Assembly (NCBI GenBank): GCA_008933765.1
Contig: WBUK01000010.1
Location: 62,001-126,000, forward strand
Length of the DNA: 64,000 bases
Direction: 5' to 3'
Origin: Ignavibacteriaceae bacterium
GTDB taxonomy: Bacteria; Bacteroidota; Ignavibacteria; Ignavibacteriales; Ignavibacteriaceae
Part shown: positions 1 through 64,000 of the stretch, in pieces
Position numbering within the stretch: position 1 is the first letter of the stretch
Layout of the letters: every line of letters begins with the position of its first letter
Made by a program: the position numbers and the translations under genes
The notes under the pieces: generated by a model
Told to the model about the DNA's origin: nothing
The model's database searches: none
Seen by the model: the letters and a program-made list of their open reading frames with translations, nothing else

Positions 1-906
1 TAATTCAATGGTTTCAACAATAGAAAATTCACCACAAGTGTTTATTACCCCATCGCCGGCAATACGACGAATCTCTTCGCCTAAATATTTTTCATTTTCG
101 GCGCCTGTAACAAAAATTTTGTACCCGGAGTTACTTAAAATTTTGGCAACCTCTGCATACTGCACTACAGGGTAGCGTTTTGTAGCCCAAACACTCCCGG
201 GTGAAATTATTACAGGCTTCCCCGCTTCACCGTTTGCACGGAAAAACTCATTCACTCGTGCTACCTGTTCTTCCGTTGCGTTAAGAATTGGTTTTATTTT
301 CCACTTGTCGCCGTCATAATCCCCGGCGTTTACATAATTTCCACCATTGTTACAGTTAGCCCCTCTACTGCCATAATCCCCACCACCGCTTTCCTGATCC
401 CCTCTACTGCCATAATCCCCACCACCGCTTTCCTGATCCCCTATACTGCCATAATCTCCACCACCGTCCAATTTCCCTCTACCGTCATAATCCACGAGCA
501 TGTTTAGATTCCTTTTTACTTCATGGTCTTTATATTGGTATTTAACGGTTCTGTCGTAGAGAAAAGAAAACGAAGCGGTATCAAACCCCACCGATTCCTT
601 AGCCCCGATAAGATTCACCATCATCGCAGTTCTGAATGACCTGTGTAATGCGTACAGAATATCATATTCTCGACCCCGTAACTCTGTGGCAAGCTTAAGC
701 ATTCCGCGTTTTTTCCTGTGCTCACCCCTTTTTTGGAAAGGATAAACTGACCCCACAAAGGGCGACGCTTTAAAAATTTCAGCTGAACCGATGGCACACA
801 AAACATCAATCTCACTATCCGGAAATTTTTTCTTCACCTCCTGAATAAACGGGAGTGCAAGAACCGAGTCACCCGGGAATGCAGTCTGTATTACTAAAAC
901 CCTCAT
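1..906 (-). CDS. Glycosyltransferase family 9 (heptosyltransferase-like), 3' end beyond the window
   Basis: The minus strand is open from an ATG at 906 to the window edge (302 codons, no stop). The N-terminus reads MRVLVIQTAFPGDSVLALPF, the usual opening of ADP-heptose:LPS heptosyltransferases (RfaF/WaaF type). The later stretch VIISPGSVWATKRYP and an FVTGAENE segment match the nucleotide-sugar half of the GT-B fold. Such enzymes add heptose or related sugars to the lipopolysaccharide inner core at the cytoplasmic face of the inner membrane. The oddity is a Gly/Asp/Tyr/Ser-rich insertion of about 45 residues in mid-protein, made by a 39-base tandem repeat. The gene starts 8 bases after the lipid A acyltransferase, so the two are probably one envelope operon. 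Family call is firm; the sugar is not known. Confidence 0.85.
   Translation of the reverse strand, partial: MRVLVIQTAFPGDSVLALPFIQEVKKKFPDSEIDVLCAIGSAEIFKASPFVGSVYPFQKRGEHRKKRGMLKLATELRGREYDILYALHRSFRTAMMVNLIGAKESVGFDTASFSFLYDRTVKYQYKDHEVKRNLNMLVDYDGRGKLDGGGDYGSIGDQESGGGDYGSRGDQESGGGDYGSRGANCNNGGNYVNAGDYDGDKWKIKPILNATEEQVARVNEFFRANGEAGKPVIISPGSVWATKRYPVVQYAEVAKILSNSGYKIFVTGAENEKYLGEEIRRIAGDGVINTCGEFSIVETIEL
362..466 (-). repeat. In-frame 39-bp tandem repeat inside the family 9 glycosyltransferase
   Basis: Units begin at 368, 407 and 446 on the plus strand, the third being partial (about 21 bases). The first two differ by one base. Each encodes 13 residues of the form GGGDYGS(R/I)GDQES. Because 39 is a multiple of three the reading frame is kept. 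Family members normally have a short inter-domain linker here, so this looks like a recent linker expansion. Confidence 0.9.
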
Positions 907-914
907 CCGTGAAC

Positions 915-1784
915 TCAATATTTCCACCTGTTGTGCATCCAGAAATATTGATCGGGGTACTCCCTTACATATTTCTCCAGAAGTGCTGTGTGCCTTGCCG
1001 TCACTTCCTTAACTGCCTCATTTTTGTCTTTGGGCAAATTTTCGGTTGAAATTTCGTGAAGCTTAAAATCATAACTGTTATCCGGCTGCCTTACCATGAA
1101 ACCCATCAAAATCGGAGCATCGGCTCTTAGGGCTAAAGTTGCAGTCCCTTCGTTAACGGCTGATGAAATCCCAAAAAACGGAACACGGAGACCATCTTCG
1201 GGCCCCCTCTGGTCGCCCGCAATTCCTATTAGTTCCCCGTTTTTAAGCGCTTTATAAAGGGTCATCGCAGCGTGCCCCGTTCTGTAGATTTTGTTTCCCC
1301 ACATCGTACGGGCTTTAACCATCCAATTGGTTATATAACCGTTGCGCTGTGGCTGCACTAAAGTTGATAACGGGAATCCCACCTTTTTCGGATATCCAAG
1401 CGCAGCAAGCTCCCAGTTCCCAAAATGTGCAGTAAGTAAAATCACCCCCTTGCCCCTTTCAAACGCTGCTCTGCCCATATTTACGGCTTCGTCGCTGAAA
1501 TATCCCTCAATCTGATCATACTTTACAACCGGAAAAGCCATAAGTTCGATGAAAGTTTTTGCTGCAGAAATGTAGCATTTCCTGCACAAAACGGCTTTTT
1601 CTTCCTCTGAGAGTTCCGGGAATGCCAGCGATAGGTTCTTCATCACAACCCCCCGGCGAAGTTTTAAAAGATCGTGAAATATGAAAGTGAGAAAGGGCGC
1701 AAATTTATGCGCCCTTTTAAAACCCACAAGGCAAAATACCTTGCTGAAAAAAGAGAATAATGCGTATTCTAAAAGGTTTTGCAA
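915..1784 (-). CDS. Lipid A biosynthesis acyltransferase (LpxL/HtrB family)
   Basis: A 289-residue protein, normal length for the family. It carries the H-x4-E acyltransferase motif (HFGNWE, His120 and Glu125) after the strand GVILLTA, and the DQRGPEDG block typical of LpxL/LpxM/HtrB proteins. These inner-membrane enzymes transfer an acyl chain from acyl-ACP to a Kdo-lipid A precursor. An N-terminal hydrophobic stretch (LLEYALFSFFSKVFCLVGF) is the likely membrane anchor. The start is TTG at 1784; no in-frame ATG gives a full N-terminus. Its neighbour is a family 9 glycosyltransferase, which fits joint work on lipopolysaccharide. Which acyl chain is added cannot be told. Confidence 0.88.
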   Translation of the reverse strand: MQNLLEYALFSFFSKVFCLVGFKRAHKFAPFLTFIFHDLLKLRRGVVMKNLSLAFPELSEEEKAVLCRKCYISAAKTFIELMAFPVVKYDQIEGYFSDEAVNMGRAAFERGKGVILLTAHFGNWELAALGYPKKVGFPLSTLVQPQRNGYITNWMVKARTMWGNKIYRTGHAAMTLYKALKNGELIGIAGDQRGPEDGLRVPFFGISSAVNEGTATLALRADAPILMGFMVRQPDNSYDFKLHEISTENLPKDKNEAVKEVTARHTALLEKYVREYPDQYFWMHNRWKY

Positions 1785-1823
1785 AACTACATGTTTAAAA
1801 ATTTACTAATGCAATATAACCTT

Positions 1824-3179
1824 TTAAAGGGTTTTTATACGCGACGGCCAGTTATCATCACGCAGTTCTCCCCGTTTTGTAGAGTGCAGAAGGCGGTAGT
1901 CACCAAACCCGGAAAGATCGCCGAAAACAAATTCCACCCCGCCTTCAAGATCGTCATAATTCCAGATTTCGTAAGGTTTGGAATCTAACTGCGAGGGGAA
2001 GCGATTTATTTCACTCGGTCGCCCGTAAACGATGTAAACCCTGCCGCGATCAGTCCTCCAACCTTTTCGCTGAAAAGAAGAATAGGCTTGGTTTGTGTAG
2101 TCAATTCTCCTGTAAAACTCTCTTTTAAACTCGTTTACTGCGGTGCTCGGGTCCGGGTCCCTGTTCCGCCAGAAAGTGAACAGGAAATTCCTTTTTGCGT
2201 CAAGATCTTTCAGTTCTTTCCACTGATTTTCTTCAACTTTTGAGGCAATATAAAGTGCCTGTTCGTATGCCTCTTCAACCTCCTCTTCACTCATTAGAGC
2301 AAATTCGGAAGCCAGAAACTCGTTGTCTGAATAGGTAGCAGTTGTTGTATCAACAATTTGCGAGTTATAGATAAATACCTTTTTTGAAGCGATAGAAATT
2401 TCGTTCGAAAGTGAATCAAGCAATGCTATGGTAAGATTATACGAGCCTGTGGGCAATTTTGAGATATTAACAGTGTTTGCCTCTACAATCGAAGGGTTTT
2501 TCCTCGGGATGTATCTTCTCTTTCTGCTGATTTCTTCGTTTTTACTGTTGGTTAACACTCTCTCTAAAATCAAGTATTCGGGGTTGTCCGACTTATTCAG
2601 GTTATAGAGTTCTAAGTAGTAAAAAATAACGGGCAGGTTTTCACCAAACACATTGGAAACATTTGGCTCCACTTCAAATGTGTTCTTGTAGAAGAGCGAG
2701 GATGTATTGTCCGATTTTTCAATTTTTGTTGCAACTTCAATATCACTCAGATAAAATTTATCTTCATCGCTTTTTGTAAGTTGAATCGCAAACCTTGCGG
2801 TATCCACACGGTCAGGGAACTGCAGATCTTTAACCGCAAAAGTGAAACGATAATCGCTGAATTTTAAACCAAAACGAAGTATGCCGGTTAGGTTGTTTTT
2901 CAGCGTATCTGTAATCGGTGCGGCAAAACTATATTCACGCGTGAACAATTTCTCAGGAGATTTTAAATCTTCAATTTTGATACCGATTGACCCTTTAATA
3001 ACTTTTCCTTCATCAAGCTCTTCATACAAAAAAGCGTCCTGAAAGAAACTGTAATAAACTTCGACGATGCCGGAAGTATCATCTCCGGCGAAACGCGCAA
3101 AATCGAGATCGAACAGTTGTTTCTTCTGCGAGAATGCGGTTAAACTTACAAACATAACCAGAATGAAAACTTTTTTCAC
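1824..3179 (-). CDS. GWxTD domain-containing secreted protein
   Basis: About 451 residues. The C-terminal third has GWRTDRGRVYIVYGRP at about residue 373, the signature of the GWxTD domain found mainly in Bacteroidota/Chlorobiota-related and Acidobacteriota genomes, function unknown. The N-terminus VKKVFILVMFVSLTAFSQ is a signal peptide. I place the start at GTG 3179, because GGAG lies 7-8 bases upstream; an in-frame TTG at 3206 would lie at the foot of the upstream terminator. The gene follows the PorV-like gene but is separated from it by that terminator. The long middle part has beta-rich, Ig-like character and no recognisable motif. Role inferred only as an exported envelope-associated protein. 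Confidence 0.85.
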   Translation of the reverse strand: MKKVFILVMFVSLTAFSQKKQLFDLDFARFAGDDTSGIVEVYYSFFQDAFLYEELDEGKVIKGSIGIKIEDLKSPEKLFTREYSFAAPITDTLKNNLTGILRFGLKFSDYRFTFAVKDLQFPDRVDTARFAIQLTKSDEDKFYLSDIEVATKIEKSDNTSSLFYKNTFEVEPNVSNVFGENLPVIFYYLELYNLNKSDNPEYLILERVLTNSKNEEISRKRRYIPRKNPSIVEANTVNISKLPTGSYNLTIALLDSLSNEISIASKKVFIYNSQIVDTTTATYSDNEFLASEFALMSEEEVEEAYEQALYIASKVEENQWKELKDLDAKRNFLFTFWRNRDPDPSTAVNEFKREFYRRIDYTNQAYSSFQRKGWRTDRGRVYIVYGRPSEINRFPSQLDSKPYEIWNYDDLEGGVEFVFGDLSGFGDYRLLHSTKRGELRDDNWPSRIKTL

Positions 3180-3203
3180 CGGTTTTTCTCCAAAATTTTC
3201 AAG

Positions 3204-3236
3204 CAAAAAAAAGGCGCCCGCATACTACGGGCGCCT
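3204..3236 (-). terminator. Rho-independent terminator after the PorV-like gene
   Basis: A perfect 9-bp stem (3212-3220 with 3228-3236, AGGCGCCCG and its complement) with a 7-base loop is followed, reading the minus strand, by a run of eight T. It lies 19 bases beyond the PorV-like stop codon and just before the GWxTD gene, so it ends the TonB/T9SS transcript. Confidence 0.9.
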
Positions 3237-3254
3237 CAAGAAAATGTGATTATC

Positions 3255-4274
3255 TCACTTGAACGCCAACTTAACCGTTACGATATGGTTGGGGTTCGGG
3301 AATTCTTTGATTTGACGGAAAGCGTAATCAACAACTACACCAATATCATTGGAAAGGTTATAGTTGACACCTGCCCCAAGGGTAACACCATAGATGTTAT
3401 CGTTGTTGTTTGCTGACTGAAGCCCGTAACCGGCTCTTACGAAGAAGAGATTGTTGAACGAGTATTCAGCACCGAACTTGAACTGGTCTTCAAATGCGTT
3501 GTTGTTTACGAATGTGCCGCCAAGCTCAAGCTTGTTCTGTTTGTCAAAATCAAACTTGTATGCAAGGCTCAGCTCAAAGAAACTCGGGATCTGGAAAGGC
3601 TCGGTAACTGCTTCGTAATTACCTTTTGTTGAGCCGGGTACAGTTCCCGGAACCACTGTTTTGAACTGAAGATCCTGACCGGTGTACTGCATGTTGGTAC
3701 CGATGTTTTTAACTGAAGCACCAATTGAAAGGTTTTGGTTAAACCTGTACTGCACACCAAAATCAAGGGCGAACCCGGTAGCACTCGTGTTCATAATTGT
3801 TTCAGAGATTACCTTTGCGTTAAACCCGATTGATACTCTGTCGGTAATTACCTTAGAGTATGTTAAACCGGCAACAACGAAACCCGGCGAATAGGTTGTT
3901 CCGTCTCCATCCGGATTTGTAATCGTTGTAATTGGTATATCTCCAAAATTCATAGATTTGAACGACAAGGCAACCGAGCCAAAGTCGCCAAGGCTTGTTC
4001 CCGCTGCGAAGTATGAGATGTTAATGTCTGCTATGTAAGACATATAACTGAACATCGCTTCGGTCTTTCTGTCTATATCCAAGCCCGCAGGATTATAGAA
4101 AATAGATTCCATACCTGTGACACCGGATAATAAAGCGCCTCCTGTGGCAATGCCGCGGGCACCAACCGGGATTAACAGTTGGTCAGCACCGGTTGTTCCC
4201 TTACGGGAAACATCTCCTGCATAACCCGGCAGTACGAAGGCGAGTATCAGTAGCAATGATAAGTATCTTTTCAT
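3255..4274 (-). CDS. PorV/PorQ family outer membrane protein
   Basis: A 339-residue beta-barrel with signal peptide MKRYLSLLLILAFVLPGYAG. The early motif LLIPVGARGIATGGA followed by IFYNPAGLD is the hallmark of the PorV/PorQ (FadL-like) family, and alternating strand pattern continues to the C-terminal aromatic-rich end (HIVTVKLAFK). PorV-type proteins shuttle or attach T9SS cargo at the outer surface. A Shine-Dalgarno AGGAG precedes the ATG. It lies directly after a giant T9SS cargo gene and its TonB-type partner on the same strand, so it is likely the dedicated shuttle or anchoring partner of that cargo. That partnership is inference. Confidence 0.87.
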   Translation of the reverse strand: MKRYLSLLLILAFVLPGYAGDVSRKGTTGADQLLIPVGARGIATGGALLSGVTGMESIFYNPAGLDIDRKTEAMFSYMSYIADINISYFAAGTSLGDFGSVALSFKSMNFGDIPITTITNPDGDGTTYSPGFVVAGLTYSKVITDRVSIGFNAKVISETIMNTSATGFALDFGVQYRFNQNLSIGASVKNIGTNMQYTGQDLQFKTVVPGTVPGSTKGNYEAVTEPFQIPSFFELSLAYKFDFDKQNKLELGGTFVNNNAFEDQFKFGAEYSFNNLFFVRAGYGLQSANNNDNIYGVTLGAGVNYNLSNDIGVVVDYAFRQIKEFPNPNHIVTVKLAFK

Positions 4275-4312
4275 ATTTAGTTAACTCCTAATTTCTGATT
4301 CCAAGTTAGGTA

Positions 4313-4331
4313 GTGGTATAACCTATACCAC
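4313..4331. other. Perfect hairpin between T9SS cargo gene and PorV-like gene
   Basis: GTGGTATA and TATACCAC form a perfect 8-bp stem around a 3-base loop. There is no T tract on either strand, so this is more likely an mRNA processing or stability element, or an operator, than a terminator. Confidence 0.45.
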
Positions 4332-4344
4332 CACCCACTTTGTT

Positions 4345-7300
4345 TTAGAACCTTTGTATCTGCTTTTGCGGCATAATGACTGCAAATTTGAGTATTTTTT
4401 CGCCAAATTCCGGCGATTTAACTATAGCTAAGTACATACCCGAAGCGACCCTCAGATTATCCTCGTTCATCAAATCCCATTTTAGGAATGGAGATGTCGG
4501 CGAGGGTTTATCTGCAGTCGTTAGGGTTCGTACAAGAATACCGGACAACGAGAAGATCTTCACAGTTACATCCACAGGAAGGTTTGTGAAGGTTACATAC
4601 GGGTTGTCAGGGGTATTACCTGAGAAACTTGACTGTGGGTTGTATGCGAACAATGGGTTCGGATATACATTAACTTTATCGAAAAGAGCTTGTTTCTGAT
4701 CTGCGGAAAGATCACCACCTTTCGAAGTGGTAAATGTAAAGATATCGTTAACATACGGATATGATGCAAGCGGTATTTTCAATGTATCACCGTTATTGTA
4801 GAACACTGTGGAGTCCATTTTCTGTAAACCAACTACATACATACCTGCTAACCACGGCGAACCAAAGACACTCTTAAATGCATCGCCGTATTGACCCGGA
4901 TCAGCACCACCGGGAACGGTGTTAGGCGTGCAAAGGTCTGCCCAAACCGGTGTTCCGGTACCGAAATCACCACCGGTCAACTCTTTCTGGTTTCCGTTTG
5001 GATCATAGAGCTTATCGAAAATTACAATATATTCGCCCGAAAGTCTTACGGAATCACCCGGATCCCAGTTACCGTCAGGGTTAGCACGGAAAGTTGTGGA
5101 AGCATCACCGGCAATAGTTGTTGACATTTCAATAAAGCCAACAGCTAACTGCCTCTGTTCACCATATTTAGTATCAACTGCCCATGCAGTAAACGGTACA
5201 TCAACAAAGCCTTGCCCAAATTTACCCATCCAACCGCCACGGGTTGCAACAGTATCAGCAGCAGTTACACCACCGGCATACAGAACACTTGCATTCCTTC
5301 TTGCCGGTGTTGTACCAACGAAACCTTGCATATATCTGTAGGCTTTACCGCTGTTTGTGCCAAATCGAAGCTCGATCCTACGCATTTTATCGGCGGAAGT
5401 GAATGTCGAGAAGTTCACACCGCCCTTCTTCGGTAGAGTGATCTTCGCTGAAGATGGAATATCACCTCCGGTATAAAATACACCGGTAAACGAAGTAGTC
5501 GGGGCGAATGGTCTGTACCATCTCGTCCCTGAATATGTGGCAGTACCTAAAGCAGCAACCGATGGTGACACTTTCAGTAAGAACCCATCAGTTACTTTAC
5601 CGGCAACGACTGACAGAGTTGTGTCAAATGCTGTTAACGAGTCTCTAAGAACCGTGTTTGTTGTCTTGTTTCTTAATCTGTAGTAAACAGAATAAGGCGA
5701 CTTAACAGCTTCGTTCTTAAAGAACTCTACATTATAAGTGTCACCGGTCAACTTTTTATTGTCAGCAACCACATATTGAACTTTACCACTCGAGGGTCCC
5801 TGTGCCATTTCAGCAACTGAACCTTCAGTGGCAGGTACATACATGTTTTCACCATAAACAACAGGAATCAACGCGGTTTCATACTCTTCAATCGCACCTG
5901 CTCTTGCAATGTAATCACCAACAGCACCATATCTGATTTGCTTATTCAAATCCCAGGGGGCTTTTTCAAATATTGACTGATGATTAAGTGCATAGGCAGT
6001 AATGGTTAAATAGTAAGTTTGTCCTTTAACCAAAGGTTCATCGGTAAAAGGATTAGCTTTAATTTTCACTCTTAACCGCCCGGTTTCAGGATCAGAGTAT
6101 AGACCATAATTTAACTTAAACTCAGGATCAACATCATCGAAAGCTTTTTCCTGGTTTCCGTTGGCAAACAGAGTATAGACCGCTTGAATTTGATCGTCTA
6201 ATTTGTAGCGGGCTACTACCTTAGCGTTTTCCACACCGGCTACCACTCTCTCTTTAGAGTTTGTGCGATAAGCTGTAATGTAGAAACCTTCTACTCTTCT
6301 GTCAATATTCAACACGGTATCAACCGCACGATATTGAAGCTGCTCTGCAGTCGGGAAGTTAAGGTCGATATATCCCTGACCATTCTCAGAGGTACCTGTT
6401 TGTACTGTTGACTTAACAGGTGGTGGAGGTGGTGGCGAAGGGAAGTTCGAATCGAACAGAAGCTGTGCGATCTCCGAATAGTCTTTCGCAACTTTTACTG
6501 AATTTTTGGCATCAGTTCCTCTGCCGAGAACATAACCGGCAACGATATCTACAGGAACACCTTTTTCAAGTTTGAAAGGTCCTGTGTTAGACATCTGGCG
6601 TTGATCTGTTGCGTTGTTGTTTATCCAGCCAACATTCGCTACAGGGTCTCCCGAGTAAGAGAACCTTGGGTCAACCGCTGCACAATCGACACCACCGCGA
6701 ACTTCACCGAATGCCCATGTACACGGGTCGAGTGGGGTTCCGGTTCTGTTCAAGCCAAGCATGTAGTTCCTTGCTTCCTGCCGGGTGTTCGGGTCACCGT
6801 GTGTTGGGTGACTCTGGATGTAGTGAACGAAGGAAGCTAATCCTAAGTTCTTTGCGCCGGGGAAGGCTTCAATACCTCTTACCTGACCACCAACATAATG
6901 TGCTGTGTCAAGAGGGGTATCAATTCCATCATCCCATTTATGGTTGCCGTTAACATCGATGTAGGTTTCTCCCTCGATATAGGCTTTTGGTCCTTGGAAG
7001 AAATCGATCAAAAATGTCGGAGCGGCAGTACCGTACTCAGCATCGGGACCATTATTGTAAACATAACCTGCGTTAAGTAGAGTATCGCAACCAACTAAAT
7101 CGTCGTAAGCATCTCCAAGGTCAGGGTCAGCCCAGACACCGAAGTAAACTGAATCCATTACATCAGCTACTGTTCCGGTGTTAAGGATTGAATACCTTAA
7201 GAAGATCATGTTTCCGACAAAGCTTTTTGTGTTGAAAGCGAAAACTGACTGACGGATTTCAATACCCTGTGGAGATACATCATTGAATCTCCTGTTAGCA

Positions 7301-7929
7301 GGTTCAGTACCATCACTGTAAACGCACCATGCTGTTTCATCACCGATGAGGTCGGGTCTGTCTTCATCACGGTCCCATTTACCGTTACCGTTTTTATCAA
7401 CGGGGTCGTAAATACCGTCACCATCGCCGTCATAAAAATAAGCGCCGAGTGCAACAGCATCTTTCCATTCATCCCAGGCGGGTGCAAAATCACCCTCTGC
7501 GGCACGGAGAACATACACCTGCGCTCTTGGGTCGTTTTGCCCTCCTTGAACGGTTCCGGGAACATAATCCTGAATACGGGAAGCGGAAGCCACCGCATTA
7601 GACCAAAGAGTTCCGTTGGTTATACCACTGAGGAAAAAGCCGCCCGAGAACAGGAAGGTAATACCCGCATATCTGCCACCCGAAGAGTTCGTGCCAACTT
7701 CAGGGTCGAAAACCGATACATCACCAATTACTCCTGCCCTGTTTAAGGGTATGTTCAGGTTATTGATAAACATTCTGTAAGAGTCACCGGCTTTAAGAGA
7801 AGGAGTGTTTTGCCCTCCTTTTCCTCCGCCTTTGCCTCCTTTGTCGTTGCCTCTGAATCCAAACGAAACTAAACCGATCGCTAAAATAAAGAGTAAGACA
7901 AATTCTTTAATATTGTTATTTTTTTTCAT
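4345..7929 (-). CDS. Very large secreted protein with T9SS type A sorting domain
   Basis: About 1194 residues from the ATG at 7929, which opens a signal-peptide-like MKKNNNIKEFVLLFILAIGL; an in-frame TTG 15 bases earlier is the weaker alternative. After the signal comes a Gly/Lys-rich stretch. At about residues 166-190 there are calcium-loop-like repeats (DGDGDGIYD, DKNGNGKWDRDED), and a third (DVNGNHKWDDG) further on. A proline run (SPPPPPP) sits near residue 500. The last 90 residues (VNVYPNPLFAYNPQ ... VKIFSLSGILVRTL ... GMYLAIVKS) are a T9SS type A tail, so the protein is exported through the outer membrane. It follows the TonB receptor by 17 bases and is surely co-transcribed. Substrate or role is unknown. 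Confidence 0.85.
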   Translation of the reverse strand: MKKNNNIKEFVLLFILAIGLVSFGFRGNDKGGKGGGKGGQNTPSLKAGDSYRMFINNLNIPLNRAGVIGDVSVFDPEVGTNSSGGRYAGITFLFSGGFFLSGITNGTLWSNAVASASRIQDYVPGTVQGGQNDPRAQVYVLRAAEGDFAPAWDEWKDAVALGAYFYDGDGDGIYDPVDKNGNGKWDRDEDRPDLIGDETAWCVYSDGTEPANRRFNDVSPQGIEIRQSVFAFNTKSFVGNMIFLRYSILNTGTVADVMDSVYFGVWADPDLGDAYDDLVGCDTLLNAGYVYNNGPDAEYGTAAPTFLIDFFQGPKAYIEGETYIDVNGNHKWDDGIDTPLDTAHYVGGQVRGIEAFPGAKNLGLASFVHYIQSHPTHGDPNTRQEARNYMLGLNRTGTPLDPCTWAFGEVRGGVDCAAVDPRFSYSGDPVANVGWINNNATDQRQMSNTGPFKLEKGVPVDIVAGYVLGRGTDAKNSVKVAKDYSEIAQLLFDSNFPSPPPPPPVKSTVQTGTSENGQGYIDLNFPTAEQLQYRAVDTVLNIDRRVEGFYITAYRTNSKERVVAGVENAKVVARYKLDDQIQAVYTLFANGNQEKAFDDVDPEFKLNYGLYSDPETGRLRVKIKANPFTDEPLVKGQTYYLTITAYALNHQSIFEKAPWDLNKQIRYGAVGDYIARAGAIEEYETALIPVVYGENMYVPATEGSVAEMAQGPSSGKVQYVVADNKKLTGDTYNVEFFKNEAVKSPYSVYYRLRNKTTNTVLRDSLTAFDTTLSVVAGKVTDGFLLKVSPSVAALGTATYSGTRWYRPFAPTTSFTGVFYTGGDIPSSAKITLPKKGGVNFSTFTSADKMRRIELRFGTNSGKAYRYMQGFVGTTPARRNASVLYAGGVTAADTVATRGGWMGKFGQGFVDVPFTAWAVDTKYGEQRQLAVGFIEMSTTIAGDASTTFRANPDGNWDPGDSVRLSGEYIVIFDKLYDPNGNQKELTGGDFGTGTPVWADLCTPNTVPGGADPGQYGDAFKSVFGSPWLAGMYVVGLQKMDSTVFYNNGDTLKIPLASYPYVNDIFTFTTSKGGDLSADQKQALFDKVNVYPNPLFAYNPQSSFSGNTPDNPYVTFTNLPVDVTVKIFSLSGILVRTLTTADKPSPTSPFLKWDLMNEDNLRVASGMYLAIVKSPEFGEKILKFAVIMPQKQIQRF

Positions 7930-7946
7930 ATTCCAAGTTCCCAATA

Positions 7947-10775
7947 TTATTTACCGGATTGACTTGTAAAGTTAACTTTGAACCCAACCTTAATAAGGCG
8001 AGGAATACCAAAGCGTCCCGGGTTTCTTTCAATCGCTCTGTAATCAGACTTATAAATAGCCGGGTCAGGTGTTGAAGCAGCAGTTCTCTGCCCTTCAAGT
8101 GTATTTATCCATCCGGTTGTATAAGGATCTCCGGAAGACTGATAAACCGTAACCGGGTTATCAGCATCAAGAAGGTTCTCAATCCACAGGTACGGGGTCA
8201 AAATAAAGTTGCTTACTCTGAAAGCTTTTTCAAGCCTCAGGTCAACTCTGAAGTTTCCTGGCCCATAAGATGAATTGATGTAGCCTTTTGTATCACCGAA
8301 GTTAGTGGAACCGGCAAGCAGGTTCTGTGACTCCAACGGTGTATAGGGTCTTCCGCTGTTGAATCTGAATAACAGGTTAGCTTCCAAATTCTCGAGAAAT
8401 CCCAACTGCCCTTGTGGTACATAGAAATCAACATTAAGCACGCCTGTGTGTCTCTGGTCGAAATCCAAAGGAGCAATAACTTTCGGAATCTCACCGTTTG
8501 TGTTTCTAAAAGCAGCCGTGAACGAAGAACCTGTTGAGGAGCCTGTTCCTTCTGCAATAGAATATGTGTAGTTAAGTGAGAATGAGAAATAGCTGATCCT
8601 TGTAACATCAAGTGAAAGTGCAAGACCTTTAACAGTACCAAAGTCAGTATTTGTTGGGGTGATATACCTTAGAAGTTCACCGCCTTCTGATCTTCTGAAG
8701 AATACTGTTGAAGAGTTAACAAGCCCTTCAGTGTTCTTGTAGAAAGCAGTTAAGTTAACGGCAGCAAAATCACCTATTGAATGACGGAAACCGATCTCAT
8801 ACTGTGTGGTGACCTCGCTCATAACATGACCGTTATTAACCAACCAGTTGTTATCAGTAACTAAGAAGTTGATATCCTGTACTGTGGTATAAATCAGATC
8901 CAATGATGGCTGCTGAATAAATTTTCCATATTGTGCGTGGAAAACTGTGTTAGCAGTAACAGGGAAACCAAGCCCAATTCTTGGTGAAAAGTGAATTTCT
9001 GCTTCTTTGGTTATGAAGTCAGGGTCATCAACTTTGTTAGGATCACCAAAAATGTACGGGTATTCAGGGTCTCTTAATATCTGAGCCTTAGTGTCAAAGT
9101 AGTCTAACCTTACACCGATATTCAATACCATATCAGAAAGCTCGAACCTGTCCTGTAAGAATGCATAAGCAAGCATCGGCATTTTTGGTTCGTTTGCATC
9201 TCCTTTATTGGTGAAGTTTTTACCGGTAATGTCGTAACCGATTGCTGTAGGCTGCAGACGGGAGAACCTCTCCACTTCAGTCAGATTCTTTAACAGGTCA
9301 GCTGAAAGCCCGATAGGTCCAATCGAGAAAAGACGCACAGTGGTGAAGTTAAAACCACCACCGGCTTCAAGAAGGTGATTACCCATCTGAGCAGTAAAGT
9401 CGAAATCTGCCGTTAAACTCGAGTTATTTGTAAGATAATACCCGTTGTTAACTCTGCCGTATTCGGAGAAGATACCGTATTTGTCATACAGAACTCTACC
9501 GCCGTTATACGGAAGTTTAACACCCAGCGCTGCGTTAGCGGCACTGTCGCCATAAGCGTAAAGATTATCAAACCAAACTCCATCGCCCTGTTCATTATGA
9601 TACAGTTTGTAGCCAACATTCAAATTCCAGAAAGCATTTTTACTTACATTCTGCGATAAACGAGCTGAGAACGAATAGTTCGCTCTCTTTACCCGCGGGT
9701 TATGAATGCTGTTACTTTTTGCATAATCGTGAACATACGACTGGAAGTCCCTGAAGTTGATGTTTGCACCAAGTCTAAAGGTCCAGGCTTCGCCAAGCCT
9801 GTGTGTCGATCTGCCGGTAAATCTCCATACGCCGGATGTAGTGTTCGGGCGGACATCGCTGTTTATACCTGCAGAAGGTATTTCGATCGTAATGGCACTT
9901 GGAGCACCATCTAAGAACCAACCTCTCTCAGCAGAGAAGAAGAATGTATGATCGCCGTTACCGGGGATGTATGGGCCACCTAAGGTAGCAGTATAGAGGT
10001 TATATCCATATTTATCAGTAAATGATGAAGTGAGAACATCACCATAGAAAGTATAATATGGGTTACCTGATTTGGTAGTAACATTTACGATACCGGATTG
10101 TGCCTGACCATATTTGGCTTCATAACCACCAATCTGGAAGGAAATCTGCTCGATCGCAGCATTACTTACCTGTGAAAAGTTAACACCGGAATAGACATCG
10201 TTCTGAGGAACACCATCTACGATGTAAAGTACCTCGCCACTTCTGCCACCGCGAACATTAAGTGCGGCGTTTCCGGCTGCACCACCCGAACCTTCGGCAA
10301 CAACAACACCGGCGTTAAGACCGGCGATGTTTTCAACACCTTTAACGGGTAGTTTCTGAATCTCTTCAGCATCATAAACTTTGGTTGTGTTGGTGGCTTT
10401 CTCTTCAAAGAATTTCTTGTCAACTACCACAACCTCGTCTAAGGTTACACCCGCGATAAGCTCAACATCAAGTTCTTCGGTTAAGCCGGCAACAATTCTG
10501 ATACCTTGGAAGGTCCTTGTTCCGTACCCAACATACGATACTTCAACATTGTATGTACCGGGGGTGATATTCAGTACAAAATATGTACCATTTATGTCTG
10601 TTGCGGCACCAAGTTTAGTGCCTAAAATTTTTATGTTTGCTCCTATGATGGCTTCTCTCGTTTTTGAATCCACCACTTTTCCTGTAAGTTTACCGACACC
10701 GGTCTGAGCCAAGCCGGTTACCGAAAAGAGTGAAACAAAAAGTAAGCCAATAAGAAGTTCTCTCAAAATCTTCAT
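7947..10775 (-). CDS. TonB-dependent receptor with carboxypeptidase-regulatory-like N-terminal domain
   Basis: A 942-residue outer membrane protein. A signal peptide (KILRELLIGLLFVSLFSVTGLAQ) is followed by a beta-sandwich domain at about residues 30-110 (GKVVDSKTREAIIGANIKI ... GTYNVEVSYVGY), then a plug domain (LNVRGGRSGEVLYIVDGVP, QIGGYEAKYGQAQSGIVNV), then the long barrel ending in KVGFKVNFTSQSGK. This is the SusC/CarboxypepD_reg-like layout. The start has a strong GGAGG 7 bases upstream. The pairing with a 1194-residue T9SS cargo immediately downstream is reminiscent of a receptor with a surface lipoprotein partner, but the partner here carries a T9SS tail, not a lipobox. Ligand unknown. 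Confidence 0.9.
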   Translation of the reverse strand: MKILRELLIGLLFVSLFSVTGLAQTGVGKLTGKVVDSKTREAIIGANIKILGTKLGAATDINGTYFVLNITPGTYNVEVSYVGYGTRTFQGIRIVAGLTEELDVELIAGVTLDEVVVVDKKFFEEKATNTTKVYDAEEIQKLPVKGVENIAGLNAGVVVAEGSGGAAGNAALNVRGGRSGEVLYIVDGVPQNDVYSGVNFSQVSNAAIEQISFQIGGYEAKYGQAQSGIVNVTTKSGNPYYTFYGDVLTSSFTDKYGYNLYTATLGGPYIPGNGDHTFFFSAERGWFLDGAPSAITIEIPSAGINSDVRPNTTSGVWRFTGRSTHRLGEAWTFRLGANINFRDFQSYVHDYAKSNSIHNPRVKRANYSFSARLSQNVSKNAFWNLNVGYKLYHNEQGDGVWFDNLYAYGDSAANAALGVKLPYNGGRVLYDKYGIFSEYGRVNNGYYLTNNSSLTADFDFTAQMGNHLLEAGGGFNFTTVRLFSIGPIGLSADLLKNLTEVERFSRLQPTAIGYDITGKNFTNKGDANEPKMPMLAYAFLQDRFELSDMVLNIGVRLDYFDTKAQILRDPEYPYIFGDPNKVDDPDFITKEAEIHFSPRIGLGFPVTANTVFHAQYGKFIQQPSLDLIYTTVQDINFLVTDNNWLVNNGHVMSEVTTQYEIGFRHSIGDFAAVNLTAFYKNTEGLVNSSTVFFRRSEGGELLRYITPTNTDFGTVKGLALSLDVTRISYFSFSLNYTYSIAEGTGSSTGSSFTAAFRNTNGEIPKVIAPLDFDQRHTGVLNVDFYVPQGQLGFLENLEANLLFRFNSGRPYTPLESQNLLAGSTNFGDTKGYINSSYGPGNFRVDLRLEKAFRVSNFILTPYLWIENLLDADNPVTVYQSSGDPYTTGWINTLEGQRTAASTPDPAIYKSDYRAIERNPGRFGIPRLIKVGFKVNFTSQSGK

Positions 10776-10846
10776 CCCTGATCCTCCAAAGATGTTGGAT
10801 GATGTGATCTGTAATTAATTATGCAGCTAATTATTTAATTTTAAAC

Positions 10847-10876
10847 GGTGAACCCTACTTTTCAGCAGGGTTCACC
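10847..10876 (-). terminator. Hairpin after the Asp-box T9SS gene
   Basis: A perfect 10-bp stem (GGTGAACCCT at 10847-10856, AGGGTTCACC at 10867-10876) with a 10-base loop. On the minus strand it lies 33 bases past the stop of the upstream T9SS gene and is followed by an AT-rich stretch with only a short T run. It probably separates that gene from the TonB operon. Confidence 0.65.
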
Positions 10877-10909
10877 AAATCGTTTTTCTATCGAATAAAT
10901 TCCGATAAA

Positions 10910-12739
10910 TTACTTGAGAAGAACCATTTTCTTGGTCTGTACATTGTTACCTGCGGTAAGCTTATAGATATAAGTACCGGAAGCAAGAGCGGAAGCGTCG
11001 AAGTTAAGTTCATAAGAACCGGCTTCTTTAACTTCGTTAACCAATGTAGCAACTTCTCTTCCGAGCATGTCGAATACCTTCAACGAAACATCTGATCTTT
11101 CAGGAACACTGAATTTGATTGCAGTTGTCGGGTTGAATGGGTTCGGATAGTTCTGCGAAAGAACAAATTCGCTCGGGGTACCGGCTGGGTCGTTGATACC
11201 TGTCGGCGGAGTAAATGTCCATGCTCCTACATAAACACCTGTCGGCTGAGTTTCATAACCGGCACCGTTCGGGAAGTAACCATCATATCCGAGAGGATAG
11301 TTGATGAATACATAAGCAGTATATGAACCGTCGCCGTTTGTCTGCAGATATGGAGCAGCATGGTTAGCATTTTCGTTCATTCCCGGAGAGTCTGTCAGGT
11401 TAACCGGAGTTGACCAGTCACCATCAGGAAGTACTCTGTAAGAACCGTAAACATCAACGAGTGAATCGGTGAGTGTTCTCGGCATGTTCCAGGTAGCTGC
11501 TACAACATTTTTGTCTTTATCGAATGAAAGAAATGCAGCAGGACCAACCTGACCAAGACCGGGGCCATCCAGGTGTGTATAAGAGCTGTCGCCGATACCT
11601 TCATAAACAACTTTACCTGTCCATGTGCCGTTTACTTCATACATTTCGATAAGAGCGTTTGTACCGCTGTTATTGTCACCAATTGTGTCGGTAACACAGA
11701 AAAGAAGGTGCGGGTTTCCGTCTTTATCGACATTCATATCACCAACATAAGAGATGTAAGTATCACCTTTTATGTAGTCAAAAAGTCTGTCGTATTTGGA
11801 AAGAGCCGGAACATTTCTCCAGTCAGCGAGTGACCAGTCAGACCATGTAACACCATTATCGGTTGATTTTGAATATCCGGGAATCCAACCTGACTGAGGT
11901 GCATTCTGCATTTCAAATGAACCGATTACAGCATAGTAGAGATTGCCACCCTGTGCAGCGCCGCCCAGAGTGATGTTACCGTTATCCTGGAATTTTGCGC
12001 TGTTCCATGTTTCAGGGGTATAGAAATCCGCGCCTGTGAAGTCAGATGTTCTCCAGAGATGGATAGCAGCGTCAGTTCCGTTATCAGAAGCCCAGAAAGT
12101 GAAAGCTTCTGTATCACTTGCAAAAGTCGGAACCTGTGATGAATAAAGGATAGACGAGTCTGCATTTACATAAATTGAAGAAACAGTAAAACCTGCACCG
12201 GGATATTCATCAGCACCGGCACCAACACCACCGAAAGCACCGTTAACTAACTCGGGCCATGAAGCACCAATGAGAACATTCTCAATATTGTTGCCATGGG
12301 TTGGGTTGTTAAAGGTCATTGATGGATATCTGCCGTTATAAGCAGAGTTTGACTCGTTAAAAGCCTGCTCGCCTCTTGCCCAGGTTGCTCCTTTATCAGT
12401 GGAATAATTATAGTAAATTTTCCCACCGAGCGTTGCAGGGCTTGTACCACCGCCTCTGTGTGCAATAATTACTGTATTGGTCCATGGGTCAAATGCCAAT
12501 GGGTTCAAAGCACCAATAGCCGGACCGTAGCAGTTACCCATAGTATCTACAACGACCCAGTTAAGGGCTGATGGACCAAAAGTCGGCACACTCCCGGTTA
12601 AGTGAGCCTGTGAAGACACTGTTTCAGTCGCCGGCTCAACTTTAAGCGGAGCTTTTTGTGCAACTTCGCTCTTATTTTGTGCCTGTAGCGAGACTACCAA
12701 GGTAACGCTTGCAAGCAAAAAGAGTGTTCTTTTAAGCAT
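10910..12739 (-). CDS. Secreted protein with Asp-box (sialidase-like) repeats and T9SS type A tail
   Basis: A 609-residue protein. The N-terminus MLKRTLFLLASVTLVVSLQAQ is a signal peptide. Two clear Asp-box motifs (STDKGATWARGE and STDNGVTWSDWS) suggest a beta-propeller of the sialidase/BNR type. No sialidase arginine triad could be assigned, so enzymatic activity should not be assumed. The last 90 residues (LSQNYPNPFNPTT ... VFDMLGREVATLV ... SGTYIYKLTAG ... KKMVLLK) are a textbook T9SS type A sorting domain. A good Shine-Dalgarno (TAGGAG) lies 7 bases before the ATG. The gene stands alone between two long gaps. Confidence 0.88.
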   Translation of the reverse strand: MLKRTLFLLASVTLVVSLQAQNKSEVAQKAPLKVEPATETVSSQAHLTGSVPTFGPSALNWVVVDTMGNCYGPAIGALNPLAFDPWTNTVIIAHRGGGTSPATLGGKIYYNYSTDKGATWARGEQAFNESNSAYNGRYPSMTFNNPTHGNNIENVLIGASWPELVNGAFGGVGAGADEYPGAGFTVSSIYVNADSSILYSSQVPTFASDTEAFTFWASDNGTDAAIHLWRTSDFTGADFYTPETWNSAKFQDNGNITLGGAAQGGNLYYAVIGSFEMQNAPQSGWIPGYSKSTDNGVTWSDWSLADWRNVPALSKYDRLFDYIKGDTYISYVGDMNVDKDGNPHLLFCVTDTIGDNNSGTNALIEMYEVNGTWTGKVVYEGIGDSSYTHLDGPGLGQVGPAAFLSFDKDKNVVAATWNMPRTLTDSLVDVYGSYRVLPDGDWSTPVNLTDSPGMNENANHAAPYLQTNGDGSYTAYVFINYPLGYDGYFPNGAGYETQPTGVYVGAWTFTPPTGINDPAGTPSEFVLSQNYPNPFNPTTAIKFSVPERSDVSLKVFDMLGREVATLVNEVKEAGSYELNFDASALASGTYIYKLTAGNNVQTKKMVLLK

Positions 12740-13093
12740 AGGATACTCCTATTTATTGATTGGTTTTGGATTGTTATTTAATAAATTCAAGCAAAAAAAC
12801 AGAATTTTAATTCTTAGTTTACTCAGTTTTCTTCACAAAACAAAGAGAATTTTCGGGTCATATCAAAAAAAATATCATACAACCGCTATAATTCGATGTT
12901 CCGTGGCTTGTTTAAAATAACTTTAGTTCTTCTTCTTTTGCCAAAAAAACTTATTTAGAGATATGGAAATTATTTAATTATTTCGTTTTAAGCAACTATT
13001 ATCTGCAATTTTTCGTTAAAAAAGCGAATAATTCTACAATTTCCTCTATTTTCGGTATCTAAATAGCATTTTTTTGAAATTTCTCAAAGGCAA
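12740..13093. other. Gene-free AT-rich gap
   Basis: 354 bases between the 3' end of the trxA transcript and the start of the Asp-box gene (both minus strand). It is very AT-rich with many A and T runs. No open frame of interest, no clear hairpin with T tract, and no good TTTG-N20-TAnnTTTG promoter was seen, though the promoter of the Asp-box gene must lie here. Confidence 0.6.
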
Positions 13094-13414
13094 TTAAACA
13101 TACGGGGTGATTTTTTGTACTATAACATTCTTCTGAACCGCGCCGATTATAGTATCAACAACCTGCCCGTTTTTAAATAATAGAAGTGTCGGGATGCTTC
13201 TCACGCCAAACCTCACCGCCAAATCGGGTGAATGGTCAACATCAAGTTTACCAACCTTCAGCTTGCCGTCATATTCTGCCGCTAATTGTTCCACTATCGG
13301 AGCAATCGCACGGCAGGGCCCGCACCAGACTGCCCAAAAGTCTATAAGCACCGGCGCCGTTGACTTCATCACTTCTTCTTCAAAATTCGAATCGTTTATT
13401 TCAATTGGTTTCAT
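13094..13414 (-). CDS. trxA: Thioredoxin
   Basis: A 106-residue protein of normal thioredoxin length with the redox site WCGPC (Cys31 and Cys34), the preceding FWAVW strand, and the cis-proline motif SIPTLLLF. It reduces cytoplasmic protein disulfides with thioredoxin reductase, which is not in this window. The start has AAGGA upstream. The gene lies 52 bases after the FabL-like reductase and is probably on the same transcript. Confidence 0.95.
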   Translation of the reverse strand: MKPIEINDSNFEEEVMKSTAPVLIDFWAVWCGPCRAIAPIVEQLAAEYDGKLKVGKLDVDHSPDLAVRFGVRSIPTLLLFKNGQVVDTIIGAVQKNVIVQKITPYV

Positions 13415-13466
13415 AGTAGTCTTTTCCTTATTCTATAATTTCGCTGTTTTGCCGGTTTTACCTCTT

Positions 13467-14297
13467 CTATCCATTCTGCCCGACAAAACTGACAATATCT
13501 TCCCCGCCGTCAACATTTATAATTCCGCCGCTTACCCAGCGGGCATCGTCTTTACATAATAATGAAATTATACCGGCAACATCCTCAGGTGTTGTCAGCC
13601 TGCCGCCGGGGTTTTTCCTCCTTGCAACATCTAACATAGGTGTGTTACCCGGAATTTTCCTGAGTGCCGGTGTATCCGTTACTCCTGCCATGATTGCATT
13701 TGCAGTTATTCCGTAAGGTCCTAATTCAACGGCTAACTGCCGTAAATGCGACTCGAGCGCTGCCTTGGCAGCCGAAACCGCACCGTAAGAAGGAATAATT
13801 GTGTGCCCGCCGGAGCTGGTCATTCCGAATATTCTGCCGCCTTCTCTCAACAAGCCCGCAAAAAAGAGGTCCTGAACCCAATAAACGAGCGAGTGTGCCA
13901 TCACATCAAGCGTCATTTCCATTTGTGGCTTGGTCATTGTTTTCCCCTCTTCCTCTGAAATGAACGGAAGAAGTGTGCCGAATGCCAACGAGTGCATCAC
14001 AACCTTCACTTTTGGGCTGCCTTCTTCGGAAAGGATTTCGTTTATTATTTCTTTCCGCTTTTTCTCGTCAGCAGCATTCATATTAAAAAAACGGGCTTCT
14101 ACCCCGTAACTTTCAATTTTTCCTTTTATCTCGTTCACAACCGGCATGTTTACAGCACGGTCTAAGTGAACTCCGATTATATTGTATCCGTCGGAAGCAA
14201 GTTTAACGGCGGTTGCCCCTCCAAAACCGGAAGAAGCCCCCAGTATCAGCGCGTAAATCTTGTCGGTGGATCCAGTGCTCATAGATGATACCTTCAT
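13467..14297 (-). CDS. SDR-family oxidoreductase, FabL-like enoyl-ACP reductase candidate
   Basis: A 276-residue Rossmann protein with GASSGFG near residue 20 and the catalytic pair Tyr171 and Lys178 spaced as Y-x6-K (SYGAVSAAKAALES). That spacing is the mark of enoyl-ACP reductases of the FabI/FabL type; ordinary short-chain dehydrogenases have Y-x3-K. The following VELGPYGITANAI, DTPALRKIPGN and INVDGGE segments resemble FabL of Bacillus. The likely reaction is NAD(P)H-dependent reduction of the trans-2-enoyl-ACP double bond in fatty acid elongation. The main fab operon at 55379-60727 lacks an enoyl reductase, so this gene may supply it. Without alignment, another SDR function cannot be excluded. 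Confidence 0.7.
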   Translation of the reverse strand: MKVSSMSTGSTDKIYALILGASSGFGGATAVKLASDGYNIIGVHLDRAVNMPVVNEIKGKIESYGVEARFFNMNAADEKKRKEIINEILSEEGSPKVKVVMHSLAFGTLLPFISEEEGKTMTKPQMEMTLDVMAHSLVYWVQDLFFAGLLREGGRIFGMTSSGGHTIIPSYGAVSAAKAALESHLRQLAVELGPYGITANAIMAGVTDTPALRKIPGNTPMLDVARRKNPGGRLTTPEDVAGIISLLCKDDARWVSGGIINVDGGEDIVSFVGQNG

Positions 14298-14515
14298 TAT
14301 GGATTTTTAACTAAAGTTAGAGTGCAATAATACGAAATTTGTATAAATTCCTCAATATATTTATTCATTTATGTTTGAACTTAATTTTTGCCGTTTCAGG
14401 TTGCTAAAATATGGAAGTGTAGCTTCCTTTCCTGTTAAACAGAAGATTACGGACTAAGGGATATAATGATTTTGGTGCTAAAAACGCAACATTCAGCCCA
14501 TTATATCGTGCGAAA

Positions 14516-17500
14516 TTATCTTTGTGCTTCTAAATATTTTTCTTTAATAAACTCGCTTAACAGATTAACAACTTCACGGCAGAGTTTCACTTTAACCCCT
14601 TCTAAAACGAATATCCTTCCTTTTATTCCCCCCCCCGAATTATCAAGATATTCAAAATAAACCTCAACATCACCCGGATTTTCTTTCAGAATATTACCAA
14701 TTTTTTTCAAATCTTCTAAACTTATCTCTTCCGGATTGATGGTTATTTTCAGCCTTCCGGCAAGCTTCTCCAGACTTTTCTCGATTGGTATAGCACTCTC
14801 TGCAATCAGCTTAACAGAATCGCCGTTCAGCTCGGCAGTTCCCGTTAAATAAATCACCGCTCCGTCTTTCAACAGCGAAATATGTTTTCCGTAAGCTGAA
14901 GACCACATTACACACTCAAAAATACCGCTTAACCCGTTAAGCATAAATGTTGCGAACAACTGCCCCGAGTTAGAAGTTTTTATTTCAAGCTCGTTGACAA
15001 CCCCGCAAATCCCGACTGATTTCCGGTTAATTGTCTCGTAATTCTCCACATTCGAAGTAAAAGAAAACGCCCTGTCTTCCAGCTCAAAATCCTCAATCGG
15101 ATGTTTTGTGGTGTAAAACCCGATCACTTCAAGCTCGTTGGCAAACCGGTCTGTGTTGCTCCACGGCTGAATTTGCGGAAGTGTCGGTTCTATAATTGCT
15201 TCCTGCAGCACATCTTCCCCGAACAGGCTTTCATCCGGGTCACTGTTGATTTCCTGCACATCCTGCCCGAAAACAATCAGATCAGGTATCGCTTCAAAAA
15301 GTGCATGCCTGTTGTTGTGCAGCGAGTCAAACGCCCCGGCCTTAACCAAACCTTCCAGTGCCCGCTTGTTAACTAAGCGCAAATCCACCATACTTGCAAA
15401 TTCAAACACTGAGGCAAAATCCCGGCCCAATTTCTCTCTGGCTTGAATAATGCTGTCAACCGCTGATTCCCCCACATTTTTAATTGCTGAAAGCCCAAAC
15501 CTTATTTTCCCCTCTTCCACATTGAAAAATTTCGTCGGGCGGTTCACATCCGGCGGCAGAACTGTAATTCCCAACTTTCTGCAGTCGTCTAAAAAGGCAG
15601 TAACTCTTTCCCTTCTGTCAAACTCGTGCGTCATGTTTGAAGCGAGAAACTCTTCAGGGAAGTGCGCTTTCAGATATGCCGTCTGGTAAGCAAGATATGA
15701 ATATGCAACTGCGTGGCTTTTGTTAAACCCATAGTTTGCAAACTTATCAATCAACTCAAACACCTCACCCGCAATTTTTTCCGGTACGCCGTTTTCAACC
15801 GCTGCAGTAATAAAAATCTTCCGTTGCTTTGCCATCGCCTCAAGGTCTTTTTTCCCCATTGCTCTCCGCAGAAGGTCAGCATCTGCAAGCGACATACCCG
15901 CCAACCGGTTGGCTATCATTATCACTTGCTCCTGATATACAATTACGCCGTAGGTTTCTTTGAGAATCGGCTCTAATTTCGGATGAAGATAAGTGATTTG
16001 TTGCCTGCCGTATTTTCTGTCGATAAAATCGTCGATGTTTTCCATCGGGCCCGGGCGGTAAAGTGCATTCATCGCCGCTAAATCTTTAACCGACTGAGGC
16101 ATCAGCCGCTTGAGGTGCCGCCGCATTGGCAAAGATTCAAACTGGAATATACCGGTCGTTTTTCCATCAGTGAAAAGACGGTAAGTGGCTTCATCATCAA
16201 AAGGTATGGCGTCGATATCCTCTATCCATTCCTCTTTCGGGCGGATTTGCTTTACCATCTTTAGTGTATCTTCAATTATGGAAAGCGTTCGCAGCCCAAG
16301 GAAATCCATCTTCAACAGACCTGCCGCTTCAAGCTCAATCATGTTGTACTGCGAAACCACTTCCATAGTAGAAGTATCTACAATAGCAAGCGGAATATAA
16401 TCGCTTACATCGCCGGGGGCAATAACCACACCTGCGGCGTGTTTGGAAGCATTGCGGTTCATCCCCTCTAAGGTGCGTGCGTACTTAAAAAGCTCTTTCA
16501 GTTTCGGGTCGGTTGTGTTCTTAAACTTAGCCAGTTCCGGAACTTCATCAAGCGCTTTTTCTATGCTGTAAACTTTACCGAATATTGATGGGATATATTT
16601 TGTGATCTCGTTTACGGTTTTTAGATCAACACCGAGCACACGCCCAACATCTTTAATTGCAGCCTTTGCGGCTAAGGTTGAAAAAGTAATTATTTGGGAA
16701 ACCGACTCAGCACCGTATTTTTTCTTAACATAATCGATCACCTCACCCCGTTTTTCATCGGAGAAATCAACATCTATATCCGGCATCGATCTCCTTGCCG
16801 GGTTCAGAAATCTTTCAAAAAGGAGGTCATAGTCCAACGGGTTTATCTTTGTAATTCCCAGAACAAATGCAACCAACGACCCCGCCGCAGAACCCCGCCC
16901 GGGGCCCACTGCAACACCCATCTCCTTGGCTGCGTTTATGAAATCCTGCACCACGAGAAAATAACCGGAAAACCCCATCGATTTTATCGTGTTAAGTTCG
17001 TACTCGAACCTTTCAACCAGCTCTTTGCTCTTTTCACCCGGAAATGCTTCATCGAATCGTTTGCGCGAGAGATAGTCGAAATAGCCGTCTAAGGTTTCTC
17101 CCGGCTCACCCTCCGGAATCGGGAATTTTGGGAAGAAATACTCTTTATGATCTAAATTTACATCGCATTTATCGGCAATCTCTAATGTGCTTGCAATCGA
17201 TTCGGGGAATTTTTTGAAGATATCGAGCATCTCTTCCTGCGACTTGAAGTAAATCTGATCGGTGCCGTATCTCAGATTTGTGTAGTCACCATTTCCTACC
17301 CCTTTTTCGGAGAGCTTCAACAGAATATTGTGTGCTATTGCGTCTTCTTGTTTTATGTAGTGGCAATCGTTCGTTGCAACAAGTTTTATCCCCAGTTCTT
17401 TCGCAATTTTTGGAACATCACGAAGCACTAACTCATCACCGGGCATATTGTGGTCTTGTATTTCGAGATAGAAATTATCGCCGAAAATCTCGTGATACTC

Positions 17501-18007
17501 CGCCGCCACTTCTTTAGCCTTAACATATTTACCGGCAGTTACATAAGACGAAACAATACCTCCTAAGCAGGCTGAAGTGCAGATTAAACCCTCCGAATAT
17601 TGTTTCAGCAACTCAAGATCGATTCGCGGCCTGTAATAAAACCCTTCGAGAAAGCCAAGAGATGAAAGTTTTATTAAGTTCTTAAAACCTTGATTTGTTG
17701 CCGCCAAAAGCAACAGATGGTGGTAGGGTCGTTTTCGTGCGCCCGTTTCCGGGTCGATTTCCATCGTTTTATCTTTTCTGTTGCCGTGATCTACCGTAAT
17801 GTAGGCTTCCATCCCGAGAACAGGCTTAAGGTTCGCCCTTTTTGCTTTTTTGTAGAACTCGGGTATCCCGTACATCACGCCATGATCGGTAAGCGCAACG
17901 GCGTGCATTTCGAAGCCTTTGGCAGCATTTACCAACGCCTGGACTGTGCAGGCTGCGTCCTGTAAACTGAAGTGTGTGTGATTGTGCAGATGTACGAAAT
18001 TACCCAT
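14516..18007 (-). CDS. dnaE: DNA polymerase III subunit alpha
   Basis: A 1163-residue replicative polymerase of the DnaE1 type. The N-terminal PHP domain starts with HLHNHTHFSLQDAA and ALTDHGVMYG. The palm acidic residues sit in PDIDVDFSDEKRG at about residue 408. Further conserved blocks are GPGRGSAAGSLVAF, NRNASKHAAGVVI, RPGPMENID and NYGFNKSHAVAYS. An OB-fold domain lies near residue 1000 (GVVNELEIKTSNSGQLFATF). It synthesises both strands at the fork as the catalytic core of the holoenzyme. The C-terminal tail is short. The gene is flanked by gaps of over 200 bases and so has its own transcript. Confidence 0.97.
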   Translation of the reverse strand: MGNFVHLHNHTHFSLQDAACTVQALVNAAKGFEMHAVALTDHGVMYGIPEFYKKAKRANLKPVLGMEAYITVDHGNRKDKTMEIDPETGARKRPYHHLLLLAATNQGFKNLIKLSSLGFLEGFYYRPRIDLELLKQYSEGLICTSACLGGIVSSYVTAGKYVKAKEVAAEYHEIFGDNFYLEIQDHNMPGDELVLRDVPKIAKELGIKLVATNDCHYIKQEDAIAHNILLKLSEKGVGNGDYTNLRYGTDQIYFKSQEEMLDIFKKFPESIASTLEIADKCDVNLDHKEYFFPKFPIPEGEPGETLDGYFDYLSRKRFDEAFPGEKSKELVERFEYELNTIKSMGFSGYFLVVQDFINAAKEMGVAVGPGRGSAAGSLVAFVLGITKINPLDYDLLFERFLNPARRSMPDIDVDFSDEKRGEVIDYVKKKYGAESVSQIITFSTLAAKAAIKDVGRVLGVDLKTVNEITKYIPSIFGKVYSIEKALDEVPELAKFKNTTDPKLKELFKYARTLEGMNRNASKHAAGVVIAPGDVSDYIPLAIVDTSTMEVVSQYNMIELEAAGLLKMDFLGLRTLSIIEDTLKMVKQIRPKEEWIEDIDAIPFDDEATYRLFTDGKTTGIFQFESLPMRRHLKRLMPQSVKDLAAMNALYRPGPMENIDDFIDRKYGRQQITYLHPKLEPILKETYGVIVYQEQVIMIANRLAGMSLADADLLRRAMGKKDLEAMAKQRKIFITAAVENGVPEKIAGEVFELIDKFANYGFNKSHAVAYSYLAYQTAYLKAHFPEEFLASNMTHEFDRRERVTAFLDDCRKLGITVLPPDVNRPTKFFNVEEGKIRFGLSAIKNVGESAVDSIIQAREKLGRDFASVFEFASMVDLRLVNKRALEGLVKAGAFDSLHNNRHALFEAIPDLIVFGQDVQEINSDPDESLFGEDVLQEAIIEPTLPQIQPWSNTDRFANELEVIGFYTTKHPIEDFELEDRAFSFTSNVENYETINRKSVGICGVVNELEIKTSNSGQLFATFMLNGLSGIFECVMWSSAYGKHISLLKDGAVIYLTGTAELNGDSVKLIAESAIPIEKSLEKLAGRLKITINPEEISLEDLKKIGNILKENPGDVEVYFEYLDNSGGGIKGRIFVLEGVKVKLCREVVNLLSEFIKEKYLEAQR

Positions 18008-18058
18008 TGGGAACTAAAAATCCTTCAAAAAATCTTAAATAAATCCCGGAAAATCGAG

Positions 18059-18130
18059 AAACAAAAAATAATATTCAAATCCCGAAAGACAGATAAACAA
18101 AAAATAATATTCAAATCCCGGAAACCATTG
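18059..18130. repeat. 36-bp direct repeat, two copies, upstream of dnaE
   Basis: Two adjacent copies (18059-18094 and 18095-18130) share AAACAAAAAATAATATTC followed by AAATCCCG. There is no spacer between them, so this is a tandem duplication and not a CRISPR. A weaker third copy of the AAATCCCGG part occurs just before at about 18040. It lies in the gap between dut and dnaE, in the region that should hold the dnaE promoter. Confidence 0.8.
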
Positions 18131-18255
18131 TCAACGCTTAAACTCCCGCGTTTTTTCAAGTTTATAACTTAAGCAACACCCCACTGCCGGCTGAGCCTTA
18201 AGAAGCTGCCGTTCGTTTAAATTCTGACCGTAAATATAGTTAAAAAAATGGTAAG

Positions 18256-18714
18256 TTAAACTGCGCCGGTAGATCCAAAACCGCCACTTCCGCGTGATGT
18301 GTCGCTGAGTGTATCTGTTTCGATAATACAGGCTCTGTGCACTTCTCCAAGAATCAGCTGCGCTATTCTGTCCCCTCGGTTAATCGTAAAATCTTCTTCT
18401 CCAAAATTGAAGAGAATCACTTTAATTTCGCCTCTGTAGTCTTCGTCAATTGTGCCCGGTGCATTCAGAACACCAATTCCGTTTTTAAAGGCTAACCCGC
18501 TGCGTGCCCGTACCTGTATTTCAAACCCGTGAGGGATTTCAACCTGCAGGTTTGTTGGAATTGCAGCAAAACCCCCTTTTGGAATAATAAACTGCTGCGC
18601 CACCGCTGCGCGAATATCCATCCCTGCGGCACCTTCGCTTTGGTACGCAGGAAGTGGTATATCCCCCATTTCAGGGTCTATTCTCTTAAATTTCAGAATG
18701 GGCTTTTCACTCAA
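18256..18714 (-). CDS. dut: dUTP diphosphatase
   Basis: A 152-residue trimeric-type dUTPase that hydrolyses dUTP to dUMP and keeps uracil out of DNA. Family motifs appear in order: GAAGMDIRA, ARSGLAFKNGIGVLNAPGT with the catalytic Asp in IDEDYRGEI, RGDRIAQLIL, and the C-terminal P-loop-like RGSGGFGSTG. The start is TTG at 18714, supported by AAGGA 7 bases upstream and by the family's usual N-terminal length. Confidence 0.95.
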   Translation of the reverse strand: MSEKPILKFKRIDPEMGDIPLPAYQSEGAAGMDIRAAVAQQFIIPKGGFAAIPTNLQVEIPHGFEIQVRARSGLAFKNGIGVLNAPGTIDEDYRGEIKVILFNFGEEDFTINRGDRIAQLILGEVHRACIIETDTLSDTSRGSGGFGSTGAV

Positions 18715-18970
18715 AATTCTATCCTTACTGTTATTCTTCTCAATTTCTCATATCCGCATATTCGCATATTCCCATACTCTTAAAATATTTTGCATATTAA
18801 GTCAATCTTCTTATTCCAAAAAAAGGTTCATCCAAAACTTTTGCTTTCCTGTTTTTCGCACACTCTCAAAATATTCCGATTGCAAAGTCAATTTTCCTGA
18901 ACCAAAAACAAAATCAATAAACTTGAAAATTTATCTTATAAACCAAACCAAAACCGGTTCACACAAAAAC
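18715..18970. other. Gap between flippase and dut
   Basis: 256 bases, AT-rich, no gene. It contains imprecise repeats of the form CATATTC/CATATCC at about 18750-18800, including CGCATATTCGCATATTCCCA. No clear terminator for the flippase was identified. Confidence 0.5.
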
Positions 18971-20452
18971 TTATCTGCCCCTGACTTTGCGCAAAATGGT
19001 TGATTTAATAACCGTAACTTCCCTCGGGGTAACAACCCTCAACAGAACCAACGCCGCCGGATACGCTGCAGCAAACAAAATCTTAACAAACAGCGAAACA
19101 TTTGCACCATCTATCAGCGTGTAATAAATTACAAACACCACACCGATAAGCAGCAACAAAGTCCCCACTTTCCGGTACTCATAATTTATTTCAAACAACC
19201 TGCGCCCGTAATAAAAGAACCCGATGGCTATCAACATATATGAAATTAGGGTTGCAAAGGCAGCACCCATCAGTTCAAACTGCGGAACCAACAAATAGTT
19301 AAGCACGATGTTTGATATGGCGCCAATTCCCAATAAAATCGGCACAGGAATGCTCTTCTCCTTTATGTAAAACGATGCGTTGAAATTCACATAAAATCCG
19401 TAGAACAAATACCCCAACAGGATAACCGGGATGATGTTCCTCCCCGACCAAAACGCCTCGCCCAGAAAGTGTATCCGACCAACCCCCAATGATGTGATAT
19501 CCTCTATAAAAATTGTAAGAAAAACGAGAATCAAACTGCCGACAATCGTAAAATAAGTAAACACCTTTGCGAAAAGATCGCGTGCGTCGTCGTCATCGGC
19601 ATGTTGCAGAAAAAACGGCTGCCAGGCAAACTGAAACATGCTTACAAACAGCATCATAAACACGCCCAACTTGTAGTTTGCATTATAAATACCGAGCTTT
19701 TCAATGTTCGTCAGCCGCTCCACTATCGGTTTATCAACAACCTGCATAACCATTGCCGCCAACCCTGCGGGTAAAAACGGCAAACCGAACTTCATCAGCC
19801 TTTTTAATACCCCAAAATCAAATTCAAACGAAAGATTGCTGTAGGTAATTGGCAAAAGTGCAAGAAACGAAAAAGCCGAAGCAATTAAATTAGCGAAGAA
19901 AACCGCCTCTATTTTCATCTTAAATATCAGTATCAGCACGAAATTCAAACCGATATTTATCACTATGTTTATCAGCCTGATCATCGAAAATGTAAAGGCT
20001 TTGTTTTCTAACCTCAAAACAATAAACGGCAGAACGCTGAGTGCATCCAAAAACAGAATATTGATCGAGTAAGAAATTAAGTGTTGGTATTTTGCAGCAA
20101 ATTCCGGGTTTACACTTATAGAAACCCCCAAATACGGCATAAGCAGATATAATATCAGCGAAAAGACCGCCCCCGTTGTGAAAACTGTTATATATGATGT
20201 TGTGAATACCTTCTTTGTGCCCCGGTACTCGGGAAGTGTGCTTACTTTCAGGAGTGCGGAATCCATCCCGTAGATGAATACTATATTGAAAATCGCCATG
20301 TAAGCATAAAGGTTGGCAACAACTCCCATTTCGTCGGGCGCAAAGATATTGCTGTAAAAAGGAACTAAAACAAAATTCAGAAACCGCCCTACTACCGTAG
20401 ATATGCCGTAAATTACGGTTTCTTTAGAAAGTTGCTTTAATTTATCGATCAT
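18971..20452 (-). CDS. Polysaccharide flippase (Wzx/MATE-like, oligosaccharide flippase family)
   Basis: A 493-residue polytopic membrane protein with about 12-14 hydrophobic helices. The opening ETVIYGISTVVGRFLNFVLVPFYSNIF is typical of Wzx-like flippases, as is GLPFLPAGLAAMVMQVVDKPIVERL in the middle. Such proteins move lipid-linked oligosaccharides across the inner membrane. The ATG overlaps the nadC stop by four bases (ATGA), so it is translationally coupled to nadC. The polysaccharide glycosyltransferases at 22661-29033 lie upstream on the same strand, and this could be their flippase; that link is inference. Confidence 0.85.
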   Translation of the reverse strand: MIDKLKQLSKETVIYGISTVVGRFLNFVLVPFYSNIFAPDEMGVVANLYAYMAIFNIVFIYGMDSALLKVSTLPEYRGTKKVFTTSYITVFTTGAVFSLILYLLMPYLGVSISVNPEFAAKYQHLISYSINILFLDALSVLPFIVLRLENKAFTFSMIRLINIVINIGLNFVLILIFKMKIEAVFFANLIASAFSFLALLPITYSNLSFEFDFGVLKRLMKFGLPFLPAGLAAMVMQVVDKPIVERLTNIEKLGIYNANYKLGVFMMLFVSMFQFAWQPFFLQHADDDDARDLFAKVFTYFTIVGSLILVFLTIFIEDITSLGVGRIHFLGEAFWSGRNIIPVILLGYLFYGFYVNFNASFYIKEKSIPVPILLGIGAISNIVLNYLLVPQFELMGAAFATLISYMLIAIGFFYYGRRLFEINYEYRKVGTLLLLIGVVFVIYYTLIDGANVSLFVKILFAAAYPAALVLLRVVTPREVTVIKSTILRKVRGR

Positions 20453-21297
20453 TCCAAAGGTTTCAGGATGAGGTCGAGCGAAATGTCCATAGCCTTAGCG
20501 GATTGTGTCAACGCCCCCACTGAAATATAATCCACCCCTGTTTCAGCAATCTCCCTTACATTCTCCAAAGTTACACCGCCGGAAGCCTCCAAACGGCAAC
20601 TGTTATCGCTTATCTCGACCGCTTTTTTAATATCTTCAATCGAAAAGCTTTCGAGCATTACTAAATCAACCCCACTCTCAAGCGCTTCTTTCAGCTCTTC
20701 AAGGTTGTTTACCACCACTTCGATCCTGAAGGAAGTTTCATTTTCCAACTGATGGGCTTTCACCAACGCCACAGCTTCAGAAATTGAACCGGCAGCCGCA
20801 ATGTGGTTGCTCGTGATTAAATACATATCGTACAAACCGATCCGATGGTTGAAACTGCCACCGGTTTTAACTGCCATCTTATCCGTAAGCCGCAAACCGG
20901 GCGCCGTTTTTCGCGTGTCAAGTATTTTGCACTGTGTACCCTCTATTTTCTCCGTGAAGGCTGCTGAAAGTGTGGCAATACCCGACATCCTTTGCAAAAA
21001 ATTCAAAGCGGTTCGTTGTGCCATTAACAGAGATGCCGCATCACCTTCGGCTTCAAGAATTATTTCACCCTCTTTTATTACCGAGCCATCGTCGTGAAGT
21101 ACATTCAGTTTTATCGTTTCATCAACAAGTTCGAAAACCTGCCTGACAACCGATACCCCGGAGACAACCCCCGGTGATAAAGCTTTGAACCTTCCCGTTG
21201 CTTCCCGCTTTTGTTTGAAAATTGCTTCTGTGGTTATGTCGCCGCTCTTTATATCTTCTTCGAGCGCCGACTCAATTATCCGGTCGATCTGTTTCAG
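20449..21297 (-). CDS. nadC: Nicotinate-nucleotide pyrophosphorylase (carboxylating), apparent CTG start
   Basis: A 282-residue quinolinate phosphoribosyltransferase: quinolinate plus PRPP gives nicotinate mononucleotide, CO2 and PPi in NAD synthesis. Conserved blocks are EEDIKSGDITTEA, QRTALNFLQRMSGIAT, TRKTAPGLR, NHRIGLYDM, and the C-terminal EASGGVTLENVREIAETGVD and ISVGALTQSA. The first possible ATG lies about 90 residues in, inside SLLMAQRTALNF, so it cannot be the real start. The frame opens right after the thioesterase stop: TAA, ATT, CTG. The CTG at 21295-21297 has AAGGA 7 bases upstream and gives the normal family length; ATT is the alternative. It overlaps the flippase by four bases. 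Confidence 0.92.
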   Translation of the reverse strand: MKQIDRIIESALEEDIKSGDITTEAIFKQKREATGRFKALSPGVVSGVSVVRQVFELVDETIKLNVLHDDGSVIKEGEIILEAEGDAASLLMAQRTALNFLQRMSGIATLSAAFTEKIEGTQCKILDTRKTAPGLRLTDKMAVKTGGSFNHRIGLYDMYLITSNHIAAAGSISEAVALVKAHQLENETSFRIEVVVNNLEELKEALESGVDLVMLESFSIEDIKKAVEISDNSCRLEASGGVTLENVREIAETGVDYISVGALTQSAKAMDISLDLILKPLE

Positions 21298-21300
21298 AAT

Positions 21301-21708
21301 TTATTCCTTAAAATACTTATCAATCAGTTTATTAAAGATCTCGGGGGATCTTGTCGGCTTACCCGTTTCTGCACTAATAAAAGCGTGTTGCGTGTAACCC
21401 GTGGCAATTACTCTGTCACCCACGCGGATGGTGTAATCGATGCGTAGCCTTGCCATCGGCTTTTGGTTCAGGGTCGATTCAATTTCGATAACTTCGTCGT
21501 AAAAAGCGGGCGAGTGATATTTTACATAAGCATCATACAGTGGCAGCATGTACCCCGCTTCTTCAAAAGATTTGTATGACATCCCCAAATCACGAATAAG
21601 TTCCGTTCTGCCGACTTCAAAAAACTCAAGATATTTGCCGTTATAAACATATTTCATTTGGTCGGTATCGGCATATCTGATTCTGATGGTAGTTTTACTT
21701 GAAACCAT
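21301..21708 (-). CDS. Acyl-CoA thioesterase, 4HBT/YbgC family
   Basis: A 135-residue hotdog-fold protein with the YbgC signature RIRYADTDQMKYVYNGKYLEFF. The Asp of YADTDQ is the catalytic position. Family members hydrolyse short acyl-CoA or 4-hydroxybenzoyl-CoA thioesters. The start at ATG 21708 is chosen because AGGAG lies 4-5 bases upstream and the start follows the accA stop by one base; a longer frame overlapping accA exists but has no ribosome site. Its stop is followed within three bases by the presumed CTG start of nadC in the same frame. Confidence 0.88.
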   Translation of the reverse strand: MVSSKTTIRIRYADTDQMKYVYNGKYLEFFEVGRTELIRDLGMSYKSFEEAGYMLPLYDAYVKYHSPAFYDEVIEIESTLNQKPMARLRIDYTIRVGDRVIATGYTQHAFISAETGKPTRSPEIFNKLIDKYFKE

Positions 21709-21709
21709 G

Positions 21710-22660
21710 TTACTCCTGATATTCACCAATGCCGGCAAATTTTTCAATTCGTGCATCAACAAGTTTATCCGGTTTTATTTTGACTAAGTTTGCAAGCTCT
21801 TCCAGAAGTGCTGATTTAAGAATTTCCGCCATTTTTGTGTGATCTTTGTGCGCCCCGCCGAGTGGCTCAGGGATTATTCTGTCAATAACTTTTAACGGTA
21901 AAAGGTCTTCAGCAGTAAGTTTAAGCGCTTCAGCCGCCTGCTCTTTAAAGTCCCAGCTTCGCCATAAAATGCTCGAGCACGATTCCGGGCTAATCACCGA
22001 GTACCAAGCGTTTTCAAGCATCAGGATACGGTCGCCAACACCCATCCCGAGTGCCCCTCCGCTGGCACCCTCGCCGATAATAACCACTACGATCGGCACT
22101 TTAAGCCGCGCCATTTCCAGAAGATTGCGCGCAATTGCCTCTGCCTGCCCCCGTTCTTCTGCCTCTAAACCGGGGAAAGCGCCGGGGGTATCCAACAGTG
22201 TAACAACGGGCAAACCAAATTTCTCGGCAAGTTTCATCAGCCTGAGTGCCTTTCTGTAGCCCTCGGGGTTCGGCATGCCGAAATTCCGGTAAAGGTTGCT
22301 TTTAGTATCCCGCCCTTTTTGCTGCCCGATTATCATCACCTTAAAATCACCGATTTTCGCCAAACCGCAGACCACGGCTTTGTCGTCACCGAAATTTCTG
22401 TCTCCATGCATCTCAACGAAGTTATCGGTAATATTATAGATATAGTCCAGGGTATATGGTCTGTCGGGGTGTCGTGCCAGTTGTACCTTTTGCCACCGTG
22501 TAAGGCTGTGGTAGATGTTCTCTTTAAGTTGCCTCACCTTTGTTTCAATTACGGCTATCTCGCCATCGATTTCAAGGCCATCTGAAGCTCTTTTCATCTC
22601 AGCCAATTTTTCTTCCAGTTCTATTATCGGCTTTTCAAAGTCGAGTATTGTTTTTGCCAT
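21710..22660 (-). CDS. accA: Acetyl-CoA carboxylase carboxyltransferase subunit alpha
   Basis: A 316-residue AccA with [14 protein letters not shown] at the N-terminus, [13 protein letters not shown], the core ETKSN-like block [41 protein letters not shown] and [17 protein letters not shown]. With AccD it transfers carboxyl from biotin-AccB to acetyl-CoA to form malonyl-CoA. AccD is not in this window. The ATG directly abuts the stop of the fused glycosyltransferase upstream, and the thioesterase follows by one base, so accA sits in a tight operon. Confidence 0.96.
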
Positions 22661-24682
22661 TTAACTATCGTTCATTAATTTGTTAAAAGTTCTTCCAATA
22701 ATTTCTAAATCCAACCAGATGTTCTGATTTTTTGCGTAGAAAATGTCCGGCTTACTTGAGTTTTCATCCTCATCTATATCCGTGAACCAAAAACCGGTAA
22801 GCCCCCTTTTCCCAAGCCATGGTTCGCCCGGTGCAGCCTCCTGTTTCGGGCCCACAATGCTGACCTTCCCTCTGAGTACCTGCGGAAATTTCGAAATAAA
22901 TTCGTAAAACCTGCTTTTTCGCCCTGAAATTACCCTTCCTGCAAAAAGAAAAGGAAAAAGGAAAATTAAGATAAAAAGTGCAAAGAGAAAATCAAAAGTT
23001 TTCTTTATAACTTTATGAAGTGGCAACCCGATATTGTAGTTCACTTCAAAGAGTTGTATCTCATTCAGAAGCGAAACTTCCGACTTGCTGACCATAAAAT
23101 CACTCTCACCGCCGGTGATCTGAAACTCAACATTTTCTTTCCTGCATGCGGCTACAATTCCTATTATTGCGTTATAACTAAGCTCGCCGGTTGTGAAAAT
23201 CACCTCTTCAATTCCCCTTTCTCTTATCACACGAATTATGTGGTCAACACTTCCGATCACTTCAAACCCTTCGATCCTCTCACCCGTCTGCGATCTCTTC
23301 AACCCAATCAAACCGGCAATTCGCGAGCCTCCCTTTTTCTTCTGTAGTTTTTGCGCAAGTCTGACTGCTTCTTCACCAGTACCCACAATTGCGGCTTTTT
23401 TCCGGAATGACACACCACCGGTTACCCCCGCCTTAAACCATAGTTTTGCAACCACACGCCAGCCTGCAAGCGTAACGGGTAACGAGAAATAGAGTATCAG
23501 CACAACCCCGCGCGAAAATGCGTAGTCCTTAAAGAAAAATGTGAGCGATGTTATTACGAAAAAACCCGCTATTACTGCCCCTATTGTTCGCAACACCGAA
23601 AGCCTGTCTTTTCGGTAAACCGTCAACACAACCGAAGTTAAAATGTGCACCAATACCGGAACGGTATAAATTACCGGTAACCCATACTGCGGTATTTCCC
23701 AGTTTGGCATGCGATAGCGTTGATACATCTCAACGGCGAACAACATCGTTAAATTGTAAAATATTATATCCACCAACACCGCAAGAAATACCAATTTTCT
23801 CTTCCCCATGAAGGCTATCAGCTCCCTGAAAAAAATCGCCGAGCGCAAAAACAGAGATAAAAGCCACGAACCGGAGTAATATTTCTTAACAAAAATGTGC
23901 ATTGCTTCGTAAAATACTTTCACTTCGTTCAGGTCGCTGCGCTTTGTACTCTCACCCTTATAGTGGATTATCTCTGTGGTGTGGACATAATAAACTTTGT
24001 AGCCTGCTTTGTTTATCCGGTAGCAAAGGTCAAGATCTTCACCATACATGAAGAAAGTTTCGTCAAATTCACCCGTTTTTTCGAACGCTTCGCGGGTCAT
24101 CATCATAAAAGCGCCGGAAATAGCGTCAACAGCGTAGGTTTGGTTCTCGTCAAGGTAGGTTAAATTATACTTAGCGAACCACCGGCTTTTAGGGAAAAGA
24201 GCTGAAAGCCCCATTATTTTTGTGAACGAAGCCCAGGGACCCGGGAACCCCCTTCGGCACGCTAACTGCAACGAACCATCCGTGTTTAGCAGTTTACACC
24301 CCGCCATACCCGCATCAGGAGTTGCCTCAAAAAAGGCTATCATTTTCTCAAATGTGTCTTCTTTTACGAGTGTATCCGGGTTAAGCAGAAGAATATAGCG
24401 CCCGGTCGCCTGACGCAATCCGATGTTATTAGCTTTGCCAAACCCTAAATTCCTGCTGTTTACCAAAAGCTTTACCCACGGATATTTCTGTTGTATCAGT
24501 TCAATGCTGCCGTCATCCGATGCGTTATCAACTATTATTACTTCTGTTGTAATACCCTTTGATGCACTTTTAATCGACTCCAGCAGGTTCTGAATGAACT
24601 CTTTAACATTATAATTAACTATTATGATTGAAAGAACAGGCGTCTGATCCCCGCCCTCTGTTGAAAACTCATTCTTTAACAT
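22661..24682 (-). CDS. Family 2 glycosyltransferase fused to a degenerate polyprenyl glycosylphosphotransferase
   Basis: A 673-residue fusion. Residues 1 to about 270 are a WbbL-like GT2 domain (SIIIVNYNVKEF, VDNASDDGS, LLLNPDTLV, FMYGEDLDLCYRINKAGYKV). Residues about 295-410 hold several membrane helices, followed by a Rossmann-like domain (KAAIVGTGEEAVRLA ... FEVIGSVDHI ... EEVIFTTGE) as in CpsE/WcaJ-type initiating transferases. The C-terminal part keeps a hydrophobic helix (KKTFDFLFALFILIFLFPF), VSIVGPKQE and GLTGFWFTDI. The normal catalytic segment between them, with KFRSM and RIDELPQ in the paralogue at 25471, is missing. I infer that only the GT2 half is active and the rest anchors or binds nucleotide sugar. 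Confidence 0.85.
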   Translation of the reverse strand: MLKNEFSTEGGDQTPVLSIIIVNYNVKEFIQNLLESIKSASKGITTEVIIVDNASDDGSIELIQQKYPWVKLLVNSRNLGFGKANNIGLRQATGRYILLLNPDTLVKEDTFEKMIAFFEATPDAGMAGCKLLNTDGSLQLACRRGFPGPWASFTKIMGLSALFPKSRWFAKYNLTYLDENQTYAVDAISGAFMMMTREAFEKTGEFDETFFMYGEDLDLCYRINKAGYKVYYVHTTEIIHYKGESTKRSDLNEVKVFYEAMHIFVKKYYSGSWLLSLFLRSAIFFRELIAFMGKRKLVFLAVLVDIIFYNLTMLFAVEMYQRYRMPNWEIPQYGLPVIYTVPVLVHILTSVVLTVYRKDRLSVLRTIGAVIAGFFVITSLTFFFKDYAFSRGVVLILYFSLPVTLAGWRVVAKLWFKAGVTGGVSFRKKAAIVGTGEEAVRLAQKLQKKKGGSRIAGLIGLKRSQTGERIEGFEVIGSVDHIIRVIRERGIEEVIFTTGELSYNAIIGIVAACRKENVEFQITGGESDFMVSKSEVSLLNEIQLFEVNYNIGLPLHKVIKKTFDFLFALFILIFLFPFLFAGRVISGRKSRFYEFISKFPQVLRGKVSIVGPKQEAAPGEPWLGKRGLTGFWFTDIDEDENSSKPDIFYAKNQNIWLDLEIIGRTFNKLMNDS

Positions 24683-24725
24683 TATAGTTAACTTTTATTA
24701 TAGAAAGGTACAAGGTGCCAATCCC

Positions 24726-25448
24726 TTAAAGCCTGCCGAACATGCTGCCAAATCTGAGCTTCCAAACCATGAATACCGCCTCGTAAACGATTTTTTTCGA
24801 CATTTTAGAGGTCCCCTGAAAACGGTCGAAGAAAATAATCGGGATTTCATCCAACTTAAAGCCTTTTTTCCATGCTTTGAAGTTCATTTCGATCTGAAAT
24901 GCGTAGCCGTTCGATTTAATTTTATCCAAATTGATCGCTTTTAATACCTCAATCCTGAAGCATTTGTACCCTCCGGTTGCGTCTTTAATTGGCAGCCCGG
25001 TAATAAACCTTGTGTACCAATTGGCAAAATAGCTAAGCAGCAGCCTCTTCATGGGCCAGTTAATAACATTAACCCCGGTTAAATAACGGCTGCCGATAAC
25101 CAAATCAGCATCTTCAATTTTCTTTAAAAACTCGGGCACCTTATCCGGGTCGTGTGAAAAATCGGCATCCATCTCAAAAACAAAATCGTAACCGTGCTCA
25201 ATAGCGTACTTAAACCCCGCACAATAGGCAGTGCCTAACCCCATTTTACCGGCACGCCGTATCAGGTGTATCCTCTCGTCAAGAGTCGTCTGTTCTTCAA
25301 CATAATCACCGGTTTTATCCGGTGAGTTGTCGTCAACAACCAATATATTAAGCCCTTCAATTTCCAAACTGAACAGTTTCGGAAGAAGCTTTTCTATGTT
25401 TTCTCGTTCGTTGTATGTTGGCACGATTATAAGGATTTTCTTTTCCAT
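24726..25448 (-). CDS. Polyprenol phosphate mannosyl/glycosyl transferase (DPM1-like GT2)
   Basis: A 240-residue GT2 enzyme with IIVPTYNERENIEKLL, VVDDNSPDKTGDY, the metal-binding FEMDADFSHDP and GSRYLTG, then FDRFQGTSKMSKK near the end. This set matches bacterial and archaeal dolichol/polyprenol-phosphate mannose synthases without the C-terminal membrane domain. It makes a polyprenyl-phosphate sugar donor at the cytoplasmic face of the inner membrane. It lies in the polysaccharide cluster with 22 bases to the upstream phosphotransferase. Confidence 0.9.
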   Translation of the reverse strand: MEKKILIIVPTYNERENIEKLLPKLFSLEIEGLNILVVDDNSPDKTGDYVEEQTTLDERIHLIRRAGKMGLGTAYCAGFKYAIEHGYDFVFEMDADFSHDPDKVPEFLKKIEDADLVIGSRYLTGVNVINWPMKRLLLSYFANWYTRFITGLPIKDATGGYKCFRIEVLKAINLDKIKSNGYAFQIEMNFKAWKKGFKLDEIPIIFFDRFQGTSKMSKKIVYEAVFMVWKLRFGSMFGRL

Positions 25449-25470
25449 AGCTTTTCCACTTTCCCGGGGG

Positions 25471-26874
25471 TTACTCGTAATGTCCTTTTACAAACAAAAC
25501 AACAAATATGGTACGGAATAAAATTTTAATGTCTGTTTTCAGCGACATATTTTCGATATAAAACAGATCGTACTGCAGTTTAATTTTCACATCTTCGATG
25601 CTTTCGTCGTATTTATGCTTAACTTGCGCCCAGCCGGTAATACCGGGTCTGACCCGAAGGCGTCGCTTGTAATACGGAATCTCTTTCGCAAGCTGTTCCA
25701 CGAAGAATGGGCGCTCGGGTCTCGGCCCCACAAGGCTCATCTCCCCCTTGAAAACATTCCAGATTTGCGGTAATTCATCAATCCTTACTTTTCTGATGAA
25801 CCTTCCTACCTTGGTGATTCTGGGGTCATCTTTAGCTGACCAAACAGGGCCGGTAATTTTTTCGGCATCTTTGGTCATCGATCGAAATTTGTAAACTTTG
25901 AATATTTTTCCGTTCAGCCCGCTTCTCTCCTGTTTGTAGATAACGGGCCCCCTACTGTCTAATTTTATGGCAATAGCCGTGGTTAAAAATATCGGGGAAC
26001 CAATAATAAGAATAAAAAATGAAACAACCACATCAATCAGCCTTTTTGCGGCTCTTTCCCACTCGGTCATTAACTGCGGGTTAATATCTATTAAAGGAAA
26101 CCCGTAAAGTTGTACCGTGCGTGCCTGACCGCTGAGGATTTCATATAAATCCGGGATGATTTTAAGCGTAACATCCTTGTTTTCGCAACGGGAAATTATC
26201 TCGATCAGCAGGTCATCGTATTGCCGGCTGACCGAAAGAATCACCTCGCTTACCCCATATTTATCGATAACTTCTTCTATCTCACTAACTTTCCCCACCA
26301 CTTCAATATCTTTGTGTCTTTTCCCAAGATTTTCTTTGTTAATCGCCACATACGCGCACACATCAATCCCTAAAGCGGGATGTGTCGCTATCTGATCGTG
26401 AATCTCTTTCGCCCGGTCGTTAAACCCAACAATTATAGCTTTTTTTCTTCCTATCCCCGAAATTAAGAGCTTTCTTTGCACAGAACGAAGCAACAACCGC
26501 CCCATCACAACAAAAGAAACCATAAGCCCCCAATAAATGAAGATCAGAAAACGGTTCCCTTTGTTCTCGCCCGTGCCGTAATCATCAATAAATATTGCGA
26601 AAAAAAGTATAAAAGTGCCCCAAAAAGTGGTTTTCAGTATTGCAAATATTTCATCAAACCGGCTGAGTGCAAACCATGTGCGATACATCCCAAAGAAAAT
26701 AAACAACAGGAACCAGTAGAAAAAAATTACCAACATCGGTATCAGAAACACCGGCTCGGTAAATTGAGCAAAAATACCGGATTCGTTCCTTATGAAATAA
26801 TAAAACGCCCATGCCAGATTTATCGTGATGAAATCTGTGGTAATTAAAAGAAATTTTTCGCGTTTTTTGTTCAA
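25471..26874 (-). CDS. Polyprenyl glycosylphosphotransferase (exopolysaccharide initiating sugar transferase)
   Basis: A 467-residue WcaJ/CpsE-type protein. Four N-terminal membrane helices are followed by a Rossmann-like domain (RKKAIIVGFNDRAKEI ... EVVGKVSEI) and an intact catalytic domain: YKQERSGLNGKIFKVYKFRSM, RKVRIDELPQIWNVFKGEMS, LVGPRPERP, and RPGITGWAQV. It starts repeat-unit assembly by moving a sugar-1-phosphate from a nucleotide sugar to undecaprenyl phosphate. The start appears to be TTG at 26874. It is the functional paralogue of the decayed C-terminal half of the fusion at 22661. Confidence 0.93.
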   Translation of the reverse strand: MNKKREKFLLITTDFITINLAWAFYYFIRNESGIFAQFTEPVFLIPMLVIFFYWFLLFIFFGMYRTWFALSRFDEIFAILKTTFWGTFILFFAIFIDDYGTGENKGNRFLIFIYWGLMVSFVVMGRLLLRSVQRKLLISGIGRKKAIIVGFNDRAKEIHDQIATHPALGIDVCAYVAINKENLGKRHKDIEVVGKVSEIEEVIDKYGVSEVILSVSRQYDDLLIEIISRCENKDVTLKIIPDLYEILSGQARTVQLYGFPLIDINPQLMTEWERAAKRLIDVVVSFFILIIGSPIFLTTAIAIKLDSRGPVIYKQERSGLNGKIFKVYKFRSMTKDAEKITGPVWSAKDDPRITKVGRFIRKVRIDELPQIWNVFKGEMSLVGPRPERPFFVEQLAKEIPYYKRRLRVRPGITGWAQVKHKYDESIEDVKIKLQYDLFYIENMSLKTDIKILFRTIFVVLFVKGHYE

Positions 26875-26911
26875 TTTTTCACTTTTCTTTTCTGATTTTG
26901 TGATTTTCTTC

Positions 26912-26956
26912 TTTTCCGGTTATCTGAGTAACGGTTTGCTTTCATCTGGTTTTAGC
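26912..26956 (-). pseudogene. Duplicated 3' tail of the 318-residue glycosyltransferase
   Basis: The last codons and trailer of the gene ending at 27029 are repeated about 109 bases downstream. The gene ends KLDESKPLIR-stop; the copy reads KPDESKPLLR-stop, and both stops are followed by CCGGAAAA. A 26-codon frame (27000 to 26920, minus) reads into the copy from one of the tandem ATG codons of a 7-bp repeat. Differences are mostly at third codon positions, which hints that the duplicated tail was under coding constraint for a time. Function of the micro-ORF is unknown and translation is unproven. Confidence 0.7.
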
Positions 26957-26990
26957 AAATTAAAAAGAACTACTAATTCGATAAAAGAAC

Positions 26991-27024
26991 CATTTTTCAT
27001 TTTTCATTTTTCATTTTTCATTTT
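26991..27024 (-). repeat. 7-bp microsatellite giving tandem ATG codons
   Basis: Four full copies and one partial copy of CATTTTT (plus strand), i.e. AAAAATG on the minus strand. Each copy supplies an ATG in a new frame because seven is not a multiple of three. It lies 5 bases past the stop of the 318-residue glycosyltransferase and upstream of the micro-ORF and the phosphotransferase gene. Confidence 0.9.
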
Positions 27025-27028
27025 CCGG

Positions 27029-27985
27029 TTATCTGATTAATGGTTTACTTTCATCAAGTTTTTTTAATTTTAGTAAATATTCCAATCCCGTTAAAAAACC
27101 GTTCCAAAGTGAAATGAGAGATTCCACTTTCCTGTCTGAACTTAAAATCACTGACACCGATTTTATCGCAGAAATTGCCGCTGAATATAAAATAACATAC
27201 AGTTTTGCAGCAAGGTTGTGATCCTTAAAAATCAAAAACCGGTTCCTTGTAAAATAATAATGGTACAGCGCCGAATAATCACCGAACGATTTACCCGCCC
27301 CGGAAGAATGATATAAAACAGCTTTGGGCGCATACACAATTTTGAATTTCCTGTTTACCCTAAGAGAATATTCCAAGTCTTCAAAATACATAAAAAAGAA
27401 CTCTTTCATAAACCCAACTTGCAGAAACACTTCTTTTTTAATCAACAGACAGGCGCCTTCGGCGTGAGTTATCTCTTCCTCTGTATTTCGGTTGTTTTTT
27501 GCGTCGGTGCCTCTGCCGAGTGAAACATTGCCACACCGGTAAAAAAGGTAACGGCTTCCGGCACAGTAAATTTTCTCCCTTTCATCCATATACAGAACTT
27601 TTGGCGAAACAATCCCCGTTTTTTCATCTTTATCAGCCACGGCTGCCATCTCTTGAATTGTGGTCTCGGTGAACTCTGTATCGTTGTTCACATACATCAC
27701 AAAATCGGCTCCGTGCTCAAGAGCATATCGCGCTCCGGTGTTCATTCCGCCCGCATAACCTAAGTTTTTGCTGTTTAAGATAACCGTTATTTCCGGGCTG
27801 TTGTATCCATTGTTTTTGCTTGCGGAAAGTTCATTTTTTAACCGCTCGCCGCTTCCGTCGGGCGAAGCATTGTCAACAATCACCGAATAAACCGCTTTAT
27901 ACGAGCTATTTTGAATACTTTTCAGGCACCTTATAGTGTCGTCATACCCGTTATAATTCAGAATAACAGCGAAAACTTTTTTCAC
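27029..27985 (-). CDS. Family 2 glycosyltransferase (rhamnosyltransferase-like)
   Basis: A 318-residue GT2 with FAVILNYNGYDDTIRCL, VDNASPDGSGERL, NLGYAGGMNTGARYA, the metal-binding YVNNDTEF, and FFFMYFEDLEYSLRVNRKFKI. This matches WbbL/RfbN-like transferases that add deoxysugars to lipid-linked repeats. The start is GTG at 27985, overlapping the stop of a 43-residue ORF (GTGA). The C-terminal 60 residues form an amphipathic membrane-near region. Donor and acceptor unknown. Confidence 0.88.
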   Translation of the reverse strand: MKKVFAVILNYNGYDDTIRCLKSIQNSSYKAVYSVIVDNASPDGSGERLKNELSASKNNGYNSPEITVILNSKNLGYAGGMNTGARYALEHGADFVMYVNNDTEFTETTIQEMAAVADKDEKTGIVSPKVLYMDEREKIYCAGSRYLFYRCGNVSLGRGTDAKNNRNTEEEITHAEGACLLIKKEVFLQVGFMKEFFFMYFEDLEYSLRVNRKFKIVYAPKAVLYHSSGAGKSFGDYSALYHYYFTRNRFLIFKDHNLAAKLYVILYSAAISAIKSVSVILSSDRKVESLISLWNGFLTGLEYLLKLKKLDESKPLIR

Positions 27986-28113
27986 CCTTTGTGTATTCCT
28001 TCCGTTATCTCTTTCAGCAACAACGCTGCAAGAGAGCCCCGTAAACCTTCTGATATTTTTTTAGACCTCGCCATCGCCACCTCGCAACTCAAAGGCGTTC
28101 TGATATCTGTCAT
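27982..28113 (-). CDS. 43-residue ORF coupled between two glycosyltransferases
   Basis: The frame opens with an ATG that overlaps the upstream glycosyltransferase stop (ATGA) and closes with a TGA that overlaps the downstream GTG start (GTGA), so ribosomes could pass through all three frames. The product starts MTDIRTPLSCEVAMARSKK and ends LLKEITEGIHKG. The KEITEG tail repeats the last residues of the upstream protein (QLKEITEG). It may be a translational bridge produced by a duplication of the gene's end and not a functional peptide. No known family recognised. Confidence 0.45.
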   Translation of the reverse strand: MTDIRTPLSCEVAMARSKKISEGLRGSLAALLLKEITEGIHKG

Positions 28114-29033
28114 CCTTCGGTTATCTCTTTGAGTTGGTGCCCGCGCCCGACGCCCAGCTCGTTCCGGAAATAGTCACGAAGTGCAGCCCGTGCAACCTTT
28201 GAAAACTTCGGATTAACAACCGACCACACCACTATTTTCAGCATAATCACTGATAAAAAATACCCCATTGCCAGCAAACGGGTGAAACCTCTGTTCATTT
28301 TGTTGTTCAGCAAAAGCCGGTTTCTTACTGAATAATAAAGTTTCAAAAGGCTTTCTTTTTCCCCAAGCACCTTATGATAAATAACTGCTTTCGGCTGATA
28401 TAAAAGCTTAAAACCACTTTGTTTCAATCGTGCCGAAAGTTCAATATCATCCAAATACATGAAAAAATCTTCATCTTCCATGCCGGCTTTTAGAAGCGCC
28501 TCTGTTCTGAAAAGAATCAGACAGCCTGTAAGAAAGTCAGTTTCGGTAAGCTCTTTCACACTTTTGCGTTCCACTGCTAAGCCCTTATCGATGTGAACTG
28601 CAAGGCTGCGCCACTTCACCATTTTTCCGTTGCCAAACCAGATGGTTTTTCGGTCGTGTTCGGCTAAAATCAACCCACCCACGGCGGCGGCTTTTGGGTC
28701 GTTCTCCAATGCTTCGGCAAGGTGAGTTAAAAAATCGGGTTCAACTAAAGTGTCGTTGTTAATCACCAAAATATATTTTGGCGCATATTTGCCGGCTTCC
28801 CGAAAACCTCTGTTTATTCCTCCGGTGTAGCCCAGATTTCTTTCCGTTACCAATAAATCAAGCCCCGGATATTTTTCGCGAAAAACCTCAACTGAATTGT
28901 CAGTTGAACAGTTATCAACTATCAATATCTTAAAGTTGCCATAACTGATTTTTTTCAATGATTCAATACATTCCACCGTATCATGTGCACCGTTATAATT
29001 AAGAAGAACAATAACGATTAAGGGTTCCGGCAT
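28110..29033 (-). CDS. Family 2 glycosyltransferase (rhamnosyltransferase-like)
   Basis: A 307-residue GT2 paralogous to the gene at 27029: IVIVLLNYNGAHDTVECI, VDNCSTDNSVEVF, NLGYTGGINRGFREA, VINNDTLVEPDF, FFMYLDDIELSARLKQSGF. It opens the minus-strand polysaccharide cluster, its start being separated by 61 bases from a plus-strand gene. The C-terminal part has a hydrophobic stretch (LLAMGYFLSVIMLKIVVWSVV). Probably adds a sugar to the lipid-linked repeat unit; the sugar cannot be named. Confidence 0.88.
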   Translation of the reverse strand: MPEPLIVIVLLNYNGAHDTVECIESLKKISYGNFKILIVDNCSTDNSVEVFREKYPGLDLLVTERNLGYTGGINRGFREAGKYAPKYILVINNDTLVEPDFLTHLAEALENDPKAAAVGGLILAEHDRKTIWFGNGKMVKWRSLAVHIDKGLAVERKSVKELTETDFLTGCLILFRTEALLKAGMEDEDFFMYLDDIELSARLKQSGFKLLYQPKAVIYHKVLGEKESLLKLYYSVRNRLLLNNKMNRGFTRLLAMGYFLSVIMLKIVVWSVVNPKFSKVARAALRDYFRNELGVGRGHQLKEITEG

Positions 29034-29094
29034 TTGATTTTCGAATTTTATTAAAAATAAATTTTAAATATACTGATTTCCGTTATGTGAGAAC

Positions 29095-29997
29095 TTGCGT
29101 AAATTACATACCCGTTTCTTAAAATTTTTTCTTACAGGTCTTTTTTTTGATTTGAGAACTGCTTTTTTCTTATTTCTGGTTTTTACTTTCACTCTGCCGG
29201 CAATTATTAAGGCTCAGGGTTTTGTGGTTGTTATCGCTTCCGGTTATAACCAAAGTACCCTGATGGATGTGTTTGAAAAAGCAAAATCCGACGGTTTGAA
29301 TCCCGAATTTATCGATATGAAACTGAAAAAAGGGGTGGTGTACAGAGTGTGCACAGGTTTTTTTGAAAATTTAGAGGCAGCAGTCGATTTGTGGGATAAA
29401 CTGCGCCAACAAGAGGGCTACGAAAAAGTTTGGGTGTTGCCAATTCTTGAAAATCTGATGATCAAAATGCCCGATATTAACAGGGAAGAGTTCACCGAAC
29501 TATATAATAATGTGATCAGAATGATTAATGATAAAGATTTTGCGGGGCTTAACAGGCTGATTAATCCCAACTACGGGTTCTATGTTATGATAAACCCGGG
29601 GTCTTTTTTCCTGCCGGTTTTTCTCGATTCTATCCCGACTGATGTGGATGAACTTTTCGCTACAGGTGCTTTTATCTACTTTAGCGATAATTTAAAATTA
29701 AGCCCGGGCGAACTTGTTTACGGCGATTTACCGGTATTTAATTGTGAAACAGGTGAATGGTCGAAAGATGGTAAATTTGTGCAGGGGGTCAGGTCTTTCA
29801 GCAGAATAAGCCAATGGGAATATTCCCTTTTGGAATATGACGACTGGGACGATGATTCCGTGCAAAAACTCCGTCTGGCGGAAAGCAAAGTACTGCTGAG
29901 AACTATTGATACAAACGGATTTGAAATTGATTTTGCGTTCGAAGACGGCAAGTGGTATATCGCCGCTTTCGATTTGGCAACTTCGTGTAACCAATAA
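29095..29997 (+). CDS. Secreted protein with SPOR-like N-terminal domain, unknown function
   Basis: About 300 residues if the TTG at 29095 is used; an in-frame TTG at 29152 gives a tighter signal peptide (LRTAFFLFLVFTFTLPAIIKAQ). The segment after the signal, FVVVIASGYNQSTLMDVFEKA ... YRVCTGFFENLEAAVDLWDKL, has the length and strand-helix rhythm of a SPOR domain, which binds denuded peptidoglycan. The remaining 190 residues (ending FEIDFAFEDGKWYIAAFDLA) match nothing I recognise. Likely periplasmic. Divergent from the glycosyltransferase cluster; no promoter seen. Confidence 0.65.
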   Translation: MRKLHTRFLKFFLTGLFFDLRTAFFLFLVFTFTLPAIIKAQGFVVVIASGYNQSTLMDVFEKAKSDGLNPEFIDMKLKKGVVYRVCTGFFENLEAAVDLWDKLRQQEGYEKVWVLPILENLMIKMPDINREEFTELYNNVIRMINDKDFAGLNRLINPNYGFYVMINPGSFFLPVFLDSIPTDVDELFATGAFIYFSDNLKLSPGELVYGDLPVFNCETGEWSKDGKFVQGVRSFSRISQWEYSLLEYDDWDDDSVQKLRLAESKVLLRTIDTNGFEIDFAFEDGKWYIAAFDLATSCNQ

Positions 29998-30122
29998 TTA
30001 ACAATTTATTTAACTTTTTATTTGCGGTTTTTTTTAACAGTTTTTTCCCCACGGAATTGGCGCTGCTTTGGCGTAAACTGCTTTTCGATAATAACAGTTT
30101 CCGGCAAAAAACATCCCTGTGC

Positions 30123-30251
30123 GAAAACATCTTGCTGTGAAAACAATTTGTTATAAAGAGAGTTAGTTCTACAAATGGCAAGTCTTAAAAGCAACTTGTC
30201 CTAAAAACGACTTGTTGTGAATCACACTCTGTTGCGAAAACGCTTTGTTGC
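30123..30251 (+). repeat. 16-bp periodic array in the leader of the cysteine synthase-like gene
   Basis: Eight units in near-perfect 16-base phase. Clear units: GAAAACATCTTGCTGT (30123), GAAAACAATTTGTTAT (30139), AAAAGCAACTTGTCCT (30187), AAAAACGACTTGTTGT (30203), GAAAACGCTTTGTTGC (30236); one unit is 17 bases. Two weak units at 30155-30186 keep the phase. The array ends 32 bases before the ATG at 30284. The rest of the gap (29998-30122) holds no gene. Confidence 0.8.
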
Positions 30252-30283
30252 AAATAAAAAAAAATTTAGCAGGAAATAAGAAT

Positions 30284-31261
30284 ATGACTTTTAACTCGAA
30301 CCTCAACCTTCTTAAAGCAATCGGCAGAACCCCTTGCGTTAAACTTGAAAACATTTCTAAGTTAACAGGGCACGAAGTGTGGGCTAAACTTGAGTTTATG
30401 AACCCCGGCGGTAGCATTAAAGACCGCATCGCACTATATATGATCGAAAAAGCCGAAAGAGAAGGAAAAATTAAACCCGGCGATACTATTATTGAAAATT
30501 CCTCCGGGAATACCGCTATGGGGTTGGCTATCGTTTGCAGGCAAAAAGGGTATAAACTCAAAATTGTTATCAGAGACACCACTTCCAAAGAAAAAATTAA
30601 AATGCTCGAGATTATGGGTGTGGATGTTATAAAAGTGGACGCTTCTCTGCCGCCGGATAACCCCGATTCCTATAACAACTTCGCCGCTAAATATGCCGAA
30701 GAAAACCCCGGCGTCTTCTATATCGACCAGCATAACAACCTCGATAACAACGAAGCTCACTATATGTCAACCGGTCCGGAAATCTGGCAACAAATGAACG
30801 GCAGAATCGATTATTTCGTCGCCGGTGTCGGAACAGGAGGTACATGCACCGGCGCAGGCAGATACCTGAAAGAACAAGACCCGGGTATTGCCCTGATTGG
30901 CGTTGATCCTCTCGGTTCCGTGTTTTACGACTATTTCAAATCGAAAAAATTGGTTAAGCCCTCCCGCTATTTAATCGAAGGGTTAGGTGATGAATTTCTG
31001 ATTAAAACTGCACAACTTGATCTGCTTGATGATATGATTCAGGTGACCGACAAGCAAGCCATTGAACACACTTTTCTTTTGGTTGCTCAAGAAGGGATTC
31101 TTTCGGGTGGCTCGTCCGGTGCGAATATTTACGGTGTTTTTAAATTAGCGAGAAAACTGAGAAAACCATCAGTTATTTGCACCGTGATTTGCGATTCGGG
31201 TTATAAATATATGAGCACTATCTACAACGATGACTGGCTGAATGAGAATAATTTGGCGTAG
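30284..31261 (+). CDS. PLP-dependent cysteine synthase / cystathionine beta-synthase-like protein
   Basis: A 325-residue fold-type II PLP enzyme. The Schiff-base lysine is Lys46 in NPGGSIKDR; the asparagine loop is SSGNTAMGLA; the phosphate-binding loop is GTGGTCTGAGRYLKE; the C-terminal SGGSSGAN and DSGYKY blocks are also present. The family includes O-acetylserine sulfhydrylase and the catalytic core of cystathionine beta-synthase. The IDQHNNLDNNEAHY segment leans to CBS-like enzymes. Nearby ahcY and metK make a role in homocysteine-to-cysteine conversion attractive. The ATG at 30284 is preferred because AGGA lies 9 bases upstream. The leader contains a 16-bp repeat array. Confidence 0.85.
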   Translation: MTFNSNLNLLKAIGRTPCVKLENISKLTGHEVWAKLEFMNPGGSIKDRIALYMIEKAEREGKIKPGDTIIENSSGNTAMGLAIVCRQKGYKLKIVIRDTTSKEKIKMLEIMGVDVIKVDASLPPDNPDSYNNFAAKYAEENPGVFYIDQHNNLDNNEAHYMSTGPEIWQQMNGRIDYFVAGVGTGGTCTGAGRYLKEQDPGIALIGVDPLGSVFYDYFKSKKLVKPSRYLIEGLGDEFLIKTAQLDLLDDMIQVTDKQAIEHTFLLVAQEGILSGGSSGANIYGVFKLARKLRKPSVICTVICDSGYKYMSTIYNDDWLNENNLA

Positions 31262-31268
31262 TAGGAAT

Positions 31269-31883
31269 TTACTCACAAAATATTGAAACATCGCCGGCAC
31301 CCTCTCTGATAACTACAGGTTCGTCGGTGCTAAGGTCGATAACGCTGGAAGGTTTGTTCGAAACATACCCCGCCGAGAGCATAACATCAACGGCATAGCC
31401 AAGAACCGCTTCTATTTCATCAGGACGGGTAAGGATATCCCCTTTCCTGTTTGTAGTTGAAGTGCTCACCAACGGGTGTCCCAGTTCCTGCGCCAGTTCA
31501 ATAACAATCGAGTGATCAGGCACTCTTATTCCAACCGTTTTTCTTTTCGACCAGAGCCTCTTCGGCACTTCCCTTGCTGCCGGAAGAATGAAGGTGTAGG
31601 GACCCGGCAGAAGCCTTTTCATTTTTTTGTATGCATAATCAGAAACCCGGGCGTAGGTTGAAATGTCTTTCAAATCGGGCACAATGAAACTGAAAAGTTT
31701 ATCGAACCCGCTCCCTTTTATCGCAATCAATCTTTCGATTGCGCTTTTCGAGTAAATGCTGCACCCCATTCCGTAGAAAGTATCCGTCGGAAAAATCACA
31801 GTTTGCCCGTCGCGGAGCGCCTCCACGGCTTTTGTTATAAATCTTTTTTGCGGTGTTACCGGGTGGAGTTCATAAACTTCCAT
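31269..31883 (-). CDS. L-threonylcarbamoyladenylate synthase (Sua5/YciO/YrdC family)
   Basis: A 204-residue YrdC-fold protein: GQTVIFPTDTFYGMGCSIY, IKGSGFDKLFSFIVPDL, LLPGPYTFILPA, VGIRVPDHSI, and VSTSTTNRKGD. Sua5/TsaC proteins make threonylcarbamoyl-AMP from threonine, bicarbonate and ATP for t6A37 of tRNA. The closest look is the YciO branch, whose role in t6A is less certain, since the usual KR residues KxR are replaced around IKGSGFDK. Tail-to-tail with the cysteine synthase-like gene. Confidence 0.82.
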   Translation of the reverse strand: MEVYELHPVTPQKRFITKAVEALRDGQTVIFPTDTFYGMGCSIYSKSAIERLIAIKGSGFDKLFSFIVPDLKDISTYARVSDYAYKKMKRLLPGPYTFILPAAREVPKRLWSKRKTVGIRVPDHSIVIELAQELGHPLVSTSTTNRKGDILTRPDEIEAVLGYAVDVMLSAGYVSNKPSSVIDLSTDEPVVIREGAGDVSIFCE

Positions 31884-32135
31884 TGTTGCTCAGTGTCAAT
31901 TTGTATCAAAAAAAATAAAAACGATTACGAAAATACAACGATTCGGCGGATTTTTCGACTTTTGCGCGTTTCATGGTGCCACACCATCAAAACACCTACA
32001 AAAAATATTGTCCAAACTTTCCGCTGATTCCCGGTTTTGAAGTGGCACTGAACCGAAACCCTCTTACAAAAATTAGCCCAAACTTTCCGTCTTTCTCAAA
32101 TTTTAGAGCTACGCACCACTTGATTTTTCCGGGTA
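31884..32135. other. Gap with a weak duplicated block
   Basis: No gene. Two copies of a block of the form ACAAAAA-TA-TGTCC/GCCC-AAACTTTCCG occur at about 31996-32030 and 32067-32093, each followed by a short AT-rich tail. They continue the pattern of private intergenic repeats and lead into the 62-bp array. Confidence 0.5.
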
Positions 32136-32284
32136 GTTTAAAACAGACAAGGGCTGCAAATTTGAGATAAAACGGAGTTTTTTGCTTTATGAAAATCGTT
32201 TAAAACAGACAAGGGATGCAAATTTGAGGTAAAACGGAGTTTTTTGTTTTATGAAAATCGTTTAAAACAAAGGAGGGCTGCAAA
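32136..32284. repeat. 62-bp tandem repeat, 2.4 copies, downstream of ahcY
   Basis: Copies start at 32136, 32198 and 32260, each with GTTTAAAACAGACAAGGG (third copy diverged). The first two differ at about four positions and share AAAACGGAGTTTTTTG and TTTATGAAAATC. The third is cut after about 25 bases and runs into a hairpin. The rest of the gap to 32449 is AT-rich and gene-free. Confidence 0.9.
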
Positions 32285-32302
32285 TCATAAAAATGCAGCC
32301 CT
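32274..32302 (-). terminator. Hairpin downstream of ahcY
   Basis: A perfect 9-bp stem (AGGGCTGCA at 32274-32282, TGCAGCCCT at 32294-32302) with an 11-base loop. On the minus strand it lies about 150 bases past the ahcY stop and is followed by CCTTTGTTTT. It may terminate ahcY; the distance and imperfect T run lower confidence. Confidence 0.5.
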
Positions 32303-32449
32303 AAAAAGCGAAAAACTTAACAGCGTGTAATTTTATCAGTGTTTAACTAATTAGTGCAACCAATATTAATAATTGCAACTGTAACTAATTATGGCAACCA
32401 CAACTTAAAAACTGCTGCGTTCACTAAAAAAATCACAAAAACCGGCGAC

Positions 32450-33727
32450 TTATGTGCCCGCTGCGTAGTCGTCCATATAGGCTATTTGTTCCGGAGTCAG
32501 CTTATCAATCGAGTAGCCCAAAGTGGTAAGCTTGATTCCGGCAATATATTGATCCTGATCCTCAGGAATGTCATATACTTTGTTCTCAAGCCTGTTTCCT
32601 TTTTTGTCCTCATTAGCCAGACGCACCTGCGACATAAACTGGTTAGCAAACGACATATCCATCACTTCCGATGGGTGCCCCTCTGCTGCCGCAAGGTTAA
32701 CAAGCCTGCCCTGAGCCAACAGATAAATTTTTCTGCCGTCTGCAAGTGTATATTCTTCGTTATTCGGACGAATAGTTCTCTTAGAAACAGCGATCGACTC
32801 AAGGTCAGCGATGTTAATTTCGCAGTCGTAGTGACCGGTATTGCAGATAATAGCGCCGTCTTTCATCTTCTCGAAGTGACGCTTAACGATGATATCTTTA
32901 ATGCCTGTTGCGGTAATAAACACATCACCATACTCAACAGCCTGATCCATCGTCATAACGCGCATTCCTTCAAGCGTAGCTTTAAGTGCCGCAGTAGGCT
33001 TCACTTCAGTTGCTATAACACTTGCGCCTAAGCCCTGCGCCCTTTTGGCAACACCACTTCCGCAGTGACCGTAGCCGGCTACAACGAAATTCTTCCCCGC
33101 CATTAAAATAGAAGTGGCGCGTAAAATTCCGTCTATTGAAGACTGCCCCGTGCCGAAAACATTATCGAAATCCCATTTTGTTTCAGCATCGTTAACTGCG
33201 ATTACCGGGTACTTCAGAGCGCCCGCATCCGCCATTGCCCTAAGCCTGTGGACACCCGTTGTGGTCTCTTCCGTTCCGCCGATTATAGTGGGTATCAGTT
33301 CAGGGAATTTGTTGTGAACGGTAAAAATAAGGTCTGCACCGTCATCTAAGGTAAGGTTCGGTTTCATGTCAAGTGTGCGTTCAATGCACCAGTAAAATTC
33401 TTCAACATTCATACCGTGCCATGCGTAAATCTCAATTCCGTTTGCAGCAAGTGCAGCGGCGATCTCATCCTGTGTCGAAAGTGGGTTACAGCCCGACCAT
33501 GAAACTTTTGCGCCCGCAGCTGCTAATGTTTCAATAAGAACAGCGGTTTCTTTAGTAACATGAAGGCAGCCGGCAATTCTGTAGCCCGCAAGCGGTTTGG
33601 TTACTTCAACTTCTTTTCTGATCTGCATCATAACGGGCATTCTCGATTCTGCCCACTCGATCTTCATTCGTCCCTGGTCAGCGAGATTAATATCCCTTAC
33701 TTTGTATTGACCTTCTTTGTGATCCAT
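32450..33727 (-). CDS. ahcY: Adenosylhomocysteinase
   Basis: A 425-residue S-adenosylhomocysteine hydrolase: SAH to adenosine and homocysteine. Conserved blocks include RMPVMMQIRKE, GCLHVTKETAVLIETL, CNPLSTQDEIAAAL, DDGADLIF, VNDAETKWDFDN with the catalytic Lys and Asp, the NAD-binding GYGHCGSGVAKRAQGLGA, and ICNTGHYDCEI. The length and absence of the long insertion place it with archaeal/thermophilic-type enzymes. AGGAG precedes the ATG. It follows metK by 151 bases on the same strand, giving a SAM synthesis and recycling pair. The gap shows three copies of CAGTnCACTT (33772, 33796, 33830). Confidence 0.96.
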   Translation of the reverse strand: MDHKEGQYKVRDINLADQGRMKIEWAESRMPVMMQIRKEVEVTKPLAGYRIAGCLHVTKETAVLIETLAAAGAKVSWSGCNPLSTQDEIAAALAANGIEIYAWHGMNVEEFYWCIERTLDMKPNLTLDDGADLIFTVHNKFPELIPTIIGGTEETTTGVHRLRAMADAGALKYPVIAVNDAETKWDFDNVFGTGQSSIDGILRATSILMAGKNFVVAGYGHCGSGVAKRAQGLGASVIATEVKPTAALKATLEGMRVMTMDQAVEYGDVFITATGIKDIIVKRHFEKMKDGAIICNTGHYDCEINIADLESIAVSKRTIRPNNEEYTLADGRKIYLLAQGRLVNLAAAEGHPSEVMDMSFANQFMSQVRLANEDKKGNRLENKVYDIPEDQDQYIAGIKLTTLGYSIDKLTPEQIAYMDDYAAGT

Positions 33728-33878
33728 TAAATAAAACTCCTGGTTTCAGTTAAAATTTTCATAAAAACATTCAGTTCACTTGTTTTTCAGTAAAACAGTA
33801 CACTTCTTCAAAAGAACAGCCTGATGGCTCAGTGCACTTCTACCGAACTGTCAGCGAACATTAGCGAATAATAGCTGA

Positions 33879-35024
33879 TTACTCAGCGTACTTTTTGAAG
33901 GTATCCACTAAGTCAAGTTTTTCCCAAGTGAACCCGTTTCCGTTTCTTCCAAAATGCCCGTAAGCCGCAGTGGCTTTATATACAGGGCGCCTCAACTGAA
34001 GTCTTTCAATAATACCTGCAGGGGTAAGATCGACTTCTTTCTGAATCATTCCGGCAATTTTCTCGTCCGAAATTTTGCCCGTTCCGTAAGTATTCACGAA
34101 AATTGAAACAGGCTCGGCAACGCCGATTGCGTATGCAACCTGCACTAAGCACTCTTTTGCAAGACCGGCAGCAACAACATTCTTTGCGATGTGGCGCGCT
34201 GCATAAGTTGCACTTCTGTCAACTTTTGAAGGGTCTTTGCCGGAAAAAGCGCCGCCACCATGTGGTGCCCATCCGCCGTAGGTGTCAACTATGATTTTTC
34301 TGCCCGTTAAGCCCGTATCACCGTGCGGACCGCCAATTTCGAATTTGCCGGTGGGGTTGATGTGAATTTTTGTGTTTTCATCCAACAGGTTTGCAGGTAT
34401 AACTGCTTTAATTACATGCTCAATAATTTCCGCACGGATTGTTTCGTTATCTACATCACCATCATGCTGGGTGGATATTACAACGGCTTCAACACGGAGC
34501 GGCTTTTTATCGTCTGAGTACTCAATTGTAACCTGAGATTTTGAGTCAGGGCGTAACCACCTCATTTTTGTTTTATCGTTTTTACGAATATCGGTGAGCT
34601 TTTGCACCAATTTATGCGCAAGCATTATCGGAAGGGGCATTAATTCTTCCGTCTGATCGCAGGCAAAACCGAACATAATTCCCTGGTCACCGGCGCCGCC
34701 TTTATCAACGCCCATAGCGATGTCGCGTGACTGTTCGTGCATAACATTAACAATACCGACACTCTCGCCCGCAAATTTATACTCTGATTTTGTGTAACCG
34801 ATTTCGTTAATCGTTTCTCTTACAACTTTGTTTAGATCGATGTAAGCATTTGTGGATATTTCACCGCCAACAACCACAAGACCTGTGGTGGCATAAGTTT
34901 CGCATGCCACTCTTGACTCAGGGTCCTGCTCGTATATTGCGTCGAGAACTGCGTCAGAAATGGCGTCACATAATTTATCGGGGTGCCCTTCGGACACCGA
35001 TTCCGATGTGAAGAAAAATGACAT
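33879..35024 (-). CDS. metK: S-adenosylmethionine synthetase
   Basis: A 381-residue MetK: methionine plus ATP to SAM. The ATP/metal-binding start [21 protein letters not shown], the hexapeptide-like [23 protein letters not shown], and the P-loop-like [16 protein letters not shown] are all present. AAGGA precedes the ATG. It lies 26 bases after the sugar nucleotidyltransferase, hence likely one transcript with it. No SAM riboswitch is visible upstream. Confidence 0.97.
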
Positions 35025-35050
35025 TCTATTCTTTTCCTTTTTTGAACTGT

Positions 35051-36028
35051 TTAATTAAAATCTATCTCGGAGGAATCCCCCGTGTTCACCCGGGTGTATT
35101 TTCCTCTTAAAAATGAATTGGGGCCTATCAGAGAATCTTCTAAAATCGATTGCTCCACTTCCGCATTGGGCCCAATAATTGAATTTTTTACAACTGAATT
35201 TGAAATTTTTACCCCCTCAGAAACCGTTACATAGGGACCAATAACCGAATTTTTGAGTTCCGCACTCGGATGAATATAGCAGGGCGGAATAATAACCAAC
35301 TCGCCGGCATTATCACCATTATGATCGTGCGAAAGAAGGAACCTGTTCGTTTCCAGAAGTGTTTCCGGCTTCCCGCAATCATACCACCCGTCAACGGTGA
35401 AGGGCAGCATCGTTTCCCCGTCATCCAACATTTTTTGAAGTGCATCGGTAAGTTGAAACTCGCCGCGCGTGCGGATGTTGTTTTGAATGTTGTAACCCAA
35501 GCTCTCAGCCAATTTTGTTGAGTTTTTGATGTAATACAGCCCAACTATAGCCATGTTAGAGGGGGGTACTTCCGGCTTTTCAACTAATTTTTGAATTTTT
35601 CCCTCTTCAATAACCGCAACACCGAAACGGCGGGGGTCGTCAACTTGTTTCAACCCCAATGCGCTTGACCCTAATGCAAAAACTTTACGAAGATCTACAT
35701 CAAAAATTGTATCGCCGAGGATTATGAATATTTCATCTCCCCCAAATGTGCCCGCTGCCGTGTAAATTGCGTGCCCCAGCCCTTCCTGATTCTTCTGTTT
35801 TACGAAAGTTGAATCGATCATCGGGAAGTTTTTTTCAACATATTTTTGGATCATTTCACCTAAGTGACCTGTCACAAAAGTTGCGGTATGTACACCGGAA
35901 TCGAGCAATTTTTGCAGTATATGCCCCAAAATCGGCTTGTCGCCTACAGTCAAAAGAACTTTCGGAATTGTGTTTGTGTGGGGCTTCAGTCGGCTCCCGA
36001 TTCCCGCCACGGGAATTATTGCTCTCAT
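35051..36028 (-). CDS. Sugar nucleotidyltransferase with left-handed beta-helix tail
   Basis: A 325-residue NTP-transferase: nucleotide-binding [47 protein letters not shown] with the catalytic Asp, [17 protein letters not shown], and [15 protein letters not shown]. The last 80 residues are hexapeptide repeats ([32 protein letters not shown]). This is the glucose-1-phosphate thymidylyltransferase/RmlA- and GlmU-like layout. It makes an NDP-sugar for surface glycans, possibly for the cluster at 22661-29033. Sugar not assignable. Confidence 0.88.
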
Positions 36029-36055
36029 TTACAAATTATTTTTAAAAGTGAACAA

Positions 36056-36087
36056 CAAAGATATTTAATTTCGGAAACATGAACAAT
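36056..36087 (-). promoter_or_regulatory. Bacteroidota-type promoter for the sugar nucleotidyltransferase-metK transcript
   Basis: On the minus strand, ATTG (36084-36087) is followed after 20 bases by TATCTTTG (36056-36063), an exact TAnnTTTG -7 element. Transcription would begin near 36049, about 20 bases before the ATG at 36028. Confidence 0.6.
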
Positions 36088-36464
36088 TTTGCTTTTTAAT
36101 TTCTGTGCCCCCTCGCACAGTGTAAGGTTTCACGCGGTATTATTGTTTATGCACACAACGATTTTTAATTCATGCGCCCACCGATTTTTCTCGCTCTCTT
36201 CGATTCTTTTTCTTATGCACTCTTTGATTATTTTTTATTGCTTTCTTCTATTTTTTGTACTCCTTTTGATTCTTTTTTCCTTTCTTCGATTCGCCCGGAG
36301 GCGCGGTAAACCTTAGGATTGTTGTTTTGGTTAATTTAATAATGCTTCCGATACCCACAGTAAGATGCAGGGATTATTTTCGGATTGAAGAGTAACATGT
36401 TGGTTAATTCCGTTAATACCTTAAATTAGAAAGTTTGAATACGGGAATTTATTACAGAGATTTT
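36088..36464. other. Gene-free pyrimidine-rich gap
   Basis: 377 bases between divergent genes. From about 36130 to 36295 the plus strand is strikingly T/C-rich and built of imprecise copies of TTATGCACTCTTTGATT and CGATTCTTTTT, with no fixed phase. No gene is supported. The promoter of the flavoprotein gene should lie in 36300-36460 but no clear match was found. Confidence 0.6.
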
Positions 36465-37415
36465 ATGAAAACAGCAATTACGGAACTTTTTAACATTAAA
36501 TATCCGATTATATCCGGTGGGATGGTGTGGGTTTCAGGCTGGAAGCTTGCTTCAGCAGTCTCAGAAAATGGCGGGCTTGGCTTAATCGGTGCCGGTTCGA
36601 TGAAGCCCGAGCTGCTTCGGGAGCACATTCAAAAGTGCAGAGCCGCCACTTCCAAACCCTTCGGCGTTAATCTCCCTTTAATGCGGCAGGATGCACCCGA
36701 TCTGATAGATGTGATGATCGAAGAAAATATTGAAATAATTTTCACATCCGCCGGGCACCCCGGTAAATATATCGACCGGCTGAAATCAAAAAATGCTTTG
36801 GTTGCCCATGTTGTTGCAAATGTTAAACAGGGGCTTAAGGTGCAGGAAGTCGGTTGCGACGCAGCCGTCGGCGAAGGCGTTGAAGCAGGCGGACACAACG
36901 GCGCGGATGAAATTACAACTCTTTGCCTGATTCCGCAACTCGCAGACCGCCTGAACATCCCGGTTATTGCGGCCGGTGGTATCGCCGACGGGCGACAAAT
37001 AGCTGCGTGTTTGGCTCTCGGTGCTGAAGGAGTACAAATCGGCACCCGTTTCGCCGCCTCGGAGGAATCTTCTGCAAGCGAACTTTATAAAAATCAGGTT
37101 ATCTCTTCCAGTGATAACGGCACAGTGCTTTGTATGCGTAAAATCGGAAACACTCGAATGATTAAAAACCCTTTCGCCGAAAAAGTGATCGAAAGTGAAG
37201 CTAAATGCGCCTCTAAAGAAGAAATGTTAGAATTGCTCGGCAGAAAAAGAGAAAGGGCCGGCATCTTTGAGGGTAATTTTGAAGAAGGAATGTTGGAAGC
37301 CGGGCAGTCTTCCGGCTTGGTAAACGAAATTTTGCCCGTTAAAACTATTTTTTCAAACCTGCTGAGTGAGTTTGAAAGAGCGGTAACTAAGTTAAACGCA
37401 CTTCAAAAAAGTTGA
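36465..37415 (+). CDS. Nitronate monooxygenase / FabK-like flavin oxidoreductase
   Basis: A 316-residue TIM-barrel FMN protein. It has FNIKYPIISGGMVWVSGWKLA, NGGLGLIGAGSM, FGVNLPL, the family signature GVEAGGHNG, PVIAAGGIADGRQIAACLALGAEGVQIGTRF. The family holds nitronate monooxygenases and the enoyl-ACP reductase FabK. The ATG at 36465 gives the correct family start; an in-frame TTG 30 bases earlier is less likely. Because the fab operon lacks an enoyl reductase, a FabK role is possible. Its stop codon lies inside the first unit of a 32-bp repeat. Confidence 0.85.
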   Translation: MKTAITELFNIKYPIISGGMVWVSGWKLASAVSENGGLGLIGAGSMKPELLREHIQKCRAATSKPFGVNLPLMRQDAPDLIDVMIEENIEIIFTSAGHPGKYIDRLKSKNALVAHVVANVKQGLKVQEVGCDAAVGEGVEAGGHNGADEITTLCLIPQLADRLNIPVIAAGGIADGRQIAACLALGAEGVQIGTRFAASEESSASELYKNQVISSSDNGTVLCMRKIGNTRMIKNPFAEKVIESEAKCASKEEMLELLGRKRERAGIFEGNFEEGMLEAGQSSGLVNEILPVKTIFSNLLSEFERAVTKLNALQKS

Positions 37416-37500
37416 ACTGCACTTTGTTTATTTGCACAATAAGCTGATCTGTACTCTGTTTATTTACACAGAAAGTTGAACTGCACTCTGCACACAACCG
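37410..37500 (+). repeat. 32-bp tandem repeat starting at the stop codon of the flavoprotein gene
   Basis: Units start at 37410, 37442 and 37474. The first two read AGTTGAACTGCACTTTG and AGCTGATCTGTACTCTG followed by a shared TTTATTT-CACA. The TGA stop codon is within unit 1. A weaker match (AAGTTAAACGCACTTC) lies in the last codons of the gene, so the unit may derive from the gene's own 3' end. The remaining gap to 37741 has no gene. Confidence 0.8.
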
Positions 37501-37741
37501 GTTCATGTTGCTATTTGTGTTAAGTTGCAGTCGGTTATTAAACTAAGCTAACAACACTAACCCAACAAAAAGCTTTGAAATAACCACCCGCCTCGGAAAC
37601 TTGACTTAAGTTGCAGTGGGTTTTTAACTTTAAAAAACATGAGCCGGGGATTTATTCCCGGCTCACCAAAAATATCTTTCTACTCCAACCCTGCTCGCCG
37701 AGAACCATTCATCATCATCAACCTCACCAAAAAATATCTTT

Positions 37742-39847
37742 CTATTCCAACCCCCTGTCCCGGAGAAGAGCATCGACTTTCGGTTCTCTTCCGCGGAACA
37801 TTTTATAGTTTTCCATCAGATCAACACTTCCGAGGGGCTCTAAGATATATTTCCTGTAGTCCGAAGCGGTTTTTTTATCAAAAATTCCTCTCTCTTCAAA
37901 GGCTTCAAAAGCATCCGCATCGAGCACAGCCGACCAAAGATAACTGTAATATCCCGCCTCATAACCCCATGTGGCAATGTGCAGAAAATTTGTGCTCATA
38001 TATCTCGGCAAAAACTCAGGAATAATCCCCATGTGCGCCAAAGATTTTGCTTCAAACGAGGGAACATCAGGCTCGGCAGCATCCGTCAGTGTGTGGTAAT
38101 CCAAATCCAAAATTGAAGCGGCAATATATTCACCTGTTTCAAACCCCTGGTTAAATTTACCCGATCTCTCAAGTTTTTCAATCAACGAATCTGGAATCAC
38201 TTCGCCCGTTTCGTAGTGCGTAGCATAAAGTTTCAACACTTCAGGCTGTAAAGCCCATTTTTCCATCATTTGCGAGGGAAATTCAACAAAATCCGCCGGC
38301 ACATTAGAAGAACCCGGATAGGTAACCTTCGGTAAAAGGAAGTGCAGCGCATGACCAAACTCGTGGAAAAGCGTCAGCGTTTCATCCAAACTTATCAACG
38401 AAGGCTTATCTGCCGTTGGTCTCGAAAAGTTGCCGACATTAGCAACCAAAGGGGCTACAAAATTGCCGCCAATATTCGTCTGAAGCCTGAAGTTTTCGCA
38501 CCAGGCGCCGCTGTTTTTGCTGTCTCTCGGGTAATAATCGGTATAAAGCACGCCGACATGTTTACCGTCTGCTTCTCTAACTTCAAACACCCTGACCTCG
38601 GGGTGGTAGGTTTCTATATCGGGTCTGGGCACAAACTGCAACCCAAAAAGTTCGGTTGCCACTCTGAAAACCCCTTTAATTACATTATCCAATTTGAAAT
38701 AAGGGCGCAGCATGTTTTCGTCTAAGTCGTATTTTGCTTTTTTCACTTTTTCGGCATAATACCACCAATCCCACGGTTGCAGTTTGAAGTTTCCCCCTTC
38801 GGCGTCGATAATTGCCTGCATTTCCGCCACTTCCGATTTGGCTTTTTTTATCGTAGGCTTCCAGACATCATAAAGCAATTTATACGCATTTTCGGGTGTT
38901 TTCGCCATTTTTTTCTCAATTACAAAATCCGCATAAGTGTTATACCCCAGCAGTTTTGCTTTTTGCACGCGCAGCGAAACAATCCGTGCCAGTATTTTTT
39001 TGTTGTCAAGCTCATCGTTATTGTTGCCGCGATTCATGTACGCACGGTACATTTTTTCCCGCAGGCTGCGGTTTTTTGCAAACTGCAGAAAAGGCAGAAG
39101 TGTCGGCTTGTCTATAGTGAACAGCCATTTTCCCCTTACGCCGGCTGCTTCAGCTTTTTCAGCGGCTGCGCTCAGCATATCTTCGGAAAGCCCCTCTAAA
39201 TCCGTTCTGTCGTCAACCACTAATCGGAATTTCGAGTTCTCTTTCCGGACATTATCGCCAAACTGCACATTTAATTTAGAAAGTTCTTCGTTTATTCCCC
39301 TAAGTTCTTTCTTTTGGGCTTCGTTTAAGTTGGCACCACCTCTTACGAAGTCTAAATAGTAGTTTTTCAGAAGTGTTTTTTGCTCAGTGTTCAGGTTTTC
39401 AGACGCCTGGTCATCGTAAACAGCTTTAACCTTCCGGAAAAGCCCCTCATTTAAATATATATCATCCTGATGGCGAGCCATCATTAAAGCAACCTTTTCT
39501 GCGATTTCCTGCATTTCGTCGTTCGTAATTGTTGCCACTAAGTTGGTGAAAACACCGTAAACTTTCGCAATTAGTGCACCTGAAACCTCCAAAGCTTCAA
39601 TCGTGTTTTTGAAGTTAGGGGTCTCGCGGTTTGCGACTATTTTATCGATTGCCTGATTCTGCTCCTTTATTCCCTCTTCATAAGCGGGAATGTAGTGCTC
39701 CAATTTAATCTGACTGAACGGCGGTGTGCCGAAAGGGGTTTTCCACTCCTGAAAGAATGGATTTCCCCCGCTGTTTTCCATGTTTTGAGCCGAAAGGGTT
39801 GTAATTGCCACTGTTAATACCAAAATTGTTATTACAAAATTTTTCAT
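37742..39847 (-). CDS. M3 family metallopeptidase (peptidyl-dipeptidase Dcp-like), exported
   Basis: About 701 residues with signal peptide MKNFVITILVLTVAITTLSAQ from the ATG at 39847. The zinc-binding HEFGH lies near residue 494 in LFHEFGHALHFLLPK, with the third ligand in the EFPSQMMEKW block. Length and the PFG-P start (PFFQEWKTPFGTPPF) match Dcp/oligopeptidase A. It trims dipeptides from oligopeptides; the signal peptide places it in the periplasm, as for Dcp relatives in Bacteroidota. A longer frame to 39919 exists but lacks support. Confidence 0.93.
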   Translation of the reverse strand: MKNFVITILVLTVAITTLSAQNMENSGGNPFFQEWKTPFGTPPFSQIKLEHYIPAYEEGIKEQNQAIDKIVANRETPNFKNTIEALEVSGALIAKVYGVFTNLVATITNDEMQEIAEKVALMMARHQDDIYLNEGLFRKVKAVYDDQASENLNTEQKTLLKNYYLDFVRGGANLNEAQKKELRGINEELSKLNVQFGDNVRKENSKFRLVVDDRTDLEGLSEDMLSAAAEKAEAAGVRGKWLFTIDKPTLLPFLQFAKNRSLREKMYRAYMNRGNNNDELDNKKILARIVSLRVQKAKLLGYNTYADFVIEKKMAKTPENAYKLLYDVWKPTIKKAKSEVAEMQAIIDAEGGNFKLQPWDWWYYAEKVKKAKYDLDENMLRPYFKLDNVIKGVFRVATELFGLQFVPRPDIETYHPEVRVFEVREADGKHVGVLYTDYYPRDSKNSGAWCENFRLQTNIGGNFVAPLVANVGNFSRPTADKPSLISLDETLTLFHEFGHALHFLLPKVTYPGSSNVPADFVEFPSQMMEKWALQPEVLKLYATHYETGEVIPDSLIEKLERSGKFNQGFETGEYIAASILDLDYHTLTDAAEPDVPSFEAKSLAHMGIIPEFLPRYMSTNFLHIATWGYEAGYYSYLWSAVLDADAFEAFEERGIFDKKTASDYRKYILEPLGSVDLMENYKMFRGREPKVDALLRDRGLE

Positions 39848-40148
39848 ATCTGTTCTTTTCTTAACAAATTGTTTTACCGGTTGTAAATTTATTAAATTAT
39901 TCCGTCCTGTAAAATTCATACTCTGTTACCATTTGATTCTTCCCGTTACTTTTCAACTTCCTCTGTGTTCGGCGCAACCAATAATTGAAACTACCCGATA
40001 TGGCTAAGGCCTATTGAAATAATCACAAATCTTTTCCGTAATTTTAAAATTACTTTTTAAATTAATTCTGACCCAAGAAGGCGATCTCTCTATAAGAGGA
40101 ATAGCCGAGATAGAGATGGTCTGACATGAGAACTGCTCTTTAGGGCAA
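39848..40148. other. Divergent gap between the M3 peptidase and gcvP
   Basis: About 300 bases without a gene before the 16-bp array begins. The part from 40080 to 40140 has several GAGATAGAG / TCTCT-type short inverted blocks but does not match a glycine riboswitch core. No convincing promoter on either strand. Confidence 0.5.
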
Positions 40149-40339
40149 AAACTTAACAAGGCAATCTCTCATTTAGGCAAACTATCAACACCGGGATTGT
40201 CTAATTCGAGAATTGCTAAATAGACACAAGCTCTACGGGGCATAAACTCAACAAAGTACAAACTTAACATGGCACAAACTCAATAAGATACAAGCTCTAC
40301 GGGGCGTAAACTTAGCAAGGCACAACTTAACAAGGCAAC
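40149..40339 (+). repeat. 16-bp periodic array in the gcvP leader
   Basis: About eleven units, most exactly 16 bases. Clear ones: AAACTTAACAAGGCAA (40149), AAGCTCTACGGGGCAT (40228), AAACTCAACAAAGTAC (40244), AAACTTAACATGGCAC (40260), AAACTCAATAAGATAC (40276), AAGCTCTACGGGGCGT (40292), AAACTTAGCAAGGCAC (40308), AACTTAACAAGGCAAC (40324). The last unit abuts the GGATAAA before the gcvP ATG. Many units contain AAGG, a partial Shine-Dalgarno sequence. Confidence 0.85.
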
Positions 40340-40346
40340 GGATAAA

Positions 40347-43232
40347 ATGAAAACTTTCGAAATTTTTGATAAATATGAAAAAAGGCACTTAGGCGCAAAC
40401 GAGCAGGATATAAAAACCATGCTCGATGCCGTTGGTGTTAATTCTATCGATCAACTGATCGATGAAACTGTTCCGCAACACATCAGACTGAAAGAACCAC
40501 TCCCTCACTTCGATGCTTTCTCTGAAAACGGTTTCGTGGAGTATCTCCGCAGAACCGGAAAACGGAATGTGATTGCCAAATCTTACATCGGAATGGGATA
40601 TTACCCAACGGTAACCCCCGCTGTGATTCTGCGAAATATCCTCGAAAACCCCGGGTGGTACACACAATATACCCCATATCAGGCGGAAATTTCGCAGGGC
40701 AGGCTCGAGGCGCTGATGAACTTCCAGACTATGGTTTCCGACTTCACCGGGCTGCCGATCGCTAATGCTTCCCTGCTCGATGAGGGAACCGCCGCCGCAG
40801 AGGCAATGCTGATGCTTTTTGCGAATAAAGCAAATAAAAACGCCGCTAAGTTCTTCGTTGACGAAGATATTTTCCCCCAAACTCTCGAAGTGGTGCGCAC
40901 CCGTGCTGTCCCAAAAAACATTGAATTGGTTACCGGTAATTTTGAAACCATTGAATTGGATGACTCATTCTTCGGCGCACTTCTGCAATACCCCTCGGGT
41001 AAAGGAGAAATTAAAGACTACAGTTCATTCACCGAAACTGCAAAAAGCAAAAATATACCCACCGTTGTTGCAACCGATCTGATGGCGCTGGCGCTTCTTA
41101 CCCCTCCGGGTGAGTTTGGCGCTGAAATCGCTGTTGGTTCCACACAACGCTTCGGCGTGCCGATGGGTTTCGGGGGCCCCCACGCTGCTTTTTTTGCCTG
41201 CTCAGACAGATTCAAAAGAGTAATTCCCGGAAGAATTATCGGTGCTTCAACCGACGCCGCAGGAGACCTCGCTTACAGAATGGCTCTCCAGACACGCGAG
41301 CAACACATCCGCCGGGAAAAAGCCACAAGCAACATCTGCACGGCGCAGGTGCTGTTGGCGATTACCTCCGCCATGTACGCTGTTTACCACGGGCCCGAAG
41401 GAATCAGACAAATTGCCGCAAGAATTCACAGTTTCACTTCGCTGCTCGACCTTGCACTGAAAGACCTCGGCATTAAACAGACAAACAAGCTTTATTTCGA
41501 TACACTTCACATCGATCTGACACCGGAACAGGCAGCAGCTCTCAGAAAAGAAGCTGAGGCGTTGGATATTAACTTCAGATATTTCGAAAACGGAAATGTC
41601 GGTATCTCACTCCACCAAACCTCCAAATTAATAAGCTTGGTTGAGATTATCTCGGTTTTCACGCTTGCTTTCAAACTTGATGATTTCAGGGTAAACCTTT
41701 CGGAACTTAAAGATAGTGTAGCCGATGCCTACCCCGAACCGTTTGAAAGAACATCAAAATATCTGCAGCACCCGAACTTCAACAGATACCATTCTGAAAC
41801 CGATTTTGTGCGCTACCTTAAAAAACTTGAGAATAAAGACCTTTCGTTGGTGCACTCGATGATTCCGCTCGGCTCCTGCACAATGAAGCTGAACCCAACC
41901 TCGGGCATGCTCGGTATCACCATGCCTGAATACGCAAATATTCATCCTTTTGCGCCAAGCCACCAGGTGCAAGGCTCGCTCCAAATCATTCAGGACCTTT
42001 CCGACTACCTTGCGGATATTACCGGCTTGCCCGGTGTTTCGCTGCAGCCTAACTCAGGCGCACAGGGTGAGTATGCAGGGCTTATGCTGATCAGAAAATA
42101 CCACGAAACTCACGGAAACCCTCAAAGAAATGTGGTGTTGATTCCTTCGTCGGCGCACGGTACTAACCCCGCAAGTGCCGTTATGGCGGGTATGTCTGTC
42201 GTGGTGGTCAACTGCGACGAAAACGGCAACATCGATGTTGCAGACCTTAAACTTAAAGCTGAAAACAACAAAGAAAACTTAGCCGCCTTGATGGTTACTT
42301 ACCCTTCAACTCACGGCGTTTTTGAAGAATCTATCGTTGAAATTTGCAGCATTATACACGAAAACGGTGGGCAGGTCTATATGGATGGCGCAAATATGAA
42401 TGCACAGGTAGGGCTAACTTCACCCGCAACTGTTGGGGCTGATGTTTGCCACCTCAATCTGCACAAAACTTTCGCTATTCCTCACGGCGGCGGCGGTCCC
42501 GGTGTGGGTCCCATCTGCTGTGCCGAGCACCTCAAACCCTATTTGCCCTCACACTCCGTGGTTTACACCGGCGGTGTTAACGGCGTTACTGCTGTTTCAT
42601 CCGCTCCTTTCGGCAGCGCTTTAGTGTTGGTAATTTCACTCGGTTACATCAAAATGCTCGGCTCTGCCGGGCTGTTAAAAGCTACTGAATTGGCAATTTT
42701 GAACGCCAACTACTTAAAAGCTAAATTAGACCCACACTTCAACACGCTTTATACCGGTAAAAATGGGCGTGTGGCGCACGAAATGATAATCGACATGCGT
42801 GAGTTCAAAACTTCAGCACAAATTGAAGTGGAAGATATTGCCAAAAGGCTGATGGATTATGGCTTCCACGCTCCCACGGTTTCGTTCCCCGTCGCAGGAA
42901 CACTGATGGTTGAACCGACTGAATCTGAATCTCTTGAAGAACTCGACAGGTTCGTGAACGCTATGATTGCAATCAGAGAAGAAATCGCGCAAATTGAAAA
43001 GGGTGAAGCCGACACAAAAGATAATGTGCTGAAAAATGCCCCTCACACGATGAAAATGCTGGTTGCCGACGATTGGAACCACGCTTACTCCCGTGAGAAA
43101 GCCGCATACCCTATACCTGCGTTGAAAGAAAATAAGTTCTGGCCTACTGTAACAAGAATAAATTCCGCACTTGGCGACAGGAATTTGGTCTGCTCATGCA
43201 ATGCAATTGAAGATTACATTCAGCAGCAGTAA
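40347..43232 (+). CDS. gcvP: Glycine dehydrogenase (decarboxylating), P-protein
   Basis: A 961-residue full-length (fused alpha-beta) P-protein of the glycine cleavage system. It decarboxylates glycine and passes aminomethyl to lipoyl-GcvH. The N-terminus has FEIFDKYEKRHLG and SYIGMGYYPT; the PLP lysine is near residue 706 in HLNLHKTFAIPHGGGGPG; GSCTMKLNP and SSAHGTNPASA are present. GcvT, GcvH and Lpd are not in the window. It stands alone between a repeat-filled leader and a hairpin. Confidence 0.97.
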   Translation: MKTFEIFDKYEKRHLGANEQDIKTMLDAVGVNSIDQLIDETVPQHIRLKEPLPHFDAFSENGFVEYLRRTGKRNVIAKSYIGMGYYPTVTPAVILRNILENPGWYTQYTPYQAEISQGRLEALMNFQTMVSDFTGLPIANASLLDEGTAAAEAMLMLFANKANKNAAKFFVDEDIFPQTLEVVRTRAVPKNIELVTGNFETIELDDSFFGALLQYPSGKGEIKDYSSFTETAKSKNIPTVVATDLMALALLTPPGEFGAEIAVGSTQRFGVPMGFGGPHAAFFACSDRFKRVIPGRIIGASTDAAGDLAYRMALQTREQHIRREKATSNICTAQVLLAITSAMYAVYHGPEGIRQIAARIHSFTSLLDLALKDLGIKQTNKLYFDTLHIDLTPEQAAALRKEAEALDINFRYFENGNVGISLHQTSKLISLVEIISVFTLAFKLDDFRVNLSELKDSVADAYPEPFERTSKYLQHPNFNRYHSETDFVRYLKKLENKDLSLVHSMIPLGSCTMKLNPTSGMLGITMPEYANIHPFAPSHQVQGSLQIIQDLSDYLADITGLPGVSLQPNSGAQGEYAGLMLIRKYHETHGNPQRNVVLIPSSAHGTNPASAVMAGMSVVVVNCDENGNIDVADLKLKAENNKENLAALMVTYPSTHGVFEESIVEICSIIHENGGQVYMDGANMNAQVGLTSPATVGADVCHLNLHKTFAIPHGGGGPGVGPICCAEHLKPYLPSHSVVYTGGVNGVTAVSSAPFGSALVLVISLGYIKMLGSAGLLKATELAILNANYLKAKLDPHFNTLYTGKNGRVAHEMIIDMREFKTSAQIEVEDIAKRLMDYGFHAPTVSFPVAGTLMVEPTESESLEELDRFVNAMIAIREEIAQIEKGEADTKDNVLKNAPHTMKMLVADDWNHAYSREKAAYPIPALKENKFWPTVTRINSALGDRNLVCSCNAIEDYIQQQ

Positions 43233-43281
43233 TACTGTAATAACAGGCGATGTTTGTGAACTTAAGTTAACCCCGGTGGGT

Positions 43282-43321
43282 TATATTTATTCCAAAACAA
43301 CTATATTTATTCCGCAGTAAC
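43282..43321 (+). repeat. 20-bp tandem repeat downstream of gcvP
   Basis: Two copies, TATATTTATTCCAAAACAAC (43282-43301) and TATATTTATTCCGCAGTAAC (43302-43321), followed by a remnant TATGCCTTA. Near the next gene, GTAAACACAACAATG and GTGAAACAATG form a second partial duplication that includes its start codon at 43437. Confidence 0.8.
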
Positions 43322-43353
43322 TATGCCTTATCGGCAAGTGTAGTTTTTACCGG

Positions 43354-43381
43354 CGGTGCCCTCTCGAAAGGTGGGGCACCG
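43354..43381 (+). terminator. Hairpin after gcvP
   Basis: A perfect 8-bp GC-rich stem (CGGTGCCC at 43354-43361, GGGCACCG at 43374-43381) with a 12-base loop, about 120 bases after the gcvP stop. It lacks a T tract, so it may stabilise the mRNA end or work with Rho. Confidence 0.55.
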
Positions 43382-43436
43382 TCTGTACTTAATTAAAATC
43401 ATTGAGTAAACACAACAATGACTATCGAGTGAAACA

Positions 43437-43856
43437 ATGGAAATTTGTGAACTGCTAAAAAAATCGAAACACATCTGCGTTGTTGGTATTTCCGATAAAC
43501 CTGAACGGGAAAGTGGCGTTATTGCTCTTCTTTTGAAGGAAGAGGGCTATCTTGTAACGGGTGTTCACCCGACACTTCGGGAGCTGAAAGGGATAAAAGT
43601 TTACCCATCACTTACCGATGTGCCGGGCAAAATTGATATCGTTGATGTGTTTATGAACGCAAAAAGAGTTCCAGATATAATCGATGATGTGTTGCAGGTT
43701 AAACCTGATTGCTTTTGGCTGCAACTTGGTATTAGAAACGATGAAGCCGTGAAACCCATTGCCAAAGCCGGAATTCAGGTTATTCAGGATCATTGTATCG
43801 CCGTCGAACACAGGCTTTGTAGTGGTCCCAAAAAACCGGAAGCCTCGCTTGAATAA
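43437..43856 (+). CDS. CoA-binding domain protein (YccU-like)
   Basis: A 139-residue Rossmann CoA-binding protein: HICVVGISDKPERESGVIA, GYLVTGVHPT, IDIVDVFMNAKRVPDII, CFWLQLGIRNDEA and the terminal IQDHCIAVEH. This is the stand-alone CoA-binding family related to the N-terminus of succinyl-CoA synthetase. Exact role unknown. The BamA-like gene downstream overlaps its end by eight bases, suggesting coupling. Confidence 0.88.
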   Translation: MEICELLKKSKHICVVGISDKPERESGVIALLLKEEGYLVTGVHPTLRELKGIKVYPSLTDVPGKIDIVDVFMNAKRVPDIIDDVLQVKPDCFWLQLGIRNDEAVKPIAKAGIQVIQDHCIAVEHRLCSGPKKPEASLE

Positions 43857-45375
43857 TAAATTTATAAGTCTGACTAATTTGATCAAAGCTAACTGCTTTT
43901 TTATTTTTAATTTCTTTCTTTTCTTTCCGGTTCTCTCCTCAGGTGCATTGGGCAATAGCTCAACGGTGGAAGTTCGAACGGTTGCAGAAAAATCAATTTT
44001 TACTGAACATCCAATCACCGGCAATGGCTCAATGCTGGAAGTTCGAACGGTTGCAGGAAAATCAATTTGTTTTGATTCCCTTAATATTGAAGTTCACAAA
44101 ACTCCTGCTGAAACCTCTCCCGCTGACTCTTTGTTGCCTTTTATGGTAAAAATTGACTCAATCAGAATTACGGGCAACGACATCACTGATGATGATATCA
44201 TACTTGGCGAACTTGGTTTCTCCGAGGGGCAAACTGTCGATTCACTTATTTTGGAATACAACCGTAAAAGGGTGTACAGCCTGCAACTCTTCACCTCTGT
44301 TGATTTTATCCTTTCAAAAGTCGATTCACTAAACTTCCTGACTATCGCTGTGAAAGAAAGCTGGTATATCTACCCAATTCCATACATCGACAGAAACGAC
44401 AGCGACTGGGAAAAACTTTCTTACGGCTTGAACCTGACTATTCAAAACTTCCGCGGCAGAAATGAACTGCTTGCCGGTGGTTTCAAGGTGGGTTACGATC
44501 CCGGGTATTCACTCTTATACAACATCCCGTATCTTTTCCGGAAAGAGGAAATTTCGTTTCAAACAAACATTACCTACACTTCACGGAAAAATAAAAGCTT
44601 AACAGCTGAAAAACTTCACGGTGAAGCCTTCAAACAGCAGGTGCTCAATGCCTCTTTTTCCGTTGGCAAAAGATTTTCGCTTTTCCACAGGCTCTTTTTA
44701 ACCGGTGGGTTTCTTTACATCGAAACACCTTTCTATCTGCCCGGTGTTAACGCCTCTTCAGACAGAATTGACAGATATGGCTATGCTACGCTCAGCTATA
44801 ACATGGATACCCGTAACCTGAACTTAGCCCCCACTTCCGGTATCTTTTTAAACGCCGACTTCACCTACAAAGGGATAGGGACAAGCGATATCAGCTACGC
44901 CACTGCAAATTTTGATTTTAGAAACTATTTCCGCCTTATGGGTCCGTTACACCTGAAGTGGCGCACTGCGTTCAGGGAAACCATCGGAAACTCTATTCCC
45001 TATTATGACATTTCAATCCTTGGGATAAACAACCGCGTGCGGGGGCATTTCACAGATTATGTCGAGGGGCGTGGGGCAATGGTTGCACAGGTTGAATCGT
45101 ACCTGAACCTGATTGAAGACTGGGCGGTTGAGTTCAACCTACCGCCACTTCCAAAAAAACTTACCAGATACAGGGTTAGCATCGGGCTACAGGCTTTTAT
45201 TGATATGGGCACCACCCGTCAGTCAGGCGGCGGATACGATCTTAAAAAAATTCAACGAGGCTACGGGTTTGGTATTACGGTGGCAGTTTTACCGTATAAT
45301 GTTGCCCGCGCCGAAATTGCTTTTGACGAAACAGGTAAATCTCAGATTATTCTCGATGTCGGACTCTCTTTTTAA
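43849..45375 (+). CDS. BamA/TamA-like outer membrane protein (one POTRA plus Omp85 barrel)
   Basis: About 508 residues from a TTG at 43849, which gives a signal-like hydrophobic stretch (CFFIFNFFLFFPVLSSG). One POTRA-like domain follows (IDSIRITGNDITDDDIIL ... YNRKRVYSLQLFTSVDF). The rest is a beta-barrel with RDGYAT-like strands, GINNRVRGHF (the conserved RGF/RGH loop of Omp85) and a terminal Phe (ILDVGLSF). The family inserts or exports outer membrane proteins. Having one POTRA and being short, it is not the main BamA. A 69-bp tandem duplication lies in the linker before the POTRA domain. Confidence 0.82.
   Translation: MNNKFISLTNLIKANCFFIFNFFLFFPVLSSGALGNSSTVEVRTVAEKSIFTEHPITGNGSMLEVRTVAGKSICFDSLNIEVHKTPAETSPADSLLPFMVKIDSIRITGNDITDDDIILGELGFSEGQTVDSLILEYNRKRVYSLQLFTSVDFILSKVDSLNFLTIAVKESWYIYPIPYIDRNDSDWEKLSYGLNLTIQNFRGRNELLAGGFKVGYDPGYSLLYNIPYLFRKEEISFQTNITYTSRKNKSLTAEKLHGEAFKQQVLNASFSVGKRFSLFHRLFLTGGFLYIETPFYLPGVNASSDRIDRYGYATLSYNMDTRNLNLAPTSGIFLNADFTYKGIGTSDISYATANFDFRNYFRLMGPLHLKWRTAFRETIGNSIPYYDISILGINNRVRGHFTDYVEGRGAMVAQVESYLNLIEDWAVEFNLPPLPKKLTRYRVSIGLQAFIDMGTTRQSGGGYDLKKIQRGYGFGITVAVLPYNVARAEIAFDETGKSQIILDVGLSF
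43951..44068 (+). repeat. 69-bp in-frame duplication in the BamA-like gene
   Basis: Copies start at 43951 and 44020. Each encodes GN(S/G)S-EVRTVA(E/G)KSI. The period of 69 bases keeps the frame (23 residues). Only a few bases differ over the 49 compared, so the event looks recent. It lengthens the segment between signal peptide and POTRA domain. Confidence 0.85.
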
Positions 45376-45784
45376 CCCGGCTACAAATCCGCCGGATTCA
45401 CACCCGTTTGAAATTGAATTAATCAGGAAGTGTGAGGAAATTTCGTTGTTACTCTCCGAAGAGGCAGACGCAGCAGAACCCCCTTTTACTCTTGAAACAG
45501 CACTGAACCCCAAAAATCAATATCACGCATTCGTAAGAATAATGCTTAACGGAAAGAAAGCCGGCGGGGTTAATGTCTTCTTCAGTCCGAAAAAACGGCG
45601 TTACACTATCACAACCGATAAATCGAAAGATGACGGCGTGAATTTGCTGTATGATATGATTAAAGAGAGAAAAAATGCGGAGAACAGCGAAAAAACACCC
45701 CTGGAGGTGATTCTTCCTCATACGGAGAAGGTGGTACCCAATCGGAATCGATATCTGCAGCAGGATTGGAATCGCTGTCAGTAA
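45356..45784 (+). CDS. Small protein, possible substrate-binding half of a split RNase H
   Basis: 142 residues in a frame that overlaps the BamA-like gene by 20 bases. The core HAFVRIMLNGKKAGGVNVFFSPKKRRYTI with the following DDGVNLLYDMIKE is strand-rich and basic, as would suit nucleic-acid binding. I do not recognise a named family with certainty. The frame-0 tail after residue 108 is out of character, whereas the minus-one frame continues as a Ser/Gly/Glu linker straight into the RNase H frame. I infer the two were one protein, now split by frameshift or joined by programmed frameshifting. Confidence 0.55.
   Translation: MSDSLFNPATNPPDSHPFEIELIRKCEEISLLLSEEADAAEPPFTLETALNPKNQYHAFVRIMLNGKKAGGVNVFFSPKKRRYTITTDKSKDDGVNLLYDMIKERKNAENSEKTPLEVILPHTEKVVPNRNRYLQQDWNRCQ
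45670..45676 (+). other. Candidate -1 slippery heptamer A-AAA-AAT
   Basis: In the frame of the 45356 gene the bases group as A AAA AAT, the X-XXY-YYZ form used for -1 slipping. A slip here enters the frame of the downstream RNase H without meeting a stop. A strong GGAGGTGA at 45703-45710 lies 27 bases further on. No clear downstream pseudoknot was traced. Confidence 0.35.
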
Positions 45785-46473
45785 TCGGGTTAGAATCACC
45801 ATCAAAGAATGAGCCCGAATCGCTTTTTAATGATCAATTAGCAACCTCATCCGATTCCACTATAAAAAGTCTTGAAGAACCAAAAAGCAACGCCGAACCA
45901 AAAGACAACGGTGAACCGGAAAACAACAGACTGCGAAAAAATATCAGCGAACCAAAAGACAACGGTGAACGAAAAAATATCAGCGAACCAAAAAGCCGGG
46001 AAAAACCCTTAACCGGTTATCATATTTTCACCGATGGTTCGTACAACGGCGAAGTTGCCTCAAGTGCTTTCGTATTGGTGAAAGATGGAGTAAAAATTTT
46101 CGAGAGTTTCGGGATTGTGGAAGACAGCCGGCATAGCTCGTCATACCAAATAATGGGTGAGTTTTCTGCCGTTATAATGGGGTTGCAAAAATGCACTGAA
46201 ATGGGTGTGAAATCTGCAACCATCCATTATGACCTTGCCCTTATCGGCGGAATTGCCACCGGCAAATATCAGGCGAAAGCTGAGGTTTCGCGCTATTTCA
46301 GAAACGAGCTCGCTAAGTTTAACAGTCTTAACCTCGATATCGCCTGGAATAAAGTGAAAGCTCATAGCGGGGTGAAATGGAACGAACTTGCGGATAAACT
46401 CGCAAATCTGGCTTTTAAAAAAAATGAGGAACTTTCTCTTGAAGAATTTCTCAGAAAAGATTTCGGCGGGTAA
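45766..46473 (+). CDS. RNase H-like ribonuclease (type HI)
   Basis: A 235-residue frame whose last 150 residues are an RNase HI domain: FTDGSYNG (first Asp), MGEFSAVIMGL (Glu), IHYDLALIGG (second Asp) and WNELADKLANLAF (third Asp), with KVKAHSG before the last. All four catalytic acids are present. It should cleave RNA of RNA-DNA hybrids. The first 80 residues are a charged linker with repeated EPKDNGE/KNISEPK. The only starts before the domain are poor: TTG at 45766 has no well-spaced ribosome site. The open frame continues upstream into the 45356 gene, hence the split or frameshift idea. Confidence 0.8.
   Translation: MESLSVIGLESPSKNEPESLFNDQLATSSDSTIKSLEEPKSNAEPKDNGEPENNRLRKNISEPKDNGERKNISEPKSREKPLTGYHIFTDGSYNGEVASSAFVLVKDGVKIFESFGIVEDSRHSSSYQIMGEFSAVIMGLQKCTEMGVKSATIHYDLALIGGIATGKYQAKAEVSRYFRNELAKFNSLNLDIAWNKVKAHSGVKWNELADKLANLAFKKNEELSLEEFLRKDFGG
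45894..46000 (+). repeat. In-frame repeats in the RNase H linker
   Basis: CGAACCAAAAGACAACGGTG occurs at 45894 and 45948, and CGAACCAAAAAG at 45984; the last two are 36 bases apart and share AAAAAATATCAG before them. All spacings are multiples of three. They encode EPKDNGE...KNISEPK. Confidence 0.85.
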
Positions 46474-46731
46474 AGTGCTCTTGCCGGAGATATCTCATTA
46501 CTTCAATATCCCTCTCTGCTGCCAATTCTTCTAATAAGTTCTAAAAAAATTACGGTTGGGTATTGAATTTGATGAATCACACCGGGGCAGTTCTTCTTAT
46601 AACTAAAAACTTATAACTACAAAAAGTCAGGAACTTTTTTCTGACCCAAACAGTCTAATATTTTACAAACGGAAATTTTTGTGATTTCACTAACAATCCT
46701 GCGCTTTTCACACCGTTCTGTTTGCCTTATT
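46474..46731. other. Gap after the RNase H gene
   Basis: No gene. A weak hairpin (GTCAG ... CTGAC with an A/T-rich loop, near 46627-46645) might end the RNase H transcript. The rest is AT-rich and featureless. Confidence 0.45.
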
Positions 46732-46762
46732 TTTGCTTTTAACGAAAAATTATCGTATTTTG
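46732..46762 (+). promoter_or_regulatory. Bacteroidota-type promoter before the 82-residue protein
   Basis: TTTG at 46732-46735, 20 bases, then TATTTTG at 46756-46762 (one off from TAnnTTTG). Transcription would start near 46770, leaving a leader of about 120 bases before the ATG at 46894. Confidence 0.45.
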
Positions 46763-46893
46763 CAACAGAAAAATCGGAGTATTTATAATTTCTTAGCTAC
46801 ACAATTTATTTCCCGGACTACAGTTCTGTACCACAGACACTGGTTGTTACGCTTGGTTTTATTTTATTTATTCATTAATTCATTGGAGTAGCG

Positions 46894-47142
46894 ATGACAG
46901 ACAGAATTATAAAGATCGAAAACCCGTTATCTGATCTCATCTCAGATGAGATTTACGAACTTCTTTCGAGCCATAATTTGATCGACGAAAAAGCAGTTCG
47001 TGATTACCAGATAAGAAAGAAATTTAAACAGTTAAGAGCGGGTAAAGTATCTGCAGGCGATGCGATTGATACTATTCGTGAAGAATATCCTTACCTGCAG
47101 TTTGATACTATCAGAAAAATTGTTTATCAAATTAGTAAATAA
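46894..47142 (+). CDS. Conserved-looking 82-residue protein, unknown
   Basis: Starts MTDRIIKIENPLSDLISDEIYELL and ends YLQFDTIRKIVYQISK. It is predicted all-helical with an acidic N-terminus and a basic middle (YQIRKKFKQLRAGK). TGGAG lies 9 bases before the ATG, and the gene has its own promoter-like site and a strong terminator, so it is probably real and separately expressed. No family recognised; a small nucleic-acid or protein-binding regulator is possible. Confidence 0.7.
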   Translation: MTDRIIKIENPLSDLISDEIYELLSSHNLIDEKAVRDYQIRKKFKQLRAGKVSAGDAIDTIREEYPYLQFDTIRKIVYQISK

Positions 47143-47250
47143 TTTGGTTTTCTCCCCGTTAGTACATATATTTTCGGGGTGTTTGAAAATTATTTGGTAT
47201 TGATTTTGTTCACTGGTTCTTCCCCTGACCGGTGAACCTAACTGACATAT

Positions 47251-47279
47251 GCCCGGCGAACCCCCTTGCCGGGCTTTTT
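47251..47279 (+). terminator. Rho-independent terminator after the 82-residue gene
   Basis: A perfect 7-bp stem GCCCGGC (47251-47257) and GCCGGGC (47268-47274) with a 10-base loop, followed by TTTTTA. It closes the single-gene transcript from 46894 just before the gene at 47298. Confidence 0.88.
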
Positions 47280-47297
47280 ATAATTATAGGTTATTAA

Positions 47298-47630
47298 ATG
47301 GCAAAAAAATTAGTCGCAAAATCCGGCTCAGCGAGAATTTCTTCCCGTTCTTCTGCTAAAAACATCCACCTCTGGAGGAGCCCTTCACCCTTTAATATTT
47401 ACTACTCGAACATTAACTATCTCTTTCTCGGAATTGGTGTCCTCGGGATTATTATCGGGTTCGTTCTCCTTTCCGCTAAACCATGGGATAACCCAAAGGC
47501 GCTATACTTCGCACCTCTGCTTTTAGTGGCTGCTTATGTTATCATTCTGCCGGTTTCACTGTTATTCTTCAAAGGTTCAAATTCAGATAAATCAACTGAT
47601 TCTGAAGAGGGTTCCGAAAAGGTTGAATAA
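47298..47630 (+). CDS. Two-helix membrane protein, DUF3098-like
   Basis: 110 residues: a basic N-terminus (AKKLVAKSGSARISSRSSAK), then two membrane helices (YLFLGIGVLGIIIGFVLLSA and YFAPLLLVAAYVIILPVSLLFF) separated by KPWDNPKAL, and an acidic tail. This resembles DUF3098 proteins common in Bacteroidota, often near cell division or undecaprenyl pyrophosphatase genes. Here it is followed within 3 bases by the microcompartment vertex-like gene and then dprA. Confidence 0.7.
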   Translation: MAKKLVAKSGSARISSRSSAKNIHLWRSPSPFNIYYSNINYLFLGIGVLGIIIGFVLLSAKPWDNPKALYFAPLLLVAAYVIILPVSLLFFKGSNSDKSTDSEEGSEKVE

Positions 47631-47633
47631 ATA

Positions 47634-47909
47634 ATGTTTCTGGCTAAAGTACACGGAAATGTTGTCTCTTCCGTTAAAAATCAAGAACTTAAGAGCCAGA
47701 AACTACTGCTCGTCCGGAAAATTGGGCTTGATGGTAAATTTTTGGATAGTAAAGACATCGTCGCCATCGATTTTGTCTCAGCAGGCCCCGGCGATACTGT
47801 GCTGGTTACTCAGGAGGGAGACGCCGTTCAGCAGATAATCAAAAACAAAAAAGCACCCGTGCACACCATCATCGTCGGTGTGGTCGATAAAATATCGGTT
47901 TCCTCCTGA
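47634..47909 (+). CDS. EutN/CcmL-type bacterial microcompartment vertex protein, orphan
   Basis: 91 residues with the EutN/CcmL pattern from end to end: MFLAKVHGNVVSSVKN, LKSQKLLLVRKIG, VAIDFVSAGPGDTVLVTQEGDA, and VHTIIVGVVDKISV. Members form pentamers that cap microcompartment corners. No BMC-hexamer shell gene or encapsulated enzyme occurs in the window; neighbours are a membrane protein (3 bases upstream) and dprA (61 bases downstream). Either shell genes lie elsewhere or the protein has another role. Confidence 0.85.
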   Translation: MFLAKVHGNVVSSVKNQELKSQKLLLVRKIGLDGKFLDSKDIVAIDFVSAGPGDTVLVTQEGDAVQQIIKNKKAPVHTIIVGVVDKISVSS

Positions 47910-47970
47910 GGCAATATAAGCGATTACCTGAAATTCTCTTCATAAATTTAAACTAACCACCGGAGCAGTG

Positions 47971-49098
47971 ATGACACCGATCCCGATTGACGAATATATT
48001 GCACTAAGAAGATTACTTAACAGCGCTCGAATCGGAATTGTCAGCGTGCGCGCAATGCTCGATCTTTTCGGCTCAGGTCTTAAAACTGCGGAAACCCCCG
48101 CTAAAGTCGTCGGCGAATCACTCCGATTGAACGAAGCGGCATACAAAGGCTTTATCGAGGGAGTTAATAACAGCGATTTCGACGAAGAATTTCGAAAAGA
48201 CTACGATTATATCCTCTCCATAGGTGGGGCTGTAATCAGTTACGGAAGCGAAAGTTACCCGGCGCAACTGGCAAACATTTATGACCCCCCTGTTTTGCTC
48301 AACATCATTGGTGAAATTTCAGAAAAAGACGAAAAATCGCTCGGAATTGTCGGCACCAGAACACCTACCCCATACGGCACCCGTATCGCCACTGATATTG
48401 CAACCGGCTTGGTCAACGAAAATTTCACAATCATCAGCGGGCTTGCCCGTGGAATCGACACAACTGCGCACAAGGCAACCCTTGCTGCCGGTGGCAGAAC
48501 CATTGCAGTGTTGGGGAGCGGGTTCAAAAACCTTTATCCACCGGAAAACCGAAAACTCGCTAAGGAAATTACAGAAAATAACGGCGCAATTATTACTGAA
48601 TACCCGCCTGCTGCAAAACCTGACGCAATTAACTTCCCGGCACGGAACCGGATAATAAGCGGGCTGGGTTTGGGGGTGCTTGTGGTTGAAGCTGCCGAAA
48701 AAGGCGGGGCTTTGCACACTGCTGCTTTTGCTAACGACCAGGGCAGAGCCGTCTTCGCTATCCCCGGCAACATTAACTCCAAAAAATCGGGCGGAACTAA
48801 CAGGCTCATTCAAAACGGTGAAGCTAAGTTAGTGATGGAGACCGACGATATTCTTGAAGAGCTAAACATCAAGCCGATCGATCGGGCAAATGCAGAACCT
48901 GAAGAACTTCCCACCCCGCCGGATCTTTCGATCTTCGAGGAAAAAATCTTCTCGGCGCTTGGGTTTCAACCGATTCATATCGATGAAATTTCCGCCGCAA
49001 CCGGTTTAAGCGTTTCAGAGTGCCTTAGCAACCTACTTTCTCTTGAACTGAAGGGCATAATCCGCCAGACACCCGGCAAAAACTTTGTGAAACGCTGA
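47971..49098 (+). CDS. dprA: DNA processing protein DprA
   Basis: A 375-residue DprA/Smf with an N-terminal helical region, the Rossmann core (LGIVGTRTPTPYGTRIA, ISGLARGIDTTAHKA, IAVLGSGFKNLYPPENRKLA, FPARNRIISGLGLGVLVVEA, AIPGNINSKKSGGTNRLI) and a C-terminal winged-helix-like part (IHIDEISAATGLSVSECLSN). DprA loads RecA on incoming single-stranded DNA in natural transformation. ATG 47971 is preferred to GTG 47968, having GGAG 5 bases upstream. After the stop, TGATCGGTTTTC is repeated at a 20-base spacing (49096 and 49116). Confidence 0.95.
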   Translation: MTPIPIDEYIALRRLLNSARIGIVSVRAMLDLFGSGLKTAETPAKVVGESLRLNEAAYKGFIEGVNNSDFDEEFRKDYDYILSIGGAVISYGSESYPAQLANIYDPPVLLNIIGEISEKDEKSLGIVGTRTPTPYGTRIATDIATGLVNENFTIISGLARGIDTTAHKATLAAGGRTIAVLGSGFKNLYPPENRKLAKEITENNGAIITEYPPAAKPDAINFPARNRIISGLGLGVLVVEAAEKGGALHTAAFANDQGRAVFAIPGNINSKKSGGTNRLIQNGEAKLVMETDDILEELNIKPIDRANAEPEELPTPPDLSIFEEKIFSALGFQPIHIDEISAATGLSVSECLSNLLSLELKGIIRQTPGKNFVKR

Positions 49099-49158
49099 TC
49101 GGTTTTCGCCGATTCTGATCGGTTTTCTCTGTTGTAGGTTTATAACACTAATCCAATC

Positions 49159-49231
49159 GGCGATATTATGCCATTGAACAAAATGGCAATATTGAGCCAC
49201 TAAACCTAAAGGTAATATTAAGTCACAAAAA
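49159..49231 (+). repeat. 26-bp tandem array ending at the start codon of the MlaF-like gene
   Basis: Units start at 49159, 49185 and 49211: GGCGATATTATGCCATTGAA, GGCAATATTGAGCCACTAAA and GGTAATATTAAGTCACAAAA, in exact 26-base phase. The third is cut by the ATG at 49232. Confidence 0.82.
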
Positions 49232-49960
49232 ATGATCGTAATTGATAATATTTATAAAAGTTTCAACCACAATCAGGTTCTGCGCGGGCTTAGCCTGACC
49301 ATCAACAAAGGTGAGGCGCTTGCGGTTATAGGCCGTTCGGGGTGCGGGAAGTCAGTTCTGTTGAAACATATTATCGGTCTGTTAAAACCGGATTCCGGAA
49401 CCGTTACCGTTGAAGGTTCCGATATTGGCAAAATTAAACAAAAGGAACTTTATCAACTGCGGAAAAAGTTCGGTTTCCTCTTCCAGGGTGCCGCACTTTT
49501 CGATTCGATGACAGTGGGTGAAAATGTTGCACTTCCTCTTATCGAAGGGGATGAAAAAATTTCTCAAACTGAAATTGACCGTACCGTGGCTGAAAAGCTT
49601 GAATTGGTGGGTTTGCCGGGAATCGAAAACCTAAAACCCGCGGAACTTTCCGGCGGTATGAAAAAAAGAGTCGGCTTAGCCCGTGCTCTGGTAACACAGC
49701 CGGAATATATTCTTTATGACGAACCCACAACAGGGTTAGACCCAATAATGAGCCAATCAATCGATAACCTGATTAAAGACCTGAGCATTAAATTGAATGT
49801 CACGGCAATAGTTGTTACTCACGATATGATCAGCGTGAACATCGTGGCTGAAAGAGTGGCTATGCTGCACGAAGGAAAAACCTACTTCACAGGCTCACCG
49901 GAAGAATTGCTGAACTCAGAGGATGAAGTAATACAGGATTTTATAGCCCGCACGAAATAA
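49232..49960 (+). CDS. ABC transporter ATP-binding protein (MlaF-like)
   Basis: A 242-residue ABC ATPase: Walker A GRSGCGKSVLLKHI, Q-loop FLFQGAALFDSMTV, signature LSGGMKKRVGLARAL, Walker B YILYDEPTTGLDP, and the switch VVTHDM. The GMKKRVGLARA signature and QGAALFDSMTV place it with MlaF/Ttg2A, which drives phospholipid transport between membranes. No MlaE permease or MlaD is adjacent. After the stop GCAGTTGCT occurs twice (49964 and 49983). Confidence 0.9.
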   Translation: MIVIDNIYKSFNHNQVLRGLSLTINKGEALAVIGRSGCGKSVLLKHIIGLLKPDSGTVTVEGSDIGKIKQKELYQLRKKFGFLFQGAALFDSMTVGENVALPLIEGDEKISQTEIDRTVAEKLELVGLPGIENLKPAELSGGMKKRVGLARALVTQPEYILYDEPTTGLDPIMSQSIDNLIKDLSIKLNVTAIVVTHDMISVNIVAERVAMLHEGKTYFTGSPEELLNSEDEVIQDFIARTK

Positions 49961-50084
49961 TTTGCAGTTGCTCTTTCATTTCGCAGTTGCTTAACTTCAC
50001 CGCTTTTCAAAATCTAAAAGCAACATTTCACCTTAACTTAACCTGCAATTTTCCAAAAAGAATGAAGATATTTACTATTTTCTT

Positions 50085-50116
50085 TTTGGTTTTTCCCGTT
50101 ACAAACCGTATATTAA
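50085..50116 (+). promoter_or_regulatory. Promoter-like site for rpmB
   Basis: TTTG at 50085-50088, 20 bases, then TATATTAA at 50109-50116, which matches the TA and TT of the Bacteroidota TAnnTTTG element but not the final G. It lies about 45 bases before the rpmB start. Confidence 0.4.
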
Positions 50117-50161
50117 CAAACTGTTTTCGTTTTTTTTTGAGGAAGACCCAGGAGTTTTATT

Positions 50162-50401
50162 ATGTCAAGGACTTGCCAAGTTACCGGAATTAAACCAAGG
50201 TACGGCAGCAACATTTCACACGCTAACAACCACACTAAAAGAAGATTCTTACCGAACCTTCAAACCAAAAGAATTTGGGTTCAGGAACTCAACAGGTTCG
50301 TTACTGTGAAACTTACTGCTAAGGCGCTTAAAACTGTTGCTAAAAACGGCACTGCCGTTATTGCACAGCTCGTTAGAGAGAAAAAGATTAAGGTCAGATA
50401 A
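50162..50401 (+). CDS. rpmB: 50S ribosomal protein L28
   Basis: 79 residues with the L28 opening [20 protein letters not shown], then [18 protein letters not shown] and the [12 protein letters not shown] block. The cysteine CQVTG is retained but the second zinc site is not obvious. AGGAG precedes the ATG. L33, often next to L28, is not here; a terminator follows at once. Confidence 0.96.
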
Positions 50402-50432
50402 TATCTGTTTACTCTCACCTTAGAGATTTTTG

Positions 50433-50466
50433 AAAGACCGTCCGTTTGGCGGTCTTTTTTTGTTTT
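50433..50466 (+). terminator. Rho-independent terminator after rpmB
   Basis: AAAGACCG (50433-50440) pairs with CGGTCTTT (50450-50457) around a 9-base loop and runs into a long T tract. It ends the single-gene rpmB transcript. Confidence 0.92.
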
Positions 50467-50527
50467 TTTCGTATTAAGATTATGTGTACATTTTTAGGCT
50501 GAATTATTTTATTTTTGACGAGATTTG

Positions 50528-51256
50528 ATGAAAAATATTGTCCATTCAAAATGGTACCAGACAGTCCTGTTTTTGCTGATGACCGCAGTGATCATCGCAG
50601 GGATCGGCTTCCCCATCGTACAAAAGCCAACCGCATGGTACGAGTTTCCCTACATCCCCGGGCTTGAAGAAAACGCCCGTATAATATTCTTCCATGTGCC
50701 AAGCTCCTGGTTAGCCACCGTAGCTTTCCTGATGGCAACTATTTACAGTATAAAATATTTACTGAAAAAGCGTTTGGAAGATGACATGAAAGCTTTCACC
50801 TCAATTCAACTTGGTATGGTTTTCGTTATTCTTGCAACAATCACCGGCTCAATCTGGGCGAAATTCGCCTGGGGCTCTTTTTGGCATTGGGACCCCCGGG
50901 AAACCAGCATCTTCGCACTGTTGCTTATCTACGGTGCCCTTTTTGCCCTCCGTTCTGCTATTGAAAATGAGGAAAAAAAAGCCACTCTTTCGGCTGTTTA
51001 TAACATAATTGTTTTTGTTACAGTACCCTTCTTTATATTTATTATGCCGCGTATCATGGCCGGGTTGCACCCCGGAAGTGCTGATGACACCAATTCAGGA
51101 CCCGTGGTTAACTTCAAAATGAACGGCAATATGCAGTTGATCTTCTATTTGTCGCTAATTGCTTTCAGCATGCTGTACGCATGGATGTGGGTGTTGGGTG
51201 CGCGCTCGATGAAAATGTTGTATAATGTTAGAAAACAAAAATTTTATAACGAATAA
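50528..51256 (+). CDS. ccmC: Cytochrome c maturation haem-handling membrane protein CcmC/CcsA-like
   Basis: 242 residues with six hydrophobic helices and the tryptophan-rich haem-binding motif WGSFWHWDPRETS between helices, plus periplasmic histidines (IIFFHVPSSWLATVA, GLHPGS). CcmC passes haem to CcmE. ATG 50528 follows an in-frame TTG by one codon. An exact TAnnTTTG (TATTTTTG, 50510-50517) lies only 10 bases upstream but has no partner -33 box. It begins the ccmC-ccmD-ccmE-ccmF row. Confidence 0.92.
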   Translation: MKNIVHSKWYQTVLFLLMTAVIIAGIGFPIVQKPTAWYEFPYIPGLEENARIIFFHVPSSWLATVAFLMATIYSIKYLLKKRLEDDMKAFTSIQLGMVFVILATITGSIWAKFAWGSFWHWDPRETSIFALLLIYGALFALRSAIENEEKKATLSAVYNIIVFVTVPFFIFIMPRIMAGLHPGSADDTNSGPVVNFKMNGNMQLIFYLSLIAFSMLYAWMWVLGARSMKMLYNVRKQKFYNE

Positions 51257-51298
51257 AAGAACTTAAAAACGAAATTTTAAACGGATAAGGATACGACA

Positions 51299-51433
51299 AT
51301 GGATTTCTTTTCGGAAAATGCTTTATATATTGTCATGGTAATCGTTTTACTTACCTGGGGAGGAATTTTTTCCTTCCTGGCTGTGTTAGATAAAAGACTA
51401 AAAGACCTGCAACGGGAAATAAAGGAGAATTAA
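51299..51433 (+). CDS. CcmD-like small membrane protein
   Basis: A 44-residue protein: MDFFSENALYIVMVIVLLTW, one membrane helix, then a basic amphipathic tail (LDKRLKDLQREIKEN). Size, topology and place between ccmC and ccmE fit CcmD, which releases holo-CcmE from the CcmABCD complex. AAGGA lies 7 bases before the ATG; the stop is 2 bases before the ccmE ATG. Confidence 0.8.
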   Translation: MDFFSENALYIVMVIVLLTWGGIFSFLAVLDKRLKDLQREIKEN

Positions 51434-51435
51434 TT

Positions 51436-51873
51436 ATGCCTGAAAAAACTTTTATGCAAAAGAACGGAAGATTCGTGATCGGCGGTGGTATTATCGTGGT
51501 TTTCCTCGTTTTTATGGGTTATTTTTTCACTCAAAGCAGTATCGGCTACGAAGAAAGCTTAGCCAAGGTTAAAGAGTCCGGCAAGACCGTGCGCGCTACC
51601 GGCTCGTGGGTGAAAGAAAAAAAATATGAGTACAAAAACAAAGTGTTCTCTTTTTATATGAAGGACGAAACCGGCAACGAAATGAAAGTTGTTTACCAAG
51701 GCGCAATACCGAACAATTTTGAGTCCGCTACCAGTGTAGTAGTAACCGGAAAGTTCGTCGGCGATGTCTTTGAAGCAAAAGATATTCTTACGAAATGCCC
51801 ATCGAAATATGAAGGAAGTGATGCACCTCCGGGAGCCGGGCACCCGGACGGAATAACCAAAAGCGCTAACTAA
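51436..51873 (+). CDS. ccmE: Cytochrome c maturation haem chaperone CcmE, Cys-type
   Basis: 145 residues: one N-terminal helix (RFVIGGGIIVVFLVFMGYFF) and a periplasmic OB-fold. The haem-attachment site at Cys121 to Tyr125 reads LTKCPSKYEG, i.e. C-x3-Y in place of the usual H-x3-Y. Cys-type CcmE proteins are known in archaea and Desulfovibrio-like bacteria. AAGGAG precedes the ATG. CcmA, CcmB, CcmG and CcmH are absent from the window. Confidence 0.93.
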   Translation: MPEKTFMQKNGRFVIGGGIIVVFLVFMGYFFTQSSIGYEESLAKVKESGKTVRATGSWVKEKKYEYKNKVFSFYMKDETGNEMKVVYQGAIPNNFESATSVVVTGKFVGDVFEAKDILTKCPSKYEGSDAPPGAGHPDGITKSAN

Positions 51874-52042
51874 GCACCCTTTAACGGTGCACACTGCGGT
51901 TAATTTGCTTTTCTTTACCATTATTTGGCTTTGAAGTGGCACTGTGTGGCGAAAAATTGGCAGCATTTGGTTATTAATCAGCACCGTTTAACTTTGAATC
52001 AGCATTGTTTGCCTGTAAGTTAGCACCATCTTGCTTTCAAAA
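51873..52042 (+). repeat. 21-bp periodic array between ccmE and ccmF
   Basis: Eight units, seven in 21-base phase and one of 23 (51894-51916). Units at 51873, 51917, 51938, 51959, 51980, 52001 and 52022 include AGCACCGTTTAACTTTGAAT, AGCATTGTTTGCCTGTAAGT and ACCATTATTTGGCTTTGAAG. The first unit starts at the last base of the ccmE stop codon. Confidence 0.85.
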
Positions 52043-52127
52043 AACTTCAGATAAATTTTGCAACCGGGAATAAACGCAGGGAATTTCGAACTCTTTGAAA
52101 ATTAACCCTTAACAAAGGAGACACACT

Positions 52128-54551
52128 ATGGCCGGAAGTGTAATTCTTACACTGGCTCTGGTTTTTTCACTCTTTTCTATGATTATGTATTGGTTTGCAT
52201 ACAGAAAAGGTGAAGCACAGACAAAATTTTTAGCATACGCACGGATCGGTTACCACGCTATGGCGGTGATGGTAATTGTTGCTTCAACCCTCTTTTTATA
52301 CCTGATACTTACTCACCAGTATCAATATTCTTATGTTTTTAACTACAGCAACAGCGATATTTCAGGCGGCTTGCTCATTTCTACTTTCTGGGCGGGGCAG
52401 GAAGGCAGTTTTATGCTGTGGATTCTCCTAACCTCACTAATCGGAATCAGCCTTCAGGCTTATACTGAAAAAAGAGGTGACCTTGAACCAAGGGTGATGA
52501 TGATCTTCACTCTTACCACTTCTTTCCTTTTGGTTATGGTCTCCCCGGCAATGAAAAACCCTTTCGCATATATCTGGCAGGGCGACAGCCCCTTCGTTGA
52601 ATGGAAATATTTCAGCCAAAGCCTTATCCAATCAGCTAACCTTAATTTTATTGGTAACTTTATGTACGGCAACGAAAACGGGCTGCCTACTCACATTAAA
52701 GTTGACCGCGAGTTCATGGGGCAGCTGATCGCTGCGGGTTACCAGCTGCCTGACATTCTGGTGCACGGCAAAGGCTTAAACCCATTGCTTCAAAACTTCT
52801 GGATGCAGATTCACCCGCCGATTCTTTTCTCGGGATTTTCTGCTACAACAGTTCCTTTTGCTTTCGCAATGGCTGCTTTAATTAAAAATGATTATAAAGA
52901 CTGGGTTCGCCAGTCACTTCCCTGGATTCTTTTCGCTGCCGGCGTGCTTGGGCTTGGCATCATGCTCGGCGGTTACTGGGCTTACGGCGTGCTCGGTTGG
53001 GGTGGCTATTGGGCGTGGGACCCCGTTGAAAACTCAAGTCTTGTACCATGGCTGATTAGTGTTGCCGCTATTCATACTATGCTGGTGCAGATCAAAGTGC
53101 AGAAACGCGAACCAAACAGCGGGCGATATTTAATCACGAACATTCTGCTTTCTATTCTAACCTATGTTATGGTGGTTTACAGCACATTCCTCACACGAAG
53201 CGGCGTGCTGGGTGACTCTTCCGTTCACTCTTTCGCCGAACCGGGCAGAACTGTTTACATTTTCTTGGTTATTTTTGTGGTTTCATACACTCTGTTCGGA
53301 ATCGGAATGGTGATTTTCAGACTGAAACACCTGTTGGAAATTTCTAAAACCGGCAACGAAACCGTTCTTTCAAGGGAACTGGCGCTTTTTATGGCCGCTT
53401 TCTCCATCGGAATTTCCGCAATTATCGTCGCTTTCGGCACTTCCGCTCCTATTCTTGGCGTGAAAGTTGAAGTTGATTTTTACAATATAATGCATGTTCC
53501 GCTCACTATTTTAATCCTGCTGATAAACGGGTTAAGTTTAATTTTGAAGTGGCGCAACACTTCCAAAGAGACTCTGCAGAAAGACCTCCTGCGCACCGGC
53601 GCTATAACTGCCGTGCTTAGTGCACTGATAATCTTCTTTGGCAAAGTTGATCAGGTGATGATGATTATTCTCCTTATTTCTTCACTCTTTGCATTTGTTG
53701 TTAATGCCGAATTTCTTTTCAGAGGTATGAAAAAAGGAACAATCAAGTTGGGACCATACATCGCGCACATCGGGCTGGCTGTTTTTGTCCTCGGTGTTAT
53801 TGGCTCTTCCGCTTTTAGTTCCGAAAAAGAAATTGACCTTGAAAAAGGTAAAACTGTTAATGTGCTCGGCTACGATGTTACTTTCACCGGCTTGGAAGCT
53901 TTCCAGGATAAGGGGCACACTAAATATCACTGCGTTATTGATGTTAAATCAGGCTCCTCCTCAACTAAAGTACGCCCGATTATGTATATAGCCGACTTTA
54001 ACAACTCGCTGATGAGAGAACCTGACATGAAAACGGGTGTTATGTCCGACTTCTATATCTCACCCGTCAGCTACGACGACGGCTCCCAGGGCACCGGCGA
54101 TAACAACGAGACTGTTATTCAGGAAGGTAAAGATGTTACCGTCAGTGGCGTTACCATTAAATACAAAGAATTTATCAGCCCCGATAAATCCGCCATGTCT
54201 TCAGACGCTGATTTCAAAATGGGCGTTAAAGCTGATATTTCAAAAGGCGGTAAAACCTTCGAGAAAGATATCCTCTACTCAAGAGTTGACGGCAAAATGC
54301 AACCGGATACGGTTAAAATCGACGAGTTTGGCGTTCAGTTATTGCTGAAAACTATTAACCCTGCTGATAAGTCTGCTACAATTATTGTGAAAGATGAATC
54401 AGGTAAAGTTGCACCGGCAGCACCAAAAGAAGTGCTTTCAATTCACGCTTCAATTAAACCGATGATAAATTTGGTTTGGGTTGGTGTTGTTGTCGTTGTC
54501 TTCGGCTTTATTATCTCGATGTTCCGCCGCTTCCGTGAAGCTCAGAACTAA
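52128..54551 (+). CDS. ccmF: Cytochrome c-type biogenesis haem lyase subunit CcmF
   Basis: 807 residues with many membrane helices, the WWD-type motif GGYWAWDPVENSSLVPWL, the earlier WAGQEGSFMLWILL, and FLTRSGVLGDSSVHSFAE. CcmF, with CcmH, ligates haem from CcmE onto apocytochrome c. The C-terminal 200 residues form a periplasmic beta domain that is longer than in many CcmF proteins. AAAGGAG precedes the ATG. Confidence 0.95.
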   Translation: MAGSVILTLALVFSLFSMIMYWFAYRKGEAQTKFLAYARIGYHAMAVMVIVASTLFLYLILTHQYQYSYVFNYSNSDISGGLLISTFWAGQEGSFMLWILLTSLIGISLQAYTEKRGDLEPRVMMIFTLTTSFLLVMVSPAMKNPFAYIWQGDSPFVEWKYFSQSLIQSANLNFIGNFMYGNENGLPTHIKVDREFMGQLIAAGYQLPDILVHGKGLNPLLQNFWMQIHPPILFSGFSATTVPFAFAMAALIKNDYKDWVRQSLPWILFAAGVLGLGIMLGGYWAYGVLGWGGYWAWDPVENSSLVPWLISVAAIHTMLVQIKVQKREPNSGRYLITNILLSILTYVMVVYSTFLTRSGVLGDSSVHSFAEPGRTVYIFLVIFVVSYTLFGIGMVIFRLKHLLEISKTGNETVLSRELALFMAAFSIGISAIIVAFGTSAPILGVKVEVDFYNIMHVPLTILILLINGLSLILKWRNTSKETLQKDLLRTGAITAVLSALIIFFGKVDQVMMIILLISSLFAFVVNAEFLFRGMKKGTIKLGPYIAHIGLAVFVLGVIGSSAFSSEKEIDLEKGKTVNVLGYDVTFTGLEAFQDKGHTKYHCVIDVKSGSSSTKVRPIMYIADFNNSLMREPDMKTGVMSDFYISPVSYDDGSQGTGDNNETVIQEGKDVTVSGVTIKYKEFISPDKSAMSSDADFKMGVKADISKGGKTFEKDILYSRVDGKMQPDTVKIDEFGVQLLLKTINPADKSATIIVKDESGKVAPAAPKEVLSIHASIKPMINLVWVGVVVVVFGFIISMFRRFREAQN

Positions 54552-54617
54552 TAAGGATTCTAAACTATTAAGGCATTGAATCGGTATAAGATTCTAAAAT
54601 ATTGAGATTAAATGCCG

Positions 54618-55382
54618 TTAAATTTCAGTAGGAAAGCCGTCACTAATGCGCTCAAGTGCCATTTTGGCGGCTGACTGCTCTGCAGATTTTTTATTGCGCC
54701 CCTGCCCTTCACCTAGCACCTTTGGTCCCACCGCCACCCGGACGGTGAAAACACGGTCGTGCTCAGGTCCGGTTTCCTCAACAACATAATACTTCGGCAG
54801 TTCTTCCCGTCGTTTTTGGATAAGCTCAAGCAGCTGGCTTTTAAAATTCTCATCGGCAACATGCACGCCTTTGGTCAGACCCGGCTCAAGCACATATTTC
54901 AATATAAAATCTTTGGTAACCTCGTAGCCGTATTCGGTGTAAATTGCACCAATTAACGCTTCTGTAGCATCGGCAAGAACTGATTTTATCCCAAGCGACT
55001 GCCCTGAAATCAAATCTTCCTGAATAAATAAGAACTGATAAAGATTAATCACCCGGGCAACTTCAAACAGGTTGTTCTTGTTCACTAAATTCGAGCGCAT
55101 TTTCGTCAGCAGCCCTTCGTTTGTCTGCGGGAACATTTCAAAAAGCGCTTCAGCTACAATCATCCCAAGCACGGCATCGCCGAGAAATTCTAATCTTTCG
55201 TTGGAAGTCTTGAATTTGGTCTGGTCAAGCGCCGATCTGTGTGTAAGCGCTTCGATGAACCTGTCCGGGTTGGTAATTTTTTTTCCGATCAGCTCTTCGA
55301 GTTTTCGGAAATCTTTCTTTTTAAGTAGTTTTTTCTGCTCGAGTCGCCTGAAATATTCACGAACGAAACGGAACAAGATCAA
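54618..55382 (-). CDS. rnc: Ribonuclease III
   Basis: 254 residues: the catalytic signature ERLEFLGDAVLGMIVAEALF, the second acidic site in DATEALIGAIY, and a C-terminal dsRNA-binding domain (NFKSQLLELIQKR ... GEGQGRNKKSAEQSAAKMAL). It cuts double-stranded rRNA and mRNA precursors. The start is TTG at 55382, overlapping the fabF stop (TTGA), so translation is coupled to fabF. Confidence 0.96.
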   Translation of the reverse strand: MILFRFVREYFRRLEQKKLLKKKDFRKLEELIGKKITNPDRFIEALTHRSALDQTKFKTSNERLEFLGDAVLGMIVAEALFEMFPQTNEGLLTKMRSNLVNKNNLFEVARVINLYQFLFIQEDLISGQSLGIKSVLADATEALIGAIYTEYGYEVTKDFILKYVLEPGLTKGVHVADENFKSQLLELIQKRREELPKYYVVEETGPEHDRVFTVRVAVGPKVLGEGQGRNKKSAEQSAAKMALERISDGFPTEI

Positions 55383-56626
55383 CCCTCAGCTTTACTGAAA
55401 AGAATAGCGGCATTATGCCCACCAAAACCAAAAGTGTTACTGATTGCAAAATCAACCTTCCTCTTCTCGGCTTTGTTCGGCACATAGTAAAGGTCGCACT
55501 CGGGGTCAGGATTTTCATAGTTGATTGTCGGTGGAAGCAAATTATCCTGCAGAGCAAAAATAGTCGCTACGGCTTCAATAGCGCCTGCAGCACCGAGTAA
55601 GTGTCCGGTCATCGATTTAACGGATGAAACAGCTAAATTGTAGGAATGTGCGCCAAAAACGGTTTTGATTGCCTTTGTTTCCGTTTTATCGTTCAAAGGT
55701 GTGGAAGTACCGTGTGCATTAATATAATCGATGTTTTTGTGGTCCATGCCGGCATCTCTCAGCGCTTCTTTCATCGCCCTTACGGCACCGTCGCCCTCGG
55801 GGTCAGGTGCAGTCATGTGGAAAGCATCGCCCGTTAAACCGATACCGAGAATTTCAGCATAAATTTTTGCACCTCTTCTTTTGGCGTGTTCATACTCTTC
55901 CAGAATCAAAGCACCTCCGCCCTCACCCATCACAAAACCGGAGCGGTCTTTATCGAAGGGGCGGCTGGCTGTCCGGTAGCTCTCATTCTGAGTTGAAATA
56001 GCCCGCATTGCACCAAAAGCACCCACACCAATCTCAGTAATGGCTGCTTCGGCACCTCCGCAAATAATTGCGTCGGCTGAACCGCGCTGAATCAGCATAA
56101 AACCATCCGCAATAGAGTGTGAAGAAGTGGCGCACGCTGATGTGGTCGAGTAATTTGGGCCCTTCAAACCATACTTAATAGAAATGTGCCCGCCCGCAAT
56201 ATCAGCAATCATCATCGTTACTAAGAACGGTGATATTTTCTTCGGCGAGCTTTCTGTGTAGTAAGTTACAAATCCGTTTTCAAGCGATTTCAGCCCTCCG
56301 ATACCACTTCCGAATATAACTCCGAATCGCAAGGGGTCATAGCTCCCTTCCTCAAAGGCGGCATCTTCCCACGCTTGTGTAGCGGCGGCAATCGCAAAAA
56401 TCGAAAATTTATCAACCCTCTTTTGATTCTTAAAATCAACATACAGACCGGGATCAAAATTCTTAACTTCTGCGGCAAATTTTGTTTCAAAGTTTGCGGT
56501 ATCAAAATGGGAAATAAGCTCCACTCCATTCCTGCCGGAGAAAAGCCCATCCCGGTATTCCTTTAGGTTGTTTCCGATAGGTGTAACCACACCCATACCG
56601 GTAACAACAACCCGTCTGTTGTTCAT
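55379..56626 (-). CDS. fabF: 3-oxoacyl-ACP synthase II
   Basis: A 415-residue KAS II with the Cys-His-His triad in STTSACATSSHSI, INAHGTSTPLNDKTE and KSMTGHLLGAAGAIE, and the start RVVVTGMGVVTPIG. It condenses malonyl-ACP with acyl-ACP during elongation. It follows acpP after an 80-base gap that holds a terminator-like hairpin. Confidence 0.97.
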   Translation of the reverse strand: MNNRRVVVTGMGVVTPIGNNLKEYRDGLFSGRNGVELISHFDTANFETKFAAEVKNFDPGLYVDFKNQKRVDKFSIFAIAAATQAWEDAAFEEGSYDPLRFGVIFGSGIGGLKSLENGFVTYYTESSPKKISPFLVTMMIADIAGGHISIKYGLKGPNYSTTSACATSSHSIADGFMLIQRGSADAIICGGAEAAITEIGVGAFGAMRAISTQNESYRTASRPFDKDRSGFVMGEGGGALILEEYEHAKRRGAKIYAEILGIGLTGDAFHMTAPDPEGDGAVRAMKEALRDAGMDHKNIDYINAHGTSTPLNDKTETKAIKTVFGAHSYNLAVSSVKSMTGHLLGAAGAIEAVATIFALQDNLLPPTINYENPDPECDLYYVPNKAEKRKVDFAISNTFGFGGHNAAILFSKAEG

Positions 56627-56649
56627 ATTAATTACCGAAGGAAAAAATT

Positions 56650-56699
56650 AGTGCCGGGTTATTAAACCGTCTCATAAAAAGGTAAAGCGCCCCGGCACT
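56650..56699 (-). terminator. Attenuator-like hairpin between acpP and fabF
   Basis: AGTGCCGGG (56650-56658) pairs perfectly with CCCGGCACT (56691-56699) across a 32-base loop. On the minus strand it starts 8 bases after the acpP stop and is followed by AATTTTTTCC. Partial termination here would give more acpP than fabF-rnc transcript, as fits the abundance of ACP. Confidence 0.65.
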
Positions 56700-56706
56700 T
56701 AAAAAA

Positions 56707-56946
56707 TTATTTTTTAGCAGTTTCTTCTTTGATGAATGCCAAAGCGGCACCAACGGTATCAAGCTTTTCAACCTGATCTTCCGGCGCAGAAATGTTAAAT
56801 TCGCTCTCGAAAGCCATGAAAAGCTCCATCAGGTCGAGTGAATCAGCCTGCAGGTCGTTCCTGAAACTTGCTTCAGGTGTGATCTGAGATTCTTCCACAC
56901 CAAGTTTGTCCTGAATGATCTGATAGTATTTTGCTTCAATATCCAT
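56707..56946 (-). CDS. acpP: Acyl carrier protein
   Basis: A 79-residue acidic four-helix protein with the phosphopantetheine serine Ser36 in QADSLDLMEL and the usual MAFESEFNI recognition helix. AGGAG lies 5 bases before the ATG. It carries growing acyl chains for every Fab enzyme in the operon and for lipid A acylation. Confidence 0.97.
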   Translation of the reverse strand: MDIEAKYYQIIQDKLGVEESQITPEASFRNDLQADSLDLMELFMAFESEFNISAPEDQVEKLDTVGAALAFIKEETAKK

Positions 56947-56975
56947 TATATCTCCTAATGATTTGGTTAAAAAAA

Positions 56976-57722
56976 TTACATAGTCATTCCGCCGTCAACA
57001 GCGATTACCTGCCCGGTTATATAGTCAGCAGCCGGTGAAGCCAGAAACACAACGGTCTTTGCAATGTGTCCGGGTTCTCCGAATACTTTAAGGGGTATAT
57101 GACTTAATATTGCGTCTTTAATTTCGTCTTTAAGCTTATCGGTCATGTCGGTTCTAATAAATCCGGGAGCGATAGCGTTGCAAGTGATGTTTCTTGCCGC
57201 CATCTCCTTCGCAACCGACTTAGTGAATCCAATCATCCCGGCTTTGCTGGCGGCATAGTTCGCCTGCCCGGCGTTACCTGTTAACCCTACAACTGAAGTG
57301 ATGTTGATTATTCTGCCGAAACGGTTAGACATCATCGGTTTCAGAGCGGCTTTTGTGTAATTAAATACACTTTTCAGATTAGCATCGATAACCTCGGTGA
57401 AGTCACTCTCTTTCATCATCATCAGAAACTTATCCCGGTTAATCCCGGCGTTGTTCACTAAGATATCGCAACCGCCTAAGTTTTGAAGTGTAAAATCAAT
57501 CGCCTTTTGCGCATCCTCGAAGCTTGCAGCGTCTGCCTTAAAAGCGAGCACTTTTCTGCCTGCAGCAGCGTGTTCATCCTGAATAGCCTTTGCTGCATCG
57601 TCTGATGACTGGTAAGTGAACACCACAGAACACCCGTTCGCGGCAAGTTCTTCCACAATCGCTTTACCTATCCCGCGGGTGCCGCCGGTAACGAGTGCTT
57701 TTTTATCCATTAAATCTGTCAT
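56976..57722 (-). CDS. fabG: 3-oxoacyl-ACP reductase
   Basis: A 248-residue SDR with TGGTRGIGKAI for NADPH, NNAGINRD, the catalytic Ser in NITSVVG, and Tyr/Lys in NYAASKAGM (Y-x3-K), plus GFIRTDMTDKL. It reduces 3-oxoacyl-ACP. The ATG at 57722 is followed by another four codons later; the first fits family length. Confidence 0.96.
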   Translation of the reverse strand: MTDLMDKKALVTGGTRGIGKAIVEELAANGCSVVFTYQSSDDAAKAIQDEHAAAGRKVLAFKADAASFEDAQKAIDFTLQNLGGCDILVNNAGINRDKFLMMMKESDFTEVIDANLKSVFNYTKAALKPMMSNRFGRIINITSVVGLTGNAGQANYAASKAGMIGFTKSVAKEMAARNITCNAIAPGFIRTDMTDKLKDEIKDAILSHIPLKVFGEPGHIAKTVVFLASPAADYITGQVIAVDGGMTM

Positions 57723-57769
57723 TTTTAGTTCTAAAATATATTAAATAAATTTCAAAAATGAATGGAAGG

Positions 57770-58684
57770 TTACAAATATTTTTCAATTTCGGAATATTTA
57801 TCAATACCCGAAATAGCAACCGAATTGTCTATCCTTTTAACTAAACCCTGAAGAACCTTACCGGGCCCCACTTCAACAAATTCGGTAAACCCGTCGGAAA
57901 TCATATTTTTAATTGTGTCTTCCCACAAAACGGGTGCCGTCAGCTGGCGATACAAATTTTCTTTTATCTTTTCTTTTTTCAACTCAGGCGCTGCGGTTAC
58001 ATTCGCATAAACGGGCTTTTTGATGTCGTAAAAATGCGTTTTATCCAATGCTTCCGACAATTTTTCCTGAGCTGAAAGCATCAGTGGCGAGTGAAAAGCG
58101 CCCGAAACAGGCAACATAGTAACTAATCTTGCTTTTGCAGCTTTTGCAAGTTCCATTGCTTTCGTAACACCATCGATACTTCCGGAAATTACTATCTGCC
58201 CCGGTGAATTGAAGTTCGCCGGCTGTACAACCCCCTCTTCGGAAGCTTCTTTACAAATATCATAAACCACACTGCGTTCCAAACCTATAACAGCCGCCAT
58301 GGTTCCGGGCTGCTCTCTGCCTGCTCCCTGCATAGCCAGTCCGCGCAATCTTACCAACTGAACCGCATCGTAAAACTGAACTGCCCCGCACGCAACAAGT
58401 GCTGAGTATTCACCCAGCGAGTGACCGGCTGCACCATCAAATGGCAACCTCCTTAGAATGGAAGCAAGCACAACACTGTGCAGAAAAATTGCGGGTTGTG
58501 TGTATTCAGTCTGTTTAAGCTCTTCTTCGGGTCCATAGAACATAATGTGCGAAAGGTTAACATTAAGCGCATTATCCGCCGTTTTAATCATTTCTTTAGC
58601 TTCAACGGAATTTTCGAAGAGGTCTTTTGCCATTTCAACATACTGCGACCCCTGCCCCGGAAACAATAAAGCGCGCTTGCTCAT
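57770..58684 (-). CDS. fabD: Malonyl-CoA:ACP transacylase
   Basis: 304 residues with LFPGQGSQYVEMAKDLF, the nucleophile Ser in GHSLGEYSALVACGA, the LRGLAMQ arginine and SGAFHSPLM histidine. It moves malonyl from CoA to ACP. ATG 58684 follows the fabH stop by one base; a TTG three codons earlier would overlap fabH. Confidence 0.96.
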   Translation of the reverse strand: MSKRALLFPGQGSQYVEMAKDLFENSVEAKEMIKTADNALNVNLSHIMFYGPEEELKQTEYTQPAIFLHSVVLASILRRLPFDGAAGHSLGEYSALVACGAVQFYDAVQLVRLRGLAMQGAGREQPGTMAAVIGLERSVVYDICKEASEEGVVQPANFNSPGQIVISGSIDGVTKAMELAKAAKARLVTMLPVSGAFHSPLMLSAQEKLSEALDKTHFYDIKKPVYANVTAAPELKKEKIKENLYRQLTAPVLWEDTIKNMISDGFTEFVEVGPGKVLQGLVKRIDNSVAISGIDKYSEIEKYL

Positions 58685-58685
58685 A

Positions 58686-59690
58686 TCAATCAATGCTCCA
58701 CTTCAGCCACATCGAACCCCATGTGAAGCCCGCACCAAACGCCGCCAGAATAATGTTATCGCCTTTTTTAACCTTACCTGCACGGTAATATTCCGTAATT
58801 ACAGTGGGGATTGTGCCGGAAGTGGTGTTGCCGTATCTTTCGATGTTCAACATAACCTTATCCATGCCTATGCCCATCCTGTTAGCAGTTGAGTCAATTA
58901 TCCTCAAGTTCGCCTGATGTGGTGCCAACCACGCAACATCTTCACTCTTAAGCCCGTTTTTCTCCATTATTTCAGCAGAAACTTCCGCCATACCGAGCAC
59001 GGCTCTTTTATAAACGGCTTTCCCTTCCTGATAAATATAGTGCATTTTTGCGTCAACAGTTTCGTGCGTGGGGGGGTTAAGGCTTCCGCCACCCTTCATG
59101 TTCAGGTAATCCGCTCCTGACCCATCGATGTGTAAAATGGAATCGAGAATCCCCGTGCTTTTATCTTCAGTCGGTTCCAAAAGAAAAGCACCGGCAGCAT
59201 CGCCGAACAAAATGCAGGTGTTCCTGTCAGTATAATCAACAATTGCACTCATCTTATCCGCACCGATAACCACAACTTTTTTATACGCCCCCGAGGCAAT
59301 AAAATTAGCCCCGGTTTGAAGTGCAAACAAAAACCCCGAACATGCCGCTGAAAGATCGAACCCCCAGGCATTGGTTGCGCCAACTCTCTCCTGAACTAAT
59401 GCAGCTGTCGCAGGGAAGAGCATATCGGGTGTTACAGTAGCAACAATTATCACATCAATTTCTTCCGGATTCAATCCGGTTGTTGCCATCAGGTCTTTCA
59501 GAGCGCCGGTTGCCAAATCGCTGGTGGCACCATTTCTTAAAATTCTTCTTTCCTTTATCCCTGTTCTGGTAACAATCCACTCATCATTAGTATCAAGGTA
59601 TTTGGCAAAATAATCGTTGTCAAGCACCTCATCCGGCACATACATTCCTACGCCGGTTACCCGGGCGTTATATTTTGTAGCGTTAGTCAT
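58686..59690 (-). CDS. fabH: 3-oxoacyl-ACP synthase III
   Basis: A 334-residue KAS III with Cys-His-Asn in DLSAACSGFLFAL, APHQANLRI and ERYGNTTSGTIP. It starts fatty acid synthesis from acetyl-CoA (or branched primers) and malonyl-ACP. Its ATG shares one base with the plsX stop (TAATG). Confidence 0.97.
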   Translation of the reverse strand: MTNATKYNARVTGVGMYVPDEVLDNDYFAKYLDTNDEWIVTRTGIKERRILRNGATSDLATGALKDLMATTGLNPEEIDVIIVATVTPDMLFPATAALVQERVGATNAWGFDLSAACSGFLFALQTGANFIASGAYKKVVVIGADKMSAIVDYTDRNTCILFGDAAGAFLLEPTEDKSTGILDSILHIDGSGADYLNMKGGGSLNPPTHETVDAKMHYIYQEGKAVYKRAVLGMAEVSAEIMEKNGLKSEDVAWLAPHQANLRIIDSTANRMGIGMDKVMLNIERYGNTTSGTIPTVITEYYRAGKVKKGDNIILAAFGAGFTWGSMWLKWSID

Positions 59691-60727
59691 TAAGGGTTTC
59701 CTTCGTTGTGGTCAAAATTACGGGAAGCAACCGCTTCGGTAAGCTTGCTGATCAGGTCTTTCCTGTGCGCTTCAGCGGCTTTGTGAATCATATTTTTGAT
59801 TGCTAACGGGGAACTTGAACCGTGCCCGATAATGGTAATGCCATTAACACCAAGCAGGGGTACCCCGCCGTAATTTTCATAATTAAGTTTTGAGAAAATG
59901 CTCTTAAGAGAACTTTTAAAAAGACCCACACGGATCTTTTTGAAAAACCCCTCTTCAGCATATTCCTTGATGAGGTGTTTCAGAAGGTGCGTAACACCCT
60001 CGGCAAATTTCAGGATGATGTTACCCGTGAATCCGTCACAAACGGCAACATCAACATTCCCTTTAAGTATATCCTTCCCCTCAACATTCCCCTTAAAATT
60101 TAACCCGAGCGGCTTAATAAGCTGAACGGCTTTTTTCGATATCTCGTTTCCCTTGCTTTCTTCTTCACCAACACTTAGCACGCCAACGCTTGGGTTGGGT
60201 TTGTTTAGCATCTCTCTTGCGTAAATCGAGCCAAGAACAGCATATTCAGCTAAGTGGTGCGCTTTCGAGTCAACACTTGCACCTGCATCGAAAATAGTGC
60301 AAAAACCCCCGATACAAGGCATAAGCGTGCCGATTGTCGGGCGGTCTATCCCTTTAATTTTTCTGTATATCATCAGTGAAAATGTCATAACAGCACCGGT
60401 GTTACCGGCGCTTACGAATGCGTCAGCATCCCCATTTTTCACAAAATTCAGCCCTTTTGCGAGTGATGAACCCTGCTTTTCTTTGTACGCCTGAACAGGA
60501 AGGTCGTTCATTGTAACCACCTGCTCGGAATCTATTATTCTTGAAAGATCGAATTGCAGGTTCTTCTCACGAAGCACCTTTTCTATCTCATCTTTTTTGC
60601 CGGCAAGCCACACTTCGAGGTTACTATCCTCTTTCTCAGCCTGAATAGCTCCGAGAATTTCGTTTTCAGGGGCAAAATCACCCCCCATAGCGTCAAGTAC
60701 TACTTTACACTTGCCGGGGTTCGGCAT
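59690..60727 (-). CDS. plsX: Phosphate acyltransferase PlsX
   Basis: 345 residues: VVLDAMGGDFAPENEILGA, SAGNTGAVMTFSL, GTLMPCIGG, LLSVGEE-like VLSVGEEESKGNE, CDGFTGNIILKFAEG and GVNGITIIGHGSSSPLAIKNMI. It makes acyl-phosphate from acyl-ACP for phospholipid synthesis. ATG 60727 is the natural start; TTG one codon earlier is possible. rpmF lies 15 bases upstream. Confidence 0.96.
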   Translation of the reverse strand: MPNPGKCKVVLDAMGGDFAPENEILGAIQAEKEDSNLEVWLAGKKDEIEKVLREKNLQFDLSRIIDSEQVVTMNDLPVQAYKEKQGSSLAKGLNFVKNGDADAFVSAGNTGAVMTFSLMIYRKIKGIDRPTIGTLMPCIGGFCTIFDAGASVDSKAHHLAEYAVLGSIYAREMLNKPNPSVGVLSVGEEESKGNEISKKAVQLIKPLGLNFKGNVEGKDILKGNVDVAVCDGFTGNIILKFAEGVTHLLKHLIKEYAEEGFFKKIRVGLFKSSLKSIFSKLNYENYGGVPLLGVNGITIIGHGSSSPLAIKNMIHKAAEAHRKDLISKLTEAVASRNFDHNEGNP

Positions 60728-60742
60728 CAAATATCCCGGAAA

Positions 60743-60922
60743 CTATTTCTTTGGGAGGAACATTGAGCGCCCTGCGTAATACCCACAAGCAGGGCAAGCG
60801 TGGTGGTTCAATTTTGTTTCACCACAGTTTGGGCATGAACTTACAGAAGGTGCAACTGCTTTGTAGTGCGTTCTTCTTTTGTCTCTTCTTGTGCTGGACA
60901 TTTTTCTTTTAGGATGTGCCAT
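60743..60922 (-). CDS. rpmF: 50S ribosomal protein L32
   Basis: 59 residues starting [20 protein letters not shown]. Four cysteines, Cys30, Cys33, Cys43 and Cys46, form the zinc-ribbon of the C+ form (CPNCGE and CPACGYY). The yceD-rpmF-plsX order is the standard one. Confidence 0.96.
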
Positions 60923-61061
60923 CGATAATTCCGTTAAATTAAGTTAATTTTTCTACTAAGTTAAAATCTCTGTGTCTGATATTTTTTCTATTAAACCGGT
61001 TTGAATTTTTACGGTTAAGCCATTAATTGAACATTCGCCCGGCTTTTCATTCAACCGGTTT

Positions 61062-61568
61062 TTAATCATCGTTGAATTGATCTTTAAGCTTCTCGAGGTC
61101 TTTCCATACGGGGTTGAACTCCTCTTGTTCACAATTGCATTGCCCGGTGTTCAGGTCTTTGCCACATTTCGGGCAGATACCTTTGCAGTCTTCCCTGCAC
61201 AATTTCTTGAATGGAATATCAAGATGAGCATAGTCATAAAGCTCCGCTGAAATGTCGATTTTATCCTCCTCGCGGGAAAGATAATAAACATCGGGGTCGT
61301 CAGTTTCCCCACTTTTTTCATCAAAAAGATATACAATGGTGAAGCGGATGACCCTGTCTGACTCGAACTCGTTCGTGCACCTGTCGCACTCAAACTTTGC
61401 AGAAACTCTAAGCTCTGCGTTCATCAGCAACTGCTGGTGGCTTTTATCGAACTGTAAAAGCAGCAGATATTTTCCAAAAAAAGGCTCACCAAGCCCTATT
61501 TCTTCAACTTTACCGGAGTATTCAAGCTCGTTCGTGCCGAACTCAAAACCGGATATCTTTATTTTCAA
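61062..61568 (-). CDS. YceD/DUF177 family protein
   Basis: About 168 residues. The family's usual start (LKIKISGFEFG) fits the TTG at 61568; an upstream GTG at 61622 lies in the promoter and is rejected. Conserved features are the CDRCTNEFE pair after strand AKFECD and the C-terminal CPKCGKDL with further cysteines, a likely metal site. The family is tied to 23S rRNA and L32 in bacteria and chloroplasts, which fits its place before rpmF. Confidence 0.88.
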   Translation of the reverse strand: MKIKISGFEFGTNELEYSGKVEEIGLGEPFFGKYLLLLQFDKSHQQLLMNAELRVSAKFECDRCTNEFESDRVIRFTIVYLFDEKSGETDDPDVYYLSREEDKIDISAELYDYAHLDIPFKKLCREDCKGICPKCGKDLNTGQCNCEQEEFNPVWKDLEKLKDQFNDD

Positions 61569-61593
61569 CGCAATTGTCCAAAAAATCGAACTA

Positions 61594-61625
61594 CAAATAT
61601 ACGGATTGCAGATATTTAGCACAAA
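61594..61625 (-). promoter_or_regulatory. Bacteroidota-type promoter of the yceD-rpmF-plsX-fab operon
   Basis: On the minus strand TTTG (61622-61625) is followed after exactly 20 bases by TATATTTG (61594-61601), a perfect TTTG-N20-TAnnTTTG match. Transcription would start near 61587, about 18 bases before the TTG start of yceD. Confidence 0.75.
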
Positions 61626-62198
61626 TTTATATTTGGTGCTCTCAGAGATTTTCTGATTGTATTATTATCAGAAAAAACAGCCTGCTATCATCAAAAGTTT
61701 TTAAGTATCGTTTAATTTTACTTAACGCAAATATATTGAAAAATCATTGTGGTGTATCTGTGTGCAACTGGGGTAATTTTTTGATGCCGTTTAATAAATT
61801 CAGGTTGTTCTAAGCTACCACTGTGACTCTGTACGCTAAGAATAGTTAAAGCAGACCACTCTGTTAAAATTATCTTCACAATCCCAAGAATATAATTTAA
61901 AGTTTCATGTTCAATAAACTTAATTTCTCCCTCATAAGCTCATTCAAAAGATACACACCTGAAATGTCGAAAAAAACTCAACTTTGGAATTTACAAACTC
62001 AATTAAGTTCACAACCCAAAAAGCAAACAAACTAAATGCAGCGCACAAGCCAAATAAAGTGCGAATAGTGCGAATATTTAATAATGATTTAACCTTTCTA
62101 ATTGCGGAAATTACGCAACACACTTTACGCAATTTGCTTACCAGGTGTGCCTCACAACCAAATTGAAACAGGCAGTATGCCAAATCTTTGCAGGTGCT
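61626..62198. other. Long gene-free AT-rich gap
   Basis: 573 bases between divergent genes. AT-rich, no supported gene, no RNA motif seen. Small direct repeats occur (GTGCGAATA twice in a row near 62060; two ATTACGCAA-like blocks near 62110). The promoter of the AAA ATPase must lie here but no TAnnTTTG with partner was found. Confidence 0.55.
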
Positions 62199-63320
62199 AT
62201 GAAAAACCCTTTTACAGTAACAGGTTATGCCGGCGCTAAATATTTCTGCGATCGTGAAGAAGAGACAAAAAAAATTATTTCTGCGGTTGAAAACGGTAGA
62301 AATATTGTGCTTTATTCAATAAGAAGGCTCGGAAAAACTCAGCTTATCAAACATGTTTTCAGTTCGCTCGGAAAAAACAAAAAGTACATTACCGTCTATT
62401 TAGATATTTATCATACACGCGATCTTAAAAGCTTCACCCAGTCGTTTGCTGAAGCAGTTTTTTCAGCACTCACTACAAACCCCGCTTCAATCCTCGAAAA
62501 AGCGGCGAAAGTGCTTTCCAACCTTAGGGTAGCATTATCATTTGACCCATTTTCCGGAAAAACAATTCTTACATTTGATATTAAAACTCCTCAGGAATCG
62601 GAGGCTACCCTGAGAAAAATCTTCGAACATATATCAGCGCAAAAAAAGCAGGTCGTGGTAGCAATCGATGAATTTCAGCAGGTTTCTCTCTATCCTGAAG
62701 ATACTACAGAGGCGCTTCTTCGATCCTTTATGTCTGAGTGCACAAACGCCTCGTTTATTTTCTCAGGAAGTGTAAACCACCTTCTTATTTCTATGTTTGC
62801 TTCTGCAAACAGACCTTTTTACCAAAGCGCTGAAATGCTGAGACTTCAAAAAATTGAAACCGCAGTTTATGCCCGTTTTGCGAAGAGGCTGTTTAACAGC
62901 AAAGGGACAAATTTACCATTAAGCCTTGCGACCGAGTGCATTCAATGGTGCAGAAACCACACATATTTTGTGCAGCGCCTGTTCAACCGCCTCTATTCCC
63001 TGCCGGTTGAAGAAATCACCGGAGATGTTATTCAACGGACAAAAAACGAACTGTTGCTGGAAGCAGAGCCTGTATTCAACGATTATGTTAATTTTTACAC
63101 TCAGTTTCAGTGGAAACTTCTTTCTGCCGTTGCGAAAGAAGATGGCGCACAAAGCGTTTATTCAACTGAATTTATAAACAAATATGAACTCGGCAGCACA
63201 AGCTCTGTCCGTACTGCGCTTCAGTCCCTGATTCGCCGGGATGCCATTTATGAAGAAGACAACAAATATTTTGTCGCCGACCTCTTCTTTTCCCGCTGGT
63301 TAGAGATGAAAATCCGGTAA
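62199..63320 (+). CDS. Archaeal-type AAA ATPase (PF01637-like)
   Basis: 373 residues from ATG 62199 (MKNPFTVTGYAGAKYFCDRE). Walker A is SIRRLGKTQL (Lys46) and Walker B is VVVAIDEFQ (about residue 155), with a sensor-like FIFSGSV. The C-terminal 90 residues look like a winged helix (EFINKYELGSTSSVRTALQSLIRRDAIYEE). The family is frequent in archaea and Bacteroidota and of poorly known function, often suspected in mobile or defence-like settings. Here it has no partner gene. A 68-bp tandem repeat begins at its stop codon. Confidence 0.85.
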   Translation: MKNPFTVTGYAGAKYFCDREEETKKIISAVENGRNIVLYSIRRLGKTQLIKHVFSSLGKNKKYITVYLDIYHTRDLKSFTQSFAEAVFSALTTNPASILEKAAKVLSNLRVALSFDPFSGKTILTFDIKTPQESEATLRKIFEHISAQKKQVVVAIDEFQQVSLYPEDTTEALLRSFMSECTNASFIFSGSVNHLLISMFASANRPFYQSAEMLRLQKIETAVYARFAKRLFNSKGTNLPLSLATECIQWCRNHTYFVQRLFNRLYSLPVEEITGDVIQRTKNELLLEAEPVFNDYVNFYTQFQWKLLSAVAKEDGAQSVYSTEFINKYELGSTSSVRTALQSLIRRDAIYEEDNKYFVADLFFSRWLEMKIR

Positions 63321-63470
63321 ACTCTTCGGGAGAATTGGTTTTCTTTTAATCACCCCTAACCACACAAATCGAAGTTGGAATACTGCAAACTTTCGGGAAG
63401 AATTATGCTTTCTTCCAATCACCCCCAACCACACAGGTCGAAGTTGAAAACTGTAAACTTCCCTGCACTT
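63319..63470 (+). repeat. 68-bp tandem repeat after the AAA ATPase gene
   Basis: Units start at 63319, 63387 and 63455 (third partial). Units 1 and 2 share TTCGGGA-GAATT, TTTCTT--AATCACCCC and AACCACACA followed by TCGAAGTTG. The first unit overlaps the stop codon of the ATPase. Confidence 0.88.
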
Positions 63471-63515
63471 CAGCATTCGCAAAAAGTGGAGATTCACAAA
63501 ATGCTTTACTTTACC

Positions 63516-63523
63516 TATATTTG
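63516..63523 (+). promoter_or_regulatory. Possible -7 element of the FAD oxidoreductase gene
   Basis: TATATTTG is an exact TAnnTTTG match 31 bases before the ATG at 63555. No TTTG stands 19-21 bases upstream, so the promoter call rests on one box. Confidence 0.4.
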
Positions 63524-63554
63524 TTCTTTGGTTACTCTTAATTTTTCAATTTAA

Positions 63555-64000
63555 ATGAACAAAGTGAAGCTTGCCAACTGGGGCAGGTATCCGGTTATTG
63601 AAACTTCAATATCCTCCTTCAACGAGGAAAGGCACGCCGTTCAGAAAATCAGAAATGCCCACGGAGTAATTGCCCGCGGCTTAGGCAGATGCTACGGCGA
63701 CAGTTCGCTTGCAGAAAACATCCTTTCTACGCTCAATTACAACAAATTTATCGCTTTTGATGAAACCAACGGCGTTCTTAGGTGCGAGGCCGGGGTTTCG
63801 TTTGCCGATATTCTTGAAGTGTTTGTTCCCAAAGGTTGGTTCCTCCCCGTTACCCCCGGTACTAAGTTTATAACTGTCGGCGGTGCCGTAGCCTCCGATG
63901 TACACGGCAAAAATCACCACAAAGAAGGTACTTTCGGGAATTGGGTGCACTCACTGAAAATCTTAATCGCTTCCGGCGAGGTGATTAATTGCTCACCGGG
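63555..64000 (+). CDS. FAD-binding oxidoreductase, DprE1-like, 5' part only
   Basis: 148 complete codons to the window edge. It opens MNKVKLANWGRYPVIETSIS, then ARGLGRCYGDSSL, TPGTKFITVGGAVASDVHG, KNHHKEGTFG. This is the PCMH-type FAD-binding domain of the DprE1 (decaprenylphosphoryl-ribose 2'-oxidase)/alditol oxidase-like group, and the DVHGKNHH histidine matches the flavin-contacting one of DprE1. A role in polyprenyl-linked arabinose-like sugar synthesis is possible. The C-terminal substrate domain is not visible. Confidence 0.83.
   Translation, partial: MNKVKLANWGRYPVIETSISSFNEERHAVQKIRNAHGVIARGLGRCYGDSSLAENILSTLNYNKFIAFDETNGVLRCEAGVSFADILEVFVPKGWFLPVTPGTKFITVGGAVASDVHGKNHHKEGTFGNWVHSLKILIASGEVINCSP

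Follow-up and report, generated by a model that had tools for sequence, protein, structure and literature searches.

A two-domain RNase HI gene probably split by a recent frame change within its linker in an Ignavibacteriaceae bacterium

We analysed a 64,000-nucleotide stretch of DNA from an Ignavibacteriaceae bacterium (the window), in which an RNase H gene is divided between two overlapping reading frames. The gene has very probably been broken by a recent indel or consensus error in its linker, and not by programmed frameshifting. On present evidence a mutation and a consensus error are about equally likely, and we infer both the recency and the nature of the event. The ancestor would have been one gene comprising an accessory domain, a short linker and RNase HI. 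In the lineage of the window the linker would have expanded to ~110 residues, read in frame B. One recent event with a net -1 effect on the frame (an indel, or an equivalent error in the consensus), likeliest at or just past the second of two A-runs, would then have parted the two domains. For annotation, the two ORFs are best treated as a single, disrupted RNase HI gene, and the split as an ordinary event.

Gene layout and the two domains

The frame A ORF (45356–45784, plus strand) runs from an ATG at 45356 to a TAA at 45782–45784 and encodes 142 amino acids, including the N-terminal accessory domain. Frame B (45664–46473, plus strand) is open for 269 codons, stop included, and carries the linker and the RNase H domain. 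The frames share ~120 bases, counted as 39 overlap codons, and this overlap contains two A6 runs (45670–45675 and 45690–45695). The first forms part of an A-AAA-AAT heptamer (45670–45676, plus strand), in register with frame A (AAA at 45671, AAT at 45674), which had been proposed as the slip site and is not favoured here. When the sequence was re-examined, the split RNase H was as the preliminary description had it, with the coordinates of the ORFs, A-runs and heptamer all correct. Its remarks that frame B has no convincing start and stays open well upstream also held: ahead of the RNase H core the TTG at 45766 is the only ATG, GTG or TTG, and the open stretch of frame B begins at 45664, inside the frame A ORF. 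The overlap also contains a near-perfect Shine-Dalgarno sequence, GGAGGTGAT at 45703–45711, which has no frame-B ATG, GTG or TTG at normal spacing.

The gene starts inside the stop region of an upstream BamA-like ORF, with a 20-base overlap (45356–45375, plus strand), as it does in three congeners. Its start codon is ATG in the window and TTG in the three congeners. At this overlap, where the start lies within the end of the BamA-like gene, GGACTCTCTTTTTAA is identical across all four genomes.

The RNase H domain (46009–46473, plus strand) matches PF00075 with 35.3 bits, above the curated cut-off of 25.8, and the profile match and alignment with relatives indicate that the catalytic Asp/Glu/Asp/Asp and His positions are kept. 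The alignment identified the motifs TDGS, GEF, HYDL, KAHSG and NELADK, which we take to be the catalytic D-E-D-D and His positions of RNase HI. The predicted model of a relative matches the RNase H1 structure 4e19. The domain appears to be of a divergent subfamily, since its best NCBIfam score is 32.9 bits and misses the RNase HI equivalog cut-off of 140. The split gene is the sole PF00075 match in the genome, which encodes RNase HII elsewhere.

The accessory domain (45356–45676) is predicted to fold as alpha-4beta-alpha (pLDDT 83), and is conserved beside RNase H in the congeners and in a more distant relative. Neither Pfam nor NCBIfam offered a convincing family for this uncharacterised domain, which the intact relatives share, and solved structures gave no convincing match either. 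From the strand pattern, we had suspected the TBP-like domain of RNase HIII, and fold and profile matches gave this no support.

One-frame homologues and the place of the frame change

A one-frame fusion, which the preliminary description had suggested seeking in relatives, was found in four related genomes (G001, G002, G003 and G010). In the congeneric G001, G002 and G003, both domains lie in a single open frame of 257–261 amino acids with a linker of ~10–15 residues; queries with RNase H and with frame A each retrieve these same three congeneric genomes. In G010, more distant, both domains lie in one 256-codon frame. Close relatives thus carry intact one-frame homologues, as expected for a recent indel or error. 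Two separate genes, the outcome that would have spoken against one apparently split gene, were looked for in relatives and not seen. In a further genome (G027, L007:1186–1920, minus strand) the order is reversed relative to the other relatives, with the RNase H domain first and a small strand-rich domain behind it; this C-terminal domain gave no significant profile match to the N-domain of the window, so their homology is not proved. A search of viral contigs returned distant RNase H only.

In frame A, homology between the window and its relatives stops at ~45676, and in frame B it begins again at ~46000, which places the break in a lineage-specific, non-conserved linker. The window linker of ~110 residues is itself specific to this lineage and consists partly of in-frame 18-base repeats. 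These form an indel-free tandem array of 18/36 bases (45877–45994, plus strand). The repeat period is divisible by three and frame B reads the units as EPKDNG-like, which makes it probable that the linker expanded under translation in that frame.

To place the frame change, we modelled codon preference from 289 long ORFs in the same genome. The likeliest interval for the change from A to B is 45689–45746 (plus strand; within ~3 log units of the best position), an estimate that can be no more than approximate for a disordered linker, as the model derives from ordinary genes. The second A6 run (45690–45695, plus strand) is the earliest position that fits this estimate, and crossing at the heptamer is worse by 7.3 log units. 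Frame B is coding-like from 45697 to 45784, with a score that 0.7% of off-frame windows reach, and frame A has a negative score beyond 45698. By codon preference, then, the frame most likely changes from the second A-run onwards rather than at the heptamer. A change there would leave a more ordinary linker.

A probable recent break and its alternatives

The two halves of the gene show identities of 0.30 and 0.315 to the G010 outgroup in the two domains, compared with 0.21–0.24 and 0.29–0.35 for the intact relatives. Neither half has accumulated decay; both are unaccelerated and conserved as in the intact relatives. Because both are as close to the outgroup as the intact relatives, and because the catalytic residues are kept, the break would be young.

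We then considered how often such breaks occur in this assembly. In a comparison with G003 that extended to 1.6 Mb, two of 327 G003 genes set against ~1.05 Mb of the window genome are frame-broken in the window genome, and in the converse comparison two of 278 are broken the other way. With so few genes broken, the assembly is not riddled with indels, yet such breaks occur. The two broken here are the split RNase H and a hybrid histidine kinase at C35:37046–39155. The low rate (one gene broken for every ~160 kb of coding sequence compared) is also a point against an accidental break, since there was no prior reason to expect this very gene to be broken; the presence of a slippery-type heptamer in the overlap is another. 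The hybrid histidine kinase (G000:C35:37046–39155, L017, outside the window) lies in several frames, with a frame change near C35:38690 and the kinase and receiver parts in separate ORFs near 37450, and is in one frame in G003.

Of the alternatives, gene fission with translational coupling has a slim chance. Here frame A would end at 45784 and ribosomes would restart at the TTG at 45766, giving a separate RNase H of 235 residues. This TTG sits 16 nt ahead of the frame-A stop, the split gene's own start uses a similar 20-base overlap with the preceding gene, and frame B is coding-like downstream. However, the sole SD-like bases, AGGA, directly abut the TTG without a spacer, and a start codon so near a stop often arises by chance (an estimate, not a computed value). 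Frame B is moreover coding-like upstream of the TTG too (45697–45784), and separate genes are not seen in the relatives.

Programmed -1 ribosomal frameshifting at A-AAA-AAT (45670–45676) would yield two products, a short accessory-domain protein and a full RNase H fusion, and we consider it improbable. The heptamer lies within the overlap, where frame B is already open, and has the register that a slip requires; both halves retain their conservation. X-XXZ-ZZN heptamers are mostly shift-prone to some degree in E. coli, with A-AAA-AAG among the best (PMC4066793), although the all-A heptamer named there among the most efficient is AAG, not AAT. The genome tolerates such heptamers: 460 in-register A-AAA-AAN heptamers occur among 293,198 codons (~1 per 640 codons). 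One would therefore be expected in the overlap with a chance of ~6% (39 codons × 460/293,198), and any X-XXY-YYN with a chance of ~32%, so the presence of the heptamer is close to chance. The -1 frame that follows it, at 267 codons, is not chance, because only this site and one other of the 460 reach 200 codons.

The remaining tests also bear against a programmed shift. No SD-like stimulator, using motifs taken from PMC4066793, was found 6–17 nt upstream of the heptamer. The downstream fold is average (z of +0.1 to +1.3 against shuffles), with 53% of the 460 control heptamers folding as well, and thus no stimulatory structure above background was found; an Rfam search at 44800–47000 gave no match. 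Neither the frame relation nor the site is conserved in the homologues, as all four related genomes carrying the domain pair need no shift. A survey by GeneTack called programmed frameshifting only where five or more cases formed a cluster that shared a conserved site; unclustered singletons that were validated by comparison with intact homologues it put down to error or to a recent indel (PMC3711429). The -1 slip at 45670–45676 that had been taken to join both domains is therefore not upheld, and programmed frameshifting as the best explanation is rejected on the homologues, the stimulator scan, the fold controls and codon preference. Of the three options first offered (programmed shifting, a fresh mutation or a sequencing error), the recent indel or consensus error remains. 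That a programmed -1 frameshift evolved only in this lineage, within the expanded RNase H linker, so that one gene gives both the accessory domain on its own and the complete fusion, is very unlikely.

Transcriptional slippage on the two A6 runs of the overlap, giving mixed mRNAs of which part would be in frame, has a negligible probability, as selection against slippage is evident only at ~nine A or T in a large share of bacterial genomes (PMC1088944) and in-frame six-A runs are common in this genome.

Were the recent break a mutation, the accessory domain would be produced by itself, and RNase HI probably in small amounts. With a real break, the only routes to RNase H would be restarting near 45766 or slipping at a low level; a restart near the frame-A stop could release free RNase H. 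The species would then rely on the restarted RNase H or on RNase HII, which might do some of the work.

Comparison with known systems

The window resembles -1 programmed frameshifting of the dnaX or IS type (A-AAA-AAG signals) in that its ORF overlap contains an in-register all-A heptamer, and differs in lacking an SD-like stimulator, a special downstream structure and conservation, and in having AAT instead of AAG. An accessory nucleic-acid-binding domain, dsRHbd, has been described in RNase HI (PMC1950709), and there too the catalytic domain carries a small additional domain at its N- or C-terminal side; the accessory domain of the window differs in having no convincing Pfam, NCBIfam or solved-fold match. 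Like the singleton frame-disrupted genes of GeneTack (PMC3711429), the window has an isolated frame transition, validated by intact homologues, and no conserved clustered site. Unlike those singletons, its break lies within a long lineage-specific linker, so that the two domains stay complete.
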